From Gammaproteobacteria bacterium (GTDB lineage: Bacteria; Pseudomonadota; Gammaproteobacteria; Pseudomonadales; Halieaceae), in the NCBI GenBank assembly GCA_030426545.1, contig JAUHYL010000025.1:1-49722 (forward strand): a DNA stretch of 49,722 nucleotides, in the 5' to 3' direction. Positions within the stretch are counted from its first letter, which is position 1, and the number at the start of each line of letters is the position of its first letter. Made by a program: the position numbers and the translations under genes. The notes under the pieces were generated by a model that saw only the letters and a list, made by a program, of their open reading frames with translations, did not search any database and was not told the DNA's origin. This document shows positions 1 through 49,722 of the stretch, piece after piece.

Positions 1-714
1 TTCAATCAGGATGTTCAGGTTGTCGTGGTGTTGACCGGTTAATACCGACAGCCGCTCCTTTGCCACCAGCACGTTGTTTTCACTTTCGATGCGTTGTACC
101 TGCGCAAGATCACGCGCAGCCTGCGCCTCGTAGACGTCCGTGATAGCGATCAGACCCACTTCAAAGCGCTGCTGGGTTTGTTCCAGCTGGCGCTCGAACG
201 CACGTTCGGCCGCTTCGGCGGCGGCGAGATTATCCTGGGCACGCAATACCGCGAGGTAGGACTCCACTGTGCGCACGATCAGGTTCTGTTGATTGGCGGC
301 GAAGGTCGCCTCAGCCTCGCGCGTCACCTCACGGCCGGAGCGGAAGCTGAACCATGCCGGCAGATCAAAAATTGCCTGGTTGAGCGAAATGCGGTAGCCG
401 TCCGAATCAACATCGCGATTCTCGAAGGTGTCGTCGATGACAATCTCACCGCCTTCAGGATCAAAGATAGGGCCCTTGGCGTCCGTGTCGGAATCGGTAT
501 TGGAGTAGGAATAGGAACCGTTCACCTGTGGCAACAAGCGCGAGCGGCCCAGGACTTCCGTCTCACGGCGCGCCAGATAGGTCGCCTCTTCCGCCCTGAG
601 CTGGGCGTCATTCTCCAGCGCCAGCTCGTAAATGTCCCGCAGGGAATCGGCCTGTAAAGTATAAGAAGTGAGAGATAGTGCCAGCGCCGTGAGCGCGACA
701 ACCCGGTTTTTCAT
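1..714 (-). CDS. tolC: TolC-family outer membrane efflux channel, N-terminal part
   Basis: Outer-membrane/periplasmic channel subunit serving tripartite efflux pumps and type I secretion. The gene begins at the ATG complementary to 712-714 and runs off the left edge, so only about 238 N-terminal residues are visible. A signal peptide (MKNRVVALTALALSLTSYT, cleavage probably after LQA) is followed by SLRDIYELALENDAQLRA, the usual opening helix of the outer membrane efflux protein family. Long coiled-coil stretches follow, rich in Glu, Ala, Arg and Gln. Divergent placement from yqiB-cpdA-parE matches the tolC neighbourhood of other Gammaproteobacteria and supports TolC itself over a paralogue. 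The C-terminus cannot be judged. Confidence 0.9.
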   Translation of the reverse strand, partial: MKNRVVALTALALSLTSYTLQADSLRDIYELALENDAQLRAEEATYLARRETEVLGRSRLLPQVNGSYSYSNTDSDTDAKGPIFDPEGGEIVIDDTFENRDVDSDGYRISLNQAIFDLPAWFSFRSGREVTREAEATFAANQQNLIVRTVESYLAVLRAQDNLAAAEAAERAFERQLEQTQQRFEVGLIAITDVYEAQAARDLAQVQRIESENNVLVAKERLSVLTGQHHDNLNILIE

Positions 715-859
715 GCAATAATCCCCTGAGACCTTGCCAGTGGTGCGCAGTGTATCAGTCTCTGGCGGATTTGTGCATGCCAGAGACCACAAAGGGCCGC
801 TTGTAAAGGGTGAACTTGCCGGGTGTTTGTGACATCGTAGGTCGCTTCCGGGGAGCGGT

Positions 860-1342
860 GTGAACGCTCAAAAGAGGGACAAACTGGCAGTGCACAAACT
901 GAACAAAAAGCCATTCAAATCTGATCTGCGGGCCCTGCATGCGCTCTGCGAGGCGAACTATGCGCGCATGCTGCGCCTGTTCCCGGATTACGAAAACAGT
1001 AACGTCCGTGAGCTGACGGTGGGTGGCGCGGGTGTGCGGCTGGAGGTGGTCGAGCGCTGCCGTTATACCACCATCTTCCGCCTGCACCAGAAGCGAGCCG
1101 ATTCCCGCTGGCTGGGCCAGCTGTTCGTTGAGGTGCGCGCTTATCACGACGCGCGCATGCTGGAGGTCGGCGTATTCCAGTCACACCGACGTGTCGCCGC
1201 ACGTTACCAGTACCCCAACCAACAGATGTTTCAACAGGACGAAAAGTTCCAGCAGAACCGTTTTCTGGCGGACTGGCTGGAGCACTGCCTCGCTAACGGC
1301 CGTGTAGAGTTGAACCTGAACCTCCGGGCGGGGAGCGCCTGA
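860..1342 (+). CDS. yqiB: DUF1249 / YqiB family protein
   Basis: Small cytoplasmic protein of about 160 residues, matching the length of the DUF1249 (YqiB) family, whose function is not established. Typical features are an N-terminal LHALCEANYARMLRLFPDY segment, a central RYTTIFRLHQ strand and a conserved QDEKFQQNRFLADWLEHCL end. The start is a GTG at 860 preceded by GGGAG at 851-855, a well-spaced ribosome binding site. It lies between tolC and cpdA, its usual position in Gammaproteobacteria, but the nudF gene commonly found just upstream is absent. It is probably cotranscribed with cpdA, 54 bases downstream. Confidence 0.85.
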   Translation: MNAQKRDKLAVHKLNKKPFKSDLRALHALCEANYARMLRLFPDYENSNVRELTVGGAGVRLEVVERCRYTTIFRLHQKRADSRWLGQLFVEVRAYHDARMLEVGVFQSHRRVAARYQYPNQQMFQQDEKFQQNRFLADWLEHCLANGRVELNLNLRAGSA

Positions 1343-1396
1343 CGGGCGCCAACCACCGGCCATCTCAATTGTCAGCCACCATCCAACCCCTTACCC

Positions 1397-2239
1397 ATGA
1401 CTGAAGCTGAGCAACAGGCCGTGGTAGAAGTAGAAACAGCAGGGGAGCCGGTTCGCCTGGTGCAGATTACTGATTTCCACCTGTGCGCAAAACGCGGCGG
1501 CAAGCTGCTGGGCATGGACACAGACCACTCCCTGCAGGCCGTGATAGACCTGGTGCAGCGCGAGCGCGACGGGATTGACCTGGTGCTCGCCACCGGTGAT
1601 CTCGCCGATGACGGCGCGCCCGAAGCCTATGCCCGGCTGCCGGAGTACTTTGACGCATTCCCCTGCCGTGCCTTCTGCATACCGGGTAATCACGACGACC
1701 GTGCGGCCATGACGCAGGCCTGTCGTGACCGATGCAGTATCGGTCGTGAAGTACACGCGGGTAACTGGCAGATACTGATGCTGGATTCGCAGGTGCCCGG
1801 CGAGGTGGGGGGCGAGTTGGGGCCGACGGAACTGGCCTGGCTGGACAGGGCCCTTGGCGCGGCACAAGAGCAAGGATTACACAGCCTGGTTGTCTTGCAT
1901 CATCAGCCCGTACCGGTGGGTTGCGCGTGGCTGGACGAGCAGATCGTCGCCGACGCGGCTGCCTTGTTTGACATCCTGGACGCGCACGACAGTGTGCGCG
2001 CCGTGGTGTGGGGGCACGTGCACCAGGAAACGGATATTGTGCGCAACGGGGTGCGGCTGCTGTCCAGCCCGTCTACCTGCGTGCAGTTTGCGCCCAACAG
2101 TGTCGATTTCCTCGCTGATGACCGGCCGCCGGGCTACCGCTGGCTGGATCTCTATGCAGATGGCCGCGTCGACAGCGCCGTGTCGCGCGTTGAGGACGTC
2201 GAGTTCACCGTGAATATTGGCGAGGGCGGCTACCTGTAG
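1397..2239 (+). CDS. cpdA: 3',5'-cyclic-AMP phosphodiesterase CpdA
   Basis: Class III cyclic nucleotide phosphodiesterase that hydrolyses cAMP to AMP. The metallophosphoesterase signature is complete: ITDFHLC (D-x-H, about residue 23), ATGDLADDG, IPGNHDDR, VLHHQPVP and the C-terminal GHVHQE. The spacing and the GCAWLD segment after the HH motif fit CpdA more closely than other metallophosphoesterases. Length is 280 residues. It sits in the yqiB-cpdA-parE order; the esterase gene yqiA, often between cpdA and parE, is missing and only 118 bases separate cpdA from parE. I see no clear Shine-Dalgarno before the ATG. Confidence 0.9.
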   Translation: MTEAEQQAVVEVETAGEPVRLVQITDFHLCAKRGGKLLGMDTDHSLQAVIDLVQRERDGIDLVLATGDLADDGAPEAYARLPEYFDAFPCRAFCIPGNHDDRAAMTQACRDRCSIGREVHAGNWQILMLDSQVPGEVGGELGPTELAWLDRALGAAQEQGLHSLVVLHHQPVPVGCAWLDEQIVADAAALFDILDAHDSVRAVVWGHVHQETDIVRNGVRLLSSPSTCVQFAPNSVDFLADDRPPGYRWLDLYADGRVDSAVSRVEDVEFTVNIGEGGYL

Positions 2240-2276
2240 CGCAGGCCAGCCGGTATCGTCAGCTTGCGTCGCCTAA

Positions 2277-4250
<1,974 letters not shown>

Positions 4251-4278
4251 TCGCGTCACGCATCAACAGGAGCAGGCT

Positions 4279-4878
4279 ATGGCGATTTTCACACAGGTAA
4301 AACAGACGCTGCTGCTGGCAGCGCTTGCATTGTTCAGTGCCACGGCATTCGCGCAGTGGGAACTGGACAACGAACACTCCTCGATCAATTTCATTTCTAT
4401 CAAGAACAGTGCGGTGGCCGAGTCCCACCAATTCGAGTCACTTGTCGGCTACGTTGGCAGGGATGGCGCGGTGCAGTTGGGCATCAACCTGGACAGCGTG
4501 CAAACCCTGATCGACATTCGCAATGAACGCATGCGCGAATCACTGTTCGAGACCGACAAGTTTCCCGCGGCGAACGTGACGGCGACGGTTGACCCCGCCG
4601 TTCTGCAGGCAGCGGTAGAGGGCGGCACGGTCAGTACCGAGGTGGCGTTTCAACTGTCACTGCACGGGCAGAAAAAAACGCTGCGCGCGCCGCTGGTTGC
4701 GGTGGGCGAGGCCGGTGGTGTGTTGCGCGTGTTCAGTGCGCGCCCGCTGGTGATCAACGCCGCGGATTTTGGCCTGGAGGGCGGTGTGCAGGCCCTGCAG
4801 AAAATTGCCGGCCTCAACGCGATCAGCACCGCCGTTCCCGTCAGTCTGCACCTGGTATTCAGGCCCGTTGCCCAGTAA
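4279..4878 (+). CDS. YceI-family periplasmic protein
   Basis: Secreted lipocalin-like beta-barrel of the YceI family, some members of which bind isoprenoid lipids. It has 199 residues: a signal peptide (roughly residues 1-23, hydrophobic LLLAALALFSATAFA) and then a mature domain opening with WELDNEHSSINFISIKN. The DSVQTLIDIRNERMRESLF segment and the closing phrase NAISTAVPVSLHL are typical of the family. The start at 4279 has CAGGAG just upstream. An in-frame ATG at 4138 lies inside parE and is rejected. The 3' end overlaps the next gene by 11 bases, suggesting translational coupling. The ligand is unknown. Confidence 0.85.
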   Translation: MAIFTQVKQTLLLAALALFSATAFAQWELDNEHSSINFISIKNSAVAESHQFESLVGYVGRDGAVQLGINLDSVQTLIDIRNERMRESLFETDKFPAANVTATVDPAVLQAAVEGGTVSTEVAFQLSLHGQKKTLRAPLVAVGEAGGVLRVFSARPLVINAADFGLEGGVQALQKIAGLNAISTAVPVSLHLVFRPVAQ

Positions 4879-5881
4879 CGCCAGCCACGATTTCCCGCTA
4901 CAACATCACCGGCTGAGCGCCAACGGTGTTCAGTTGCATCTCGCCAGCCAGGGTGAGGGGCCGCTGGTGGTGTTCTGTCACGGCTTTCCCGGGCTCTGGT
5001 ACAGCTGGCGGCACCAGCTACCGGTGTTGGCCGCGGCCGGGTACCGGGCGGTGGCGCTGGACATGCGCGGCTATGGCGAGAGCGCACGCCCGGCATCCGC
5101 AGATCAATACGGCTACGACAGTCTTTCGCAGGACGTGCTTGCCGTGCTCGATTACTTCGGTGCTGAACAGGCGGTTCTGGTAGGGCACGACTTTGGCGCC
5201 AACCTGGCGTGGCACATGGCATCACACCACGCGCCGCGTTTGCGCGGCGTGGTCTCGCTTTGCGTACCTTATGAAATGGCCCTGGCCGGCGGTGGCGACG
5301 AACTGCCATCGCGCCTCTACGCACAGATCGCCGCCAACCATTTCTTCCACATGCACTATTACCAACAGCCCGGTTTAGCGGAGCAGGGCTGTCTCGGCCG
5401 CGAGCGCGAATTTCTACTGAAGTTGTTCTGGGCGCTGAGTGCAGAGGGTGAACTGCTGAACTGGGAAAAGTTTCCGATGGCAGGCACAGCCTACATCGAC
5501 GTATTGGCCGAACCGGGAAAGCCGCTGCCCTGGTCGTGGTTGTCGCAGGAAGATTTCGATGTCTACGTCAGCGCCTACCTCAACTGCGACGATCCCGCGC
5601 TGGCCTTCGTCGGCGGCGCCAGCGCCTACCGGGTGATGGATCGCAACTGGCGCATGTTTCGCGACAGCGCGCACACGCCGATCACACTGCCGGCGGCATT
5701 TATTGGTGGTGCACAAGACCCGGTGGTCAAGTTGGGCAGCGAAGCGGAGTTCGAACACATGCGCGCGCTGGTGGAAGACCTGCGCATTTTTGAATTGCTA
5801 CCGGACGCGGGGCACTTCGTGCAACAGGAGCAGCCCCAGGCAACCACCACCCTGTTGCTGCAATTTCTGCAATCGCTATGA
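4868..5881 (+). CDS. Alpha/beta hydrolase, epoxide-hydrolase-like
   Basis: Cytoplasmic alpha/beta hydrolase of about 337 residues resembling soluble epoxide hydrolases. The oxyanion-hole motif is HGFPGLWYSWRHQLP, followed by ALDMRGYGES, a nucleophile elbow GHDFGANLAW with Asp as nucleophile, and a C-terminal DAGHFVQQEQP carrying the catalytic His. A cap domain lies between the elbow and the late acid. Asp in the elbow points to epoxide hydrolase or haloalkane dehalogenase chemistry, not an esterase. The TTG at 4868 is the most plausible start because it keeps the domain intact and overlaps the YceI stop; this start is not certain. The substrate is unknown. Confidence 0.8.
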   Translation: MPSNASHDFPLQHHRLSANGVQLHLASQGEGPLVVFCHGFPGLWYSWRHQLPVLAAAGYRAVALDMRGYGESARPASADQYGYDSLSQDVLAVLDYFGAEQAVLVGHDFGANLAWHMASHHAPRLRGVVSLCVPYEMALAGGGDELPSRLYAQIAANHFFHMHYYQQPGLAEQGCLGREREFLLKLFWALSAEGELLNWEKFPMAGTAYIDVLAEPGKPLPWSWLSQEDFDVYVSAYLNCDDPALAFVGGASAYRVMDRNWRMFRDSAHTPITLPAAFIGGAQDPVVKLGSEAEFEHMRALVEDLRIFELLPDAGHFVQQEQPQATTTLLLQFLQSL

Positions 5882-5903
5882 CAACGCCCGCGTTGTTCCC
5901 GGC

Positions 5904-8141
5904 CTAGCGCGACAGTTGCTGATACAGCTGCCGGTAGTTGCGATTCTGCGGTGCAATGCTGGTGAGTTTGGCGGCATAGCGCAATGCATCCTGCCGACGG
6001 CCCAGCTCGGCGCTGTAGTTTGCCAGCGCCAGTAGTGCTTCTTCGTTCGACGGGGCGTCGCGCAACAGGGCCTCGAGTTGGGTTATCGCTTTTTCCGGCT
6101 GACCCAGGTCGTGCAGTGCGATGGCGTAGACGAAGCGATGCCGGGTGCCGGTGCTTTCGACCTGCGCTGCGCGACCCAGGTAGTCCAGTGCCTTCTCCGC
6201 ATTGCCGCTGCGTGTTTCCAGCAGGCCCAGGGCATGCAGGGTGGGGCCGTGGTCGGGCAGTACGGCCAGCGCCGTCTGTAACTGTTCCCGCGCTTCTTTC
6301 TCGCGCCCCTGCCCGCGCATCAGGTCGGCCAGGTTGAGATGCGCCGGAATTAGTTGCGGGTTGAGCGTGATCGCCTGTCGGTAGGCGCGCTCGGCGCCCG
6401 CGCTGTCGCCGCGCTGGATGCGGAATACACCCAACTGCATTTGTGTCTCCGGCATGTCGGCGTGTTCGGCGAGAATGCTCTCGTATTCCTTGAACAGGGC
6501 ACGCAACCGTTGCGCGTCTTCGGGCGTTAACTGCGCCAATGGCGTTTGCGCCAGCGACTCCGCGACGGCCATGCGTACCGAGGTGATGTCGTCGTCAATC
6601 AGGTGTGACAACAGCTGAAAGCGTTGCCCCGGTTGCATGAACTCCAGCGAACGCACGGTGCTGGTACGGATCAGGGGATTGTCGTCGTACAGTATCGCCG
6701 CCACGGTCTGCATGGTCTCTCTGCCGCCGGCGCGTCCCAGCGCTTCCATGGCGGTGGCGCGCCAGATCGGTGCGGCGCTGCTGTCATTGGCGAGCTGCGC
6801 CAAACGCGGCACCGCGCGCAGATCACCCTGCTCAAAGTTGTGAAAGGCGCGCGCCGGGTGCGAGGCGGTGTCGAAGTAGTTCACGCCCCACTCGCGGGTG
6901 GCCTCCAGTGCCCACTTGGCGTCCTTGTCCGTGTGGCACTGGTTGCAGGCGTTGGGCACGCCAACGACCAGACTGAGATCGGGCCTGGGAATGCGCATGC
7001 TGTGATCGCGGCGTGGATCAACCACCATGTAGGTGGTTTCCGGCATGTGACAGTTCGCACACTGTGCACCGGTGGAATCTGCTTCGTGGTGGTGGTGGCT
7101 GGGCGCGTCATACTCGGCGGGCGCGTGACATTGCGCACACACGCCGTTACCCGGCGCACGCAACTGCAGGCTGTGCGGTTCGTGACAATTGCTGCAAACC
7201 ACGCCCGCCATGTGCATTTTGCTCTGTATGAACGAGCCGTAGACGTAGACCTCATCGAGTATCTGGCCGTCCGGGTAGTACAGTGGTTGCTGCGGCAGCG
7301 CCAGGCGGTGCGTATCCAGCAGGTCTTTACCGTAATGGTACTTGCCGAGTGTGCCGCGCCGTGCGTGGCAACGACCACAGCTGTCGATCTGCGCATTGGA
7401 TTCCAGCGGCTCGGTGCGGCGCGCGATTTTTTCCCCCGCCGGCAGCGCCCATTGGCCGCGCTGCGCCAGTGCCGTGCTGAAGCCACCGTGCGGCTCGCTG
7501 GCCAGTTTGCCCGATTTGGCCAGCACCAGGTGTTTGTTGCCGGGCCCGTGGCAGGCTTCACAGCCCACGTCTATCTCCTTGAAGCGGGTCGAAAAACGGT
7601 TGGTTTCCTGGTCGTAGTTTTTACGCAGATCCGTGCTGTGGCACTCGGCGCAGCGCGAATTCCAGTTGTAGTAGGGGCCCGTCCAGTGCAGCGGGTCCTG
7701 GTAATCGATCGCCTCATCGCCGTGCAGGTGAAACCAGCGCTGTCCCCCGTCTGCTTTCGGCCGGGTGTCCCAGGCAATACTCAGTGCCTGCAGCCGTCCG
7801 CGCGAAAGCGGCAACAGGTACTGTTGCAGGGGCTCCACTCCGAAGACATAGGCGACCTCGAACTCTGTTGCCTTGCCGTCTTCTCCGTCCGTGTTGACGA
7901 GGTACTTGTCGTCGCGCCGGAAGAAGCGGGTGGTGACGCCGTTGAGGGTAAACGTGGCATCGTCAAAGTTGCCCAGCACCGTGTCAGGGGTGGGAATCTG
8001 CATCGCCAGGTCGTGGTGAGAGCCCTGCCAGTTGTCGTACGCCTCGGCATGGCAGTCACGGCAGGCTTCCGAGCCGGTAAACGCGTAGGCCTGGAGGCAG
8101 TACAAGAGTGGCAGGAAGGCCAGGTAGCGGTAAGGTGACAT
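5904..8141 (-). CDS. Octaheme cytochrome c with HEAT and TPR repeats
   Basis: Secreted multiheme cytochrome of 745 residues. After a signal peptide (about residues 1-20) there are eight CXXCH heme motifs, starting at residues 27, 164, 194, 255, 316, 335, 361 and 399. Residues about 430-540 look like HEAT-type helical repeats and 555-745 contain tetratricopeptide repeats (for example YRQAITLNPQLIPAHLNLADL). The heme part resembles multiheme cytochromes of the NrfA/octaheme superfamily, but I cannot assign a catalytic reaction. It probably acts in the periplasm as an electron carrier or reductase, with the repeats as a docking platform. No cytochrome maturation or quinol partner gene is adjacent. 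Genes on both sides are on the opposite strand, so it appears monocistronic. Confidence 0.8.
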   Translation of the reverse strand: MSPYRYLAFLPLLYCLQAYAFTGSEACRDCHAEAYDNWQGSHHDLAMQIPTPDTVLGNFDDATFTLNGVTTRFFRRDDKYLVNTDGEDGKATEFEVAYVFGVEPLQQYLLPLSRGRLQALSIAWDTRPKADGGQRWFHLHGDEAIDYQDPLHWTGPYYNWNSRCAECHSTDLRKNYDQETNRFSTRFKEIDVGCEACHGPGNKHLVLAKSGKLASEPHGGFSTALAQRGQWALPAGEKIARRTEPLESNAQIDSCGRCHARRGTLGKYHYGKDLLDTHRLALPQQPLYYPDGQILDEVYVYGSFIQSKMHMAGVVCSNCHEPHSLQLRAPGNGVCAQCHAPAEYDAPSHHHHEADSTGAQCANCHMPETTYMVVDPRRDHSMRIPRPDLSLVVGVPNACNQCHTDKDAKWALEATREWGVNYFDTASHPARAFHNFEQGDLRAVPRLAQLANDSSAAPIWRATAMEALGRAGGRETMQTVAAILYDDNPLIRTSTVRSLEFMQPGQRFQLLSHLIDDDITSVRMAVAESLAQTPLAQLTPEDAQRLRALFKEYESILAEHADMPETQMQLGVFRIQRGDSAGAERAYRQAITLNPQLIPAHLNLADLMRGQGREKEAREQLQTALAVLPDHGPTLHALGLLETRSGNAEKALDYLGRAAQVESTGTRHRFVYAIALHDLGQPEKAITQLEALLRDAPSNEEALLALANYSAELGRRQDALRYAAKLTSIAPQNRNYRQLYQQLSR

Positions 8142-8347
8142 ACGTGTAAGGGGTGCGAAAACTGGCTGCCCACATTACCAGCCACTCAACGGGATGGACA
8201 GCACCCTGTCGCCTTCCTATTATTGTGCGCCCGCCTGCCGCGGCAGAAGCGCCCCATGCAGGGCGCCAGTGCGGGCTTGACCGGTTTGCAGACGTCGAAC
8301 GTCAGCCAGCCGCTCCGGCAGGGGTTGAAACAGGAACATCGCCGACA

Positions 8348-9118
8348 ATGAAACTTGGCATACTGAAAACTGATGCTGTGCGTCCCGAGTGGGTGCCCGA
8401 TCACGGGGAATACCCCGATATGTTCATGCGTCTGCTCGGCGCGCAGGACCCTGCGCTCGAGTACCGCGTTTACGATGTCGAGCAGGGTATATTCCCGGCA
8501 GACATCGATGAGGTCGACGCCTTCCTGATCACCGGCAGCAAATCGTCCGTCTACGAAGACAAGGCCTGGATTCAGCAACTGCAGGCGTTCGTGCGTGAAC
8601 TGCACGGGCGCCGAAAAAAACTGGTGGGTATCTGCTTTGGTCACCAGCTGATTGCACAGGCACTGGGCGGTAAAACAGAGAAGTCCGAGCGCGGCTGGGG
8701 CGTTGGACTGCACACGCACACCTTCGCATGCACCCCGCACTGGCATGACCGCGACGGCCTGGCGCTGGATATTCTCGTCAGCCACCAGGACCAGGTGGTA
8801 CAGTTGCCACCCCAGGCTGAGCTTTTGGCCGGCAGTGAATTCTGCCCCCACGCCGTGGTGCAGATTGACCAGCACATTCTCACCTTCCAGGGACACCCGG
8901 AATTTGTCGCCGATTATGCGCGCGAGATTATGACGTCGCGCAGGGAAATTATCGGCGAGGCGACCTACAGGCAGGGGATGGCGTCCCTGGCGGGCGTCAG
9001 CCAGGGAGAACGGGTAGCCCGGTGGATTCTTAACTTCCTGCGCGCTGAACAACACAGCGATTCAGGTGATCTGGCACAAGCGCAACCCTCAACCGCGACA
9101 GGGAGTAACAGTGTATGA
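8348..9118 (+). CDS. Class I glutamine amidotransferase-like protein (GuaA-type GATase domain)
   Basis: Stand-alone class I glutamine amidotransferase domain of 256 residues. The nucleophile elbow is GICFGHQLIAQALGG and the catalytic His-Glu pair lies in FQGHPEF. Upstream, FLITGSKSSVYED corresponds to the oxyanion loop of GMP-synthase-like amidotransferases. No synthetase domain is attached, so it belongs with the peptidase C26/GATase proteins of unknown substrate, some of which hydrolyse gamma-glutamyl compounds. The ATG at 8348 opens with MKLGILKTDAVRPEW, typical of the family; the 65 residues further upstream in frame are low quality. Its stop overlaps the next start (ATGA), indicating coupling to the flavin oxidoreductase. 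Confidence 0.8.
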   Translation: MKLGILKTDAVRPEWVPDHGEYPDMFMRLLGAQDPALEYRVYDVEQGIFPADIDEVDAFLITGSKSSVYEDKAWIQQLQAFVRELHGRRKKLVGICFGHQLIAQALGGKTEKSERGWGVGLHTHTFACTPHWHDRDGLALDILVSHQDQVVQLPPQAELLAGSEFCPHAVVQIDQHILTFQGHPEFVADYAREIMTSRREIIGEATYRQGMASLAGVSQGERVARWILNFLRAEQHSDSGDLAQAQPSTATGSNSV

Positions 9119-10224
9119 CCGATAACAGCCCACTTTTCAGGCCGGCGCAGCTCGGTAAACTGGCATTGGACAATCGCATCGTGATGGCGCCCATGACACG
9201 CAACATGTCACCGGGCAACATTCCCAATGACAAGAACATCGAGTACTACCGCCGCCGCGCTGCCGGCGGTGTCGGACTGATAATCTCCGAGGGCACCTGC
9301 GTCGATCATATTGCGGCCAACGGTTACCCGGACGTGCCCTATTTTCACGGCGAGGAAAGACTGGCCGCGTGGAAGAAAGTGCTGGAGGCAGTACACGCCG
9401 AGGGCGGCAAGATGGCACCTCAACTCTGGCACTGTGGCGGCATGCGCAAAAGCGGCGTTATGCCCGAGGGCGAGGTCAACGGTTACACACCCTCGGGAAT
9501 GAATGTCCCGGGCAAGGTTAACCGGCACGAGATGAGCGTGCAGGACATACAGGATTGCGTGGCGGCCTTTGGGCGCGGCGCAGCCGATGCGAAAGCGCTG
9601 GGCTTTGACGCCGTGGAAATTCACGGTGCGCACGGTTACCTGATCGATCAGTTCTTCTGGGAGGGCACCAACCAGCGCGACGACGCCTACGGCGGTTCGC
9701 TGCAAAAGCGCAGCCGTTTTGCCATCGAAGTTATCGAGGCTGTGCGTGAGGCCGTGGGCCCTGATTTCCCCGTCATCCTGCGCTGGTCGCAGTGGAAGCA
9801 GCAGGACTTTACCGCGCGCCTGGTGGACACACCGGAACTGCTCGAGGAATTTCTGCTGCCCTTAAGCGACGCTGGCGTCGACATCTTCCACTGCTCCACG
9901 CGTCGCTTCTGGGAGCCGGAGTTCGACGGCAGCGATCTCAACCTGGCTGGATGGACCAAACAGATCACTGGCAAACCGACCATTACCGTGGGCAGCGTGG
10001 GGCTCAATGCGGATTTTATTCCGCAGCCCGGTGAGGCGCTGTTCAACAGCGGCGAGCCGGCGAGCCTCGACAACCTGGTGGAGAGAATGTCGGCGGAAGA
10101 ATTCGACCTGGTGGCGGTAGGGCGCGCGATGATCGCCAATCCGGACTGGCCTGCGCTGGTCCGTGACGGGCGCGAAGATGCCATCAGTGCGTATGACCAG
10201 GAGATGTTGTTCAGCTATCCCTGA
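9115..10224 (+). CDS. NADH:flavin oxidoreductase, Old Yellow Enzyme family
   Basis: FMN-dependent TIM-barrel ene-reductase of 369 residues. Family landmarks are RIVMAPMTRNMS near the N-terminus, GVGLIISEGT, QLWHCGG, the substrate-binding His pair in EIHGAHGYLIDQFFW followed by GTNQRDDAYGGS, and the phosphate-binding end VAVGRAMIANPDW. Likely reduces activated alkenes such as enones; the physiological substrate is unknown. The start overlaps the amidotransferase stop by four bases, so the two are probably translated together. No iron-sulfur or NAD-binding C-terminal extension is present, placing it with classical short OYEs. Confidence 0.85.
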   Translation: MTDNSPLFRPAQLGKLALDNRIVMAPMTRNMSPGNIPNDKNIEYYRRRAAGGVGLIISEGTCVDHIAANGYPDVPYFHGEERLAAWKKVLEAVHAEGGKMAPQLWHCGGMRKSGVMPEGEVNGYTPSGMNVPGKVNRHEMSVQDIQDCVAAFGRGAADAKALGFDAVEIHGAHGYLIDQFFWEGTNQRDDAYGGSLQKRSRFAIEVIEAVREAVGPDFPVILRWSQWKQQDFTARLVDTPELLEEFLLPLSDAGVDIFHCSTRRFWEPEFDGSDLNLAGWTKQITGKPTITVGSVGLNADFIPQPGEALFNSGEPASLDNLVERMSAEEFDLVAVGRAMIANPDWPALVRDGREDAISAYDQEMLFSYP

Positions 10225-10258
10225 GCGACGTCACGCCGGCGAGGGGCAGGCTGCAGCG

Positions 10259-11086
10259 CTACACTTCCAGATGCGCCATCTTCTGCGGGTTGCGCATGGC
10301 GTACACGCGCTGGACTTTACCCCCCGCGCCGGTGATGAAATGAATCGAGTGAATGGCGCCGCCCTGTTTTATTACCAGCGCCCAGGTGCCATTCAGGCGT
10401 TCCATTGTCATGTCCAGCGGGCCTTCCTCGGCGGCTTTTGTCGCCAGGTGTAAAATCACGGTAGCGATACGCTCGGCGCCGTGCACTGGACGCACCGCGG
10501 CGCTGACCACACCACCGCCGTCGGTGTAGGCGATCACGTCCTCGTCCATCATCGAGACCAGGCCATTCATATCGCCCTCGGCAACCAGTTGCACCAGCTT
10601 CTCCAGCAGGCGCTTGCCTTCGTCATCCGGAAACGCCTGTATGGCCGAGCGGTTGCGCATGCGCTTGCGCGCACGGGAGACGCGCTGGCGCGCGGTCTGT
10701 GCGCTGATGTCCAGCATGGCGGCCAGTTCGTCGTACGAAAGGTCAAAGGATTCACGCAGCACGTAAACGATGCGCTCGGCTGGCGGCAGTTGTTCCAACA
10801 GGTGCACGAAGCCGATGGTCAGCTCCTGCGCCAGTTCAAGCTGCGCGCTCAGGTCCTCCTGCACCGGTTCGGGTAGCCACGGCCCGAAGTAGGCCTCGCG
10901 CTCTGTGCGCGCCCGGCGCAGGCGATCGATCGACAGATTGCTGACCACGCGGTAAAGAAACGCCTCGTCGGAAGCCGGTGGCGTGGGTAGCTGGTACAAT
11001 CGCAGGCGCGCTTCCTGCACCACTTCCTCGGCCTCCGCAACGCTGCCCAGCATGCCGTAGGCCAGGGCTTCAAAACGAGATTTCAT
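10259..11086 (-). CDS. ECF sigma factor, ECF41/SigJ type with SnoaL-like C-terminal domain
   Basis: Extracytoplasmic-function sigma factor of 275 residues. Region 2 starts almost at once (EALAYGMLGSVAEAEEVVQE) and region 4 carries LSYDELAAMLDISAQTARQRVSRARKRM. The C-terminal 110 residues form a SnoaL-like domain with the ECF41 hallmarks: a DGGG motif in YTDGGGVVSAAVRPVHG and an NPQKM element near the end, corresponding to the family's NPDKL. In this family the domain replaces a separate anti-sigma factor. The N-terminus is about 10-15 residues shorter than usual and its start lies inside the upstream gene (17-base overlap), so translation is probably coupled to it. Confidence 0.85.
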   Translation of the reverse strand: MKSRFEALAYGMLGSVAEAEEVVQEARLRLYQLPTPPASDEAFLYRVVSNLSIDRLRRARTEREAYFGPWLPEPVQEDLSAQLELAQELTIGFVHLLEQLPPAERIVYVLRESFDLSYDELAAMLDISAQTARQRVSRARKRMRNRSAIQAFPDDEGKRLLEKLVQLVAEGDMNGLVSMMDEDVIAYTDGGGVVSAAVRPVHGAERIATVILHLATKAAEEGPLDMTMERLNGTWALVIKQGGAIHSIHFITGAGGKVQRVYAMRNPQKMAHLEV

Positions 11087-11708
11087 CCATCACCTTCAGG
11101 TACAGTTGCGCGAACTCGCTTGCATAGGGGTCGCCGGTCTCGGTCCATGCTCCCGCGAAAGCGAGCAACGCCGCGGCGGTGGCCACCGCCGCCAGTATAC
11201 TGGCATTGCGCAGCGTGTTGCCGCTGGCAGGCCTCGCCAGGCCAAGGCGGGACAGTGCGATGCCTGCGCCGTTGACGCCGTGGTAAAACGCGGCGGTGCC
11301 CAGTAGCAGGTAGTAGGGAAAGAAGTACCAGGCAGCGAAGTCCAGCGTGAAGGAGATACCGGCGAAGCCGGGATAGACGTCATAGAACCACGAGGGTCCC
11401 CGCACGGCCAGGATGTGGCCACCGATAACCAGTGCCAGCCCGTAGCCTGCATAACGGTGCAGCCTGGCGCGCAGCGCGGGCGACCCCGCCCCCTCTCGCC
11501 AGCGCCGGACAAGGCCGGTGATGATATGGATGACCAGTGCCAGCAGAATCACGAACTCGATGGCCGGGGCCTGGTAGAACGTGCGCAGCACCGACTGTGC
11601 GCTGTCGTAGGTGTGTGCGCCGAAACTCGCCAGCCAGGTATTGGCCAGGTGCAGGGCAAGGAAAACCGCGAACAGTAACCCGGTGAAAGCCTGTATTTTT
11701 TTCAGCAT
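11070..11708 (-). CDS. Integral membrane protein, succinate-dehydrogenase cytochrome-b-like
   Basis: Predicted inner-membrane protein of 212 residues with about five hydrophobic helices. Several His residues lie in or next to helices (LALHLANTW, LVIHIITGLVRRW, RLHRYAGYGL, IGGHILAV, AFYHGVNG), an arrangement resembling the heme-b-binding subunits of succinate dehydrogenase/fumarate reductase. No flavoprotein or iron-sulfur subunit is adjacent, so any respiratory role is inference. It precedes and overlaps the ECF41 sigma gene, suggesting a membrane partner or target of the sigma factor. ECF41 genes more usually sit beside carboxymuconolactone decarboxylase or oxidoreductase genes, so this pairing is worth noting. 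Confidence 0.6.
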   Translation of the reverse strand: MLKKIQAFTGLLFAVFLALHLANTWLASFGAHTYDSAQSVLRTFYQAPAIEFVILLALVIHIITGLVRRWREGAGSPALRARLHRYAGYGLALVIGGHILAVRGPSWFYDVYPGFAGISFTLDFAAWYFFPYYLLLGTAAFYHGVNGAGIALSRLGLARPASGNTLRNASILAAVATAAALLAFAGAWTETGDPYASEFAQLYLKVMDEISF

Positions 11709-11887
11709 GTCAGATGACCCTTTTTCAACAGTTCACCCCCAAGACGTGTGGCAAGCGGAAAACGTGACAGGGTCGAAGGGTTAAATCGCGCTTTTTTTGG
11801 TGTGGGTGGAGCGGCCGCGGATTCTGCTGCCAGCCTGTCGGATTTCTTTACAGTTGGCAGTGTTGCCGCTGGCACTATCAGACAAGC

Positions 11888-11902
11888 CCCCGGATTCCGG
11901 GG
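11888..11902. repeat. Short perfect palindrome upstream of the PEP-CTERM gene
   Basis: CCCCGGA-T-TCCGGGG, seven-base arms around one central base, ending three bases before the sigma-54-like element. It could be a regulator site or a chance GC palindrome. Confidence 0.35.
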
Positions 11903-11904
11903 TG

Positions 11905-11920
11905 TGGTATAAAGCTTGCT
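11905..11920 (+). promoter_or_regulatory. Sigma-54 (RpoN) type -24/-12 promoter
   Basis: TGGTATAAAGCTTGCT places GG at 11906-11907 and GC at 11918-11919 with exactly ten bases between them, and includes the TTGC core of the -12 box. The deviation is in the TGGCAC box (TGGTAT). Transcription would begin near 11931, about 60 bases before the ATG. PEP-CTERM genes in other Proteobacteria are known to depend on RpoN with the PrsK/PrsR system, which makes this match meaningful. Confidence 0.6.
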
Positions 11921-11990
11921 TGAATTACAACATGGGCTGCGCACCGCCGGGGTTGCCAGGGTCCGCGCGTAACACGATGAGGAATTTGCG

Positions 11991-12596
11991 ATGAAATGGC
12001 TGACAATTATCCGATGGAGTCTTGGCGGCATGCTGTTGTCGGGTGCGCTGACGGCGCAGGCTGCGTTGATCAATTTTGGCGAGTTTGGTGACGGGGTTGT
12101 CCCGACGTTTGAGGTGCCCGGCCTGCTCAGCGTCACCGGCTCCGGCGCCATAAGTTTCGCTGATTCGGCAATCACTTCCTCCAATGGCGGATTGGGGGTA
12201 GCGGATTCACTGGGCGCCAACTCGCTGGACCTGGGCGAAACGATGACCTTCAGCTTCGCCAGCCCGGTGGAAGCCCTGCTGCTGACCGTACACGATATTT
12301 CTCCCGCCGGTAATGTCGAGTACGGCTTTAACGCGTTTGCGGGCGCATTGGATCTGGGATTCTTCGCCATCGATCCGCACACCTCCCTCTCGCAAACGCA
12401 CGATCTTTCCGCGCTGGTTGGTGCCGCCTTTGACAGCTTCACGCTGTCGCTGCAAAACAGTGCACCGCTGGGGCTGGTCATAGAGGCGGTTGAGTTCAGG
12501 ACGGCCGAGGCGCCGCTGCCGGCGACGCTGGGCCTGTTTGGTCTTGCGCTGGTGGCGCTGGGCTATTCGCGCAGGCGCGATACCAGGGCCCGGTAA
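11991..12596 (+). CDS. PEP-CTERM sorted surface/exported protein
   Basis: Secreted protein of 201 residues. A signal peptide (hydrophobic LGGMLLSGALTAQAA, cleavage around residue 24) precedes a beta-rich, Gly/Ser/Asp-rich body without recognisable catalytic motifs. The C-terminus is a PEP-CTERM-type anchor: APLPATLGLFGLALVALG as motif plus transmembrane helix, then the basic cluster YSRRRDTRAR. The motif is the PLPA variant rather than VPEPS. Such tails are recognised by exosortase, linking the protein to export of an exopolysaccharide-associated matrix; no exosortase gene is in this window. Preceded by a sigma-54-like promoter. The start ATG at 11991 follows GAGGAA. Confidence 0.8.
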   Translation: MKWLTIIRWSLGGMLLSGALTAQAALINFGEFGDGVVPTFEVPGLLSVTGSGAISFADSAITSSNGGLGVADSLGANSLDLGETMTFSFASPVEALLLTVHDISPAGNVEYGFNAFAGALDLGFFAIDPHTSLSQTHDLSALVGAAFDSFTLSLQNSAPLGLVIEAVEFRTAEAPLPATLGLFGLALVALGYSRRRDTRAR

Positions 12597-12620
12597 CCTG
12601 GGTGGCGCCGCGAAGCGTCT

Positions 12621-12652
12621 AACAGCTACTACCAGCTACTACCAGCTACCAG
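12621..12652. repeat. Tandem 10-bp direct repeat, about three copies
   Basis: Units AACAGCTACT, ACCAGCTACT and ACCAGCTACC follow each other at 12621-12650. The array contains the stop codon and last two codons of the glyoxalase gene on the minus strand. A ten-base unit would shift the frame if copy number changed, altering the C-terminus of that protein. Confidence 0.8.
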
Positions 12653-13079
12653 TATTTTCCATTGATGCCCAGGGCTCCTGCGCTGCAAGCGGCTCGCCTT
12701 CCTGTAGCAATTCAATCGAGATGCCGTCCGGCGAGCGCACAAAGGCCATGTAGCCGTCGCGCGGTGGGCGGTTGATCGTCACGCCGCCATCCATCAGGCG
12801 TTGACAGGTGTCGTAGATATTCTCAACGCGGTAGGCGAGGTGGCCGAAGTTGCGGCCCCCCTCGTACTGTTCGGTGTCCCAGTTGTAGGTCAATTCCACC
12901 GTTGGACTTTTGCCACTGCGTGCAGACTCGAGGTCACCCGGTGCCGCGAGGAAGACCAGCGTAAAGCGCCCACCCTCGTTGTCGTAGCGTTCGACTTCAA
13001 CCAATCCCAGTTTCTCGCAATAGAATGCCAGCGCAGCATCGAGATCGTTAACACGGACCATGGTGTGTAGGTATTTCAT
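12639..13079 (-). CDS. VOC family protein, lactoylglutathione-lyase-like
   Basis: Glyoxalase/vicinal-oxygen-chelate protein of 146 residues. It begins [20 protein letters not shown] with the metal-ligand His at residue 5, then [11 protein letters not shown] (second half-site His) and [10 protein letters not shown] (metal-ligand Glu). The segments [20 protein letters not shown] and [15 protein letters not shown] match glyoxalase I, which converts the methylglyoxal-glutathione hemithioacetal to S-lactoylglutathione. GloA is a good guess but the family is broad. The last residues (TGSW) are encoded by the 10-bp tandem repeat. Located downstream of an FAD oxidoreductase on the same strand, 93 bases away. 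Confidence 0.75.
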
Positions 13080-13172
13080 TGGCGCAACCTGAATTGTCTG
13101 GCGTGGATTTCGAGCGTGCAGCGATGAGTGTAGCGGGCTGCGCTACAGAATGCTTCCTGCCGTAAAGTCGCG

Positions 13173-14660
13173 TCAGCTGCGCGCGGCCGCCTGTTTGCCC
13201 GCCAGCCGACCGAAGAAGGTGGCATCGCCCACTGACATGCCCGAGCTGTAACCATCCGCCCGACGCACCACACCGCAGGCGGTACGGCCGGCGGCGTAAA
13301 GGCCGGGTATCACCTCGCGCTCGGCGGTGAGAACTTCGCCGGTGGGTAGCGTGTCCAGCCCGCCCAGGGTGAACATGGGCACGAAGACGCCGCGACCGGG
13401 TGTGATATCCAGCGCTACCAGCGGCGGCTCCATCACCTGCAGCCACTGGGGTGCCTTATGGAACTGCGTATCCTCACCGGCGGCGCAATCCTCGTTGTAG
13501 ATGGCCAGGGTGTTCTGCAGCGTACCGGTGCGCAGCCTCAACTCGGCTTCCAACTCCTCGACGGTTTCACCGGTACCGGCGATATCGGCACCCATGAAGT
13601 TCATTTTTTCGTAATCACCGTACTGCTCGACGGTGAGCACGAAGTAAAAGCGATCGCCGGGCTGATCCAGAACCGCCTGTCCGAGGCGGGCGTGGTAGAC
13701 ATCCTCGTTAATGAAGCGATGGCCTTTGTCATTGATAACGATGCCGCTGGTGATGCTCGCCGGCGGGTAGTAGGGGATACTGATAAACCCCTCGTGCATG
13801 TTGATGGCTGCGCCACCGACCGACATGCCCATCATGATGCCCGTGCCGGTATCGCCGGGGTTGCCAATGGCGTTGTTGCCGCGCAGCAGCTTGGGAGCGT
13901 AGCGCGCCAGCATGTCTTCATTCATCACGAAGCCGCCGGCGCAGAGGATCACGCCCTTGCGTGCGCGCACATTGAACTCCTGCTGGTTCTGGCGTATCAC
14001 CAGGCCGACGATTTCATCATCGTCATCGATGATCAGCGACAGCACCCGGGTTTCGTATTCAACGGTAATCGACTCGCGCTTGTTCACGTTCTCGGTGACG
14101 ATCTTCATGAACAGCGGCCCACCGTTGTCACCCTCTACGTACAGGTTGTGTCCGCGTGGTGCAGGCTTGGCGTGCTGGCTGAAGGGGTAGGCTTTTTCAC
14201 TGCCGGTGTAGAGCAGGCCATCATCGGTCAGGCACATGATGGCGCGTTCCTCGTGGAAGCTGTCCTTGAACGGCACACCGAGCGTGTTGGCCAGCCAGTC
14301 AAAGTGCTGCAGGCTGTTGTCGCAGTAGGTGCGAATTTTCGCCTCGTCCGCCTGGGCACCGGCGCACATCATCATGTAGGTAAACATGTCTTCGGTTGCG
14401 TCTTCGAAGCCGCAGGCTTGCTGTACCCGGGTGCCGCCGGAGCCGCCCATGTAGATCTCCGCGCTGGACATGGCCGTAGAGCCGCCCCCCTCACTGGCCA
14501 GCTCGAACAGGCTGACCTCGGCCCCCGCGTCCGCCGCTTCGATCGCGGCGCAGCCGCCTGCACCGCCGAAGCCGACGATGGCGATATCCGTTTCCCGATC
14601 CCACTGGCTGACGTCTGACGCCTTGCGGGGGTGAGTGGGGCTGGCCTTTTTGTTGGACAT
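13173..14660 (-). CDS. FAD-dependent oxidoreductase, fumarate-reductase/ketosteroid-dehydrogenase-like flavoprotein
   Basis: Flavoprotein of 495 residues. The N-terminal Rossmann motif is DIAIVGFGGAGGCAAIEAAD, with the acidic ribose-binding residue in SLFELAS. A second FAD motif near the end is AAGRTACGVVRRADGYSSGM, and GVILCAGGFVMNEDMLARY is typical of the FAD_binding_2 family (fumarate reductase flavoproteins, 3-ketosteroid dehydrogenases, KstD-like enzymes). The polar segment GHRFINEDVYHARL also fits. The start at 14660 (MSNKKASPTHPRK) is preferred; an alternative in-frame codon at 14687 adds nine residues. No export signal is evident. The substrate cannot be deduced; steroid or other alicyclic ketone dehydrogenation is one option. 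Confidence 0.8.
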   Translation of the reverse strand: MSNKKASPTHPRKASDVSQWDRETDIAIVGFGGAGGCAAIEAADAGAEVSLFELASEGGGSTAMSSAEIYMGGSGGTRVQQACGFEDATEDMFTYMMMCAGAQADEAKIRTYCDNSLQHFDWLANTLGVPFKDSFHEERAIMCLTDDGLLYTGSEKAYPFSQHAKPAPRGHNLYVEGDNGGPLFMKIVTENVNKRESITVEYETRVLSLIIDDDDEIVGLVIRQNQQEFNVRARKGVILCAGGFVMNEDMLARYAPKLLRGNNAIGNPGDTGTGIMMGMSVGGAAINMHEGFISIPYYPPASITSGIVINDKGHRFINEDVYHARLGQAVLDQPGDRFYFVLTVEQYGDYEKMNFMGADIAGTGETVEELEAELRLRTGTLQNTLAIYNEDCAAGEDTQFHKAPQWLQVMEPPLVALDITPGRGVFVPMFTLGGLDTLPTGEVLTAEREVIPGLYAAGRTACGVVRRADGYSSGMSVGDATFFGRLAGKQAAARS

Positions 14661-14921
14661 GCTGTCACCTGTGGCCCACCGCGGCACGGTGGAATTTGAG
14701 CGTTGACTTTCGGGGGAGGGAAATTAAATCGGTTTCCCGCCCCGCTGACAACGGCGGTGTTGCTCGTCCAGAACAATATGTTGTACGTGCCTGCTTTTTA
14801 ATCGATTGTTCAGGGGCTTAGGGACTTTATCAGGTGCGCTTTACCCGCTGCGGCGTCCTTTTCTGGTATTGCCGTACAGCTCCGGTACAATGCCCCGCTT
14901 TTTCCGGCAGAAGATCTCCCC

Positions 14922-15827
14922 ATGTGGTTCAAAAATATCCGTGCCTACCGATTGACCAGCCCCTTTGACCTGCAGGCCGAAAAGCTGGAAGAAAAATTGT
15001 CCGGGCGCGGGTTTCAACCCTGCGCCAAGTCCCAGGCCCAGTCTCTGGGTTGGGTTGCTCCGCTGGGCGAAGAATCTGAATCCCTGGTGCACGCTGCAAA
15101 CGGCCGCCTGCTGCTTTGCGCGCGGCGCGAGGAGAAGCTCCTGCCCGCCACGGTGGTGCGCGAGCAGCTCGAAGAGAAGATTGCGGCCATAGAGTCGGAG
15201 CAGGCGCGCAAGGTGTATCGCAAGGAACGCCTGAGCCTGAAGGACGAAATTGTGCAGGATTGCCTGCCGCGCGCGTTCACCCGTTCGTCGCGCATCTTTC
15301 TTTACCTGGATCCCCGCGCGAACTGGCTGTTTGTCGACAGCGCCAGTGCGGCCAGGGCCGAGGAAGTGCTCAACCTGCTGCGTGACTGTATAGGAAGCTT
15401 CCCGGTGTTGTTGCCGCAGGTGAACAATGCACCGACGGCGGTGATGACCGGCTGGCTCGCGCACCGCAATCTTCCCGAGGAGTTTGAGCTGGGCAGCGAG
15501 TGCGAGTTGCGCGAACCCGGCGAGGACGGCGGCGTGGTGCGCTGCCGCGGCGTTGATTTGTTGAGTGAAGAGGTGGAAACTCATCTCAACGCCGGTCGAC
15601 AGGTAGTGCGCCTTGCGCTGAACTGGGATGAGCGGGTCGCCCTGGTATTGGCAGAGGATCTCTGCCTGCGCCGCCTGAAATTTGCAGAAGAGCTTATGAA
15701 AGAAAACGAGGACATTCCGGAGGCAGACCAGGCCGCGCGGCTGGACGCGGACTTTGCGCTGATGTCTGACGCAATCAGCTCCCTGCAGGAACGTATTATC
15801 ACCCTGTTTGGCGGCGAGGCGGAGTAG
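14922..15827 (+). CDS. rdgC: Recombination-associated protein RdgC
   Basis: Nucleoid-associated DNA-binding protein that forms a ring around double-stranded DNA and restrains RecA. The 301-residue length matches the family (about 303). The N-terminus MWFKNIRAYRLTSPF, the GRGFQPCAKSQAQSLGWVAPL segment, the Glu/Lys-rich helix REQLEEKIAAIESEQ and the C-terminal ISSLQERIITLFGG are all characteristic. It stands alone behind a divergent FAD oxidoreductase, and mnmH starts eight bases after its stop, so the two may share a transcript. Confidence 0.93.
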   Translation: MWFKNIRAYRLTSPFDLQAEKLEEKLSGRGFQPCAKSQAQSLGWVAPLGEESESLVHAANGRLLLCARREEKLLPATVVREQLEEKIAAIESEQARKVYRKERLSLKDEIVQDCLPRAFTRSSRIFLYLDPRANWLFVDSASAARAEEVLNLLRDCIGSFPVLLPQVNNAPTAVMTGWLAHRNLPEEFELGSECELREPGEDGGVVRCRGVDLLSEEVETHLNAGRQVVRLALNWDERVALVLAEDLCLRRLKFAEELMKENEDIPEADQAARLDADFALMSDAISSLQERIITLFGGEAE

Positions 15828-15834
15828 GCCGGAC

Positions 15835-16956
15835 ATGCCCGCGCTACTGGACACCGACCAGTATCGCGCCCTGTTTCTCGAAGCTACCCCCATGCTGGAC
15901 CTGCGCTCTCCGGCAGAATTTTCTCGCGGCGCTTTTCCCTCTGCGCTCAGCCTGCCGCTGATGACCGACGACGAGCGCGCCCAGGTCGGTATCTGCTACA
16001 AGCAAAACGGCCAGCAGGCCGCCATCGAACTGGGCCATGCGCTGGTCGCCGGTGATATCCGAGAACGCAGAATTGCCAGCTGGCTTGAATTTGCCAGGCG
16101 CCATCCCGAGGGTTGCCTGTACTGTTGGCGCGGTGGCCTGCGCTCCGAGACGGTGCAGCACTGGCTGGCGGAGCAGGGCGTTGACTACCCCCGCGTGGCG
16201 GGAGGCTATAAAGCGCTGCGCCGTTTTTTGCTCGAGGAGCTTGAGCGCTCCCTTGGCAGCAGCAGTATTGTCCTGGTCAGCGGCAAGACCGGCACGGGAA
16301 AGACCCGTGTTATCGAGCGTCTCCAGCGCGCGATAGACCTCGAGGGTCTGGCCAACCACCGTGGCTCCAGTTTCGGTCAGATGCCCACGCCGCAACCCAG
16401 CCAGATCGATTTCGAAAACAGCGTGAGTATTGAATTCATGCGGCTGCTCGACGCACACGAGGAGCCTGCTGCGCGAATTTTTCTGGAAGACGAAGGTCGA
16501 TTGATCGGGCGCGTGGCGCTGCCGGAGAATCTGCGACTGCTGATGAAGCAGGCTCCCCTGCTGGTGGTAGAGGAACCGCTGGAGGCGCGGGTAGACATCG
16601 TGCTGGAGGATTACATTTACGATCTGGGTGAGCGCTACGCGCGCCTGTACGGTCCCGAAGGTGGACAGGCGCACTGTGAAAAAATGCTGTCAGACCTCGA
16701 TCGCATAGCGCGTCGCCTCGGCGGTGATCGTCACCAGCAGGTGGCTGCAATGCTGCGAGGGGCATTTGAGCAGCAGTGGCGTACGGGTGATGTCAGCGCA
16801 CATCGCGAGTGGATAGCGTTTCTGCTGGAACGCTACTACGACCCTATGTATGAATACCAGTTGCAGCAGCGCGACGGCCAGCGAATGTTTGCCGGTAGTC
16901 GTGCTGCGGTGCTGGACTGGGCGAGGGAGCACTCAGCGCGTGCAGCAGAGCACTGA
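15835..16956 (+). CDS. mnmH: tRNA 2-selenouridine synthase
   Basis: Converts 2-thiouridine at the wobble position of Lys, Glu and Gln tRNAs to 2-selenouridine using selenophosphate, via a geranylated intermediate. The N-terminal rhodanese domain has the catalytic Cys in GCLYCWRGGLRSETVQ; the following P-loop is VSGKTGTGKTRVIERL; and QPSQIDFENSVSIEF matches the family. Length is 373 residues. The ATG at 15835 gives MPALLDTDQYRALFLEATPM. The 3' end overlaps selD by 17 bases, consistent with coupled synthesis of the selenium donor and its user. No selA, selB or selC is seen here. Confidence 0.92.
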   Translation: MPALLDTDQYRALFLEATPMLDLRSPAEFSRGAFPSALSLPLMTDDERAQVGICYKQNGQQAAIELGHALVAGDIRERRIASWLEFARRHPEGCLYCWRGGLRSETVQHWLAEQGVDYPRVAGGYKALRRFLLEELERSLGSSSIVLVSGKTGTGKTRVIERLQRAIDLEGLANHRGSSFGQMPTPQPSQIDFENSVSIEFMRLLDAHEEPAARIFLEDEGRLIGRVALPENLRLLMKQAPLLVVEEPLEARVDIVLEDYIYDLGERYARLYGPEGGQAHCEKMLSDLDRIARRLGGDRHQQVAAMLRGAFEQQWRTGDVSAHREWIAFLLERYYDPMYEYQLQQRDGQRMFAGSRAAVLDWAREHSARAAEH

Positions 16957-19153
16957 ATTACACCGCGATCTCGTACTGGTTGGCGGTGGTCACAGCCACG
17001 CGCTGGCCTTGCGCATGCTGGCGATGCAACCGTTGGCGGGGCTGCGCGTTACCCTGATATCGCCCGCCGCGCATACCCCGTACTCGGGCATGTTGCCGGG
17101 ACTGATCGCCGGGCACTACGCTTTTGAGGAAACCCATATCGACCTGTCGCGCCTGTGTCAGTGGGCGGGCGCGCGTTTCATAACCGGTGAGGTATGCGCC
17201 ATTGACCCTGGCTCGCGCAGCCTGTCGCTGGTTGATCGGCCTGCTGTCTCCTACGACCTGCTCAGTCTCGATATCGGTTCGCAGCCCGACATTGAAAGCG
17301 TTCCCGGCGCGGCTGAGTACGGCACGCCGGTAAAACCTGTCGCCGGATTGTGGCAACGCTGGTGCGCACTGGAACAGCGGCTGGCCGCGGCGACGGCGCA
17401 GGGCCCGCACCGTATTGCGGTGGTTGGCGGCGGTGCCGGTAGTGTGGAACTGGCACTGGCGATGGCGCATCGGCTTGGCGACCGCGCGCAGCTGGCGCTG
17501 TGGTGTGGCGCGCCGGAAATATTGCAGGGCTACAACCGGTTTGCACGCCGCTCGGTAGTGGAGACATTGAAACGGGCGGGTATCGCACTGCAGGTTGATG
17601 CCAGGGTAACGCGCGTTGAACAGGGCCTGTTGCACACGAACGATGGACGCAGTGGCGCGTTTGACGAACTATTCTGGTGTACCGCGGCGGCGGCCGCGCC
17701 CTGGGTAAAGGCCAGTGGCCTCGCCACGGATGAACGCGGTTTTCTCGCGGTGAACGCGCAATTGCAATCAACCGCTGACGAGCGCGTGTTTGCCGCGGGT
17801 GATATCGCGACCATGATCGCCGATCCGCGACCCAAGGCGGGCGTCTACGCGGTGCGCCAGGCGCCGGTGCTGGCACATAACCTGCGCGCCGCACTGCTCG
17901 GTAAGCCACTTGAGTCCTACAAACCGCAGCGGCGTTTTCTTTCCCTGCTGTCGCTGGGCGACAAGCGCGCAACCGCGGACAGGGCAGTATTTTCAGCGTC
18001 AGGCACGTGGGTATGGCATTGGAAAGACAGGATCGATCGCGCGTTCATGCGTCGCTTCAGCGAGCTGCCCCGCGCCATGAACGAGGTACGGCCTGAACCG
18101 TTGCCCGAGCTACGCGGCGAGGAAGACAGCATGGCCTGCGGTGGCTGTGGCGCCAAGGTGGGTGCGGACACGCTCGGCCTGGTGTTGACGGAGCTGGCGC
18201 GACAGTTTCCTGGCCACTGCGCGCCCGGTAGTGAGGATGCCGTGAGCGTGCCTGCTGCCGGCGCAGCCCAGTTGGTGCAAAGTCTGGATATATTGCGCGA
18301 AATGGTGTCTGACCAATGGATCATGGGGCGTATTGCCGCCAACCATGCGCTGAGCGACCTGTACGCGCGTGCGGCGCGTCCGGTCTCGGCGCTGGCCGCA
18401 GTAACCCTGCCTTTTGCCAGTGAACGTATTCTGCAACGTGACCTGCAGCAGTTGCTCGCCGGTGCCGTGCACGAATTTTCCCGGGTCGACTGCGTCCTCA
18501 ACGGCGGGCACAGTCTGCAGGGCAGCGAACTGCAAATTGGCTTTGCGGTGAACGGGGTACCTGCCGACGCCGATGGGAAATTGCTGAGCAAGCAGGGTGT
18601 GCGCGCAGGCGATCAACTGATTCTCACCAAACCGCTGGGCACCGGCGCGCTGTTTGCCGCCCACATGCGCGGGCTGGCGGACGGCAGGGATATTCATGCG
18701 GCTCTACTGTCCATGCTGACCAGTAACGCCCGTGCTGGCGAACTGGCCCTGCGGCACGAGGCATCGGCCTGTACGGATGTCACCGGCTTCGGTTTGCTTG
18801 GCCACCTGCTGGAAATGTTGGGCGCCGGTCATGGCGCCACGCTCTATGCCGCGGCGCTGCCCCTTTTGGGTGGCACAGAGGATGCACTCAAAGCCGGTGC
18901 GGCGGGCAGTATGGCGCCCGCTAACCGGGCTGCGCATGCCGCGTCTTTCAGTGTTCAGTCGGGCGTCGACGATGCATTGGCCGATATCGTGTTCGATGCG
19001 CAGACCAGCGGCGGATTGTTGATCTCGTTGCCGGCGAGCCGCGCGGCTGCGCTACTGGAGGATCTACTTGCGAGCGGCTACCACGCGTCGGCCATTGTGG
19101 GTGAGGTCGGCGATGCCGGCGCGAGTGAGGTTACTCTCGCTCGCTCCCCGTAA
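16940..19153 (+). CDS. selD: Selenide, water dikinase fused to an N-terminal pyridine nucleotide-disulfide oxidoreductase
   Basis: Bifunctional protein of about 737 residues. Residues roughly 1-380 are an NADH-dehydrogenase-like FAD/NAD domain with LVLVGGGHSHALALRMLA and a second dinucleotide fold IAVVGGGAGSVELALAMA. From about residue 395 comes SelD, which makes selenophosphate from selenide and ATP. Its active site reads ACGGCGAKVGADTL: the Cys equivalent to E. coli Cys17 is kept, while Cys19 is Ala. The GTG at 16940 is the likely start because the dinucleotide fold begins 12 residues later; an ATG at 16850 lies deep inside mnmH. The oxidoreductase half may supply reduced selenium or sense redox, which is inference. 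The fusion is known in several bacterial groups. Confidence 0.9.
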   Translation: MQQSTELHRDLVLVGGGHSHALALRMLAMQPLAGLRVTLISPAAHTPYSGMLPGLIAGHYAFEETHIDLSRLCQWAGARFITGEVCAIDPGSRSLSLVDRPAVSYDLLSLDIGSQPDIESVPGAAEYGTPVKPVAGLWQRWCALEQRLAAATAQGPHRIAVVGGGAGSVELALAMAHRLGDRAQLALWCGAPEILQGYNRFARRSVVETLKRAGIALQVDARVTRVEQGLLHTNDGRSGAFDELFWCTAAAAAPWVKASGLATDERGFLAVNAQLQSTADERVFAAGDIATMIADPRPKAGVYAVRQAPVLAHNLRAALLGKPLESYKPQRRFLSLLSLGDKRATADRAVFSASGTWVWHWKDRIDRAFMRRFSELPRAMNEVRPEPLPELRGEEDSMACGGCGAKVGADTLGLVLTELARQFPGHCAPGSEDAVSVPAAGAAQLVQSLDILREMVSDQWIMGRIAANHALSDLYARAARPVSALAAVTLPFASERILQRDLQQLLAGAVHEFSRVDCVLNGGHSLQGSELQIGFAVNGVPADADGKLLSKQGVRAGDQLILTKPLGTGALFAAHMRGLADGRDIHAALLSMLTSNARAGELALRHEASACTDVTGFGLLGHLLEMLGAGHGATLYAAALPLLGGTEDALKAGAAGSMAPANRAAHAASFSVQSGVDDALADIVFDAQTSGGLLISLPASRAAALLEDLLASGYHASAIVGEVGDAGASEVTLARSP

Positions 19154-19532
19154 CGGTTTGCACGATAGCGCGCGTGGCGAGCAGGGCAACAGCGCCGAAT
19201 ATTGCGTAAAGGCCAAGCGATGTCATTACCCGGTCAATACTCTGCTCGTTCACTTCGACAAAAAAACTACCCAGCAACAGCAGCGGCGCCAGCAGTAACA
19301 GGGCGGAGCAAAGACGTTGCAGCCACGACGCCGGCCCGGTGGGCATGAAGCATCCGAGAGCGATGTTTATGCCGCTGGCCAGCATCAGGTAGAGGTGCCC
19401 GGAGCGGTACAGCATGCGCTGCGTATCGTGCAGTTCGGGTACGACCAGTACGCGGGCCATGTACTGGCCCTGGAGCACGAAAATGAGCAGGCCGATTATG
19501 CCGATGATCAGGTGAGCGCGCTTCAGATCCAT
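19131..19532 (-). CDS. Small four-helix integral membrane protein, unknown function
   Basis: A 133-residue protein with four predicted transmembrane helices (IIGIIGLLIFVLQGQYMA, LYLMLASGINIALGC, LCSALLLLAPLLLLGSFF and LYAIFGAVALLATRAIV). Between them are RSGHLYLMLASG and FFVEVNEQSIDR. I do not recognise a family with confidence. It converges on selD with a 23-base overlap of the two 3' ends. A triple 10-bp repeat lies 39 bases upstream of its start. Confidence 0.65.
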   Translation of the reverse strand: MDLKRAHLIIGIIGLLIFVLQGQYMARVLVVPELHDTQRMLYRSGHLYLMLASGINIALGCFMPTGPASWLQRLCSALLLLAPLLLLGSFFVEVNEQSIDRVMTSLGLYAIFGAVALLATRAIVQTVTGSERE

Positions 19533-19570
19533 TGCGTACCTCGCTTATTGTTGTCCGCAATCGCTTGTAG

Positions 19571-19600
19571 TTGATTCCAGTTGATTCCAGTTGATTCCAT
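19571..19600. repeat. Tandem 10-bp direct repeat, three copies
   Basis: TTGATTCCAG, TTGATTCCAG, TTGATTCCAT occur head to tail in the gap between the K+-channel-like gene and the four-helix membrane protein gene, upstream of the latter's start. Copy number changes would alter promoter or leader spacing by one helical turn. Confidence 0.85.
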
Positions 19601-19628
19601 TGTCTATCCGTTCAACTGTTTTACCAGT

Positions 19629-20066
19629 TTACTGGTCATCCCAGTAGCGAGACATCTCCAGGTACAGGAATGACGCCGTCCAGGTAATCAACACCAAGCC
19701 GGTGAGCGATTCCAGACCGGTGAGAAAACGCAGGTCGCCGAAAGGTTCGATGTCCCCCGTGCCCAGCGTGGTAAATGTGGTGAAGGAAAAGTAGACGCAA
19801 TCCAACAGCGAACCATTGAAATTTCCCTCCAGGTGACCCCAGCCGTCCGCATGGTGCATGAGGTAAAAGGAGATCGCGAAAATCCATACCTCGGCTGCAT
19901 GCGCGGTCAGTGCGCCACACACGCCCAGCACAATGCGGAAACGGTGCTTGATGTGAATTTTCGGCAGCAGCAGGGAAACGCGCCGCAAAAACTCGTAGTG
20001 AATCATTACCGCCAGGCCGATGACGAACATGTTGACGGCGTAGACCCAGATCATGGTGTGTCGCAC
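19629..20066 (-). CDS. Two-helix ion channel (Ion_trans_2 / K+-channel pore) protein
   Basis: A 145-residue membrane protein with hydrophobic helices at about residues 5-25 and 44-68, a pore loop, and a last helix at 118-140 (GLVLITWTASFLYLEM). The pore segment reads SFTTFTTLGTGDIEPFG; TLGTGD stands where TVGYGD is found in potassium channels, preceded by DCVYFS as in many bacterial Ion_trans_2 proteins. No RCK or cyclic-nucleotide domain is attached. Start alternatives at 20066 and 20054 differ by four residues. It lies downstream of the glutathione synthetase gene on the same strand, with a 237-base gap holding no gene I can support. Confidence 0.75.
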   Translation of the reverse strand: MRHTMIWVYAVNMFVIGLAVMIHYEFLRRVSLLLPKIHIKHRFRIVLGVCGALTAHAAEVWIFAISFYLMHHADGWGHLEGNFNGSLLDCVYFSFTTFTTLGTGDIEPFGDLRFLTGLESLTGLVLITWTASFLYLEMSRYWDDQ

Positions 20067-20303
20067 GCGACGGGGCGATGTGGAGACGAAATCCGGGCGA
20101 CACCCGGTGGCCGACGCGCGCCAGATTCCCGGCGCAGTACCGCAGCGTTTCCACTGATTTTCGTGGCTACAAACATCCTGACCTCGCCGTAGGCTGGCAT
20201 TGGGGCACGCTTTCCTAAGGATAATCCGCCTAGTTTAACCGCCGGGACTCGGCCTGTACCAGACCGGTTTGGCGCAAGCAGTGTGCCTCGCGGCGGGGAC
20301 CTT

Positions 20304-21758
20304 TCAGTCGACCAGTAGCAAAGAGTCCAGCACCCCCTGGCCACTGTGCACGCCGCCATCGACAACGCCCGCCGGTTTGGAGCGCACGAGGTAGCCGATG
20401 TAACCGGCTTGTTCGTCGAGCGTCGGCAACGGCTGCGCGCCAAGGTGTGCGGTGAAGATGCCGGTCTCACTGATCAGGTCATCGACGGTGTTCGCGCCCG
20501 TTTCCCGGATCAGTAGCGCGGGTGTCTCACGAACGGCGGGTCGCAGGCGCCGCATGAGTATCCAGGCGCCGTAGTCGGAGGGGCTTAGCTGCTGCAGTGC
20601 GGTGATGATGTCGTCATCGAACAGGCAGTGTCCGCCGCCTTCGCCCTGGTTCTTCAGTACCCACTCAGCCGTGCCATGGGCTTGCAGATGTGGCAGGGTG
20701 CCGGCATCGACCTCGCGTACTTCTGTCATAACAGACTGCAGCAAGGCGCTTTCTTCAGCGTTAAAACCCAGTGTCTGCAGCAGTGCGCTACCACCGCGGT
20801 TGAGGTGTAGCTGCATGCGTTTGCTGGTGGCGAGCTGTTGCGCAACGGTGGCATTCAAGGCAACGCGGTGGCGCTCCATGAATAGCCGGGTGTCCTGTAG
20901 TGCGTCGCAGCAGCGTTGGGTGTCCAGGTCCAGCGCGACGTAATCGTGAAACTGGTAACCGGCGCGCAGGTAAGCCACGTGGACTGTTCCCTCGCCCTGC
21001 AACACCAGGCTGTCGTTGGGGCCACTGGTAAGTTGGCCGTGCAGTTCGCGGAAGGTGCGGCGCACGGTGAGCAGACCCAGTGCCCGCAGTTCGTCTTCCA
21101 GCAGGCGCTGGTCAAACACATTGTCTTCCGCATCCTGCACCACCATCAGGAAGCGCAGGGGCCCGTCATCGTCCAGTGCACTGGCGATACGGGTCGCTGC
21201 AGCGGCGATCGCGGCCGCCATGTTGGCGGTAGCCCGGTTGTCGGCAGGGGTGCTGTGGGCCGCTGCACCCGCTGCACAGTGTCGTTGATACACAGCGGGA
21301 TACGCCCTGTGCAGATCGCGCTGCAGCAACCCGGTTTGTTCACCGAAAGGCGCCATGCCGGCAGCAATGCTGTTGCACTCGACAAGCTGCGGACCGCGGC
21401 TGGCGTCGATCATGAAGTCGCTGCGCTGCAGCAGCAAAGCTTCGCGCAGGCATTCATCCGACCGTTGCGTGAGATGTTCATGCGAGCGCAGCAGCTCCGC
21501 GAAAAAGGGATCGCCGGAGGCGAGTGGCGCATGAACTTCCTGGATGAGATCCGCATCCGCGGCAATCGCCTGGGTGAGTTGTCCCAACAGGATGGCCGCG
21601 GAGCGCATCAGCGCCATGTTGGCTCTGCTCACCGGGCTCGGTGTGAAAGAGAAGGGGACAGCGCGCGTGCCGCCGTTTGCGTCGAGAAAGCGCAGAGACC
21701 GTTGCTGCGCCTGTGACAGCGCAGCGGCTGCGAATTGCTGCTCATCATGTTCTGGCAA
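20304..21758 (-). CDS. Eukaryotic-type glutathione synthetase homologue
   Basis: ATP-grasp ligase of 484 residues resembling eukaryotic glutathione synthetase rather than bacterial GshB. Matching landmarks: SDFMIDASRGPQLVECNSIA (substrate Glu-Asn-Ser segment), VAYLRAGYQFHDY, the Gly-rich loop WVLKNQGEGGGHCLFDDDI, AWILMRRLRP, SETGIFTAHLG, and the C-terminus GYLVRSKPAGVVDGGVHSGQ, the counterpart of the TK/RTKsxxxxDGGVAAG end of GSS. It would join gamma-glutamylcysteine and glycine, or a related dipeptide and amino acid. The start is TTG at 21758, with GGAGAG six bases upstream; no in-frame ATG is suitable. A glutathione-dependent reductase (23053-24024) lies 1.3 kb away. Horizontal acquisition is possible. 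Confidence 0.75.
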   Translation of the reverse strand: MPEHDEQQFAAAALSQAQQRSLRFLDANGGTRAVPFSFTPSPVSRANMALMRSAAILLGQLTQAIAADADLIQEVHAPLASGDPFFAELLRSHEHLTQRSDECLREALLLQRSDFMIDASRGPQLVECNSIAAGMAPFGEQTGLLQRDLHRAYPAVYQRHCAAGAAAHSTPADNRATANMAAAIAAAATRIASALDDDGPLRFLMVVQDAEDNVFDQRLLEDELRALGLLTVRRTFRELHGQLTSGPNDSLVLQGEGTVHVAYLRAGYQFHDYVALDLDTQRCCDALQDTRLFMERHRVALNATVAQQLATSKRMQLHLNRGGSALLQTLGFNAEESALLQSVMTEVREVDAGTLPHLQAHGTAEWVLKNQGEGGGHCLFDDDIITALQQLSPSDYGAWILMRRLRPAVRETPALLIRETGANTVDDLISETGIFTAHLGAQPLPTLDEQAGYIGYLVRSKPAGVVDGGVHSGQGVLDSLLLVD

Positions 21759-21865
21759 AATTGCTCTCCGAAGCGATGGCCCGGCCCGGTGGAAACTGGT
21801 TGCGCCCGGTGTGCCAGGCGGCGCCTTCCTCGCATTGGCTGGCCAATCTGAGTATCGTAGCGCGG

Positions 21866-22195
21866 ATGAAGCGCGCGCACCTTATTCTTCTCAGCTACGC
21901 CCTGCTGGTGGCCTATGTGTCGCTGCGCCCTGGGGGTGCCGGCGTTATCGAACCCTGGGACAAGCTGGGTCACCTGGTGACCTATGCACTGTTTGCCCTG
22001 CTTGCTTTCCCCGCGTCCGGCCGCGGCTGGCGCTATGTCGCACTGTGTGTGGCGATCCTTGCGTACTCTGGATTATTGGAGATTGGCCAGTCTTTTATGC
22101 CTGGCCGCGTGATGTCCGCGCTGGATCTGCTGGCCAACCTGGCCGGGATTCTGGTCGGCGCGCTGGCGAGCGTGGTGCTGCGCCGCGGCACTTAG
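21866..22195 (+). CDS. VanZ-like membrane protein
   Basis: A 109-residue membrane protein with helices at LILLSYALLVAYVSLRP, LVTYALFALLAFPA, YVALCVAILAYSGLLEIGQ and LLANLAGILVGALAS. The pattern WDKLGHLVTYALFALL plus LLEIGQSFMPGR and SALDLLANLAG is that of VanZ-like proteins, a broadly spread family of uncertain function named after the teicoplanin-resistance gene vanZ. The start at 21866 (MKRAHLILL) gives the usual length; an in-frame ATG at 21776 would add 30 polar residues. Convergent with ppk2, 29 bases apart. Confidence 0.7.
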   Translation: MKRAHLILLSYALLVAYVSLRPGGAGVIEPWDKLGHLVTYALFALLAFPASGRGWRYVALCVAILAYSGLLEIGQSFMPGRVMSALDLLANLAGILVGALASVVLRRGT

Positions 22196-22224
22196 CAAGA
22201 TCGAAGCGTGTCGCGTTGGACCCG

Positions 22225-23007
22225 CTAGGGTGAAAGCGCCTTGCCAAACACTTTCTTCATGCGCTTGATCAGCGCCGGGTCAAGTTTCTGGTCGTACTCG
22301 GGCAGGTGGTTGCCCAGAATATCCACGGTACGGGTTAACACCTCCACCCGCGCGAAGTGCTTGTTGTCAGCGGCAACTACCTGCCACGGGCACGCGGTGG
22401 TATCCGTGTGGCTCATCATGTCGTTCCAGGCCTGCGTGTAGTCTTCCCACTTTTCGTAGGCGTCGAGGTCTGCGTCGCCGATCTTCCAGCGCTTGTCCGG
22501 ATTCTGCATACGGGCGATCAGGCGCTGTCTCTGCTCATCTCGGCTGAGGTGCAGAAAAAACTTGATGACAATAGTGCCGTCGTCGATAAGCCATTTCTCA
22601 AGTTCGTTAATCTCCAGGTAGGCGCGTCGCCACTCCTGCTCTGTGGCAAATTTGTCGATGCGTTCAACCAGAACGCGGCCGTACCAGGAACGATCGAAAA
22701 TAACGAGTTCACCGTGGCTGGGAAAGCGGCGGAAGAAGCGCTGCAGGTAGTGTCGCGAAAGTTCTTCCTCGGTTGGCGGGCCGATGGGATACACACGAAA
22801 CCCGCGCGGGTCTAGCTTGGTTGTGAGCCGGCGTATTGCGCCACCTTTACCCGACGCGTCAGCGCCCTCAAACAGCAGCACCACCCGGCGCTGATGCTTG
22901 TAGATGGCCTGTTGCAGGCGCAACAGACGACTCTGGAGTTCGTCCACCTGCGCGATACTGGACTTCTTGCTCATTTCGCCCAGCGTGGGGCTTGATCTCA
23001 AATCCAT
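22225..23007 (-). CDS. ppk2: Polyphosphate kinase 2
   Basis: Transfers phosphate between polyphosphate and nucleotides. The 260-residue single-domain protein has Walker A in LFEGADASGKGGAIRRLT, the lid-associated PTEEELSRHYLQRFFRRFP, Walker B in LVIFDRSWYGRVLVERID, and FLHLSRDEQRQRLIAR. These are the family's diagnostic segments. Whether it prefers ADP/GDP, AMP or both (class I, II or III) cannot be settled by eye. A second in-frame ATG (22974, MSKKSS) is a possible start. It lies 45 bases downstream of the glutathionyl-hydroquinone reductase on the same strand. Confidence 0.92.
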   Translation of the reverse strand: MDLRSSPTLGEMSKKSSIAQVDELQSRLLRLQQAIYKHQRRVVLLFEGADASGKGGAIRRLTTKLDPRGFRVYPIGPPTEEELSRHYLQRFFRRFPSHGELVIFDRSWYGRVLVERIDKFATEQEWRRAYLEINELEKWLIDDGTIVIKFFLHLSRDEQRQRLIARMQNPDKRWKIGDADLDAYEKWEDYTQAWNDMMSHTDTTACPWQVVAADNKHFARVEVLTRTVDILGNHLPEYDQKLDPALIKRMKKVFGKALSP

Positions 23008-23052
23008 CGCATTACCCGTCTACGGTTTTTATTGCCGCCAGCGCTGGCGACT

Positions 23053-24024
23053 TTATCCACGACCATGCGGTGTACCGTAGTCTATTTGCGGACCCATGGG
23101 AACGATGCCCGTGGGATTGATAGTGGCGTGGGACGCGTAGTAGTGACGTTTGATGTGATCGAAGTCGACGGTCGCTGCGACGCCTGGCAGCTGGTAAATG
23201 TCTCGGACGTATCCGGGCAGGTGGGTGAAGTCCTCCAGGCGCTGCCGGTTGCATTTGAAATGCCCGTGGTACACCGCGTCGAAACGAATCAGCGTTGTGA
23301 ACAGGCGAATATCTGCTTCGCTCAGTGTATCGCCTACCAGGTAGCGGTGCTCTGCGAGATGCGCGTCGATGGCGTCTAGCTCTGCAAACAATTCCCGGTA
23401 TGCCTCTTCGTACGCTGACTGCGACGTGGCAAACCCGGCGCGGTAAACACCGTTATTGATGGCGGGGTAGACCCTGTCGTTCCAGCCATCGATGTACTCT
23501 TTCGCCTCGTCCGGGTAGAAGTCGACGTGGTTGCCGGTCAGCGCATTGAAGGCGGAATTGAGCATGCGAATAATGTCGGCGGACTCGTTGCTGACGATGG
23601 TGTTCTGTTGTCGATCCCAGAGTACGGGCACTGTAACGCGTCCGCTATAGTCGCTGACCGCGTCGGTATACACCTGGTGGTGAAAGTCCCGGTTAGCAAG
23701 ATCGTCGCCACTACTGCCGGTTGCCTGATCAAACGTCCAGCCGTTTTCCAGCATGATGGGGCTGACCACCGATACGGAGATGTGGTCATCCAGCTCTTTG
23801 AGTGTACGCATAATCAGGGTGCGGTGGGCCCAGGGGCAGGCGAGGGAAACATACAGGTGGTAGCGGACCGTTTCGGCTCTGAATCCAGCATCGCCGCTGG
23901 GCCCGGCCGCACCGTCTGGTGTTACCCAATTGCGAAATTGCGCGTCCTCGCGTACAAACTTGCCGCCGGATGATTGCGTGTCGTACCACTTGTCGTGCCA
24001 TTGGCCTTCGACTAACAGTCCCAT
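23053..24024 (-). CDS. yqjG: Glutathionyl-hydroquinone reductase (Xi-class glutathione transferase)
   Basis: Reduces glutathionyl-hydroquinones to hydroquinones using glutathione. The 323-residue protein begins MGLLVEGQWHDKWYDTQSSG and has the Xi-class catalytic motif CPWA in YVSLACPWAHRTLIMR. SPIMLENGWTFD, a thioredoxin-like fold, and a helical C-terminal domain with VGDTLSEADIRLFTTLIRFD complete the family picture. Length matches YqjG/EcmB-type enzymes. Together with the unusual glutathione synthetase 1.3 kb away it gives the region a glutathione theme, although a VanZ-like gene and ppk2 intervene. Confidence 0.9.
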   Translation of the reverse strand: MGLLVEGQWHDKWYDTQSSGGKFVREDAQFRNWVTPDGAAGPSGDAGFRAETVRYHLYVSLACPWAHRTLIMRTLKELDDHISVSVVSPIMLENGWTFDQATGSSGDDLANRDFHHQVYTDAVSDYSGRVTVPVLWDRQQNTIVSNESADIIRMLNSAFNALTGNHVDFYPDEAKEYIDGWNDRVYPAINNGVYRAGFATSQSAYEEAYRELFAELDAIDAHLAEHRYLVGDTLSEADIRLFTTLIRFDAVYHGHFKCNRQRLEDFTHLPGYVRDIYQLPGVAATVDFDHIKRHYYASHATINPTGIVPMGPQIDYGTPHGRG

Positions 24025-24167
24025 TGTGTTGCTCTCCGTCTGTTGAGTTCTCCGCCTGCGCGGGTTGCCGATCTCGTGTGCAGCGGTCAGCGCTGCTCAT
24101 GTGTCGGGAGCCAGCATACTTTCGGAACTAACGAAGAAAATCGCAAAAATACGGCTGATGCTTTCGA

Positions 24168-25067
24168 TTATTCAGAACTGTCGGGATAGTTCTCGCAGGC
24201 GCGAGTCAAGAGCTTGCCTAACTGACGCGCAGCAGGCCCCGCCGCGTCCCGGTCAGCGTACACGAGGTACAGCTCTGTAAAACGCCGGCTGCTTGCGCCC
24301 AGCGGCAACTCCACGAGCTTACCCGCCGCAATCCCCGCCTGCACCCGGGAGCGAGGCAGCCATGCGAAACCCATGCCGCGCGTAATCATGTCGACAGACG
24401 TTGCCACGTGAGTAACGGTCCAGCGCTGTTCCGCCCCCAGCCAGCCAGAATCCGTTTTTTCGCCGCGGGCGGAATCGCGCAGCACGATTTGCCGGTGCTG
24501 CTGCAGGTCCCTGAGCGATAGCTCGCGGCCCAGCGCATGCAGGGGATGTTCAGGGTGAGCCACCGCGACGAACTCGGCGCGCATGATGGGCTCGCCCGCG
24601 TAACCCACCGGTATACGGTTGGCAACGAGGAGGTCTACTTCGCCTTCCTCCAACTGCTCGGCGCCGCCGCTGAGCACGGTTTCAAGCAACTGCACGCGTG
24701 TGTTGGGAAAACTGTTTGAAAACGTCTGCAGCGCAGCGGCCAGGAAATCAGGCGGGTAAACCTCGTCGACCGCCGCGCGAACCTCTGCTTCGGTGCCCGC
24801 GGCCAACGACTGGGCAACATCTTCCAGCTGCGCGGCCTGTTGCAGCAGTACGTCGGCGCGCCGCAGCATTAATTCCCCTGCCGCCGTCAGGTGGGCCTTG
24901 CGCCCCTTGATCTCCAGCAGGGCAAGGCCCAGCCGGTCCTGCAACTTGTGCACGGCGTGGTTGATTGTCGATTGGCTCTTGTGCACCGCCTCGGCCGCCT
25001 GGGCGAATCCGCCATGTTCGACAACGGCTTTGAACATGCGCCATTGTTCAAGGGTGGTCTTGTTCAC
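24168..25067 (-). CDS. LysR-family transcriptional regulator
   Basis: A 299-residue LysR-type regulator. The winged helix-turn-helix is in residues 5-65 (EQWRMFKAVVEHGGFAQAAE, then AVHKSQSTINHAVHKLQDRL), followed by a periplasmic-binding-protein-like effector domain (LLVANRIPVGYAGEPIM). The start is a GTG at 25067; no ATG suits. It is divergent from the pirin gene, a frequent genomic pairing in Proteobacteria, and probably controls it and possibly itself from the 97-base shared gap. The effector is unknown. Confidence 0.88.
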   Translation of the reverse strand: MNKTTLEQWRMFKAVVEHGGFAQAAEAVHKSQSTINHAVHKLQDRLGLALLEIKGRKAHLTAAGELMLRRADVLLQQAAQLEDVAQSLAAGTEAEVRAAVDEVYPPDFLAAALQTFSNSFPNTRVQLLETVLSGGAEQLEEGEVDLLVANRIPVGYAGEPIMRAEFVAVAHPEHPLHALGRELSLRDLQQHRQIVLRDSARGEKTDSGWLGAEQRWTVTHVATSVDMITRGMGFAWLPRSRVQAGIAAGKLVELPLGASSRRFTELYLVYADRDAAGPAARQLGKLLTRACENYPDSSE

Positions 25068-25114
25068 GATTAATTTCGTATTTATCGAATGGATTTGGCG
25101 CTATTTTGCGTTAT

Positions 25115-25134
25115 TTATCCTGAAAAAACGATAA
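25115..25134. promoter_or_regulatory. Candidate LysR operator between the LysR and pirin genes
   Basis: An interrupted palindrome TTATC-N10-GATAA lies in the divergent gap, 31 bases before the pirin ATG. A second short inverted repeat, TTCG-N7-CGAA, is about 30 bases further left. Both fit the loose T-N11-A style of LysR boxes; no binding data exist. Confidence 0.4.
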
Positions 25135-25164
25135 TAAACTGCTGCTCAATCTGGAGGAAAAGCC

Positions 25165-26004
25165 ATGAGGCAGCGTGAAATTACCGAAGTACGTACCGCT
25201 CAACCCAGTCGTGACGGTGACGGGGTCGCGATTCAGCGCATCAGTGGCATGCGGCACAGCGCGATGGACCCGATCCTGATGATTGACGAACTGCGCTCGG
25301 AGCAGCGCGAGGACTTCGCGGGCGGCTTTCCGCCGCATCCACATCGCGGCATGCAGACGCTGACCTACTTGAAAAAGGGCGGCCTGAGTCACCGTGACAG
25401 CCAGGGCAACAGCGGGGAAATCCGCGGTGGTGGCGCGCAATGGATGTCTGCGGGCCGTGGCATTATTCATTCTGAAATGCCCACCCCGGAGAGTGACGGC
25501 TTGCACGGCTTTCAGCTCTGGATAAATCTGCCGGCGAAGGACAAGATGTCTGCACCGCGCTACAGGGATGTCCCCGGCGACGCGCTCGCGCGCTGGCGCG
25601 GCGATGGCGTGGAGGCGGTAGCGGTCTCCGGCGTCTGGCAGCTGGGGGAGAATCCTGCCGCAGGCCCGCTGGATGAACTGGCCAGGCAGGCTGCGGTGCT
25701 GGATCTGACGCTGGCGCCGGGAGCCAGCCAGCAGTTGGTGCTGAGCCCCACTGAAAACCTTGTTGGCTACGTCTATGAGGGCACGCTGGACGCCCGGGGT
25801 CGCGAGATTGTGCCGCAACAATTGCTGATAACCGGTGATGGCGAACAGTTCAGCCTGCATGCGGGTGACGCGGGCGTAAGCCTTCTGCTGATGCGCGGCG
25901 AGCCGTTGCGCGAGCCCGTGGCAAACTATGGCCCCTTTGTAATGAACACCATGGAAGAAATAGAGAGTACGCTGCGAGACTACCAGTCCGGGCAGTTCCC
26001 CTGA
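25165..26004 (+). CDS. Pirin-family bicupin protein
   Basis: A 279-residue bicupin. The N-terminal cupin holds the metal-ligand pattern GGFPPHPHRGMQTLTYL and then WMSAGRGIIHSEMP with further His/Glu ligands. HGFQLWINLPAKDKM is the classic pirin linker. The second cupin is less conserved (SLLLMRGEPLREPVANYGPFVMNT). Some pirins are quercetinases; others bind regulators, so the role here is open. A strong ribosome binding site (GGAGG) precedes the ATG. Divergent from a LysR gene; 11 bases after the stop, a ribosome-binding-site-equipped short ORF follows. Confidence 0.9.
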   Translation: MRQREITEVRTAQPSRDGDGVAIQRISGMRHSAMDPILMIDELRSEQREDFAGGFPPHPHRGMQTLTYLKKGGLSHRDSQGNSGEIRGGGAQWMSAGRGIIHSEMPTPESDGLHGFQLWINLPAKDKMSAPRYRDVPGDALARWRGDGVEAVAVSGVWQLGENPAAGPLDELARQAAVLDLTLAPGASQQLVLSPTENLVGYVYEGTLDARGREIVPQQLLITGDGEQFSLHAGDAGVSLLLMRGEPLREPVANYGPFVMNTMEEIESTLRDYQSGQFP

Positions 26005-26015
26005 GGAGTTAGGTA

Positions 26016-26096
26016 ATGAGTAGGCCAGTTGTGTTTGACAGCAATACGGTGGAAGTAAGCCCCGAGGAGGAAGCGGAATATCACTGTTGCCGCTGA
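26016..26096 (+). pseudogene. Possible broken CDGSH-type iron-sulfur protein gene
   Basis: A 26-codon ORF with GGAGTTAGG just before the ATG, 11 bases after the pirin stop. The peptide MSRPVVFDSNTVEVSPEEEA then EYHCCR ends at a TGA at 26094. The opening (M-S-x-P-V-V, V-E-V, Y-x-x-C-x) resembles small CDGSH iron-sulfur proteins just where C-x-C-G-x-S would follow. Past the stop the same frame reads AQAQPWLR, recalling the xQPWCDG part but without the Cys and Asp-Gly-Ser-His. I read it as a truncated remnant. It could be a genuine micropeptide or chance. Confidence 0.35.
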
Positions 26097-26140
26097 GCTC
26101 AAGCCCAGCCCTGGTTGCGGTAGTTAGATTTGCAAGGGTC

Positions 26141-27622
26141 TCAGGTTTGGTCCGTACGGTTTTCAACGCTCGTCGCTGAAGGACTTGCCTGGCTTGTCGC
26201 CATCAGTAGGGCGAAGCCCAGCAGAATGCCTGGCAGCCCCTCGTAGACGTGGATGTGCCAGCCCATCCATCGCCAGAAAAGGGCAGTCGTTAGACCGGCA
26301 AACATCGCCAGCAAGGTGATACCCCTACCTGGATTGCGACCAAGACAAAGCGCCATTAGCAGCGGTGCGAAAGCGCTGGCCAGGCTGGACCACGACAGGA
26401 TAACCAGGCTGAAAACGCTCTGGTTGTTGCTTAGCGCTAATCCGAGGGCCAGCGCCGTAACCGCGAATGTCGATAGTTTGATCAGTCCCGTACTTTCGAT
26501 GTTCTGTGGCCACAGATCGTGCGTCAAAGCAGCCGAACAGCTCAGCACCAGGGAATCTGCCGTGGACATTGTGGCTGCGAAAATTCCCGCCAGCACAAGG
26601 CCAACCAGTACCGGCGGTAATAGTTCAAGCGCCATCGTCGGCAGCGCAAGTTCAGCGTCAAACGCAGCGGTCTCGTGCAGGAAAATGCGCGCGACCAAAC
26701 CCACTGCCGTGGCGAGGAAATAGAAGCTGGTATACCAAAGGTAGTACCAGATCCTGGCGCGCTGCATATTACCGGCGCTATCCAGTGTCATGAAGCGCAC
26801 CATGACGTGGGGTTGTCCGATCACCGAGAGCCCGGCGAACATCCACCCCAGAACGAATAGCAATGCACCGGCCAGCCCCGGAAATAGCAGGTCGCTCGGA
26901 AACCAGTAAGTGAATTCGGGTATGGCCTGCATGGCGCTGTACGTGCTTTCGATGCCGCCAAGGTGCGCCAGTGCGCTAGCAAGAAGTAATGCCATGGCGA
27001 CAATCATTACGATAGATTGCGCCGCATCCGTCCATATAGATGCGCGGATGCCCCCGGCAAGGCAGTAGGCGACTACCATCACAGCGCCGATGATGGCGCC
27101 TGCCGATTGCGGCCAGCCAAAAAGCACGTGCAAAGCTTTGGACCCGGCAACCAGTTGTGCTGCGGCGTAAGCTAGCAGGAAAAGTAATGAGAGCAACCCT
27201 ATCGCGCGTTGCACACCGCCATTGCCGGGGCCGTACCAGTTTGCGAGCACCCCGGCATAACTCGCCTCGCCCGTGCGTGTAGTGGCAGCTCGCAACCGAT
27301 GATGCACAAAGCTGGAGCCCAGTAGATCGCCGAGAATCCATCCGATCATTAACCATAAGGCTGGAAATCCAGTGGTATAGGTATAGCCGATAACGCCGAT
27401 GAACATGTAGCCGCTGTTGTTGGTCGCCACCGCGGACAGGCCGACGAGCCAGGGTTTGACCGTCGCGGTTGCCAGGTAGTAGTCGTGACGAGTGCCGCGA
27501 CTGAGCTTCGCGGAAGAAATGCCGATAAGTGTGAAGGCCAGCAGGAAGCCAAGAAACGACAGTAGCACAGGGTTACCTCGGTATGATGTGCGTTTTCGCG
27601 GTGCCAGATTCGACACGCTCAC
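26141..27622 (-). CDS. Sodium:solute symporter (SSS family)
   Basis: A 493-residue transporter with about 13 hydrophobic segments, of the SSS/PutP family. Recognisable stretches are SAVATNNSGYMFIGVIGYTY, AQLVAGSKALHVLFG, VVAYCLAGGIRASIWTDAAQ and VLAGIFAATMSTADSLVLSC, the last containing the Na+-site serines typical of helix 8. The start is GTG at 27622, or another GTG two codons later. It is the last gene of a leftward series beginning with ectA, 59 bases after the TPR gene. From its position it may import proline, ectoine or another compatible solute, but sequence alone does not give the substrate. Confidence 0.85.
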   Translation of the reverse strand: MSVSNLAPRKRTSYRGNPVLLSFLGFLLAFTLIGISSAKLSRGTRHDYYLATATVKPWLVGLSAVATNNSGYMFIGVIGYTYTTGFPALWLMIGWILGDLLGSSFVHHRLRAATTRTGEASYAGVLANWYGPGNGGVQRAIGLLSLLFLLAYAAAQLVAGSKALHVLFGWPQSAGAIIGAVMVVAYCLAGGIRASIWTDAAQSIVMIVAMALLLASALAHLGGIESTYSAMQAIPEFTYWFPSDLLFPGLAGALLFVLGWMFAGLSVIGQPHVMVRFMTLDSAGNMQRARIWYYLWYTSFYFLATAVGLVARIFLHETAAFDAELALPTMALELLPPVLVGLVLAGIFAATMSTADSLVLSCSAALTHDLWPQNIESTGLIKLSTFAVTALALGLALSNNQSVFSLVILSWSSLASAFAPLLMALCLGRNPGRGITLLAMFAGLTTALFWRWMGWHIHVYEGLPGILLGFALLMATSQASPSATSVENRTDQT

Positions 27623-27681
27623 ACAACCGGAACCCGTAACTTTGGTATCGAAACGCTAGGGCTGCGGCTGCTGCCAGTTTC

Positions 27682-28551
27682 TCAATTGCTTGTGTTTGCA
27701 CCGGAATCCGCGCCCATGAGTTCCTTCAGGGCCGAGGACTGTTGTAGCGCGGCCAGATGTGGATCTACTGTGATTTCCTCGCGGTAGGCGTCGGAGCGAT
27801 CCAGCGCTTCCGACAGACACCTGATTGCCTCCTCGAACTGCTCCAACGCCGTATGAGCACAGGCCAACTGATAAAAGGCGTGTGCGTTGTCTGGGTCGAT
27901 GTCCAGGGCCTGATGGCAGAGGTTCACTGCCCACTGGGGCTCCTGGAGTTCCAAAACCGTATCCGCCTTGTAGGTAAGCGCTTCCGTATCTTCGGGGTTC
28001 AACTTTAATAGCTGATCATAGATGGCGATTTTAGGCTGCAAACCAGTATCCTGGGCAGCGCGCAGCCACAGGGCGTGCCGGTCTTGTGTGAGCTGAATTT
28101 CTTCGCGGTTTTCCTCAATCAGGTCTGTTTTCTGCCTCAGAACATTTTCAATCTTGTACAGACGATGTTCATACTCCTCAACGAGCTTGTTGATTTCGGT
28201 ATCCGCAAGGTTGTGAACGCGCTCCTTGATATCCCGCACAGATGTCCAGCCCACGAGCACTAACATGGAACTGGCCGCTGCGATCAGATAGAAAAAATAG
28301 GTAACCGTATCAGTGGCGTAGCTTACAGCGCGATCAACCGCCCCAATCTCACGATCCACGACTTGCTGTATCAGTTCGTTTTTCTGGCTTGCCATTTCCC
28401 GGCGCAGCGCTTTCAACTCATCCAATACATAAAGTTCGACAAATGGAGAATCTTCAATACGTTCTCCAAAGTTTGAATCATCCTCTGCAGCAACGTGGGT
28501 TGTGCAAAGCAGTAGTGTAGTAAAAAGCGCTGCACGCGCTAGGCCAGGCAT
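27682..28551 (-). CDS. Membrane-anchored tetratricopeptide protein
   Basis: A 289-residue protein with a signal sequence (residues 1-22, ALFTTLLLCTTHVAA), a short periplasmic part, one transmembrane helix at about 86-106 (FFYLIAAASSMLVLVGW), a charged coiled-coil region at 110-160 (EEYEHRLYKIENVLRQK) and TPR units at about 170-260 (KIAIYDQLLKLNPEDTEALT and ALDIDPDNAHAFYQLACAHT). I know no named family. It overlaps the 3' end of ask by 13 bases and precedes the symporter gene, so it is likely part of the ectoine transcript. A scaffold or sensor role in osmoadaptation is inference. Confidence 0.7.
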   Translation of the reverse strand: MPGLARAALFTTLLLCTTHVAAEDDSNFGERIEDSPFVELYVLDELKALRREMASQKNELIQQVVDREIGAVDRAVSYATDTVTYFFYLIAAASSMLVLVGWTSVRDIKERVHNLADTEINKLVEEYEHRLYKIENVLRQKTDLIEENREEIQLTQDRHALWLRAAQDTGLQPKIAIYDQLLKLNPEDTEALTYKADTVLELQEPQWAVNLCHQALDIDPDNAHAFYQLACAHTALEQFEEAIRCLSEALDRSDAYREEITVDPHLAALQQSSALKELMGADSGANTSN

Positions 28552-29978
28552 ATCGCTCTGCCGTGGTCGTGCACTTCAACGAGGCATTCGTGCAGGCTGC
28601 AAACAGCTGTTTCGTAGTCCGCTTCGTCGATGACAAACTGCATATCAACCTGTCGCATTGACTGGTGCATAGCCTTTACGCCGATGTCGGCTTGTGCCAG
28701 AGCGGAAACCGTCTGCGAAAGGATGCCGTTCACCTGCAAATCGCTGCCAATGGCAGAGACAATTGCGACTCGCGTCTGGTCGATCTCCGCGTCGAAGTAG
28801 AGGTCTTCCAATACAGCTCGGATACGCTTGATGGTCTTCAGATTGCAGGACAGGTAGTGGGTGACGGTATTTGCATTAATATCCTTGGCGACTATCTGCG
28901 CGCCAAAGCGGCGGATCACACCGAGGATTTCCTTGTCATAGTGATCGATTTGCCCCGCCATGTTCTGATCAAATAGCTCAAGCGCGAACAATCCGCGGCT
29001 TCCGGCGATAATTTCGACGCACGGCTTGCTGCTGATGTAGTCAGAAGTAATCAACGTGCCGCTATGCTCTGGCTCAAAAGTGTTTTTCACGCGCAGGGGG
29101 ATGTCGTGTTTACGCAAACCCTTGGCCGCCTTGGGGTGGATTGCCTCCATCCCCAGGTTGGCTAGCTGGTCGGCAACGTCATAGTTGGTACGACCGATGG
29201 GTACCGCCTTGTTTGCCCCAACCACGCCAGGGTCGGCGCTGCTGAGATGGAACTCCTTGTGGATGATTGCCTCGCGCGCATTTGTCAGTACCGCAATCCG
29301 GCTGAACGTCATCTCGGTGTAGCCACGGTCAAAGATCGACATCAGGCCGCGGTCCGAATGGGCATACCCTGTAGCGATCGGCATGGTGGTGCTGAAGTCG
29401 CAGTCTGCCAGTGCAGCCTGTATACGCGAGTCCAGTGGAATATGGCCAGTACTCTGCCAACCTGTCAGATCAACGAACTTTGCATTAACGCCATCACGTT
29501 GTAACAACTGGGCGGTGTTCCATGCGCTCTGTGCCTCGCCTATGCTGGCGAGCATCTCGCGTACCGTCGCCAGGTGATCTTCGATAGAAAAGTGGCCGTG
29601 GCAGCAAAGATTCTGTAGATCTTCAAGGCAGGATTCCGCAGAATCGAGTCGTTCATCGATGAATCTGTTAGCGCGTTCAATGCCCAGGGTATCTTCGAAC
29701 AACTCACGATTGATATCGTGCATTTCGCGTCGGAGTAGAGATAGCTCTTCGCGCCAGGCCTTGTCCACCTGGCTGCCCGCAAACAACGCGAATACTCCGG
29801 GTCTTCCGTTCTTCTTGTGCTCCAGTAAGCGGTTCGTTATGCCGGCATAGGCGGAAACGACGATTATTCTGCTATAGCCGATGTTCTCCTTGCCATCGGG
29901 CAGAATGATATTGTCGCGTACCGACTTGTAGTCGGTCATCGAAGAACCGCCGATCTTTTCAACCGTATGTGAACTCAC
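28539..29978 (-). CDS. ask: Aspartate kinase of the ectoine pathway (Ask_Ect)
   Basis: Phosphorylates aspartate, the first step towards aspartate semialdehyde, the ectoine precursor. The 479-residue protein opens SSHTVEKIGGSSMTDYKSV (aspartokinase KxGGSS motif) and carries VSAYAGITNRLLEHKKNG. ACT domains occupy the C-terminus (VAIVSAIGSDLQVNGILSQT and MRQVDMQFVIDEADY). The sequence fits the dedicated Ask_Ect branch found in ectoine clusters, generally considered insensitive to normal feedback. The GTG at 29978 is chosen because AGAAGGAAG lies seven bases upstream; an in-frame GTG at 30005 lacks such a site. Located 72 bases after ectD. Confidence 0.9.
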   Translation of the reverse strand: MSSHTVEKIGGSSMTDYKSVRDNIILPDGKENIGYSRIIVVSAYAGITNRLLEHKKNGRPGVFALFAGSQVDKAWREELSLLRREMHDINRELFEDTLGIERANRFIDERLDSAESCLEDLQNLCCHGHFSIEDHLATVREMLASIGEAQSAWNTAQLLQRDGVNAKFVDLTGWQSTGHIPLDSRIQAALADCDFSTTMPIATGYAHSDRGLMSIFDRGYTEMTFSRIAVLTNAREAIIHKEFHLSSADPGVVGANKAVPIGRTNYDVADQLANLGMEAIHPKAAKGLRKHDIPLRVKNTFEPEHSGTLITSDYISSKPCVEIIAGSRGLFALELFDQNMAGQIDHYDKEILGVIRRFGAQIVAKDINANTVTHYLSCNLKTIKRIRAVLEDLYFDAEIDQTRVAIVSAIGSDLQVNGILSQTVSALAQADIGVKAMHQSMRQVDMQFVIDEADYETAVCSLHECLVEVHDHGRAICLA

Positions 29979-30050
29979 TGCATCGCTTCCTTCTGATTGG
30001 CGCACTCAAATCTGCTCTCTATTGCCTGTATTGGTTTCTACGGGTCTGAC

Positions 30051-31004
30051 TCATGCATGCCGGATATCGCCGCTTTGGCTGGTCAACGGCTGAATGCTCT
30101 CCCGCGTACAAAGGAACTCGGGTCGCGCCGGCTGTGTGCAGAACGGTTCCACTACAGCATTGCTCAGCGCGTTGTACACATAGAATGCGTTGGAGCGCGG
30201 GTAGGGTGTAATATTGCTGTTCGAACCATGCATCAGGTTGCTATCGAAAAAAACAACGCTGCCCGGCGACGCGTTAACAGTCGCGACGCCGCCGGTGGAA
30301 GCCAGCCGAATAAGAATCTCATCCGGGGGGATACCATACTCCTGGCGTTGCAGGGATTGTTTGAAATGCTCCCTGGGCGTTTCGCCTTCGCAGCTTACAT
30401 ACTGGTGGTGAGATTCCGGGATGAACATCAGTGGTCCGTTATCAGTCGAATTTTCTGTCAGGGCGATCGACGCGCTGAGTGCGCGCATTGACGGCATACC
30501 ATCTTCCACGTGCCAGGTCTCAAAATCAGAGTGCCAGTAAAACTCCTTTCCTTTCAATGCAGGTTTGAAATTCATGCGCGATTGGTGAATGTAAATTTCG
30601 TCGTTCAGGAGAAAGCGCGCTACTCCCACAAGACGTTCGTCCTCAGCCAGCCTTGCGAAGAGCGACTCAGATTTATGAATTGCAAATATTGAACGCAGGC
30701 TCGCATCGCCCGGCTCGCCGATAAAGTGCGGGCTTCCGGAGGCCTTTGGATCCTCCCGCATGGCTAACATCTCTTCAAACAGCGCAGCAACTTCATCCTG
30801 GTTAAACAGGTTTTCCATAATGAAAAATCCCTGCGTTTCAAACTGCGAAACAAGTTGTTGCGGCAGCGGACCAGACGAACGATCAGATGCGTATACAACC
30901 GGATCCAGGCGGGGTAGCAGGCAGGGTGTTGTGCCAATCCGGGAAGGATAAATGTCTACGTCGGCCTCTGGAGCGTGACCGGCTTCAACGCTTGTTAGAG
31001 TCAT
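30051..31004 (-). CDS. ectD: Ectoine hydroxylase
   Basis: Non-heme iron and 2-oxoglutarate-dependent dioxygenase converting ectoine to 5-hydroxyectoine. The 317-residue enzyme includes [20 protein letters not shown] with the H-x-D iron ligands, and [20 protein letters not shown] with the second His. [11 protein letters not shown] and [15 protein letters not shown] match EctD. The ATG overlaps the ectC stop by four bases (ATGA), so EctD is coupled to EctC. Upstream in-frame codons back to 31088 lie inside ectC and are rejected. Confidence 0.95.
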
Positions 31005-31405
31005 GCGTCCAGTGAATCCGCTTCGAGTTCGTAGGCCCCCTCGGCGTTGTGTACCTCCTTGCCGTTGAGCGGAGGGTTGAAAACGCACGCCATCTGCATT
31101 TCGCTGCGCGCGCGCAGTATATGCTCGTCGTGTTGATCGAGAATGTAGAGGGTTCCTGGTTTGATCTCGTAAACTTTGTTGTCCCGTAGCGTTTCCACTT
31201 CACCGCTGCCCGAAATGCAGTAGACTGACTCCAGGTGGTTCTGATAATGCATGCGAAATTCCGCACCAACATAAATAGTCGTTATGTGAAATGAGAAACC
31301 CATTTGGTCGTCTTTGAGCAATAGACGTGTGCTCTCCCAGTTGCCGTCGGGTGAAACGACGCGTCTGTCTGTTTGCTGAGCCTGTTCCAGTTGCCTTACT
31401 ATCAT
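31001..31405 (-). CDS. ectC: L-ectoine synthase
   Basis: Cyclises N-gamma-acetyl-diaminobutyrate to ectoine. A 134-residue single-domain cupin, the normal EctC length. [21 protein letters not shown], then [20 protein letters not shown] with metal-binding Glu/His residues, and [15 protein letters not shown] are characteristic. It lies 64 bases after ectB and overlaps ectD. Confidence 0.96.
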
Positions 31406-31469
31406 GTCGTGTTCCGGACCTGCGTATTTGATGCTTTGAATCTAATGGTTGAACGAAATGTAGCGGTGT

Positions 31470-32777
31470 TCAGGCGACTGCGCGCGATTCGTCGAAGAAG
31501 TTCACCTCCTCGGGAATGTCGGACTCTCCCGCGCAAACGTCCCGAATAGCTCGCTCCAATGTATCGATCCCGCGGGCCAGGTTTTCGTCAGATATCACCA
31601 GTGGACAAAGTAGTTTAACTACCTGGTCGTCGGCGCCACTGGTTTCTATTAGTAGACCTTGCTTGAATGCCTTGCGCGTAATCGCGCCAGCGAGTTCGCC
31701 GCTGACACAGTTGATGCCCTGGAACATTCCGCGTCCACGCGTTGTAAAATTGCCTTCACCGAACTGTGTGACGATGGACTCAAGCCGGGATGACACGTAG
31801 TTTCCCTTGCGTTTGACATCATTTGAAAATTGTTCATCCGACCAGTAGTGGTCAATCGCGGCCTTGGCGGTTACAAACGCCATATTGTTACCGCGGAACG
31901 TACCGTTGTGCTCGCCGGGCCGCCACTGATCCAGCTCCGGCTTAATCAATACAAGTGCGAAGGGCAGGCCGTAGCCACTCAGTGATTTTGAAACGGTTAC
32001 GATGTCGGGCTTAATGCCAACTTCTTCGAAGCTGAAGTACGTACCGGTGCGACCGCAGCCTGCCTGGATATCATCCACAATCAACAGGATGTTGTGCTTA
32101 CGACATACGGTTTCGAGGTTTCGCAGCCAGTCAAAGGACGCGGCATTGATGCCGCCTTCGCCTTGCACCGTTTCAACGATAACCGCGGCGGGTGCATCCA
32201 CCCCGCTGCTGGAGTCCGACAGCACCTTGTCGAGGAATGCGGTGGTATCGATGTCCTCACCGAGATAGCCATCGTAGGGCATACGCGTTGTACCGTTAAG
32301 ACTGACACCTGCCGCACCACGGTGATGGGAGTTACCCGTTGCCGCAAGTGACCCCAGGCTTACGCCATGAAAACCGTTGGTAAAGGCGATAATGTTCTCG
32401 CGCCCGGTCACGTTGCGTGCCAGTTTCAGGGCTGCTTCGACCGCATTCGTGCCCGTAGGGCCGGTAAACTGCAAAACGTAATCCAGGTCGCGTGGCCGGA
32501 GAATCTTTTCGCTGAACGTCTCCATAAACTGACCTTTGGCGAGTGTATGCATATCCAGGCCGTGAGTGATTCCGTCTGCTTCGATATAGGCCAGCAACAT
32601 CTCCTTGATATGTGGATTGTTGTGGCCGTAATTCAGGGTGCCGGCACCCGCCAGAAAGTCCAGGTACTGGTTGCCATCCTCATCGTAGAGATATTCCCCC
32701 TGGGCACGGTTGAATACCCGGGGAAACGCTCGGGCGTAGCTTTGTACCTCTGATTCGATCTCTTCGAAAATTTTCAT
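31470..32777 (-). CDS. ectB: Diaminobutyrate-2-oxoglutarate transaminase
   Basis: PLP-dependent class III aminotransferase making 2,4-diaminobutyrate from aspartate semialdehyde with glutamate as donor. The 435-residue enzyme shows [38 protein letters not shown] (with the PLP-contacting Asp) and [15 protein letters not shown], carrying the Schiff-base Lys. The start overlaps the ectA stop by four bases. Second enzyme-coding gene of the ectoine operon. Confidence 0.96.
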
Positions 32778-33355
32778 GAGCCTGTCTCCTGCAGCAGTGT
32801 CGAGTCATCTTCAAGGGGGTTATCGAATGTGTCAGCCAAACGATCTTCACTGGCAGGGAGGGGGCCAATGCGTACCAGGTGCTCCGAATCGTGCTCGCCG
32901 TTCAGGTGCCAGTCGCGCTCGAACTGCATTCTGCGCTGTAAGGTGGCGTTGTTGTCCCGAGCGAAGGCTTTGAACATGGCCCACGATGCACTATTGCTCT
33001 CTGTGACGGTTGTTTCGAGGTGGCTAACCGACTTGCACTGGGGGCGGGCCAGAATGTGCTGCAGCATGCGTTTGCCGAGGGCCTGTCCACGGGCAGATTC
33101 ATGCACGGCGACCTGCCAAATGAACAGGGTGTCCGGCCTGTCCGGGATCAGGTAGCCGGTGGTAGCGGCCACCAGCTCGCCGTCTACCGCGCCAACGACA
33201 GATGTCGCTGAAAAATGTGTGCACTGCAGCAGGTTGCAGTAGGTGGAGTTCTCGTCGAGTGGTGGGCAGGAATGAATCAGTTGGTGTAGTTCGGCGCCAT
33301 CCAGCGGGCCAGGAGGGCGCAAGAAAACCGAGGCTCCGCGCGCTTTTAATTTCAT
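32774..33355 (-). CDS. ectA: L-2,4-diaminobutyrate acetyltransferase
   Basis: GNAT-family enzyme acetylating diaminobutyrate to N-gamma-acetyl-diaminobutyrate. From [20 protein letters not shown] it has 193 residues. [20 protein letters not shown] carries the acetyl-CoA-binding motif A, and [20 protein letters not shown] and [19 protein letters not shown] are EctA hallmarks. The start at 33355 is preferred over 33400 because conserved sequence begins there. First gene of the ectABCD-ask operon, behind an AT-rich gap shared with ectR. Confidence 0.93.
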
Positions 33356-33390
33356 CTCTAAAACATTTAACTCTAAAGAATGGAGCGCGC

Positions 33391-33418
33391 AGTTTACCAA
33401 AAAATGCCGTTAAAACAA
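33391..33418 (-). promoter_or_regulatory. Candidate promoter of the ectoine operon
   Basis: On the minus strand TTGTTT (complement of 33413-33418) and TAAACT (complement of 33391-33396) are separated by 16 bases, placing transcription start near 33384, about 29 bases before the ectA ATG. Judged by eye. Confidence 0.45.
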
Positions 33419-33419
33419 G

Positions 33420-33490
33420 CATATGTGATTTATTGGCATTATATTTTCATTACTGATCAATATATATAAGCTGAATATTGCGCTATTGCC
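33420..33490. promoter_or_regulatory. AT-rich ectA/ectR control region with inverted repeats
   Basis: This stretch is strikingly AT-rich within a GC-rich window, with a TATATATA run at 33461-33468 and an inverted repeat CAATAT (33458-33463) / ATATTG (33475-33480). MarR-type EctR regulators bind pseudopalindromes in the ectA promoter of methanotrophs and methylotrophs, so an operator is expected here; the exact site is not determined. Confidence 0.4.
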
Positions 33491-33633
33491 ATGCCATTTC
33501 AGCATACAGTAAAACTATAATGAAGTGTCCGCCGGATCAGTGGCATTGCCGATCTTGAGCGCACCGGGGTCTTGCCACGCTTGTATAACCCGCCATTGAA
33601 CAGATACCGTGTAGTGATCGGGAGAGTTTGCCA

Positions 33634-34173
33634 GTGGAAGCCAAGATGGAACCTATTGAAGAAGTGCTTACCGCGCTGCGGCGCGTGATCCGGGCCACGG
33701 ATCTCCACTCCAGGCATCTGGTGAAAACCACGGGTCTCACCGCCCCTCAGATTCTTTTGCTGCAGGCGATACGCAAGCAAGAGGGCGGCACCATTGGCGA
33801 ATTGGCCACACAGGTCAATCTGAGCCAGGCTACCGTGACCAATATTCTCGACAGGCTGGAAAAGCGCGGGCTGGTGTACCGTGAGCGATCCACCCAGGAT
33901 AAACGGAAGGTACATGCCTGCCTGACGGAAGAAGGAATTGATACATTGCGCGATGCCCCAATCCCGCTGCAGGATCAATTCGCGCGCCAGTTCCGCGACC
34001 TGCAGGAATGGGAGAAGACCATGATCATCGCCGCGCTACAGCGCGTTGCCCACATGATGGACGCGGAACACATTGACGCTTCTCCGTTTCTGGATGTTGG
34101 CACGCTCGATCGTAGTACCGAAGTTGCGCCGGTGGAATCAGGTTATGACAACAAGGGCGATGAGGCAGTTTAG
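33634..34173 (+). CDS. ectR: MarR-family regulator, EctR type
   Basis: Winged-helix regulator of about 179 residues. Typical MarR features are TGLTAPQILLLQAIRKQEGG, the recognition helix region VNLSQATVTNILDRLEKRGL and the wing YRERSTQDKRKVHACLTEEG. It is divergent from ectABCD-ask, as is EctR, the known repressor of ectoine clusters. The GTG at 33634 is chosen because GGAGAG ends seven bases upstream; TTG at 33628 is too close to it and ATG at 33646 too far. Salinity-responsive repression is inferred from family knowledge. Confidence 0.85.
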   Translation: MEAKMEPIEEVLTALRRVIRATDLHSRHLVKTTGLTAPQILLLQAIRKQEGGTIGELATQVNLSQATVTNILDRLEKRGLVYRERSTQDKRKVHACLTEEGIDTLRDAPIPLQDQFARQFRDLQEWEKTMIIAALQRVAHMMDAEHIDASPFLDVGTLDRSTEVAPVESGYDNKGDEAV

Positions 34174-34302
34174 GTGCGTTTGGCACGGCGCTAACGGTAC
34201 GTTTTCCATAGCGACAGAATTGCGGCACCTGGTGGCCAGGTGCGCCTTTCCTCTATCCCGGTCCGTGCATGCAGTGCAGCGGCGTTTTTGCGCATGGTAC
34301 AC

Positions 34303-35361
34303 ATGAGCCGACCATTACTCGATGCCTACGCAGGCCTGGTGTCGAACATCCCGATTGTTCCCCTTGTGCATGCGCCCACGCCGGTTGAGCGATTCAATAC
34401 TGCCACTGTTGAGCGCCCCGAGTTGGCGGGCCTCTGGATCAAGCGCGATGACCTGACAAGCCCGGTCTACGGCGGCAACAAGGTAAGGAAGCTGGAGTTT
34501 GTGCTCGCCGACACGCGCGGTTACGACGAAATTGTCACGGTGGGCGCGCTGGGCACGAATCACGGTGTGGCCACGGCGCTGTTTTGCAAAGCGCAGGGCA
34601 TCGCGTGCCGGCTTGTCCTGTTTGACCAGCCGGTGACGGACAAGGTCAAACACAATCTCCGTTTGATGCAGGCCAGCGGTGCGCAACTTGAGTACCGGGG
34701 CAACCTGATCAGCGCGATGCTCTATCTCTATGCCCGGCGGGTCGTGCGTCGCAACAGTTACTATCTGCCCCCGGGCGGTTCCAGTGTGTTGGGTACCCTG
34801 GGCTCTGTAAACGCTGCTTTTGAACTGAAGGCGCAGATCGCCCGTGGCGACATGCCGGAACCGGATCGCATCGTTTGCCCGGTAGGTTCAAGCGGTACGC
34901 TGGCCGGCCTGGTATTAGGCTGCGAGCTTGCGGGTCTGCGCTGTCGTGTGCAGGGGATTAGCGTGTTGCCATCCCATGCGGGGCCAATACCGGTATGCAC
35001 TGCGGGCCGCACGGCCGCGCTGGCGCGAAAGACACATCGGTTCCTGTGTAAGCACAGTTCGGAAGTGCCGTCCGCGTTCATCAGCCCCGTTCACCTGGAT
35101 GATCGATGGGTGGGTCGCGGTTATGGGTTTCCTACCAGCGAGGGAAGCGCGGCAACAGAACTCTTTGCCCTGCGCGGCATCAACCTTGAGCCCACCTATA
35201 CCGCAAAGGCCGCGGCCGCTGCGTTACAGTATTGTCGGGAGAACCCCGGGCAAACCGTGCTCTACTGGCACACGTTCAACTCGGTGCCGCTGGAGGCGCC
35301 CGTAAACGATGCCGGCCTGGCGCAGCTGCCAGCCAGGCTGCGGGCGGTACTTGGCGGTTAG
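34303..35361 (+). CDS. PLP-dependent D-cysteine desulfhydrase / ACC deaminase family protein
   Basis: Fold-type II PLP enzyme of about 352 residues. The PLP Lys lies in RDDLTSPVYGGNKVRKLEF, followed by TVGALGTNHGVATALFC, YYLPPGGSSVLGTLGSVNAA and CPVGSSGTLAGLVLGCELAG, the phosphate-binding glycine-rich loop. This pattern belongs to ACC deaminase and D-cysteine desulfhydrase relatives. The family is prone to over-annotation, so the substrate (a small D-amino acid or ACC) stays open. Starts at 34294 and 34303 are both possible. It follows ectR after 129 bases, with no obvious link to ectoine metabolism. Confidence 0.8.
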   Translation: MSRPLLDAYAGLVSNIPIVPLVHAPTPVERFNTATVERPELAGLWIKRDDLTSPVYGGNKVRKLEFVLADTRGYDEIVTVGALGTNHGVATALFCKAQGIACRLVLFDQPVTDKVKHNLRLMQASGAQLEYRGNLISAMLYLYARRVVRRNSYYLPPGGSSVLGTLGSVNAAFELKAQIARGDMPEPDRIVCPVGSSGTLAGLVLGCELAGLRCRVQGISVLPSHAGPIPVCTAGRTAALARKTHRFLCKHSSEVPSAFISPVHLDDRWVGRGYGFPTSEGSAATELFALRGINLEPTYTAKAAAAALQYCRENPGQTVLYWHTFNSVPLEAPVNDAGLAQLPARLRAVLGG

Positions 35362-35397
35362 CGCTGGCGGCGATGCAACGCGTTGATTGCAGCGCCG

Positions 35398-36579
35398 TTA
35401 GAATCCACCCGCCTCGTTCAACGACTCCACCGTAGACAGTGTATCGCCGATGTCCACAAAATCGACGGTAACGAAATTGGCCATCGCGCCCTGGAATACC
35501 TCGCACTCGAGGATGCGCTCCAGCAGTAACGGGTTGTAGTTGACCTGCTCGGAGAGCTCGGGTGAACCAAACAAATCGGTCAGGAAGTGATTCAGGATGA
35601 ACAGGGCCGCACCGGGGCTGCCCCGGTTATCCGTGCAGGAAAAGTCGGACGGCTGTGAATTGGAGAAGTGCGTTTCGAAGGCGTGCTCCCACACGTACAT
35701 CAACCACGGATAGGCCGGGTCCACGGTCCTGTCCTGCAGCACGACCAGGCGCCTATTGGCATCGATCATCTCACCGAGTGTCGGCCAGGTGCCACCGGGA
35801 TGCTGGTAGGCATAGGGCGTAAGGCCGGCAGCGGCAAACGCCTCGGCCGTTAGCGCGTGGCTGAGGTAGGATTCAATAATGAGCGTGATCACTGCGCCCG
35901 GGTTTTGATCAAGAAACTCGCGTATTTCCGTCAGTCCCTGTGCGAGATCCTGTTTGCCGATACTGCACAGGGAGTGGCAGAGGTAGGCGCTGTCCGGATC
36001 GGCGTCGGGTACCTGGATGGTACCCACGAAGCTGACACTGCCGGCGCGGTAGGTATCGAGCATCAGTGCGCGAACGCCTGCCGCCAATTGTGCCGGCACG
36101 TCCAGGTTCTGGTTGGGGCCAGTCCAACCGTCTGCCGCACTGGACATTGCGTTGTGCGTGGTGACGTACCTCACCTCGTCGTAGCCGCGATTACACAGGT
36201 AGTGGTAGCCGTTGCAGCCGCTTATATTGACGACCGCTTCGTCGCCCACGTAGGTGGAGCCGTCGTCTGCGATGATCCACATTTTATGTGCGCCGGGTGC
36301 AAACGCAGACGCCTCCAGCGTGAAGGAAAACGGCGGCACCTTGTCAATCTCCAGCCCTTCACCCTGCAGGCCGCGGGGGAACAACCTGACTGTGGTGGGG
36401 TCCAGGTCGGAAACCTGCACGGTGATCGTTACCGTGTCGGCGCTGGCGGACCAGCTGGCACTCGCCTCGATGGCGGGCACCGGGTCGCCGGGGCCGGGTT
36501 CGGGCCATACACACCCTGTCACGCCGACAGCGCTCAGCAGAAAAATCGTTATCGAGGGTAGTAATGCACGCCAGTTCAC
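35398..36579 (-). CDS. Lipoprotein with phosphatidylinositol-phospholipase-C-like domain
   Basis: A predicted lipoprotein of 393 residues. The signal ends in a lipobox-like VGVTGC with the lipid Cys at residue 23. An Ig-like beta domain (residues about 35-125) precedes a PI-PLC X-like TIM-barrel with RYVTTHNAMSSAADGW (catalytic His in THN), GVRALMLDTY, LCHSLCSIGK and TLIIESYL. The His/Glu/Asp layout fits calcium-free bacterial PI-PLC relatives. The substrate could be a phosphodiester lipid, not necessarily inositol. The start is GTG at 36579 with AAGGAG six bases upstream. Convergent with the PLP enzyme gene, 36 bases apart. Confidence 0.7.
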   Translation of the reverse strand: MNWRALLPSITIFLLSAVGVTGCVWPEPGPGDPVPAIEASASWSASADTVTITVQVSDLDPTTVRLFPRGLQGEGLEIDKVPPFSFTLEASAFAPGAHKMWIIADDGSTYVGDEAVVNISGCNGYHYLCNRGYDEVRYVTTHNAMSSAADGWTGPNQNLDVPAQLAAGVRALMLDTYRAGSVSFVGTIQVPDADPDSAYLCHSLCSIGKQDLAQGLTEIREFLDQNPGAVITLIIESYLSHALTAEAFAAAGLTPYAYQHPGGTWPTLGEMIDANRRLVVLQDRTVDPAYPWLMYVWEHAFETHFSNSQPSDFSCTDNRGSPGAALFILNHFLTDLFGSPELSEQVNYNPLLLERILECEVFQGAMANFVTVDFVDIGDTLSTVESLNEAGGF

Positions 36580-36845
36580 GTTGTTCTCCTTAACAGGGGT
36601 CGTCGCGTGGCGTCTCCACACCGTGCGCGGCTAAACCCGGCCTGCGAATAGCGCAGGCTAACCCACATAGTGTAGTCGTCCGGCCTGAAATGCACCGTCC
36701 GAGGGACCAGTTTCGTTAAACAAATCACACCAGTTGCGGTAGAGTCACCCGGTCGACTTGTTAATTGCGGCTGCTGGTGCAGGGCTGACAGGACATTCAC
36801 ACCGAATCTGGGTTATCCGTTTCACCCCCAGGCAGGAGCCTACTC

Positions 36846-38318
36846 ATGAACCTGTTGCACCGTTTAATAGCCGCCCCGGCAGCCCGGGGTATCCGCACCT
36901 TCTTCTTTCGTAACCGCGTTGTACCCGCCTTTCTGCTTGCCCTTATGCTCTCCGCCTGTGTGCAGCCCGAAGCCGATTCCCCGATCGATGTGACCTGGGC
37001 TGATCTCGATGGGCGCCCCCTGCTTGTGCAGAACGCGGCCGTGTTCGACAGCATCACGGGCCAGGTGCTGCCCAATCAGGACGTGCTTGTGCGGGGCGCT
37101 TCCATTGTGGCCATCGGAGCTGCCGGCAGCCTGGCAGAGACGGACGGCGCACATGTCATTGCGGGGCAGGGCGCCACGTTGATTCCCGGGCTGATTGATA
37201 TGCATGGCCATGTAATGGCTTCCACCGGCCCCTCCTGGGAAACGGCGACGCCGAATCCTGAGGACAACCTGCGCGCCTATGCCTTCGCCGGCGTGACCAC
37301 GGTATTCGATCCGGGCGACAGTTCCGACGAGGCCTATAGCCGGCGCCAGCGAGTTGCCGACGGCGAACTACTCGGGCCGCGCATTTTTACGGCGGGCCGC
37401 ATTATCACTGATCCCGAGGGGCACCCGCGCTCCGTGGTCGATGCTCTCGCACCCTGGTGGATTGCATGGTTGCTGAAGCCGCAGGTGGCGACAGGCGTGG
37501 CCACCGTGGAAGAAGCGCGGGACGCAGTTGATGAGCGCGCTGACGCAGGCGCGGATGCGATCAAGGTCGCGATCGACAGCATTCCCCTCGATGCGGCGAT
37601 CATGCCGGCCGATGTGCTGGGCGCGGTTGTCGACCAGGCGCGCCAGCGCAAGCTGCGCACAGTTGCGCATATAGGCACAACTGAAGATGCCATTGTCACC
37701 GCTGACAGTGGCGCAGCGCTCTGGGTGCACGGCGTTTACAAGGAGCGTGTACCCGACGAGATGGTCGCGAAACTGGTCGCATACGGTATTCCCATGGTCA
37801 CTACCAGCGAGGTGTTTGATCGCTATGGCCGCGCCCTGCAGGGACCACTGGTGCCCTCGAAACTGGAACAACAGATGATCAGCCCGGAGAAACTCGCCTC
37901 TTTCTTCCCGCCGCCGGAGGACTTTGATCTCGGCGCTCTGCAGGGGTGGGTGGAGTTGATGCAACAGACGCGTGAAGTGCGGTTGGATAATGTCGGGAGA
38001 TTGCATGCAGCCGGCGTAACCATTCTCGCGGGAAGTGATACCCAGTCCGGGGTGTTCCCCGGTGCCGGTCTGCACCGTGAACTGGTCACGCTGGTTGCGG
38101 CGGGCTTGTCGCCCGCCGAGGCGTTACGTGCCGCCACGCTGTCTCCTGCGCGCTTTCTCGATGAGTCGGCAGACCCGGATGCGGGCGTGATCGCGGTGGG
38201 CAAGCGTGCGGACCTCGTACTGGTGAATGGCGATCCCACGCGGGATATTGCCGCCGTCAGCAATATTCGGGAAGTTATCTTGAACGGCAGGTTGCTGCAG
38301 CGGCGCGGCGCGAACTAG
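36846..38318 (+). CDS. Amidohydrolase-family lipoprotein
   Basis: Metal-dependent amidohydrolase of 490 residues related to imidazolonepropionase-like enzymes. A signal peptide with lipobox (FLLALMLSAC, Cys near residue 38) exports and probably lipidates it. IPGLIDMHGHVMAST carries the H-x-H metal ligands; GADAIKVAID a likely carboxylated Lys; VAHIGTTEDAI another His; and ILAGSDTQSG the late Asp. The C-terminus GKRADLVLVNGDPTRDIAAV is standard for this superfamily. Exported members include dipeptidases and prolidases. The substrate is unknown. The vWA protein gene follows 82 bases downstream on the same strand. Confidence 0.85.
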   Translation: MNLLHRLIAAPAARGIRTFFFRNRVVPAFLLALMLSACVQPEADSPIDVTWADLDGRPLLVQNAAVFDSITGQVLPNQDVLVRGASIVAIGAAGSLAETDGAHVIAGQGATLIPGLIDMHGHVMASTGPSWETATPNPEDNLRAYAFAGVTTVFDPGDSSDEAYSRRQRVADGELLGPRIFTAGRIITDPEGHPRSVVDALAPWWIAWLLKPQVATGVATVEEARDAVDERADAGADAIKVAIDSIPLDAAIMPADVLGAVVDQARQRKLRTVAHIGTTEDAIVTADSGAALWVHGVYKERVPDEMVAKLVAYGIPMVTTSEVFDRYGRALQGPLVPSKLEQQMISPEKLASFFPPPEDFDLGALQGWVELMQQTREVRLDNVGRLHAAGVTILAGSDTQSGVFPGAGLHRELVTLVAAGLSPAEALRAATLSPARFLDESADPDAGVIAVGKRADLVLVNGDPTRDIAAVSNIREVILNGRLLQRRGAN

Positions 38319-38400
38319 GGCGGAACCTGTATTGGCAGGCACGTGTCCGCGGGCGGTAACCAGCTCTGTACCAACAGTGGCAATTAGCAAGGAGTTTTTG

Positions 38401-40323
38401 GTGAAACAGTTCTGCATTGCAATCCTCGCCGTATGTCTGGCTGCGCCCCTGTTTGCCGCGTCACTGGATGCGCCGGGCAGCGCTCCCATGGGCAGCAACA
38501 TCTCGGTCACCTGGGATGCCCCCGGTGAACAGTACGACTCGGTCTACGTGGTGGAGGCAGGCGCGGCTGACGACGCCAGCGGTATTACCTCCGCGTCGAT
38601 CACCAGCGGTAAGAACCCGCTTATCCTCGCCCTGCCTGAAAAGCCCGGCGACTACGAGTTGCGTTACTGGTCGATTCAGCAGAAGCAAGTGCTGGTGAGA
38701 CAGCCACTGAAGATTGAGGACGTGCCCACCAGCCTGCGTGCCGCGGCCAGCGTTCCGCAGGGAGCAGACCTGGAAGTGCATTGGGAAGGCCCTGGCAACG
38801 CCTATGACGGCATAGCTTTGTTTCCTGCTGGCGCGGCAGAAGGCAGCAAGTCGATCACCCGCAAGGCCATTCTGAGTCGTCGCAACCCGCAGGTGTTGCG
38901 CATGCCTGATCAACCCGGCGACTACGAGTTGCGCTACATCACCCGGCGCGAAAAAATTGTCAAGGCAACGCTTCCAGTGACGGTGACCGGTGTCGAGGCT
39001 TCTCTGCAGGCGGCAGACACCGCAGGGATTGGCAGCAACCTGGAAGTGACCTGGGAAGGCCCGGGCACCAATTATGATTTGATCGGCCTGTTTCCCGTTG
39101 GCGCAACCGCCACCGCCCGGGCCGTCAGTAGCCAGGGCATTCTTAACAAAAAGAATCCCATTGTTCTGAAGTTGCCCGAGACTTCGGGAGCGTATGAGTT
39201 GCGCTATGTCACTACCGGCAGCAAAGCGGTGTTGGCCACGCGCCCCCTGACCATCACTGACACCTCTGCGACGATTGTTGCCCCGGAACGCGCGGTTGCC
39301 GCGTGGCCACTGAACGTGGGCTGGACGGGGCCGGGCAATGACTATGATTCGATTGCGCTCTACCCGGCCAATGCGGCAGCGGATGTAAAAGCGGTCACCA
39401 CCGGCTCCATCCTGGGTGGCAAAAATCCGGTGGTGATTAATCTCCCCGATGCGGAGGGGGATTACGAACTTCGCTACATCACCGCGCGCGAACACAAGGT
39501 GTTGGCAGTACAGCCCCTGCTTATCAAGCCTGCGGGCCGTCTCGCCGTCAGTTTCACGGGCCAGCGCGACATCAGCGGCGCGGGCGGGACCGGTGCGGTG
39601 GAACTGGTGCTGGATGCCTCTGGCAGTATGCTGCAGCGCGTGGGCAGCGGCGAACGCCGTATCAGTATTGCCAAAGCGGTATTGACGGACCTGGTGACAA
39701 ACTACCTTGGAGAGAATACCGGCTTTGCGCTGCGTGTTTTTGGCCACAAGGAAGCGGACAGTTGTCGTACTGACCTGGAGATTCCCTTCAGCGCACTGAA
39801 TCGCGAACAGGCCGCCGCCCGCATCGACAGCGTGAATGCCATGAATCTGGCCAGGACACCCATTGCCGATTCATTGGCAAAAGTACCACAGGACCTCGCC
39901 GGTGCCACTGGCCCTAAAACCATCATCCTGATTACCGACGGCGAAGAAACCTGTGACGGCGATCCTGAAGCCGTGATCACCGACCTGCGCAATCGCGGTC
40001 TGGATCTGCGCCTGTCTATTGTGGGCTTTGGCATTGACGACGCGGAGTTGAAGAAAACCTTCAGCCACTGGGCTGAACTTGGCGGCGGCAGCTACTTTGA
40101 TACTACCTCTGCCGAGGAGCTCAGCCGCTCGCTGCGTTACGTGATTTCCGGGCCGTTCCGCGTAGTGAACGCTGCCGGTGAAACCGTGGGGGAGGGTGTG
40201 ATTGGTGGCGCAGAGATTGTGCTCCCCGCGGGAACCTACCGTGTGGAGACGATTGGGGCCAGCCCGAGGTCGATCGAGAACGTGGTAATCAGGCCGCGCG
40301 AGTTGACCGAGGCCAGCTTCTAG
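38401..40323 (+). CDS. Secreted von Willebrand A protein with four 90-residue repeats
   Basis: A 640-residue exported protein. After a signal peptide (residues 1-20) four Ig-like units of exactly 90 residues occupy about 21-110, 111-200, 201-290 and 291-380. Each contains a W-x-G/A-PG-x-x-YD core (for example VTWEGPGTNYDLIGLFP), a KNP or RNP step and a GDYELRYI strand. The vWA domain (about 390-570) has the metal-ion-dependent adhesion motif LVLDASGSM and IILITDGEETCDGDP. A short beta domain closes the protein. The likely role is a periplasmic or surface adhesin/scaffold. The GTG start at 38401 follows AAGGAG at 38389-38394. Confidence 0.8.
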   Translation: MKQFCIAILAVCLAAPLFAASLDAPGSAPMGSNISVTWDAPGEQYDSVYVVEAGAADDASGITSASITSGKNPLILALPEKPGDYELRYWSIQQKQVLVRQPLKIEDVPTSLRAAASVPQGADLEVHWEGPGNAYDGIALFPAGAAEGSKSITRKAILSRRNPQVLRMPDQPGDYELRYITRREKIVKATLPVTVTGVEASLQAADTAGIGSNLEVTWEGPGTNYDLIGLFPVGATATARAVSSQGILNKKNPIVLKLPETSGAYELRYVTTGSKAVLATRPLTITDTSATIVAPERAVAAWPLNVGWTGPGNDYDSIALYPANAAADVKAVTTGSILGGKNPVVINLPDAEGDYELRYITAREHKVLAVQPLLIKPAGRLAVSFTGQRDISGAGGTGAVELVLDASGSMLQRVGSGERRISIAKAVLTDLVTNYLGENTGFALRVFGHKEADSCRTDLEIPFSALNREQAAARIDSVNAMNLARTPIADSLAKVPQDLAGATGPKTIILITDGEETCDGDPEAVITDLRNRGLDLRLSIVGFGIDDAELKKTFSHWAELGGGSYFDTTSAEELSRSLRYVISGPFRVVNAAGETVGEGVIGGAEIVLPAGTYRVETIGASPRSIENVVIRPRELTEASF

Positions 40324-40330
40324 CAATTGC

Positions 40331-40359
40331 CAAAAAGCAGGCGCCACAATCGGTGCCTG
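40331..40359 (-). terminator. Rho-independent terminator for the leftward CDP-alcohol gene group
   Basis: CAGGCACC-gattgt-GGCGCCTG read on the minus strand forms an eight-pair stem with one G-T pair, followed directly by CTTTTTGG. It lies 77 bases after the stop of the Rossmann gene and eight bases after the vWA stop on the other strand, so it mainly serves leftward transcription. Confidence 0.7.
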
Positions 40360-40435
40360 CACAGTTGGCCTCAGCAGCGCGCCAGCTCCGGCGCCACCGT
40401 TTCTGCATCGGCCTCAAGAAGTATTGCCAGAACCT

Positions 40436-41584
40436 TCAGCGATTGAATCGACGTGTCAGACAGTCGATCTGATCGCCGGCAACCTGCCGGATGTCGCCGG
40501 GTGACATAACTGCGGGAAGTTCGAGCCCGACCTCCTCGCGCAGTATGTCACGGGAGTACTGGGCAAAGTGCACGGTACCGTTGTCCTCTATTTTTTCTAT
40601 ACCGTTGAGCGTGTGACAGTGCCGCATGGCCGTCGTCGCTTCTTCGAGCGTCCAATCATCGGGTAGATCCACCGCCACCTGTCCACCCTGAATGCTTAAG
40701 GGGTAGCCGCCGGGCAGACCATTTGGCCCCGGCGCATGCAGTTTATGGGTGGCGCCCGTATCGTCCAGTAATGCGTTTGCCACGCGGCTGGCCAGGATGC
40801 CGGTGGTTGAAGAAAAGGATGCATCCGGTTCGTAAAGGTTTTGAACGCCCCTGTTCATGACAGCGCGCACGTCGGGAAAGCTGTCGGTGATATCTTCGCC
40901 GTTAACCATTACCCGGGCCAGAAACGGCGCCGCGTTGCTGTAGCCGGGTTCGCGCGGTGCAACCCAGTGAATATGATGGGCCACCAGCGCGACGTTTACC
41001 TCCTGCAGTGCGCAGTTTCGATCAAGCGCCACCTGTCGCTGCAGCGCGATGTGATTCAGTCCGACATTACCGGCACCACAAGACGGCGTCGCTACGGAGC
41101 CCGATCGCGCAATGCCGGCGATCACCGGCAGGGTCATGTCGGGCAGGTTGCCAACCATGTAGGCGCATTTAATACCGGCGGCTGCAATGGCTTCCCCGAC
41201 CAGCAGCGGCACGAGAACCTGCAACGGTGTAAATGCCCCGAGGCCAGCGGCACTGATACGGGCATAGTTCGGTAACTGTTTCGTGGCGTCCCAGGTGATG
41301 GGTATGGCGTAGTTGATGACCAGGTCTGGTTTTTCCTGCTCGAATAATCTGGTAAGGGCTGCCTTGTCCAGCGCATCGAAGTCGCCATAGACTGATACCC
41401 GGCCCATGCAATGGTGGGTTGCCAGGCAGGCGTCGTTCAGCAATCGCCACGCTTTCTGTTCCAGCCTCCCTTGCGGAAGAAGATCCGTCATGACGACGTG
41501 GTGATTGCTGCGCAACAGCTCGCTGCAAATCTGTGACCCCACCCGCCCGGCCGCTCCAAGAATGATGATTCGCTTCTGAGACAT
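40436..41584 (-). CDS. NAD(P)-binding Rossmann-fold protein, unassigned
   Basis: A 382-residue soluble protein opening with KRIIILGAAGRVGSQICSEL, a dinucleotide-binding GxxGxxG motif. DFDALDKAALTRLFEQEKPD and LVINYAIPITWDATKQLPNY resemble extended short-chain or saccharopine-dehydrogenase-like proteins. The middle (CAYMVGNLPDMTLPVIAGIA and LQEVNVALVAHHIHWVAPRE) matches no family I know. It is the last leftward gene before a terminator, 245 bases after the cytidylyltransferase gene. In another frame the sequence past its stop encodes DTSIQSLKVLAILLEADAET and a few more codons, which looks coding-like; a frameshifted or overlapping C-terminus is possible. Confidence 0.6.
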   Translation of the reverse strand: MSQKRIIILGAAGRVGSQICSELLRSNHHVVMTDLLPQGRLEQKAWRLLNDACLATHHCMGRVSVYGDFDALDKAALTRLFEQEKPDLVINYAIPITWDATKQLPNYARISAAGLGAFTPLQVLVPLLVGEAIAAAGIKCAYMVGNLPDMTLPVIAGIARSGSVATPSCGAGNVGLNHIALQRQVALDRNCALQEVNVALVAHHIHWVAPREPGYSNAAPFLARVMVNGEDITDSFPDVRAVMNRGVQNLYEPDASFSSTTGILASRVANALLDDTGATHKLHAPGPNGLPGGYPLSIQGGQVAVDLPDDWTLEEATTAMRHCHTLNGIEKIEDNGTVHFAQYSRDILREEVGLELPAVMSPGDIRQVAGDQIDCLTRRFNR

Positions 41585-41640
41585 ACTGGTCTACGCTCCT
41601 GCGGGAAAACTCGTCTGAATTCAATTTCTGCAGCATCTGC

Positions 41641-41662
41641 ACACCCTGCCCGGACAGGGTGT
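41641..41662. other. Perfect hairpin in the Rossmann/cytidylyltransferase gap
   Basis: ACACCCTG-CCCGGA-CAGGGTGT, eight perfect base pairs with a six-base loop. No U-run follows on the minus strand, so it may be an mRNA processing or attenuation structure. On the plus strand only GTTTGGGG follows. The rest of the 245-base gap shows nothing gene-like. Confidence 0.5.
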
Positions 41663-41829
41663 TTGGGGTAGAGGGTCAAACTAGGTCATTTTTGTGCCAG
41701 AGTAAAACCAGGCGTCTCGCTGCATTCCGGTCCGAATCGTCGTCCAGTGTTTCAATTCAGCTATGACAGGCGTCTGTTGAAAAAACCGATACCCCTGCCG
41801 CTAATCATCAGCAGAAAGCTTCTGGACTT

Positions 41830-42300
41830 TCAGTTTCTGGAGGTTCTGAGGTTTTCCGGAACAACGGCTATCTCGATAACCTCCCTGGTATGAGATTGCG
41901 CCATGACATTCTGCTTTATTCTTGTCGAGGAGGTGCGGGCATTGTAAGGGACCTGATTGATCTGCTTCCCTTCAGACTTGAGATAGGATTCCACAGCGAC
42001 ATTGTGTGGCTTGACTCCCCAGTCTTCCCCAATTACGAATATGTCCGCGTTCAGTTCCTTGCAGCCTGATACGTATTCGAGTTCATAGTAGGGCCTGACA
42101 ATATCAACACACCGAAGTGCTTTAAGCATCTCAATACGCTGTTCGAGAGGAATAACGGGTAGGTTGGGCTTATAGGAATGCACGACACGGTCTGAAGCAA
42201 CGCCGACCGCCAGAATGTCGCCCAGTGATTTGCAGTATTCCAGTAGCGCTACGTGGCCAACGTGTAGTAAGTCAAACGTACCGAGGGTATAGACGATCAC
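41830..42300 (-). CDS. Cytidylyltransferase-like nucleotidyltransferase (TagD/RfaE-C type)
   Basis: A 156-residue nucleotidyltransferase. The signature YTLGTFDLLHVGHVALLEYC includes the HxGH catalytic motif; EQRIEMLKALRCVDIVRP, ADIFVIGEDWG and the C-terminal ARTSSTRIKQNV (counterpart of RTxGISTT) complete the glycerol-3-phosphate/ethanolamine-phosphate cytidylyltransferase pattern. It should activate a phosphorylated small alcohol to a CDP derivative. The gene is 61 bases downstream of a CDP-alcohol phosphatidyltransferase gene, so both may act in one head-group pathway. The alcohol is unknown. The region is less GC-rich than its surroundings. Confidence 0.8.
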   Translation of the reverse strand: MIVYTLGTFDLLHVGHVALLEYCKSLGDILAVGVASDRVVHSYKPNLPVIPLEQRIEMLKALRCVDIVRPYYELEYVSGCKELNADIFVIGEDWGVKPHNVAVESYLKSEGKQINQVPYNARTSSTRIKQNVMAQSHTREVIEIAVVPENLRTSRN

Positions 42301-42361
42301 GTGATAGATAGCTCGTTATGAAGTAGTTTTTGTGGATATCTTGTAGCGACACTGGCACCTC

Positions 42362-43015
42362 TCATAGAAGTCTCCAGCCGTAAATAGTGGTGATCCCGAG
42401 CGTGTAGAACGCCAGCAGATAGACGTTTCTGGGTTCACCGGAATGTTTGGGTGTTTTGATCTGGGAAATATTTAGAACGGCGAGGCCCAGGGCGCTGCAA
42501 GACAGGATGGTAAGAAATATTTCGTATGGGAAAAGGCCATCAAAGAGAAAAATGAATACCAGCACCAAATTGTTGTTATCCAGTGCCAGGCCCGTGTATT
42601 TGGATCCGTCAGACAATCCAAATGTACTAAAGTAACTCAACCGTATTGCGGCGGCGGAGAGCAGTATAAATGCGGGGAGAACAAATAGCGGTTCGAACCT
42701 GGCATAGCTAAGAACAAGAACAGCGGGTGTTACGCCATAACTTACAATGTCTATGACCAGGTCGAGTTGGCCGCCAAAATTCCTGTCGGACCCTGTCCGT
42801 CCCTTCATCCTTCTGGCAATCAATCCGTCCGCCCAGTCAAAGGCTACGGCCCATATCATGCCGATCATCGCAGCATCATAGACTCCGGTCACACAGAAGT
42901 AGATTGCGAATGTGGTGCAGGCCAATCCCAGGAGCGAGCAAATATTGGGTAAATCCAATATGTAGGAAACTATAGCCCGTTGTTGCTCTGTAACTGTTGC
43001 AGTGTCTGTGGCCAT
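42362..43015 (-). CDS. CDP-alcohol phosphatidyltransferase, PssA-like
   Basis: A 217-residue membrane enzyme with about six helices. The family motif D-x2-DG-x2-AR-x8+-G-x3-D-x3-D is intact: FDWADGLIARRMKGR, then GGQLDLVIDIVSYG. The opening LDLPNICSLLGLACTTFAIY and GVTPAVLVLSY resemble CDP-diacylglycerol-serine phosphatidyltransferases, but the attached cytidylyltransferase suggests that the CDP-linked partner may be the small alcohol. It therefore might make an unusual polar lipid instead of, or besides, phosphatidylserine. An AT-richer composition than neighbouring operons hints at recent acquisition. Confidence 0.8.
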   Translation of the reverse strand: MATDTATVTEQQRAIVSYILDLPNICSLLGLACTTFAIYFCVTGVYDAAMIGMIWAVAFDWADGLIARRMKGRTGSDRNFGGQLDLVIDIVSYGVTPAVLVLSYARFEPLFVLPAFILLSAAAIRLSYFSTFGLSDGSKYTGLALDNNNLVLVFIFLFDGLFPYEIFLTILSCSALGLAVLNISQIKTPKHSGEPRNVYLLAFYTLGITTIYGWRLL

Positions 43016-43390
43016 CGTCGTCCCAGAAGTAATAATTGGAAATCGTGTATGCGAATAGGCGGTATAGCCTGTGGCCCATAACGCCCAGGGCGATGCGATT
43101 TGAACAACAATGCCGGCCCTGATTAATCGGCAGTCGCGTCGATAAAGAGTTGCAAAGTTCGCTTGCTAGCCAGGTGTAGAAAAAGCAGAAGGCGGCGCAT
43201 GTGTGGGCCCCGACTTCAGTACGGTAGACGCCTTAGTTGGTACGCGCCATTTGGCCTGGTGTGGCGCTGCTTCCCAGTCGATTCAGGACTGAGCCATGTG
43301 GCATGGTTTTATGGCAGGAAAATACCAGGGTCGCAGTCGCTGTGAAGGAGCAAGACTAGTCAGCTGAGACCGGAGTTCTCACGCAAAAAT
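43016..43390. other. Intergenic stretch without a supported gene
   Basis: Leader region of the phosphatidyltransferase gene plus the area downstream of the 57-residue ORF. Short ORFs here use rare starts and have Arg/Trp-rich shadow-like translations. I see no convincing promoter or terminator. Confidence 0.5.
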
Positions 43391-43564
43391 CTACTCGTCA
43401 GACGACTGCTTCTTTTCGAGTGCAATTTTTGCGTACCGCACTGCATGCTCTAGCTTATCGTATTGGTAGCCCCCGGAATGAAACACTGTCCTTGTTTCTT
43501 TCTCAATGTGGTACTTGGCCATCAATTCCGTGTCTTGCTGTGATAACTCGATTTCTTTACGCAT
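43391..43564 (-). CDS. Small hypothetical protein, 57 residues
   Basis: An ATG complementary to 43562-43564 opens a 57-residue ORF: MRKEIELSQQDTELMAKYHI, then EKETRTVFHSGGYQYDKLEH, ending AVRYAKIALEKKQSSDE. An AAGGA ribosome-binding-like element lies about ten bases upstream. The composition (charged, Lys/Glu-rich, one short helix-turn pattern) looks like a real small cytoplasmic protein rather than a shadow ORF. No domain is recognised. It stands between the repeat protein gene and the phosphatidyltransferase gene on the same strand, with 62 bases to the former. Confidence 0.6.
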   Translation of the reverse strand: MRKEIELSQQDTELMAKYHIEKETRTVFHSGGYQYDKLEHAVRYAKIALEKKQSSDE

Positions 43565-43626
43565 GATAAGACGTCCTTGGCGGTTACGCTCTATTCTCTG
43601 ACTGAAGTAGTCGGCTTAAAAAGCCA

Positions 43627-44316
43627 CTAGTGGAGTACGCAGGCCTCTCGTTTTCTGCGGTATTCAGGTGCACAAAGCCAGCTGTCACCCGAGTCACTCA
43701 GGTGCGCATTCTCAGGAATTTTCACTGCGATGCATTTGCTGTTTTCCTCTACATAACCTCGCTCGCACTTCCAGCCGCTGGTGTATCCGAGATCAGAGAG
43801 ATAGCCATGCCTCGGTACATCTATCTTGGAACACGTGTCGTTACTTTTCAGGTAGCCGCGCTCGCACGCCCAACCCGGCATGTAGTCGCTACCTACCAGA
43901 TACCCATTTTCAGGGACGGTTATCTTTCTGCAGGTGTCAGCTACAGCTTGATAGCCGCGCTTACATTTCCATCCCGGCCCATAAGTTTGATTCAGCAGAT
44001 ATGCATTGGGTGGTACAACGATCTCACTGCATTTGTTCCCCTGCATCACAAACCCGCGCCTGCACTGCCACCCCGACCCGTAGGACTTCTTGTTCAGAAA
44101 TGCGTTTTCGGGGACAACGATAGCGATGCAGGTACTGTTGGTTTTCCGAAATCCCGGGTTGCAGTCCCATCCGCTGCCATAGCCACTCGGTGTAGCATTG
44201 TTGGGCACGTCAGGCATCGAGTCCTGTGAGAAAACGGCCTGGGGCGAGAATAGCGAAACAAAGAGCGGAATTAGCAGCAGAAACAATCGTCTGCCTGTCA
44301 GGGAATAAGTATACAA
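43627..44316 (-). CDS. Secreted protein of five exact 33-residue cysteine-pair repeats
   Basis: A 229-residue exported protein. A signal peptide covers about residues 1-30 (RLFLLLIPLFVSLFSPQAVF). From residue 46 there are five consecutive units of exactly 33 residues plus a 19-residue partial sixth. Each has the plan Y-G-x-G-W-x-C-x-R-G-Y/F, ten residues between two Cys, and then I-x-V-P-x-N-A-Y-L. A unit thus holds one probable disulfide, giving six in total. Such a rod could be a surface or periplasmic binding or spacer protein. I recognise no named domain. The start is TTG at 44316 with GGAG eight bases upstream. Confidence 0.75.
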   Translation of the reverse strand: MYTYSLTGRRLFLLLIPLFVSLFSPQAVFSQDSMPDVPNNATPSGYGSGWDCNPGFRKTNSTCIAIVVPENAFLNKKSYGSGWQCRRGFVMQGNKCSEIVVPPNAYLLNQTYGPGWKCKRGYQAVADTCRKITVPENGYLVGSDYMPGWACERGYLKSNDTCSKIDVPRHGYLSDLGYTSGWKCERGYVEENSKCIAVKIPENAHLSDSGDSWLCAPEYRRKREACVLH

Positions 44317-44686
44317 AGGGATAACTCCGGCCCACTATGTGGGCATGTGAAGCGAGTTCTGCACCCTGAATTGTGAAGCAGTCGCTAAGCGGCGGCTGGT
44401 GAGCAATCTAGCAATGTAGTCTCGAAGGATAGGGGGCTCAGGAAAGGAGGGCGGCCCAAGGTGATCCGTAGTCGTTTGACTATACAGGTTTTAACCAGGG
44501 AATGTTGGTATTTGTTTTGGTTAGCGTATTGCTGCTGCATCACGCGGCGTGCGGGTATCGAAAGTAAGGGAATGTAGTGGCGCTGAGCCGTTAACCAGGT
44601 GTTAGTTCCCTGGCGGGTAGACACTTCATCTGGCGGTACTATATTCCGATGTCTCTGCGCGCTTTTTCTATAGGACTGATGTTTAT
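44317..44686. other. Intergenic stretch without a supported gene
   Basis: Divergent gap between the repeat protein and a small membrane protein. A 79-codon ORF on the minus strand (44385-44624) has no plausible start site and unconvincing composition. The only signal is a candidate promoter at 44618-44645. Confidence 0.5.
44618..44645 (+). promoter_or_regulatory. Candidate sigma-70 promoter for the small membrane protein
   Basis: TAGACA (44618-44623) and TATATT (44640-44645) are 16 bases apart; transcription would start near 44652, 35 bases before the ATG at 44687. Confidence 0.4.
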
Positions 44687-44968
44687 ATGACTGTGGTCAT
44701 TCTGAAGGTTTGTGTCACGTCGTTGTATCTACTGATGGCAGTGCGGGCATTCCAAAGTGGAACAACCATCGACCGTCTGCTGGGAGTCTATTTGCTGGCA
44801 GGGCTGGTGATGCTGTTCACCTTAGCCAAGTCGATTGCCACGGCCTGCCTGCTGGCAGGCGCAGCCGCGTACCTTGTTAGTCAGGTGCTTACGTCGGCCA
44901 GGTGGGTGAGTCGCGCATTACCGCTGCTGGCAGCTGTGCTGACCGTTGCGTTGTACGCAGTGCAGTAA
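44687..44968 (+). CDS. Small three-helix membrane protein, weakly MrpF-like
   Basis: A 93-residue hydrophobic protein with helices at about residues 2-20, 30-62 and 72-92. The stretch RAFQSGTTIDRLLGVYLLAG faintly recalls subunit F of Mrp/Mnh cation antiporters (R-G-P-T-x-x-D-R), but no other Mrp subunit gene is near, so the resemblance may be fortuitous. It lies just before the transglutaminase/Anbu genes on the same strand with a 146-base gap. Confidence 0.55.
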   Translation: MTVVILKVCVTSLYLLMAVRAFQSGTTIDRLLGVYLLAGLVMLFTLAKSIATACLLAGAAAYLVSQVLTSARWVSRALPLLAAVLTVALYAVQ

Positions 44969-45082
44969 CCCGGCATACGCCCTTCTCCCCTCTTTGTTGA
45001 CCAACTCAATTCGATCTTGCCAGTTCCGCGGTAAGAGAGGACGATGGGTCAAAGGCGTCTCAACTTTTTGATGGAGAGAAAA

Positions 45083-45118
45083 ATGAACAAACGCTTTGTG
45101 TCGCGTGGCCCCAATTGA
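45083..45118 (+). other. Eleven-codon leader ORF overlapping the transglutaminase start
   Basis: ATG at 45083 follows a GGAGAG element and encodes MNKRFVSRGPN before a TGA at 45116-45118. This stop overlaps the TTG start of the transglutaminase gene (TTGA). It may couple translation of the weak TTG to a strong upstream initiation site. A sequencing or evolutionary frameshift is the alternative explanation. Confidence 0.45.
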
Positions 45119-45909
45119 GCGATGTTCTGTTACGGGCCAGTTGTGCGCTGTCTTTTGTCGTAGCAGTTCCCACTCCCATGGTGTTTATGCTGCGTCCGCG
45201 CAGCAGTCCGACACAATGGGTGTCCACTGAGGAGTACCACCTGTCACCGTCACTGAGAGTGACTGAACACACTGACAGTTTTGGCAACCTGTGTCAGCGA
45301 CTGGTCGCGCCGGTCGGTGATTTTGAGATAAACACGTCCGCCCAGGTGCTGGTGTCGCGCACAGCGCCAACAACAAGTGATGCCGGCTTTGTGGATGTGT
45401 CGCTGTTGCCGGAGGAGGTGCTCAGCTTTCTCCTTCCAAGCCGCTATTGCGAGGCCGATCGCTTCGGCAACATGGCGATGGAGATCGTCGCTGATAAACC
45501 GCTCGGCTATGCTCAGGTAGAAGCCATCACGGAATGGGTGCGCGAAAATATTCGATATGTGCCGCTCAGCAGTACTTATCCCATCTCGGCGACCGAGGTG
45601 AACGGCAGGGGGGAAGGGGTATGCCGGGACCTGGCTCATGTGGCGATCGCCTTGTGCCGCGCGCTGTGCATTCCCGCGAGAATGGTTGTGGGCTATCTTT
45701 ACGAGCTGGAACCGATGGACTCACACGCCTGGTTTGAGGCTTTTGTCGGCGGGCAGTGGCACACCTTTGATCCCACCTTCGCGCACGGCCTGGGTTGGCG
45801 CATCGCGGTAGCCCGTGGCAGAGATGCCGCTGATGTCGCGGTTTACAACCAGTACGGTCCGCTGCTGTTGCCGGAAACCATGCATGTGGCGGTGGACAGG
45901 CTGGAGTAG
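45115..45909 (+). CDS. Transglutaminase-like cysteine protease of the Anbu locus
   Basis: A 264-residue protein with a Bact_transglu_N-type beta domain (LRASCALSFVVAVPTPMVFM then TEHTDSFGNLCQRLVAPVGD) and a transglutaminase-like domain. The catalytic Cys is in GRGEGVCRDLAHVAIALCRA, the His in MDSHAWFEAFVGGQWHTF and the Asp in FDPTF. Family members hydrolyse or form isopeptide bonds. No ATG fits; TTG at 45115 restores the family N-terminus and overlaps a leader ORF. Anbu follows 194 bases downstream, and such genes are recurrent companions of alpha-E and ATP-grasp genes, which occur here on the opposite strand. Confidence 0.88.
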   Translation: MSDVLLRASCALSFVVAVPTPMVFMLRPRSSPTQWVSTEEYHLSPSLRVTEHTDSFGNLCQRLVAPVGDFEINTSAQVLVSRTAPTTSDAGFVDVSLLPEEVLSFLLPSRYCEADRFGNMAMEIVADKPLGYAQVEAITEWVRENIRYVPLSSTYPISATEVNGRGEGVCRDLAHVAIALCRALCIPARMVVGYLYELEPMDSHAWFEAFVGGQWHTFDPTFAHGLGWRIAVARGRDAADVAVYNQYGPLLLPETMHVAVDRLE

Positions 45910-46103
45910 CCCAAAGCCGTGTGAATACCGGTTCCCGGCAGCATCCTCGGGGGCAGGGCACCAGGTACTACGGGCTTCAGCAGGCTTGCCGGCCCCTGCG
46001 GCGGGGCTTGCGGCCACTGGAACAAAATACTCCCTTCAACTGGCAAAACCTGCTATTTTGTTTTCAGATCGATTTGCGATTTCGTACAGAGAGTTTCCCC
46101 CTA

Positions 46104-46892
46104 ATGACTTACTGTGTAGCCGTTGCCACTAATGATGGCCTGGTGTTCTGTTCAGACTCCCGCACTAATGCTGGCCCGGACGTGCTGTCTACCTACAGCA
46201 AAATGCACATTTACGAGTTGGACCGTGAACGCATCATCGTCCTGTTGAGCGCGGGCAACCTGGCGACAACCCAGGCTGTGATCAGCCAGATCGATGCCGA
46301 CCTGGAGGATGTGGAGGGCACTTCCCTCAAGACCTGCAAGAAGATGACCGATGTTGCCCGCTACGTGGGCAAGGTAAGTCGTGAGCAGCAAGAGCAGGCA
46401 GACCAGTCGACCGGCAACTCTGATGTCAACACTTCAGCGTCTTTTATCGTCGGCGGCCAGATTTCCGGCGGCGAGGCGTTCATCTACCTGATTTACTCCG
46501 CCGGCAATTATATTTCGGTGTCCGAAGAGACACCTTATCTGCAGATTGGTGAAAGCAAGTACGGAAAGCCGATCCTCGATAGAATATTAACGCCGAGCAC
46601 CAGCCTGGAGGATGCCGCCCGCTGTGCGCTGGTGTCCATGGATTCCACGGTGCGGGCGAACGCCACAGTGGGGCCTCCGCTGGAGGTGTTGGTCTACGAA
46701 AACGACACTTTCGAAACAGACCACTACATCAAGTTGAATGCGGACGATTCCTACCTGCTGACACTGCACAAAGCCTGGAATGAGTCGCTAAAAACTGCGT
46801 TCCAGGAGTTGCCGCTGCTTGACTGGGAAAAACGTTCAGCACCGCCGTTGACCGCAGTCGTTCCCCGCGGCGCCCCGCCTAAAGGCGACTAG
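46104..46892 (+). CDS. anbu: Anbu: proteasome-type Ntn-hydrolase
   Basis: A 262-residue self-compartmentalising protease of the Anbu (ancestral beta subunit, proteasome-type) family. The start MTYCVAVATNDGLVFCSDSR exposes Thr2 as the probable nucleophile after Met removal; SDSRTNAGPDVLSTYSKMHI is the family signature and Lys near residue 34 is the expected catalytic Lys. SFIVGGQISGGEAFIYLIYS and KYGKPILDRILTP are typical. The ORF extends upstream to 45921 but that part lacks homology-like character. No unfoldase ATPase gene accompanies it, as usual for Anbu. The 3' end overlaps the convergent peptidase gene by 14 bases. Confidence 0.9.
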   Translation: MTYCVAVATNDGLVFCSDSRTNAGPDVLSTYSKMHIYELDRERIIVLLSAGNLATTQAVISQIDADLEDVEGTSLKTCKKMTDVARYVGKVSREQQEQADQSTGNSDVNTSASFIVGGQISGGEAFIYLIYSAGNYISVSEETPYLQIGESKYGKPILDRILTPSTSLEDAARCALVSMDSTVRANATVGPPLEVLVYENDTFETDHYIKLNADDSYLLTLHKAWNESLKTAFQELPLLDWEKRSAPPLTAVVPRGAPPKGD

Positions 46893-47907
46893 CCACCAGT
46901 GCGTCGATGGTTTGCTGTACGAACGTGAGTTTTTCAGCAACCGCGCCGTTGATAACAAACGGATACGGGTCACGTAGACCAAGGCTTCGATTGGTTTCGT
47001 TCAGGCTGACAATAAAGTCGCTCCATAACGCCAGTTGACCCGGCATGCCGTCGCTATCGGTTTTTGGTGTAATCAATCCATAGGCGATAGCCGTTTCCAG
47101 TGTGTCCTTGAGGTGCAGGTAGTGCGCAAAGCACTCTGCCCAGTCCTCCAGTGGGTGACTGCTTGCGTACGCGCTGATAAAGAGTTGCCCCCAATCGGGT
47201 GGTGGCCCGTTATCGTAGTAGATGCGTAACGCGGTCTCGTAGTTCAAGGTCGGATCGCCGAACAGGGTGACGAAGCGAGCGCTGTCAGTCACCAGTTGAG
47301 GATAGAAATAGTGCCCGGCCTCATGTCTGAAATGCCCGAGTAGCGTTCGGTAGCGCTCTCCTGATAACTCGCGCTGCTGCACTCTTTGTATCTCGTCAGC
47401 TTCCATCAGGTTAACGGTGATAAGGCCATCCTTGTGTCCGGTGCTCACGAACTGTTCCAGTACATCCGGGTGGCTGCGCTTGTCTTCGATAAAATCGAAA
47501 CGCATGGGGCCGGCGTGATTGCCATTTCCCGCATCAACCTGCAAGCCGATAGCACCAAGCCCCGCCACGCAGCGCCTTTTGGCGCTTTCCAGCCGCTGCC
47601 ATCGACTCAGGTTCTTCTTGCGCGTGACAACAGGGATCGTGCGATTGAGCTGGCAGGTGGTGCAAAGCGCCGTCGTGTCAGAATGTTCGGCCAGCGGCAC
47701 GAGGCCGTTGCAGACGCCGTACAGTCTGCGATTGGCGCAAAGCTGGAAGAGGTTGCCCTCGCCGTCCGACAATGTTCCGTCGGGCGTTTTGCTTACGCTG
47801 AGCATTTGTGAGGTCGCCGGGTCGAAACCCAATAGTCGGCCGCAGCTGCCACACTCGGTGTTGTCGTGAAAGACGGGCTGCGTGCACGCGCAATAGAGTG
47901 GACGCAT
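46879..47907 (-). CDS. Zinc-ribbon zinc metallopeptidase of the Anbu/alpha-E locus
   Basis: A 342-residue protein. The N-terminal zinc ribbon uses Cys pairs (YCACTQPVF with ECGSCGRLLGF, and later CTTCQLNRT). The peptidase part has the HExxH motif RHEAGHYFYP at residues 195-199 and DWAECFAHYLHL (third-ligand Glu) about 60 residues on. This architecture is the putative zinc-binding peptidase family that accompanies alpha-E and circularly permuted ATP-grasp genes. The protease is probably cytoplasmic, acting on the products of the neighbouring ligase. It follows the alpha-E gene after two bases, so the three leftward genes form one operon. Confidence 0.85.
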   Translation of the reverse strand: MRPLYCACTQPVFHDNTECGSCGRLLGFDPATSQMLSVSKTPDGTLSDGEGNLFQLCANRRLYGVCNGLVPLAEHSDTTALCTTCQLNRTIPVVTRKKNLSRWQRLESAKRRCVAGLGAIGLQVDAGNGNHAGPMRFDFIEDKRSHPDVLEQFVSTGHKDGLITVNLMEADEIQRVQQRELSGERYRTLLGHFRHEAGHYFYPQLVTDSARFVTLFGDPTLNYETALRIYYDNGPPPDWGQLFISAYASSHPLEDWAECFAHYLHLKDTLETAIAYGLITPKTDSDGMPGQLALWSDFIVSLNETNRSLGLRDPYPFVINGAVAEKLTFVQQTIDALVASRL

Positions 47908-47909
47908 TT

Positions 47910-48851
47910 TTATCGAGCCGGACTGAACCAGGTGTCGTGAATAGCCGAGTGAATGGCGAGGAGTTCAATTTGCAGATCATCAATCAGGTCATGCAATTCC
48001 ACGCCGGTTGGCACTCCCCCGAACTCGCTGGAACTGCCGGGTTTGAGCTTGCGCAATAGTGAGCGCACCACCTTGATTGCCCTGGAGTTATCAGGAAGCA
48101 GTTTCATGCTCGATTCGAGCTCCCGGAGGCTGTGCACCAGGGCACGGGGAAAGTGCTCGTCATGAAGCAGGAAGTTGACGACGTCGGACGGGTTTACGTT
48201 GGAGCGCACGCTCAGGCGATACATCTGGTAGGCGCTGAGTGATTGCAACACGCTGATCCACAAAACATTCTGATAAGGTAAGCGGGCCTCGTCCCCTCCA
48301 ATCAGATCTGCGGTGCCCACATCAATAATGCGGCTGATCATGTCGGCCCGTTCCAACATGCGGCCCATGCGTAAGAACTGATAGGCTGCATCGTGACTCA
48401 TCGTGCCAGACAGCATGCCCGTAATTTGCTGGCTGGACTTGATAATGTTGTTCAGGACGGTATGGCGCGAGTCTCGCGGCAGCCCCTTACTGCGGCGCTT
48501 GACAACACTGAGATACAAGCTGTTGATCTGTTCCCAGGATTCACTGGGCAAAATTTCCCGGGTGGTTCGCATATTTTCACGGGCGCCTTTAACTGAATTC
48601 ACCAGAGATGAGTGGTTCTCCTCCTCAGAAAACACGTAGCGAATTACATTGGCTTCCGTAGCGGCACCCGGCAGGCTCGCAAAATGCTCCTTGGCTCCCA
48701 GTACCTCCAGCAACAATTCCCAGTCAGGTTGTAGCGCGCGGGGCAGGTCCAGGATGGATTGATGACGTACCAGAATGAGACGCGCGGTATCCTCTGCTCT
48801 CTCGAGGTACCGCGCCAGCCAGTAAACTCGTTCTGCAACTCGCGACAACAT
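47910..48851 (-). CDS. Alpha-E domain protein
   Basis: A 313-residue all-alpha protein of the alpha-E family. MLSRVAERVYWLARYLERAE then DTARLILVRH is the standard opening; NARENMRTTREILPSE-like text (here KGARENMRTTREILPSESWE), MSHDAAYQFLRMGRMLERAD and PRALVHSLRELESSMKLLP are characteristic. The biochemical role is not established; the family is tied by gene neighbourhood to circularly permuted ATP-grasp ligases and transglutaminases. The start overlaps the ATP-grasp stop (ATGA). Confidence 0.93.
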   Translation of the reverse strand: MLSRVAERVYWLARYLERAEDTARLILVRHQSILDLPRALQPDWELLLEVLGAKEHFASLPGAATEANVIRYVFSEEENHSSLVNSVKGARENMRTTREILPSESWEQINSLYLSVVKRRSKGLPRDSRHTVLNNIIKSSQQITGMLSGTMSHDAAYQFLRMGRMLERADMISRIIDVGTADLIGGDEARLPYQNVLWISVLQSLSAYQMYRLSVRSNVNPSDVVNFLLHDEHFPRALVHSLRELESSMKLLPDNSRAIKVVRSLLRKLKPGSSSEFGGVPTGVELHDLIDDLQIELLAIHSAIHDTWFSPAR

Positions 48852-49722
48852 CAGCTGGCATCCATATCGACGATCCAGGTGTCTTTACTGCCGCCGCCCT
48901 GGGAAGAATTCACCACCAGTGAACCCTTACGCAGAGCAACCCGCGTCAGTCCACCGGCAGTCACGTAGTCACTTTCGCCCTGCAAAATAAAAGGCCGCAA
49001 ATCCAGGTGCCTTGGCTCAATATTCCTGCCGCACAGCGTAGCGGCCGTAGACAGTGCAAGGGTGGGCTGTGCCATGTAGTTGCGTGGGTTCTTCTTGATT
49101 AAATCAGCGAATTGCTGGCGTTCCTTCTTGGTGGCCGCGGGCCCAACCAACATACCGTAACCGCCAGACTCATTCGCCGGTTTCACCACCATTGAATCAA
49201 GATTGGCCAGTACATGGTTCATGTGCTTCTTATTCATGCATAGATAAGAAGGCACGTTCGGAATAATGGGATCCTGATCAAGATAGTATTTAATTATTGC
49301 TGGCACATAGGTGTAGACAACCTTGTCGTCAGCGACGCCAGAACCTGGCGCATTGGCTATGCCGACATTACCCTTACGCCACGCGCGGAACAGTCCCGGC
49401 GTTCCCAGCATGGAGTTCGGGTGAAAAACTTCCGGATCCATAAAATCATCATTGATGCGCCGGTAAATCACGTCGACTCGCTCCAGTCCGCCAATGGTGC
49501 GCATGTAAACCTTGTCGTCGGAGTCAACTACCAGGTCTGAGCCCTCCACCAGTTCCGCGCCCATGCGCTGGGCCAGATAAGCGTGCTCGAAATAAGCGGA
49601 ATTGAAGATGCCCGGCGTCATTACCGCAATCTCCGGCCTGACACCCTGACGGGGCGAAATGGACGTGAGCATATCGAACAACTGGGAGGGGTAGTCGGTT
49701 ACCGGCTGTATAAAGTACTTTT
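48851..49722 (-). CDS. Circularly permuted ATP-grasp protein, partial
   Basis: C-terminal part (about 289 codons) of an ATP-grasp ligase-like protein whose gene enters from the right edge. The visible frame runs to 49722 without a start. Landmarks: IAVMTPGIFNSAYFEHAYLA, QRMGAELVEGSDLVVD, VDVIYRRINDDFMDPEVF and LDSMVVKPANESGGYGMLVG. These define the CP_ATPgrasp family, proposed to make peptide or isopeptide bonds on an unknown substrate. It is the first gene of the leftward ATP-grasp/alpha-E/peptidase operon, overlapping alpha-E by one base of the stop in an ATGA junction. The missing N-terminus prevents judging completeness. Confidence 0.92.
   Translation of the reverse strand, partial: KYFIQPVTDYPSQLFDMLTSISPRQGVRPEIAVMTPGIFNSAYFEHAYLAQRMGAELVEGSDLVVDSDDKVYMRTIGGLERVDVIYRRINDDFMDPEVFHPNSMLGTPGLFRAWRKGNVGIANAPGSGVADDKVVYTYVPAIIKYYLDQDPIIPNVPSYLCMNKKHMNHVLANLDSMVVKPANESGGYGMLVGPAATKKERQQFADLIKKNPRNYMAQPTLALSTAATLCGRNIEPRHLDLRPFILQGESDYVTAGGLTRVALRKGSLVVNSSQGGGSKDTWIVDMDAS

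What the first reader, a model, noticed from the sequence alone, without database searches (positions are those of the whole stretch)
44687..49722. Anbu locus split into two convergent arms with leader-coupled transglutaminase and zinc peptidase
Transglutaminase and Anbu run rightward, and a zinc-ribbon peptidase, alpha-E and circularly permuted ATP-grasp run leftward, meeting with a 14-base overlap of Anbu and peptidase. Anbu, alpha-E, ATP-grasp and transglutaminase are known neighbours, but their joint function and substrate are unknown. The convergent arrangement with an overlapping peptidase, and a small membrane protein just upstream, suggests a peptide or isopeptide tag that is made by the ligase, cut by transglutaminase/peptidase and processed by Anbu. 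The tagging model is inference.
Basis: partly seen in the sequence, partly recalled or inferred. Interest (0 to 1): 0.7.

Follow-up and report, generated by a model that had tools for sequence, protein, structure and literature searches.

The report
Anbu operon variant with facing metallopeptidase
A little-understood bacterial relative of the proteasome, Anbu, sits tail to tail with a zinc-dependent peptidase gene, an arrangement that recurs in many gammaproteobacterial families and suggests the peptidase is an overlooked partner of the Anbu system.

Summary
Transglutaminase and Anbu (+) face Peptidase_Mx, Alpha-E and circularly permuted ATP-grasp (-), with a 14-base tail overlap. Two corrections: the contig ends inside the ATP-grasp, and the 93-residue membrane protein also occurs in Anbu-less genomes of the genus, so it is not part of the system.

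Anbu, Alpha-E, ATP-grasp and transglutaminase are a published operon, and the tagging idea is published too. What I did not find described is the peptidase as recurrent partner. It lies within 8 kb of Anbu in 45 fetched loci, window included. It faces Anbu in 43, from 22 family codes plus one MAG, and is codirectional in 2, one genus. Ends lie within 120 nt in 37, but spacing runs from 74 nt overlap to 3.6 kb gap: facing is conserved, overlap is not. Distances of Anbu, peptidase and Alpha-E correlate; catalytic residues are conserved. Outside this class linkage is rare.

Best reading: a ligase-plus-hydrolases system that makes and cleaves an unknown amide conjugate, the zinc peptidase replacing or supplementing transglutaminase. 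Substrate and function are inferred.

The parts
45083..45118 (+). 11-codon leader ORF whose TGA overlaps the TTG start of transglutaminase (possible translational coupling)
   Evidence: read from the sequence; absent from the aligned locus L051
45115..45909 (+). transglutaminase-like cysteine hydrolase, 264 aa, TTG start; C170, H204, D219 conserved
   Evidence: PF01841 and PF08379; start aligned with the ATG of L051; C170 100%, H204 96%, D219 100% of 23 rows; solved relative 3isr
46104..46892 (+). Anbu, Ntn-hydrolase proteasome homologue; Thr1, Asp17 and Lys32 after the initiator Met
   Evidence: PF00227; solved Anbu matches; alignment of 12 and 81 rows. The ORF list extends it to a GTG at 45921
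46879..46892 (.). 14-base tail-to-tail overlap of Anbu and Peptidase_Mx
   Evidence: overlap or gap varies widely among relatives
46879..47907 (-). Peptidase_Mx zinc metallopeptidase with N-terminal double zinc ribbon; H195-E196-x-x-H199, E254-D255, E258; eight ribbon Cys
   Evidence: PF15887 and PF10005; HExxH and E254/D255/E258 invariant in 62 rows, the eight Cys 97-100%
47910..48851 (-). Alpha-E helical protein with two Glu-Arg motifs (E17-R18, E167-R168)
   Evidence: PF04168; motifs invariant in 60 rows; AlphaFold2 model pLDDT 85.4, all helical
48851..49720 (-). circularly permuted type 2 ATP-grasp ligase, 3' 289 codons only, cut by the contig end
   Evidence: PF14403; contig ends at 49722; solved relative 3n6x, a putative glutathionylspermidine synthase
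44687..44968 (+).
   Evidence: no Pfam or NCBIfam match; homologues (E below 1e-8) in 8 other same-genus genomes, 4 of which have no Anbu match (one of the 4 is only 74% complete)

Best explanation
This is a variant of the Anbu amidoligase system in which a Peptidase_Mx zinc metallopeptidase is a regular member. Shown: the four genes ATP-grasp, Alpha-E, Peptidase_Mx and Anbu form a recurring module in Gammaproteobacteria, with Anbu and the peptidase facing each other in nearly all linked loci; transglutaminase is an optional fifth gene, present here. Shown by sequence: catalytic residues of all three hydrolases are intact. Inferred: the ATP-grasp ligase, with Alpha-E as its partner, uses ATP to join an amine (amino acid, peptide or polyamine) to a carboxylate by an amide bond; Anbu, Peptidase_Mx and, when present, transglutaminase cut that bond or trim the product. 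Inferred: Peptidase_Mx takes the role of the transglutaminase-type hydrolase, since in the window's type of locus it follows Alpha-E where canonical loci (L016, L070) have transglutaminase. Inferred: the arms are expressed separately, and the exact overlap is incidental. Whether the product is a protein conjugate or a small metabolite is not settled.
For: Convergent Anbu/Mx in 43 of 45 linked loci, 22 family codes plus a MAG, against one codirectional genus. Two placements of ATP-grasp/Alpha-E (27 and 14 of the 43; 2 not seen), but Anbu and Mx face each other in both. Co-occurrence: 18 of 28 genomes with Anbu hold Mx against 0 of 29 without; 44 of 57 strong-Mx genomes of the class hold Anbu against 55 of 313 others, 27 of the 44 within 8 kb; Mx with Alpha-E 59 of 60 against 112 of 239. 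Correlated divergence: Mantel r 0.76 Anbu-Mx, 0.73 Anbu-AE, 0.76 Mx-AE, 0 of 2000 permutations each, 35 of 43 listed loci used, one of them codirectional. Catalytic residues conserved. Outside Gammaproteobacteria, Mx adjoins Alpha-E in Caballeronia and ATP-grasp in Hymenobacter. Literature: the Y. bercovieri operon ATP-grasp releases phosphate from ATP (abstract and passages).
Against: No activity was tested here. In the paper whose passages I read, Anbu proteins of three species cut none of the tested substrates and no specific complex among Y. bercovieri operon proteins was detected. In the phylum sample only 4 of 116 Anbu genes have Mx within 8 kb, so linkage is mainly gammaproteobacterial. 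Of 12 Mx stretches fetched because Mx lay away from the other genes (L085-L095, L097), 11 showed no system gene nearby and 1 (L093) did; an Azospirillum plasmid locus also shows none. Transglutaminase and Mx coexist in 8 convergent loci, so replacement is not strict. Anbu also faces the ligase arm in some loci without Mx, so facing is not specific to Mx. Co-occurrence tests are not corrected for phylogeny or genome size. The Mx structure prediction failed (pLDDT 39).
Confidence: 0.5

Rival explanations
1. It is just the known Anbu operon, rearranged; the peptidase is an unrelated gene that landed beside Anbu in an ancestor and hitch-hikes by descent and transfer.
For: The other four families are the published operon. 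In a phylum-wide sample 89 of 96 Anbu/Alpha-E neighbours are codirectional and only 4 of 116 Anbu genes have Mx within 8 kb, although 43 genomes hold both. 11 of 12 Mx stretches chosen away from the other genes show no system gene nearby.
Against: 59 of 60 Mx genomes hold Alpha-E. On the Anbu tree the Mx label needs 13 changes, at least 8 on starred branches, so the pairing was gained or lost repeatedly. Two gene orders keep Anbu and Mx facing. Mx adjoins Alpha-E or ATP-grasp without Anbu in other lineages.
Confidence: 0.2
2. The product is a small-molecule amide (for example an amino acid or peptide joined to a polyamine, like glutathionylspermidine) used as a nitrogen store, not a protein tag; hydrolases recover the nitrogen.
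For: The solved relative of the ligase is annotated as a putative glutathionylspermidine synthase (name only). Canonical Anbu genes are higher on nitrate than on ammonium in P. putida (PP_2685 and PP_2688, log2 4.4 and 4.0), and ATP-grasp, Alpha-E and transglutaminase genes depend on NtrC in B. cenocepacia. On an A. caldus megaplasmid glnL and ntrC lie about 4 kb from Anbu, with a transposase gene between.
Against: In Mx-paired loci sigma-54-like sites upstream of ATP-grasp are rare (2 of 38) against 8 of 26 in loci without Mx beside Anbu, so nitrogen control may not apply to this variant. No substrate evidence.
Confidence: 0.2
3. The antisense overlap itself is the point: convergent transcripts pair at their 3' ends and couple the expression of the two arms.
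For: 27 of 43 convergent loci overlap, and no terminator-like site lies within 250 bases of the overlap in the window.
Against: Spacing runs from 74 nt overlap to 3.6 kb gap, and 16 of 43 do not overlap; the shared reading phase within the own family is what descent without frameshift would give.
Confidence: 0.07
4. One reading: an isopeptide tag is made and removed, with the small membrane protein upstream as a component or substrate.
For: Tagging by the operon's ligating enzymes and removal by Anbu is a published hypothesis.
Against: The membrane protein has homologues in same-genus genomes without an Anbu match, and no other fetched Anbu locus showed it.
Confidence: 0.03

Closest known systems
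Anbu operon (ATP-grasp, Alpha-E, transglutaminase, Anbu), as in Yersinia bercovieri; Iyer et al. 2009 and Valas and Bourne 2008 as cited in PMC5666114 and PMC6376114
   Same: Four of the five families; Thr1, Asp17 and Lys32(33) of Anbu; proposed ligase-plus-hydrolase logic
   Different: Published order is four genes in one operon; here Anbu faces the ligase arm and Peptidase_Mx is added. Sigma-54-like sites are rarer in Mx-paired loci
Peptidase_Mx / former DUF2248 (PF15887 with PF10005)
   Same: Full-length match, HExxH signature; zincin fold predicted for DUF2248 in PMC3650047 (passages)
   Different: No function known to me; linkage to Anbu was not named in the passages I read
Type with Mx facing Alpha-E and no Anbu in the locus (Caballeronia sp. 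Lep1P3; G105, G313)
   Same: Ligase, Alpha-E, Mx and a transglutaminase in one locus, Mx tail to tail with a system gene
   Different: Anbu not in the locus
Glutathionylspermidine synthase-like ligases (3n6x)
   Same: Sequence match over the C-terminal part of the ATP-grasp (E 1e-97)
   Different: The entry's function is putative; whether the full window protein has other domains cannot be seen

Membership tests
Anbu (bacterial proteasome-related Ntn hydrolase) | N-terminal Thr after the initiator Met, with Asp17 and Lys32(33) | tested here: met
   residue set from PMC6376114
Anbu (bacterial proteasome-related Ntn hydrolase) | Sequence match to solved Anbu proteins over most of the length | tested here: met
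   5loy, 5nyw, 5lox, 5nyj, 5nyf at 4e-78 to 2e-57, residues 2 to about 240 of 262
Anbu (bacterial proteasome-related Ntn hydrolase) | Open-ring or lock-washer assembly | not testable with these tools
   needs purified protein
Published Anbu operon | ATP-grasp, Alpha-E, transglutaminase and Anbu together in one locus | tested here: met
   ATP-grasp truncated by the contig end
Published Anbu operon | The genes form one operon in conserved order, so one strand | tested here: not met
   two convergent arms; 89 of 96 neighbours in a phylum sample are codirectional. It is therefore filed as a variant
Published Anbu operon | Nitrogen-limitation (NtrC/sigma-54) control | tested here: inconclusive
   0 of 13 own-family ATP-grasp genes have a site at 10 of 12 or better within 300 bases upstream, but a wider look shows one at the annotated ORF start of L058, which may lie upstream of the true start; the window's own ATP-grasp promoter is off the contig; the consensus is recalled
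Peptidase_Mx (PF15887) | Profile match over the whole domain, and HExxH with downstream acidic residues | tested here: met
Peptidase_Mx (PF15887) | Zincin fold | tested here: inconclusive
   AlphaFold2 model unusable (pLDDT 39.4, two-row alignment); no PDB relative by sequence up to E 1
Known anti-phage defence system | Match to a PADLOC model | tested here: not met
   0 families for 5 proteins at E 0.01

The most novel reading that the evidence does not exclude
Peptidase_Mx is the missing partner of Anbu: it acts on the same conjugate just before Anbu, or activates it, so that the published failure to find Anbu activity in vitro reflects an absent companion peptidase or the wrong substrate. 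The two form a conserved hydrolase pair whose genes are kept tail to tail while the ligase genes move around them.
Probability: 0.15. Interest if true: 0.75.

Novelty: new variant of a known kind. Interest (0 to 1): 0.5.

Why it matters
Anbu has solved structures, but in the papers whose passages I read no substrate or activity is known and its role is left open. A second predicted hydrolase that tracks Anbu and Alpha-E across many families, and faces Anbu in nearly every linked locus, gives a concrete new protein to test with it. The variant also shows fewer sigma-54-like sites, so it may offer a natural contrast to the nitrogen-regulated canonical operon.

Tried and rejected
Rejected: the membrane protein as a component; the leader as a conserved element (one relative compared); the overlap length as a constrained feature; a match to a catalogued defence system.

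Rows dropped or limited before counts. The Anbu tree (quick method, SH-aLRT only) left out five loci judged duplicates or fragments, rows without the exact string MTYC and rows of 200 residues or fewer, leaving 68 rows with 38 of the 45 Mx loci. The Mantel test used 35 of 43 listed loci; that list is not the 43 convergent loci (it holds L139, codirectional, and lacks L057). The Alpha-E match list was cut by the tool, so 96 of 116 is a lower bound. Of the 60 Mx genomes in the phylum sample, two (G238, G286) have only weak fragments and one (G227) a copy with a stop; 59 of 60 was counted by eye. In the class sample I counted as strong the 57 genomes with 250 bits or more out of 71 with any match. 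The 8 kb limit leaves out G553 (Mx convergent, 9.9 kb away), G694 (about 13 kb, divergent) and G365 (about 35 kb). Genomes with Mx and Anbu on different contigs (for example G035) were not counted as linked or unlinked. L006 may be the same genome as one of the G handles. In one search the 'no Mx' group was chosen by me, includes near-duplicates and includes L081-L084, which have Mx but no Anbu detected; collapsed, the contrast is 6 of 24 against 2 of 38, p 0.047. Absence of transglutaminase near Anbu in G032 is unsure because its contig starts just before the gene.
Full report
WHAT IS THERE. Transglutaminase (45115-45909) and Anbu (46104-46892) run right; Peptidase_Mx (46879-47907), Alpha-E (47910-48851) and ATP-grasp (48851-49720, cut by the contig end) run left. 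The left-running genes are packed with a 2-base gap and a 1-base overlap, so they look like one operon. The 14-base overlap is exact.

The gene calls and layout are right. The small membrane protein is not a partner: of 57 genomes (own included) 11 have a match at E 0.01 or better; besides the window, the 8 good ones (E below 1e-8) are all in the same genus, and four of those genomes (G003, G004, G010, G013; G003 only 74% complete) have no Anbu match. The 11-codon leader overlaps the TTG start, but in the closest co-directional relative (L051 of G022, 69% identical transglutaminase) the gene starts at an aligned ATG without it. The transglutaminase orthologue (over 50% identity) is in 13 of the 57 genomes, and is seen beside Anbu only in the window, G022 (same direction) and G035 (divergent); in three same-genus genomes it sits elsewhere, between genes whose sequences I recognise as tex and dinB (recalled names, no call).

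THE PEPTIDASE IS A RECURRENT PARTNER. Among the 57 genomes, Anbu is in 28, Peptidase_Mx in 18, Alpha-E in 31; all 18 Mx genomes have Anbu, none of the 29 without Anbu has Mx (Fisher 4e-8, not corrected for relatedness). In 299 genomes of the phylum, Mx is in 60, Anbu in 115, Alpha-E in 171; Mx genomes hold Anbu in 43 of 60 (72 of 239 otherwise) and Alpha-E in 59 of 60 (112 of 239 otherwise). In 370 genomes of the class, 57 have a strong Mx match and 44 of those hold Anbu, against 55 of 313; in 27 of the 44 the two lie within 8 kb. Against this, in the phylum sample only 4 of the 43 genomes with both have them within 8 kb, and of 12 Mx stretches that I fetched because Mx lay apart, 11 show no other system gene.

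FACING IS CONSERVED, OVERLAP IS NOT. I fetched the neighbourhoods and searched them with profiles made from the window proteins: the Anbu loci listed other than the window's, and every further phylum- or class-sample genome in which Mx lay within 8 kb of Anbu, plus some without. Of 45 loci with Mx within 8 kb of Anbu, window included, 43 are convergent (16 in the own family, 26 genomes of other families, one MAG record) and 2 are codirectional (G590, G660, one genus). The convergent ones carry 22 family codes. Distances run from 74 nt overlap to a 3641 nt gap; 27 overlap, and 37 lie within 120 nt. Two layouts recur: Anbu facing Mx-Alpha-E-ATP-grasp (27, the window's, one of them with a fused ATP-grasp/Alpha-E), and Mx facing Anbu with ATP-grasp-Alpha-E divergent on Anbu's other side (14); 2 loci show neither. 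By contrast, in the phylum sample 89 of 96 Anbu/Alpha-E neighbours are codirectional, 4 convergent, 3 divergent; the four Anbu genes there with Mx nearby are all convergent with it and all among these seven exceptions. In loci without Mx, Anbu may also face the ligase arm directly or through transglutaminase (for example L009, L064, L142, L145), so facing is not confined to Mx.

ONE MODULE, SHARED HISTORY. Pairwise distances of Anbu, Mx and Alpha-E correlate (r 0.73 to 0.76; 0 of 2000 permutations; 35 of 43 listed loci). The own family holds three versions of the module about as different from each other (Anbu 51-53% identity between groups) as the median pair over all the loci used (52%), which suggests exchange of the module as a unit. 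On the Anbu tree the Mx label needs 13 changes, at least 8 on well-supported branches, against 22 in shuffles: gained or lost repeatedly, yet clustered.

CATALYTIC STATE. Mx: H195, E196, H199, E254, D255, E258 invariant in 62 rows, eight ribbon cysteines 97-100%. Transglutaminase: C170 100%, H204 96%, D219 100% of 23 rows. Anbu: Thr1 and Asp17 100%, Lys32 98% of 81 rows. Alpha-E: E17, R18, E167, R168 100% of 60 rows (rows include close relatives). Nothing in these residues suggests decay.

REGULATION. Published canonical genes respond to nitrogen source or NtrC (passages), Anbu appears among enriched predicted sigma-54 targets (passage), and on the A. caldus megaplasmid glnL and ntrC lie about 4 kb from Anbu with a transposase gene between. 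Sites matching a recalled sigma-54 consensus at 10 of 12 or better lie within 300 bases upstream of ATP-grasp in 8 of 26 genes in loci without Mx beside Anbu, in 0 of 13 own-family Mx-paired loci and in 2 of 25 other Mx-paired loci; background 1.15% per 300 bases. With a wider range one own-family locus (L058) has such a site at its annotated ORF start, possibly upstream of the true start. The contrast is modest (p 0.011; 0.047 after collapsing near-duplicates), and the window's own ATP-grasp promoter is not in view.

HOW IT MOST LIKELY WORKS. ATP-grasp enzymes make amide bonds through an acyl phosphate, and phosphate release from ATP by the Y. bercovieri enzyme is reported (passages). Three predicted hydrolases stand beside it here. 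The simplest reading is a cycle that makes and cleaves one amide conjugate, Mx being a second or alternative hydrolase. The substrate is unknown; a protein tag and a small metabolite remain open.

NOVELTY. Four of five components, their co-occurrence and the tag hypothesis are known. The peptidase as a widespread tail-to-tail partner was not named in the passages I read or seen in my search listings, but the key 2009 paper could not be read. I file it as a new variant of a known kind.

Noticed in passing
43627-44316 -: Secreted-looking protein with cysteine-rich repeats; best Pfam match EGF_MSP1_1 (E 4.5e-9, three stretches). That this is unusual in a bacterium is my recollection.
   Followed up: no
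38332-40323 +: Large protein with four similar N-terminal repeats (by eye) and a C-terminal von Willebrand factor A domain.
   Followed up: no
L159 (NZ_CP005987.1, Acidithiobacillus caldus megaplasmid): Anbu, transglutaminase, ATP-grasp and Alpha-E genes lie about 4 kb from glnL and ntrC, with a transposase gene between: a possible genomic link to nitrogen control.
   Followed up: partly
L157 (NZ_CP095070.1, Hymenobacter volaticus plasmid): A Bacteroidota plasmid holds Peptidase_Mx divergent from ATP-grasp, Alpha-E and transglutaminase, without Anbu in view; the peptidase is annotated in two overlapping pieces.
   Followed up: no
L050, L054, L068 (same genus as the window): Three distinct versions of the Anbu/Mx module occur within one genus, and G002 and G031 carry a second Anbu gene.
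   Followed up: partly
L156 (Caballeronia sp. Lep1P3), L082, L083: Peptidase_Mx is tail to tail with Alpha-E in loci without Anbu, a second facing arrangement of the same peptidase.
   Followed up: partly
Alpha-E model m17bb5ce63f8e (window 47910-48851): Top fold-search row is the NasR transcription antiterminator (4akk), but at a level that may be only a common helical arrangement.
   Followed up: partly
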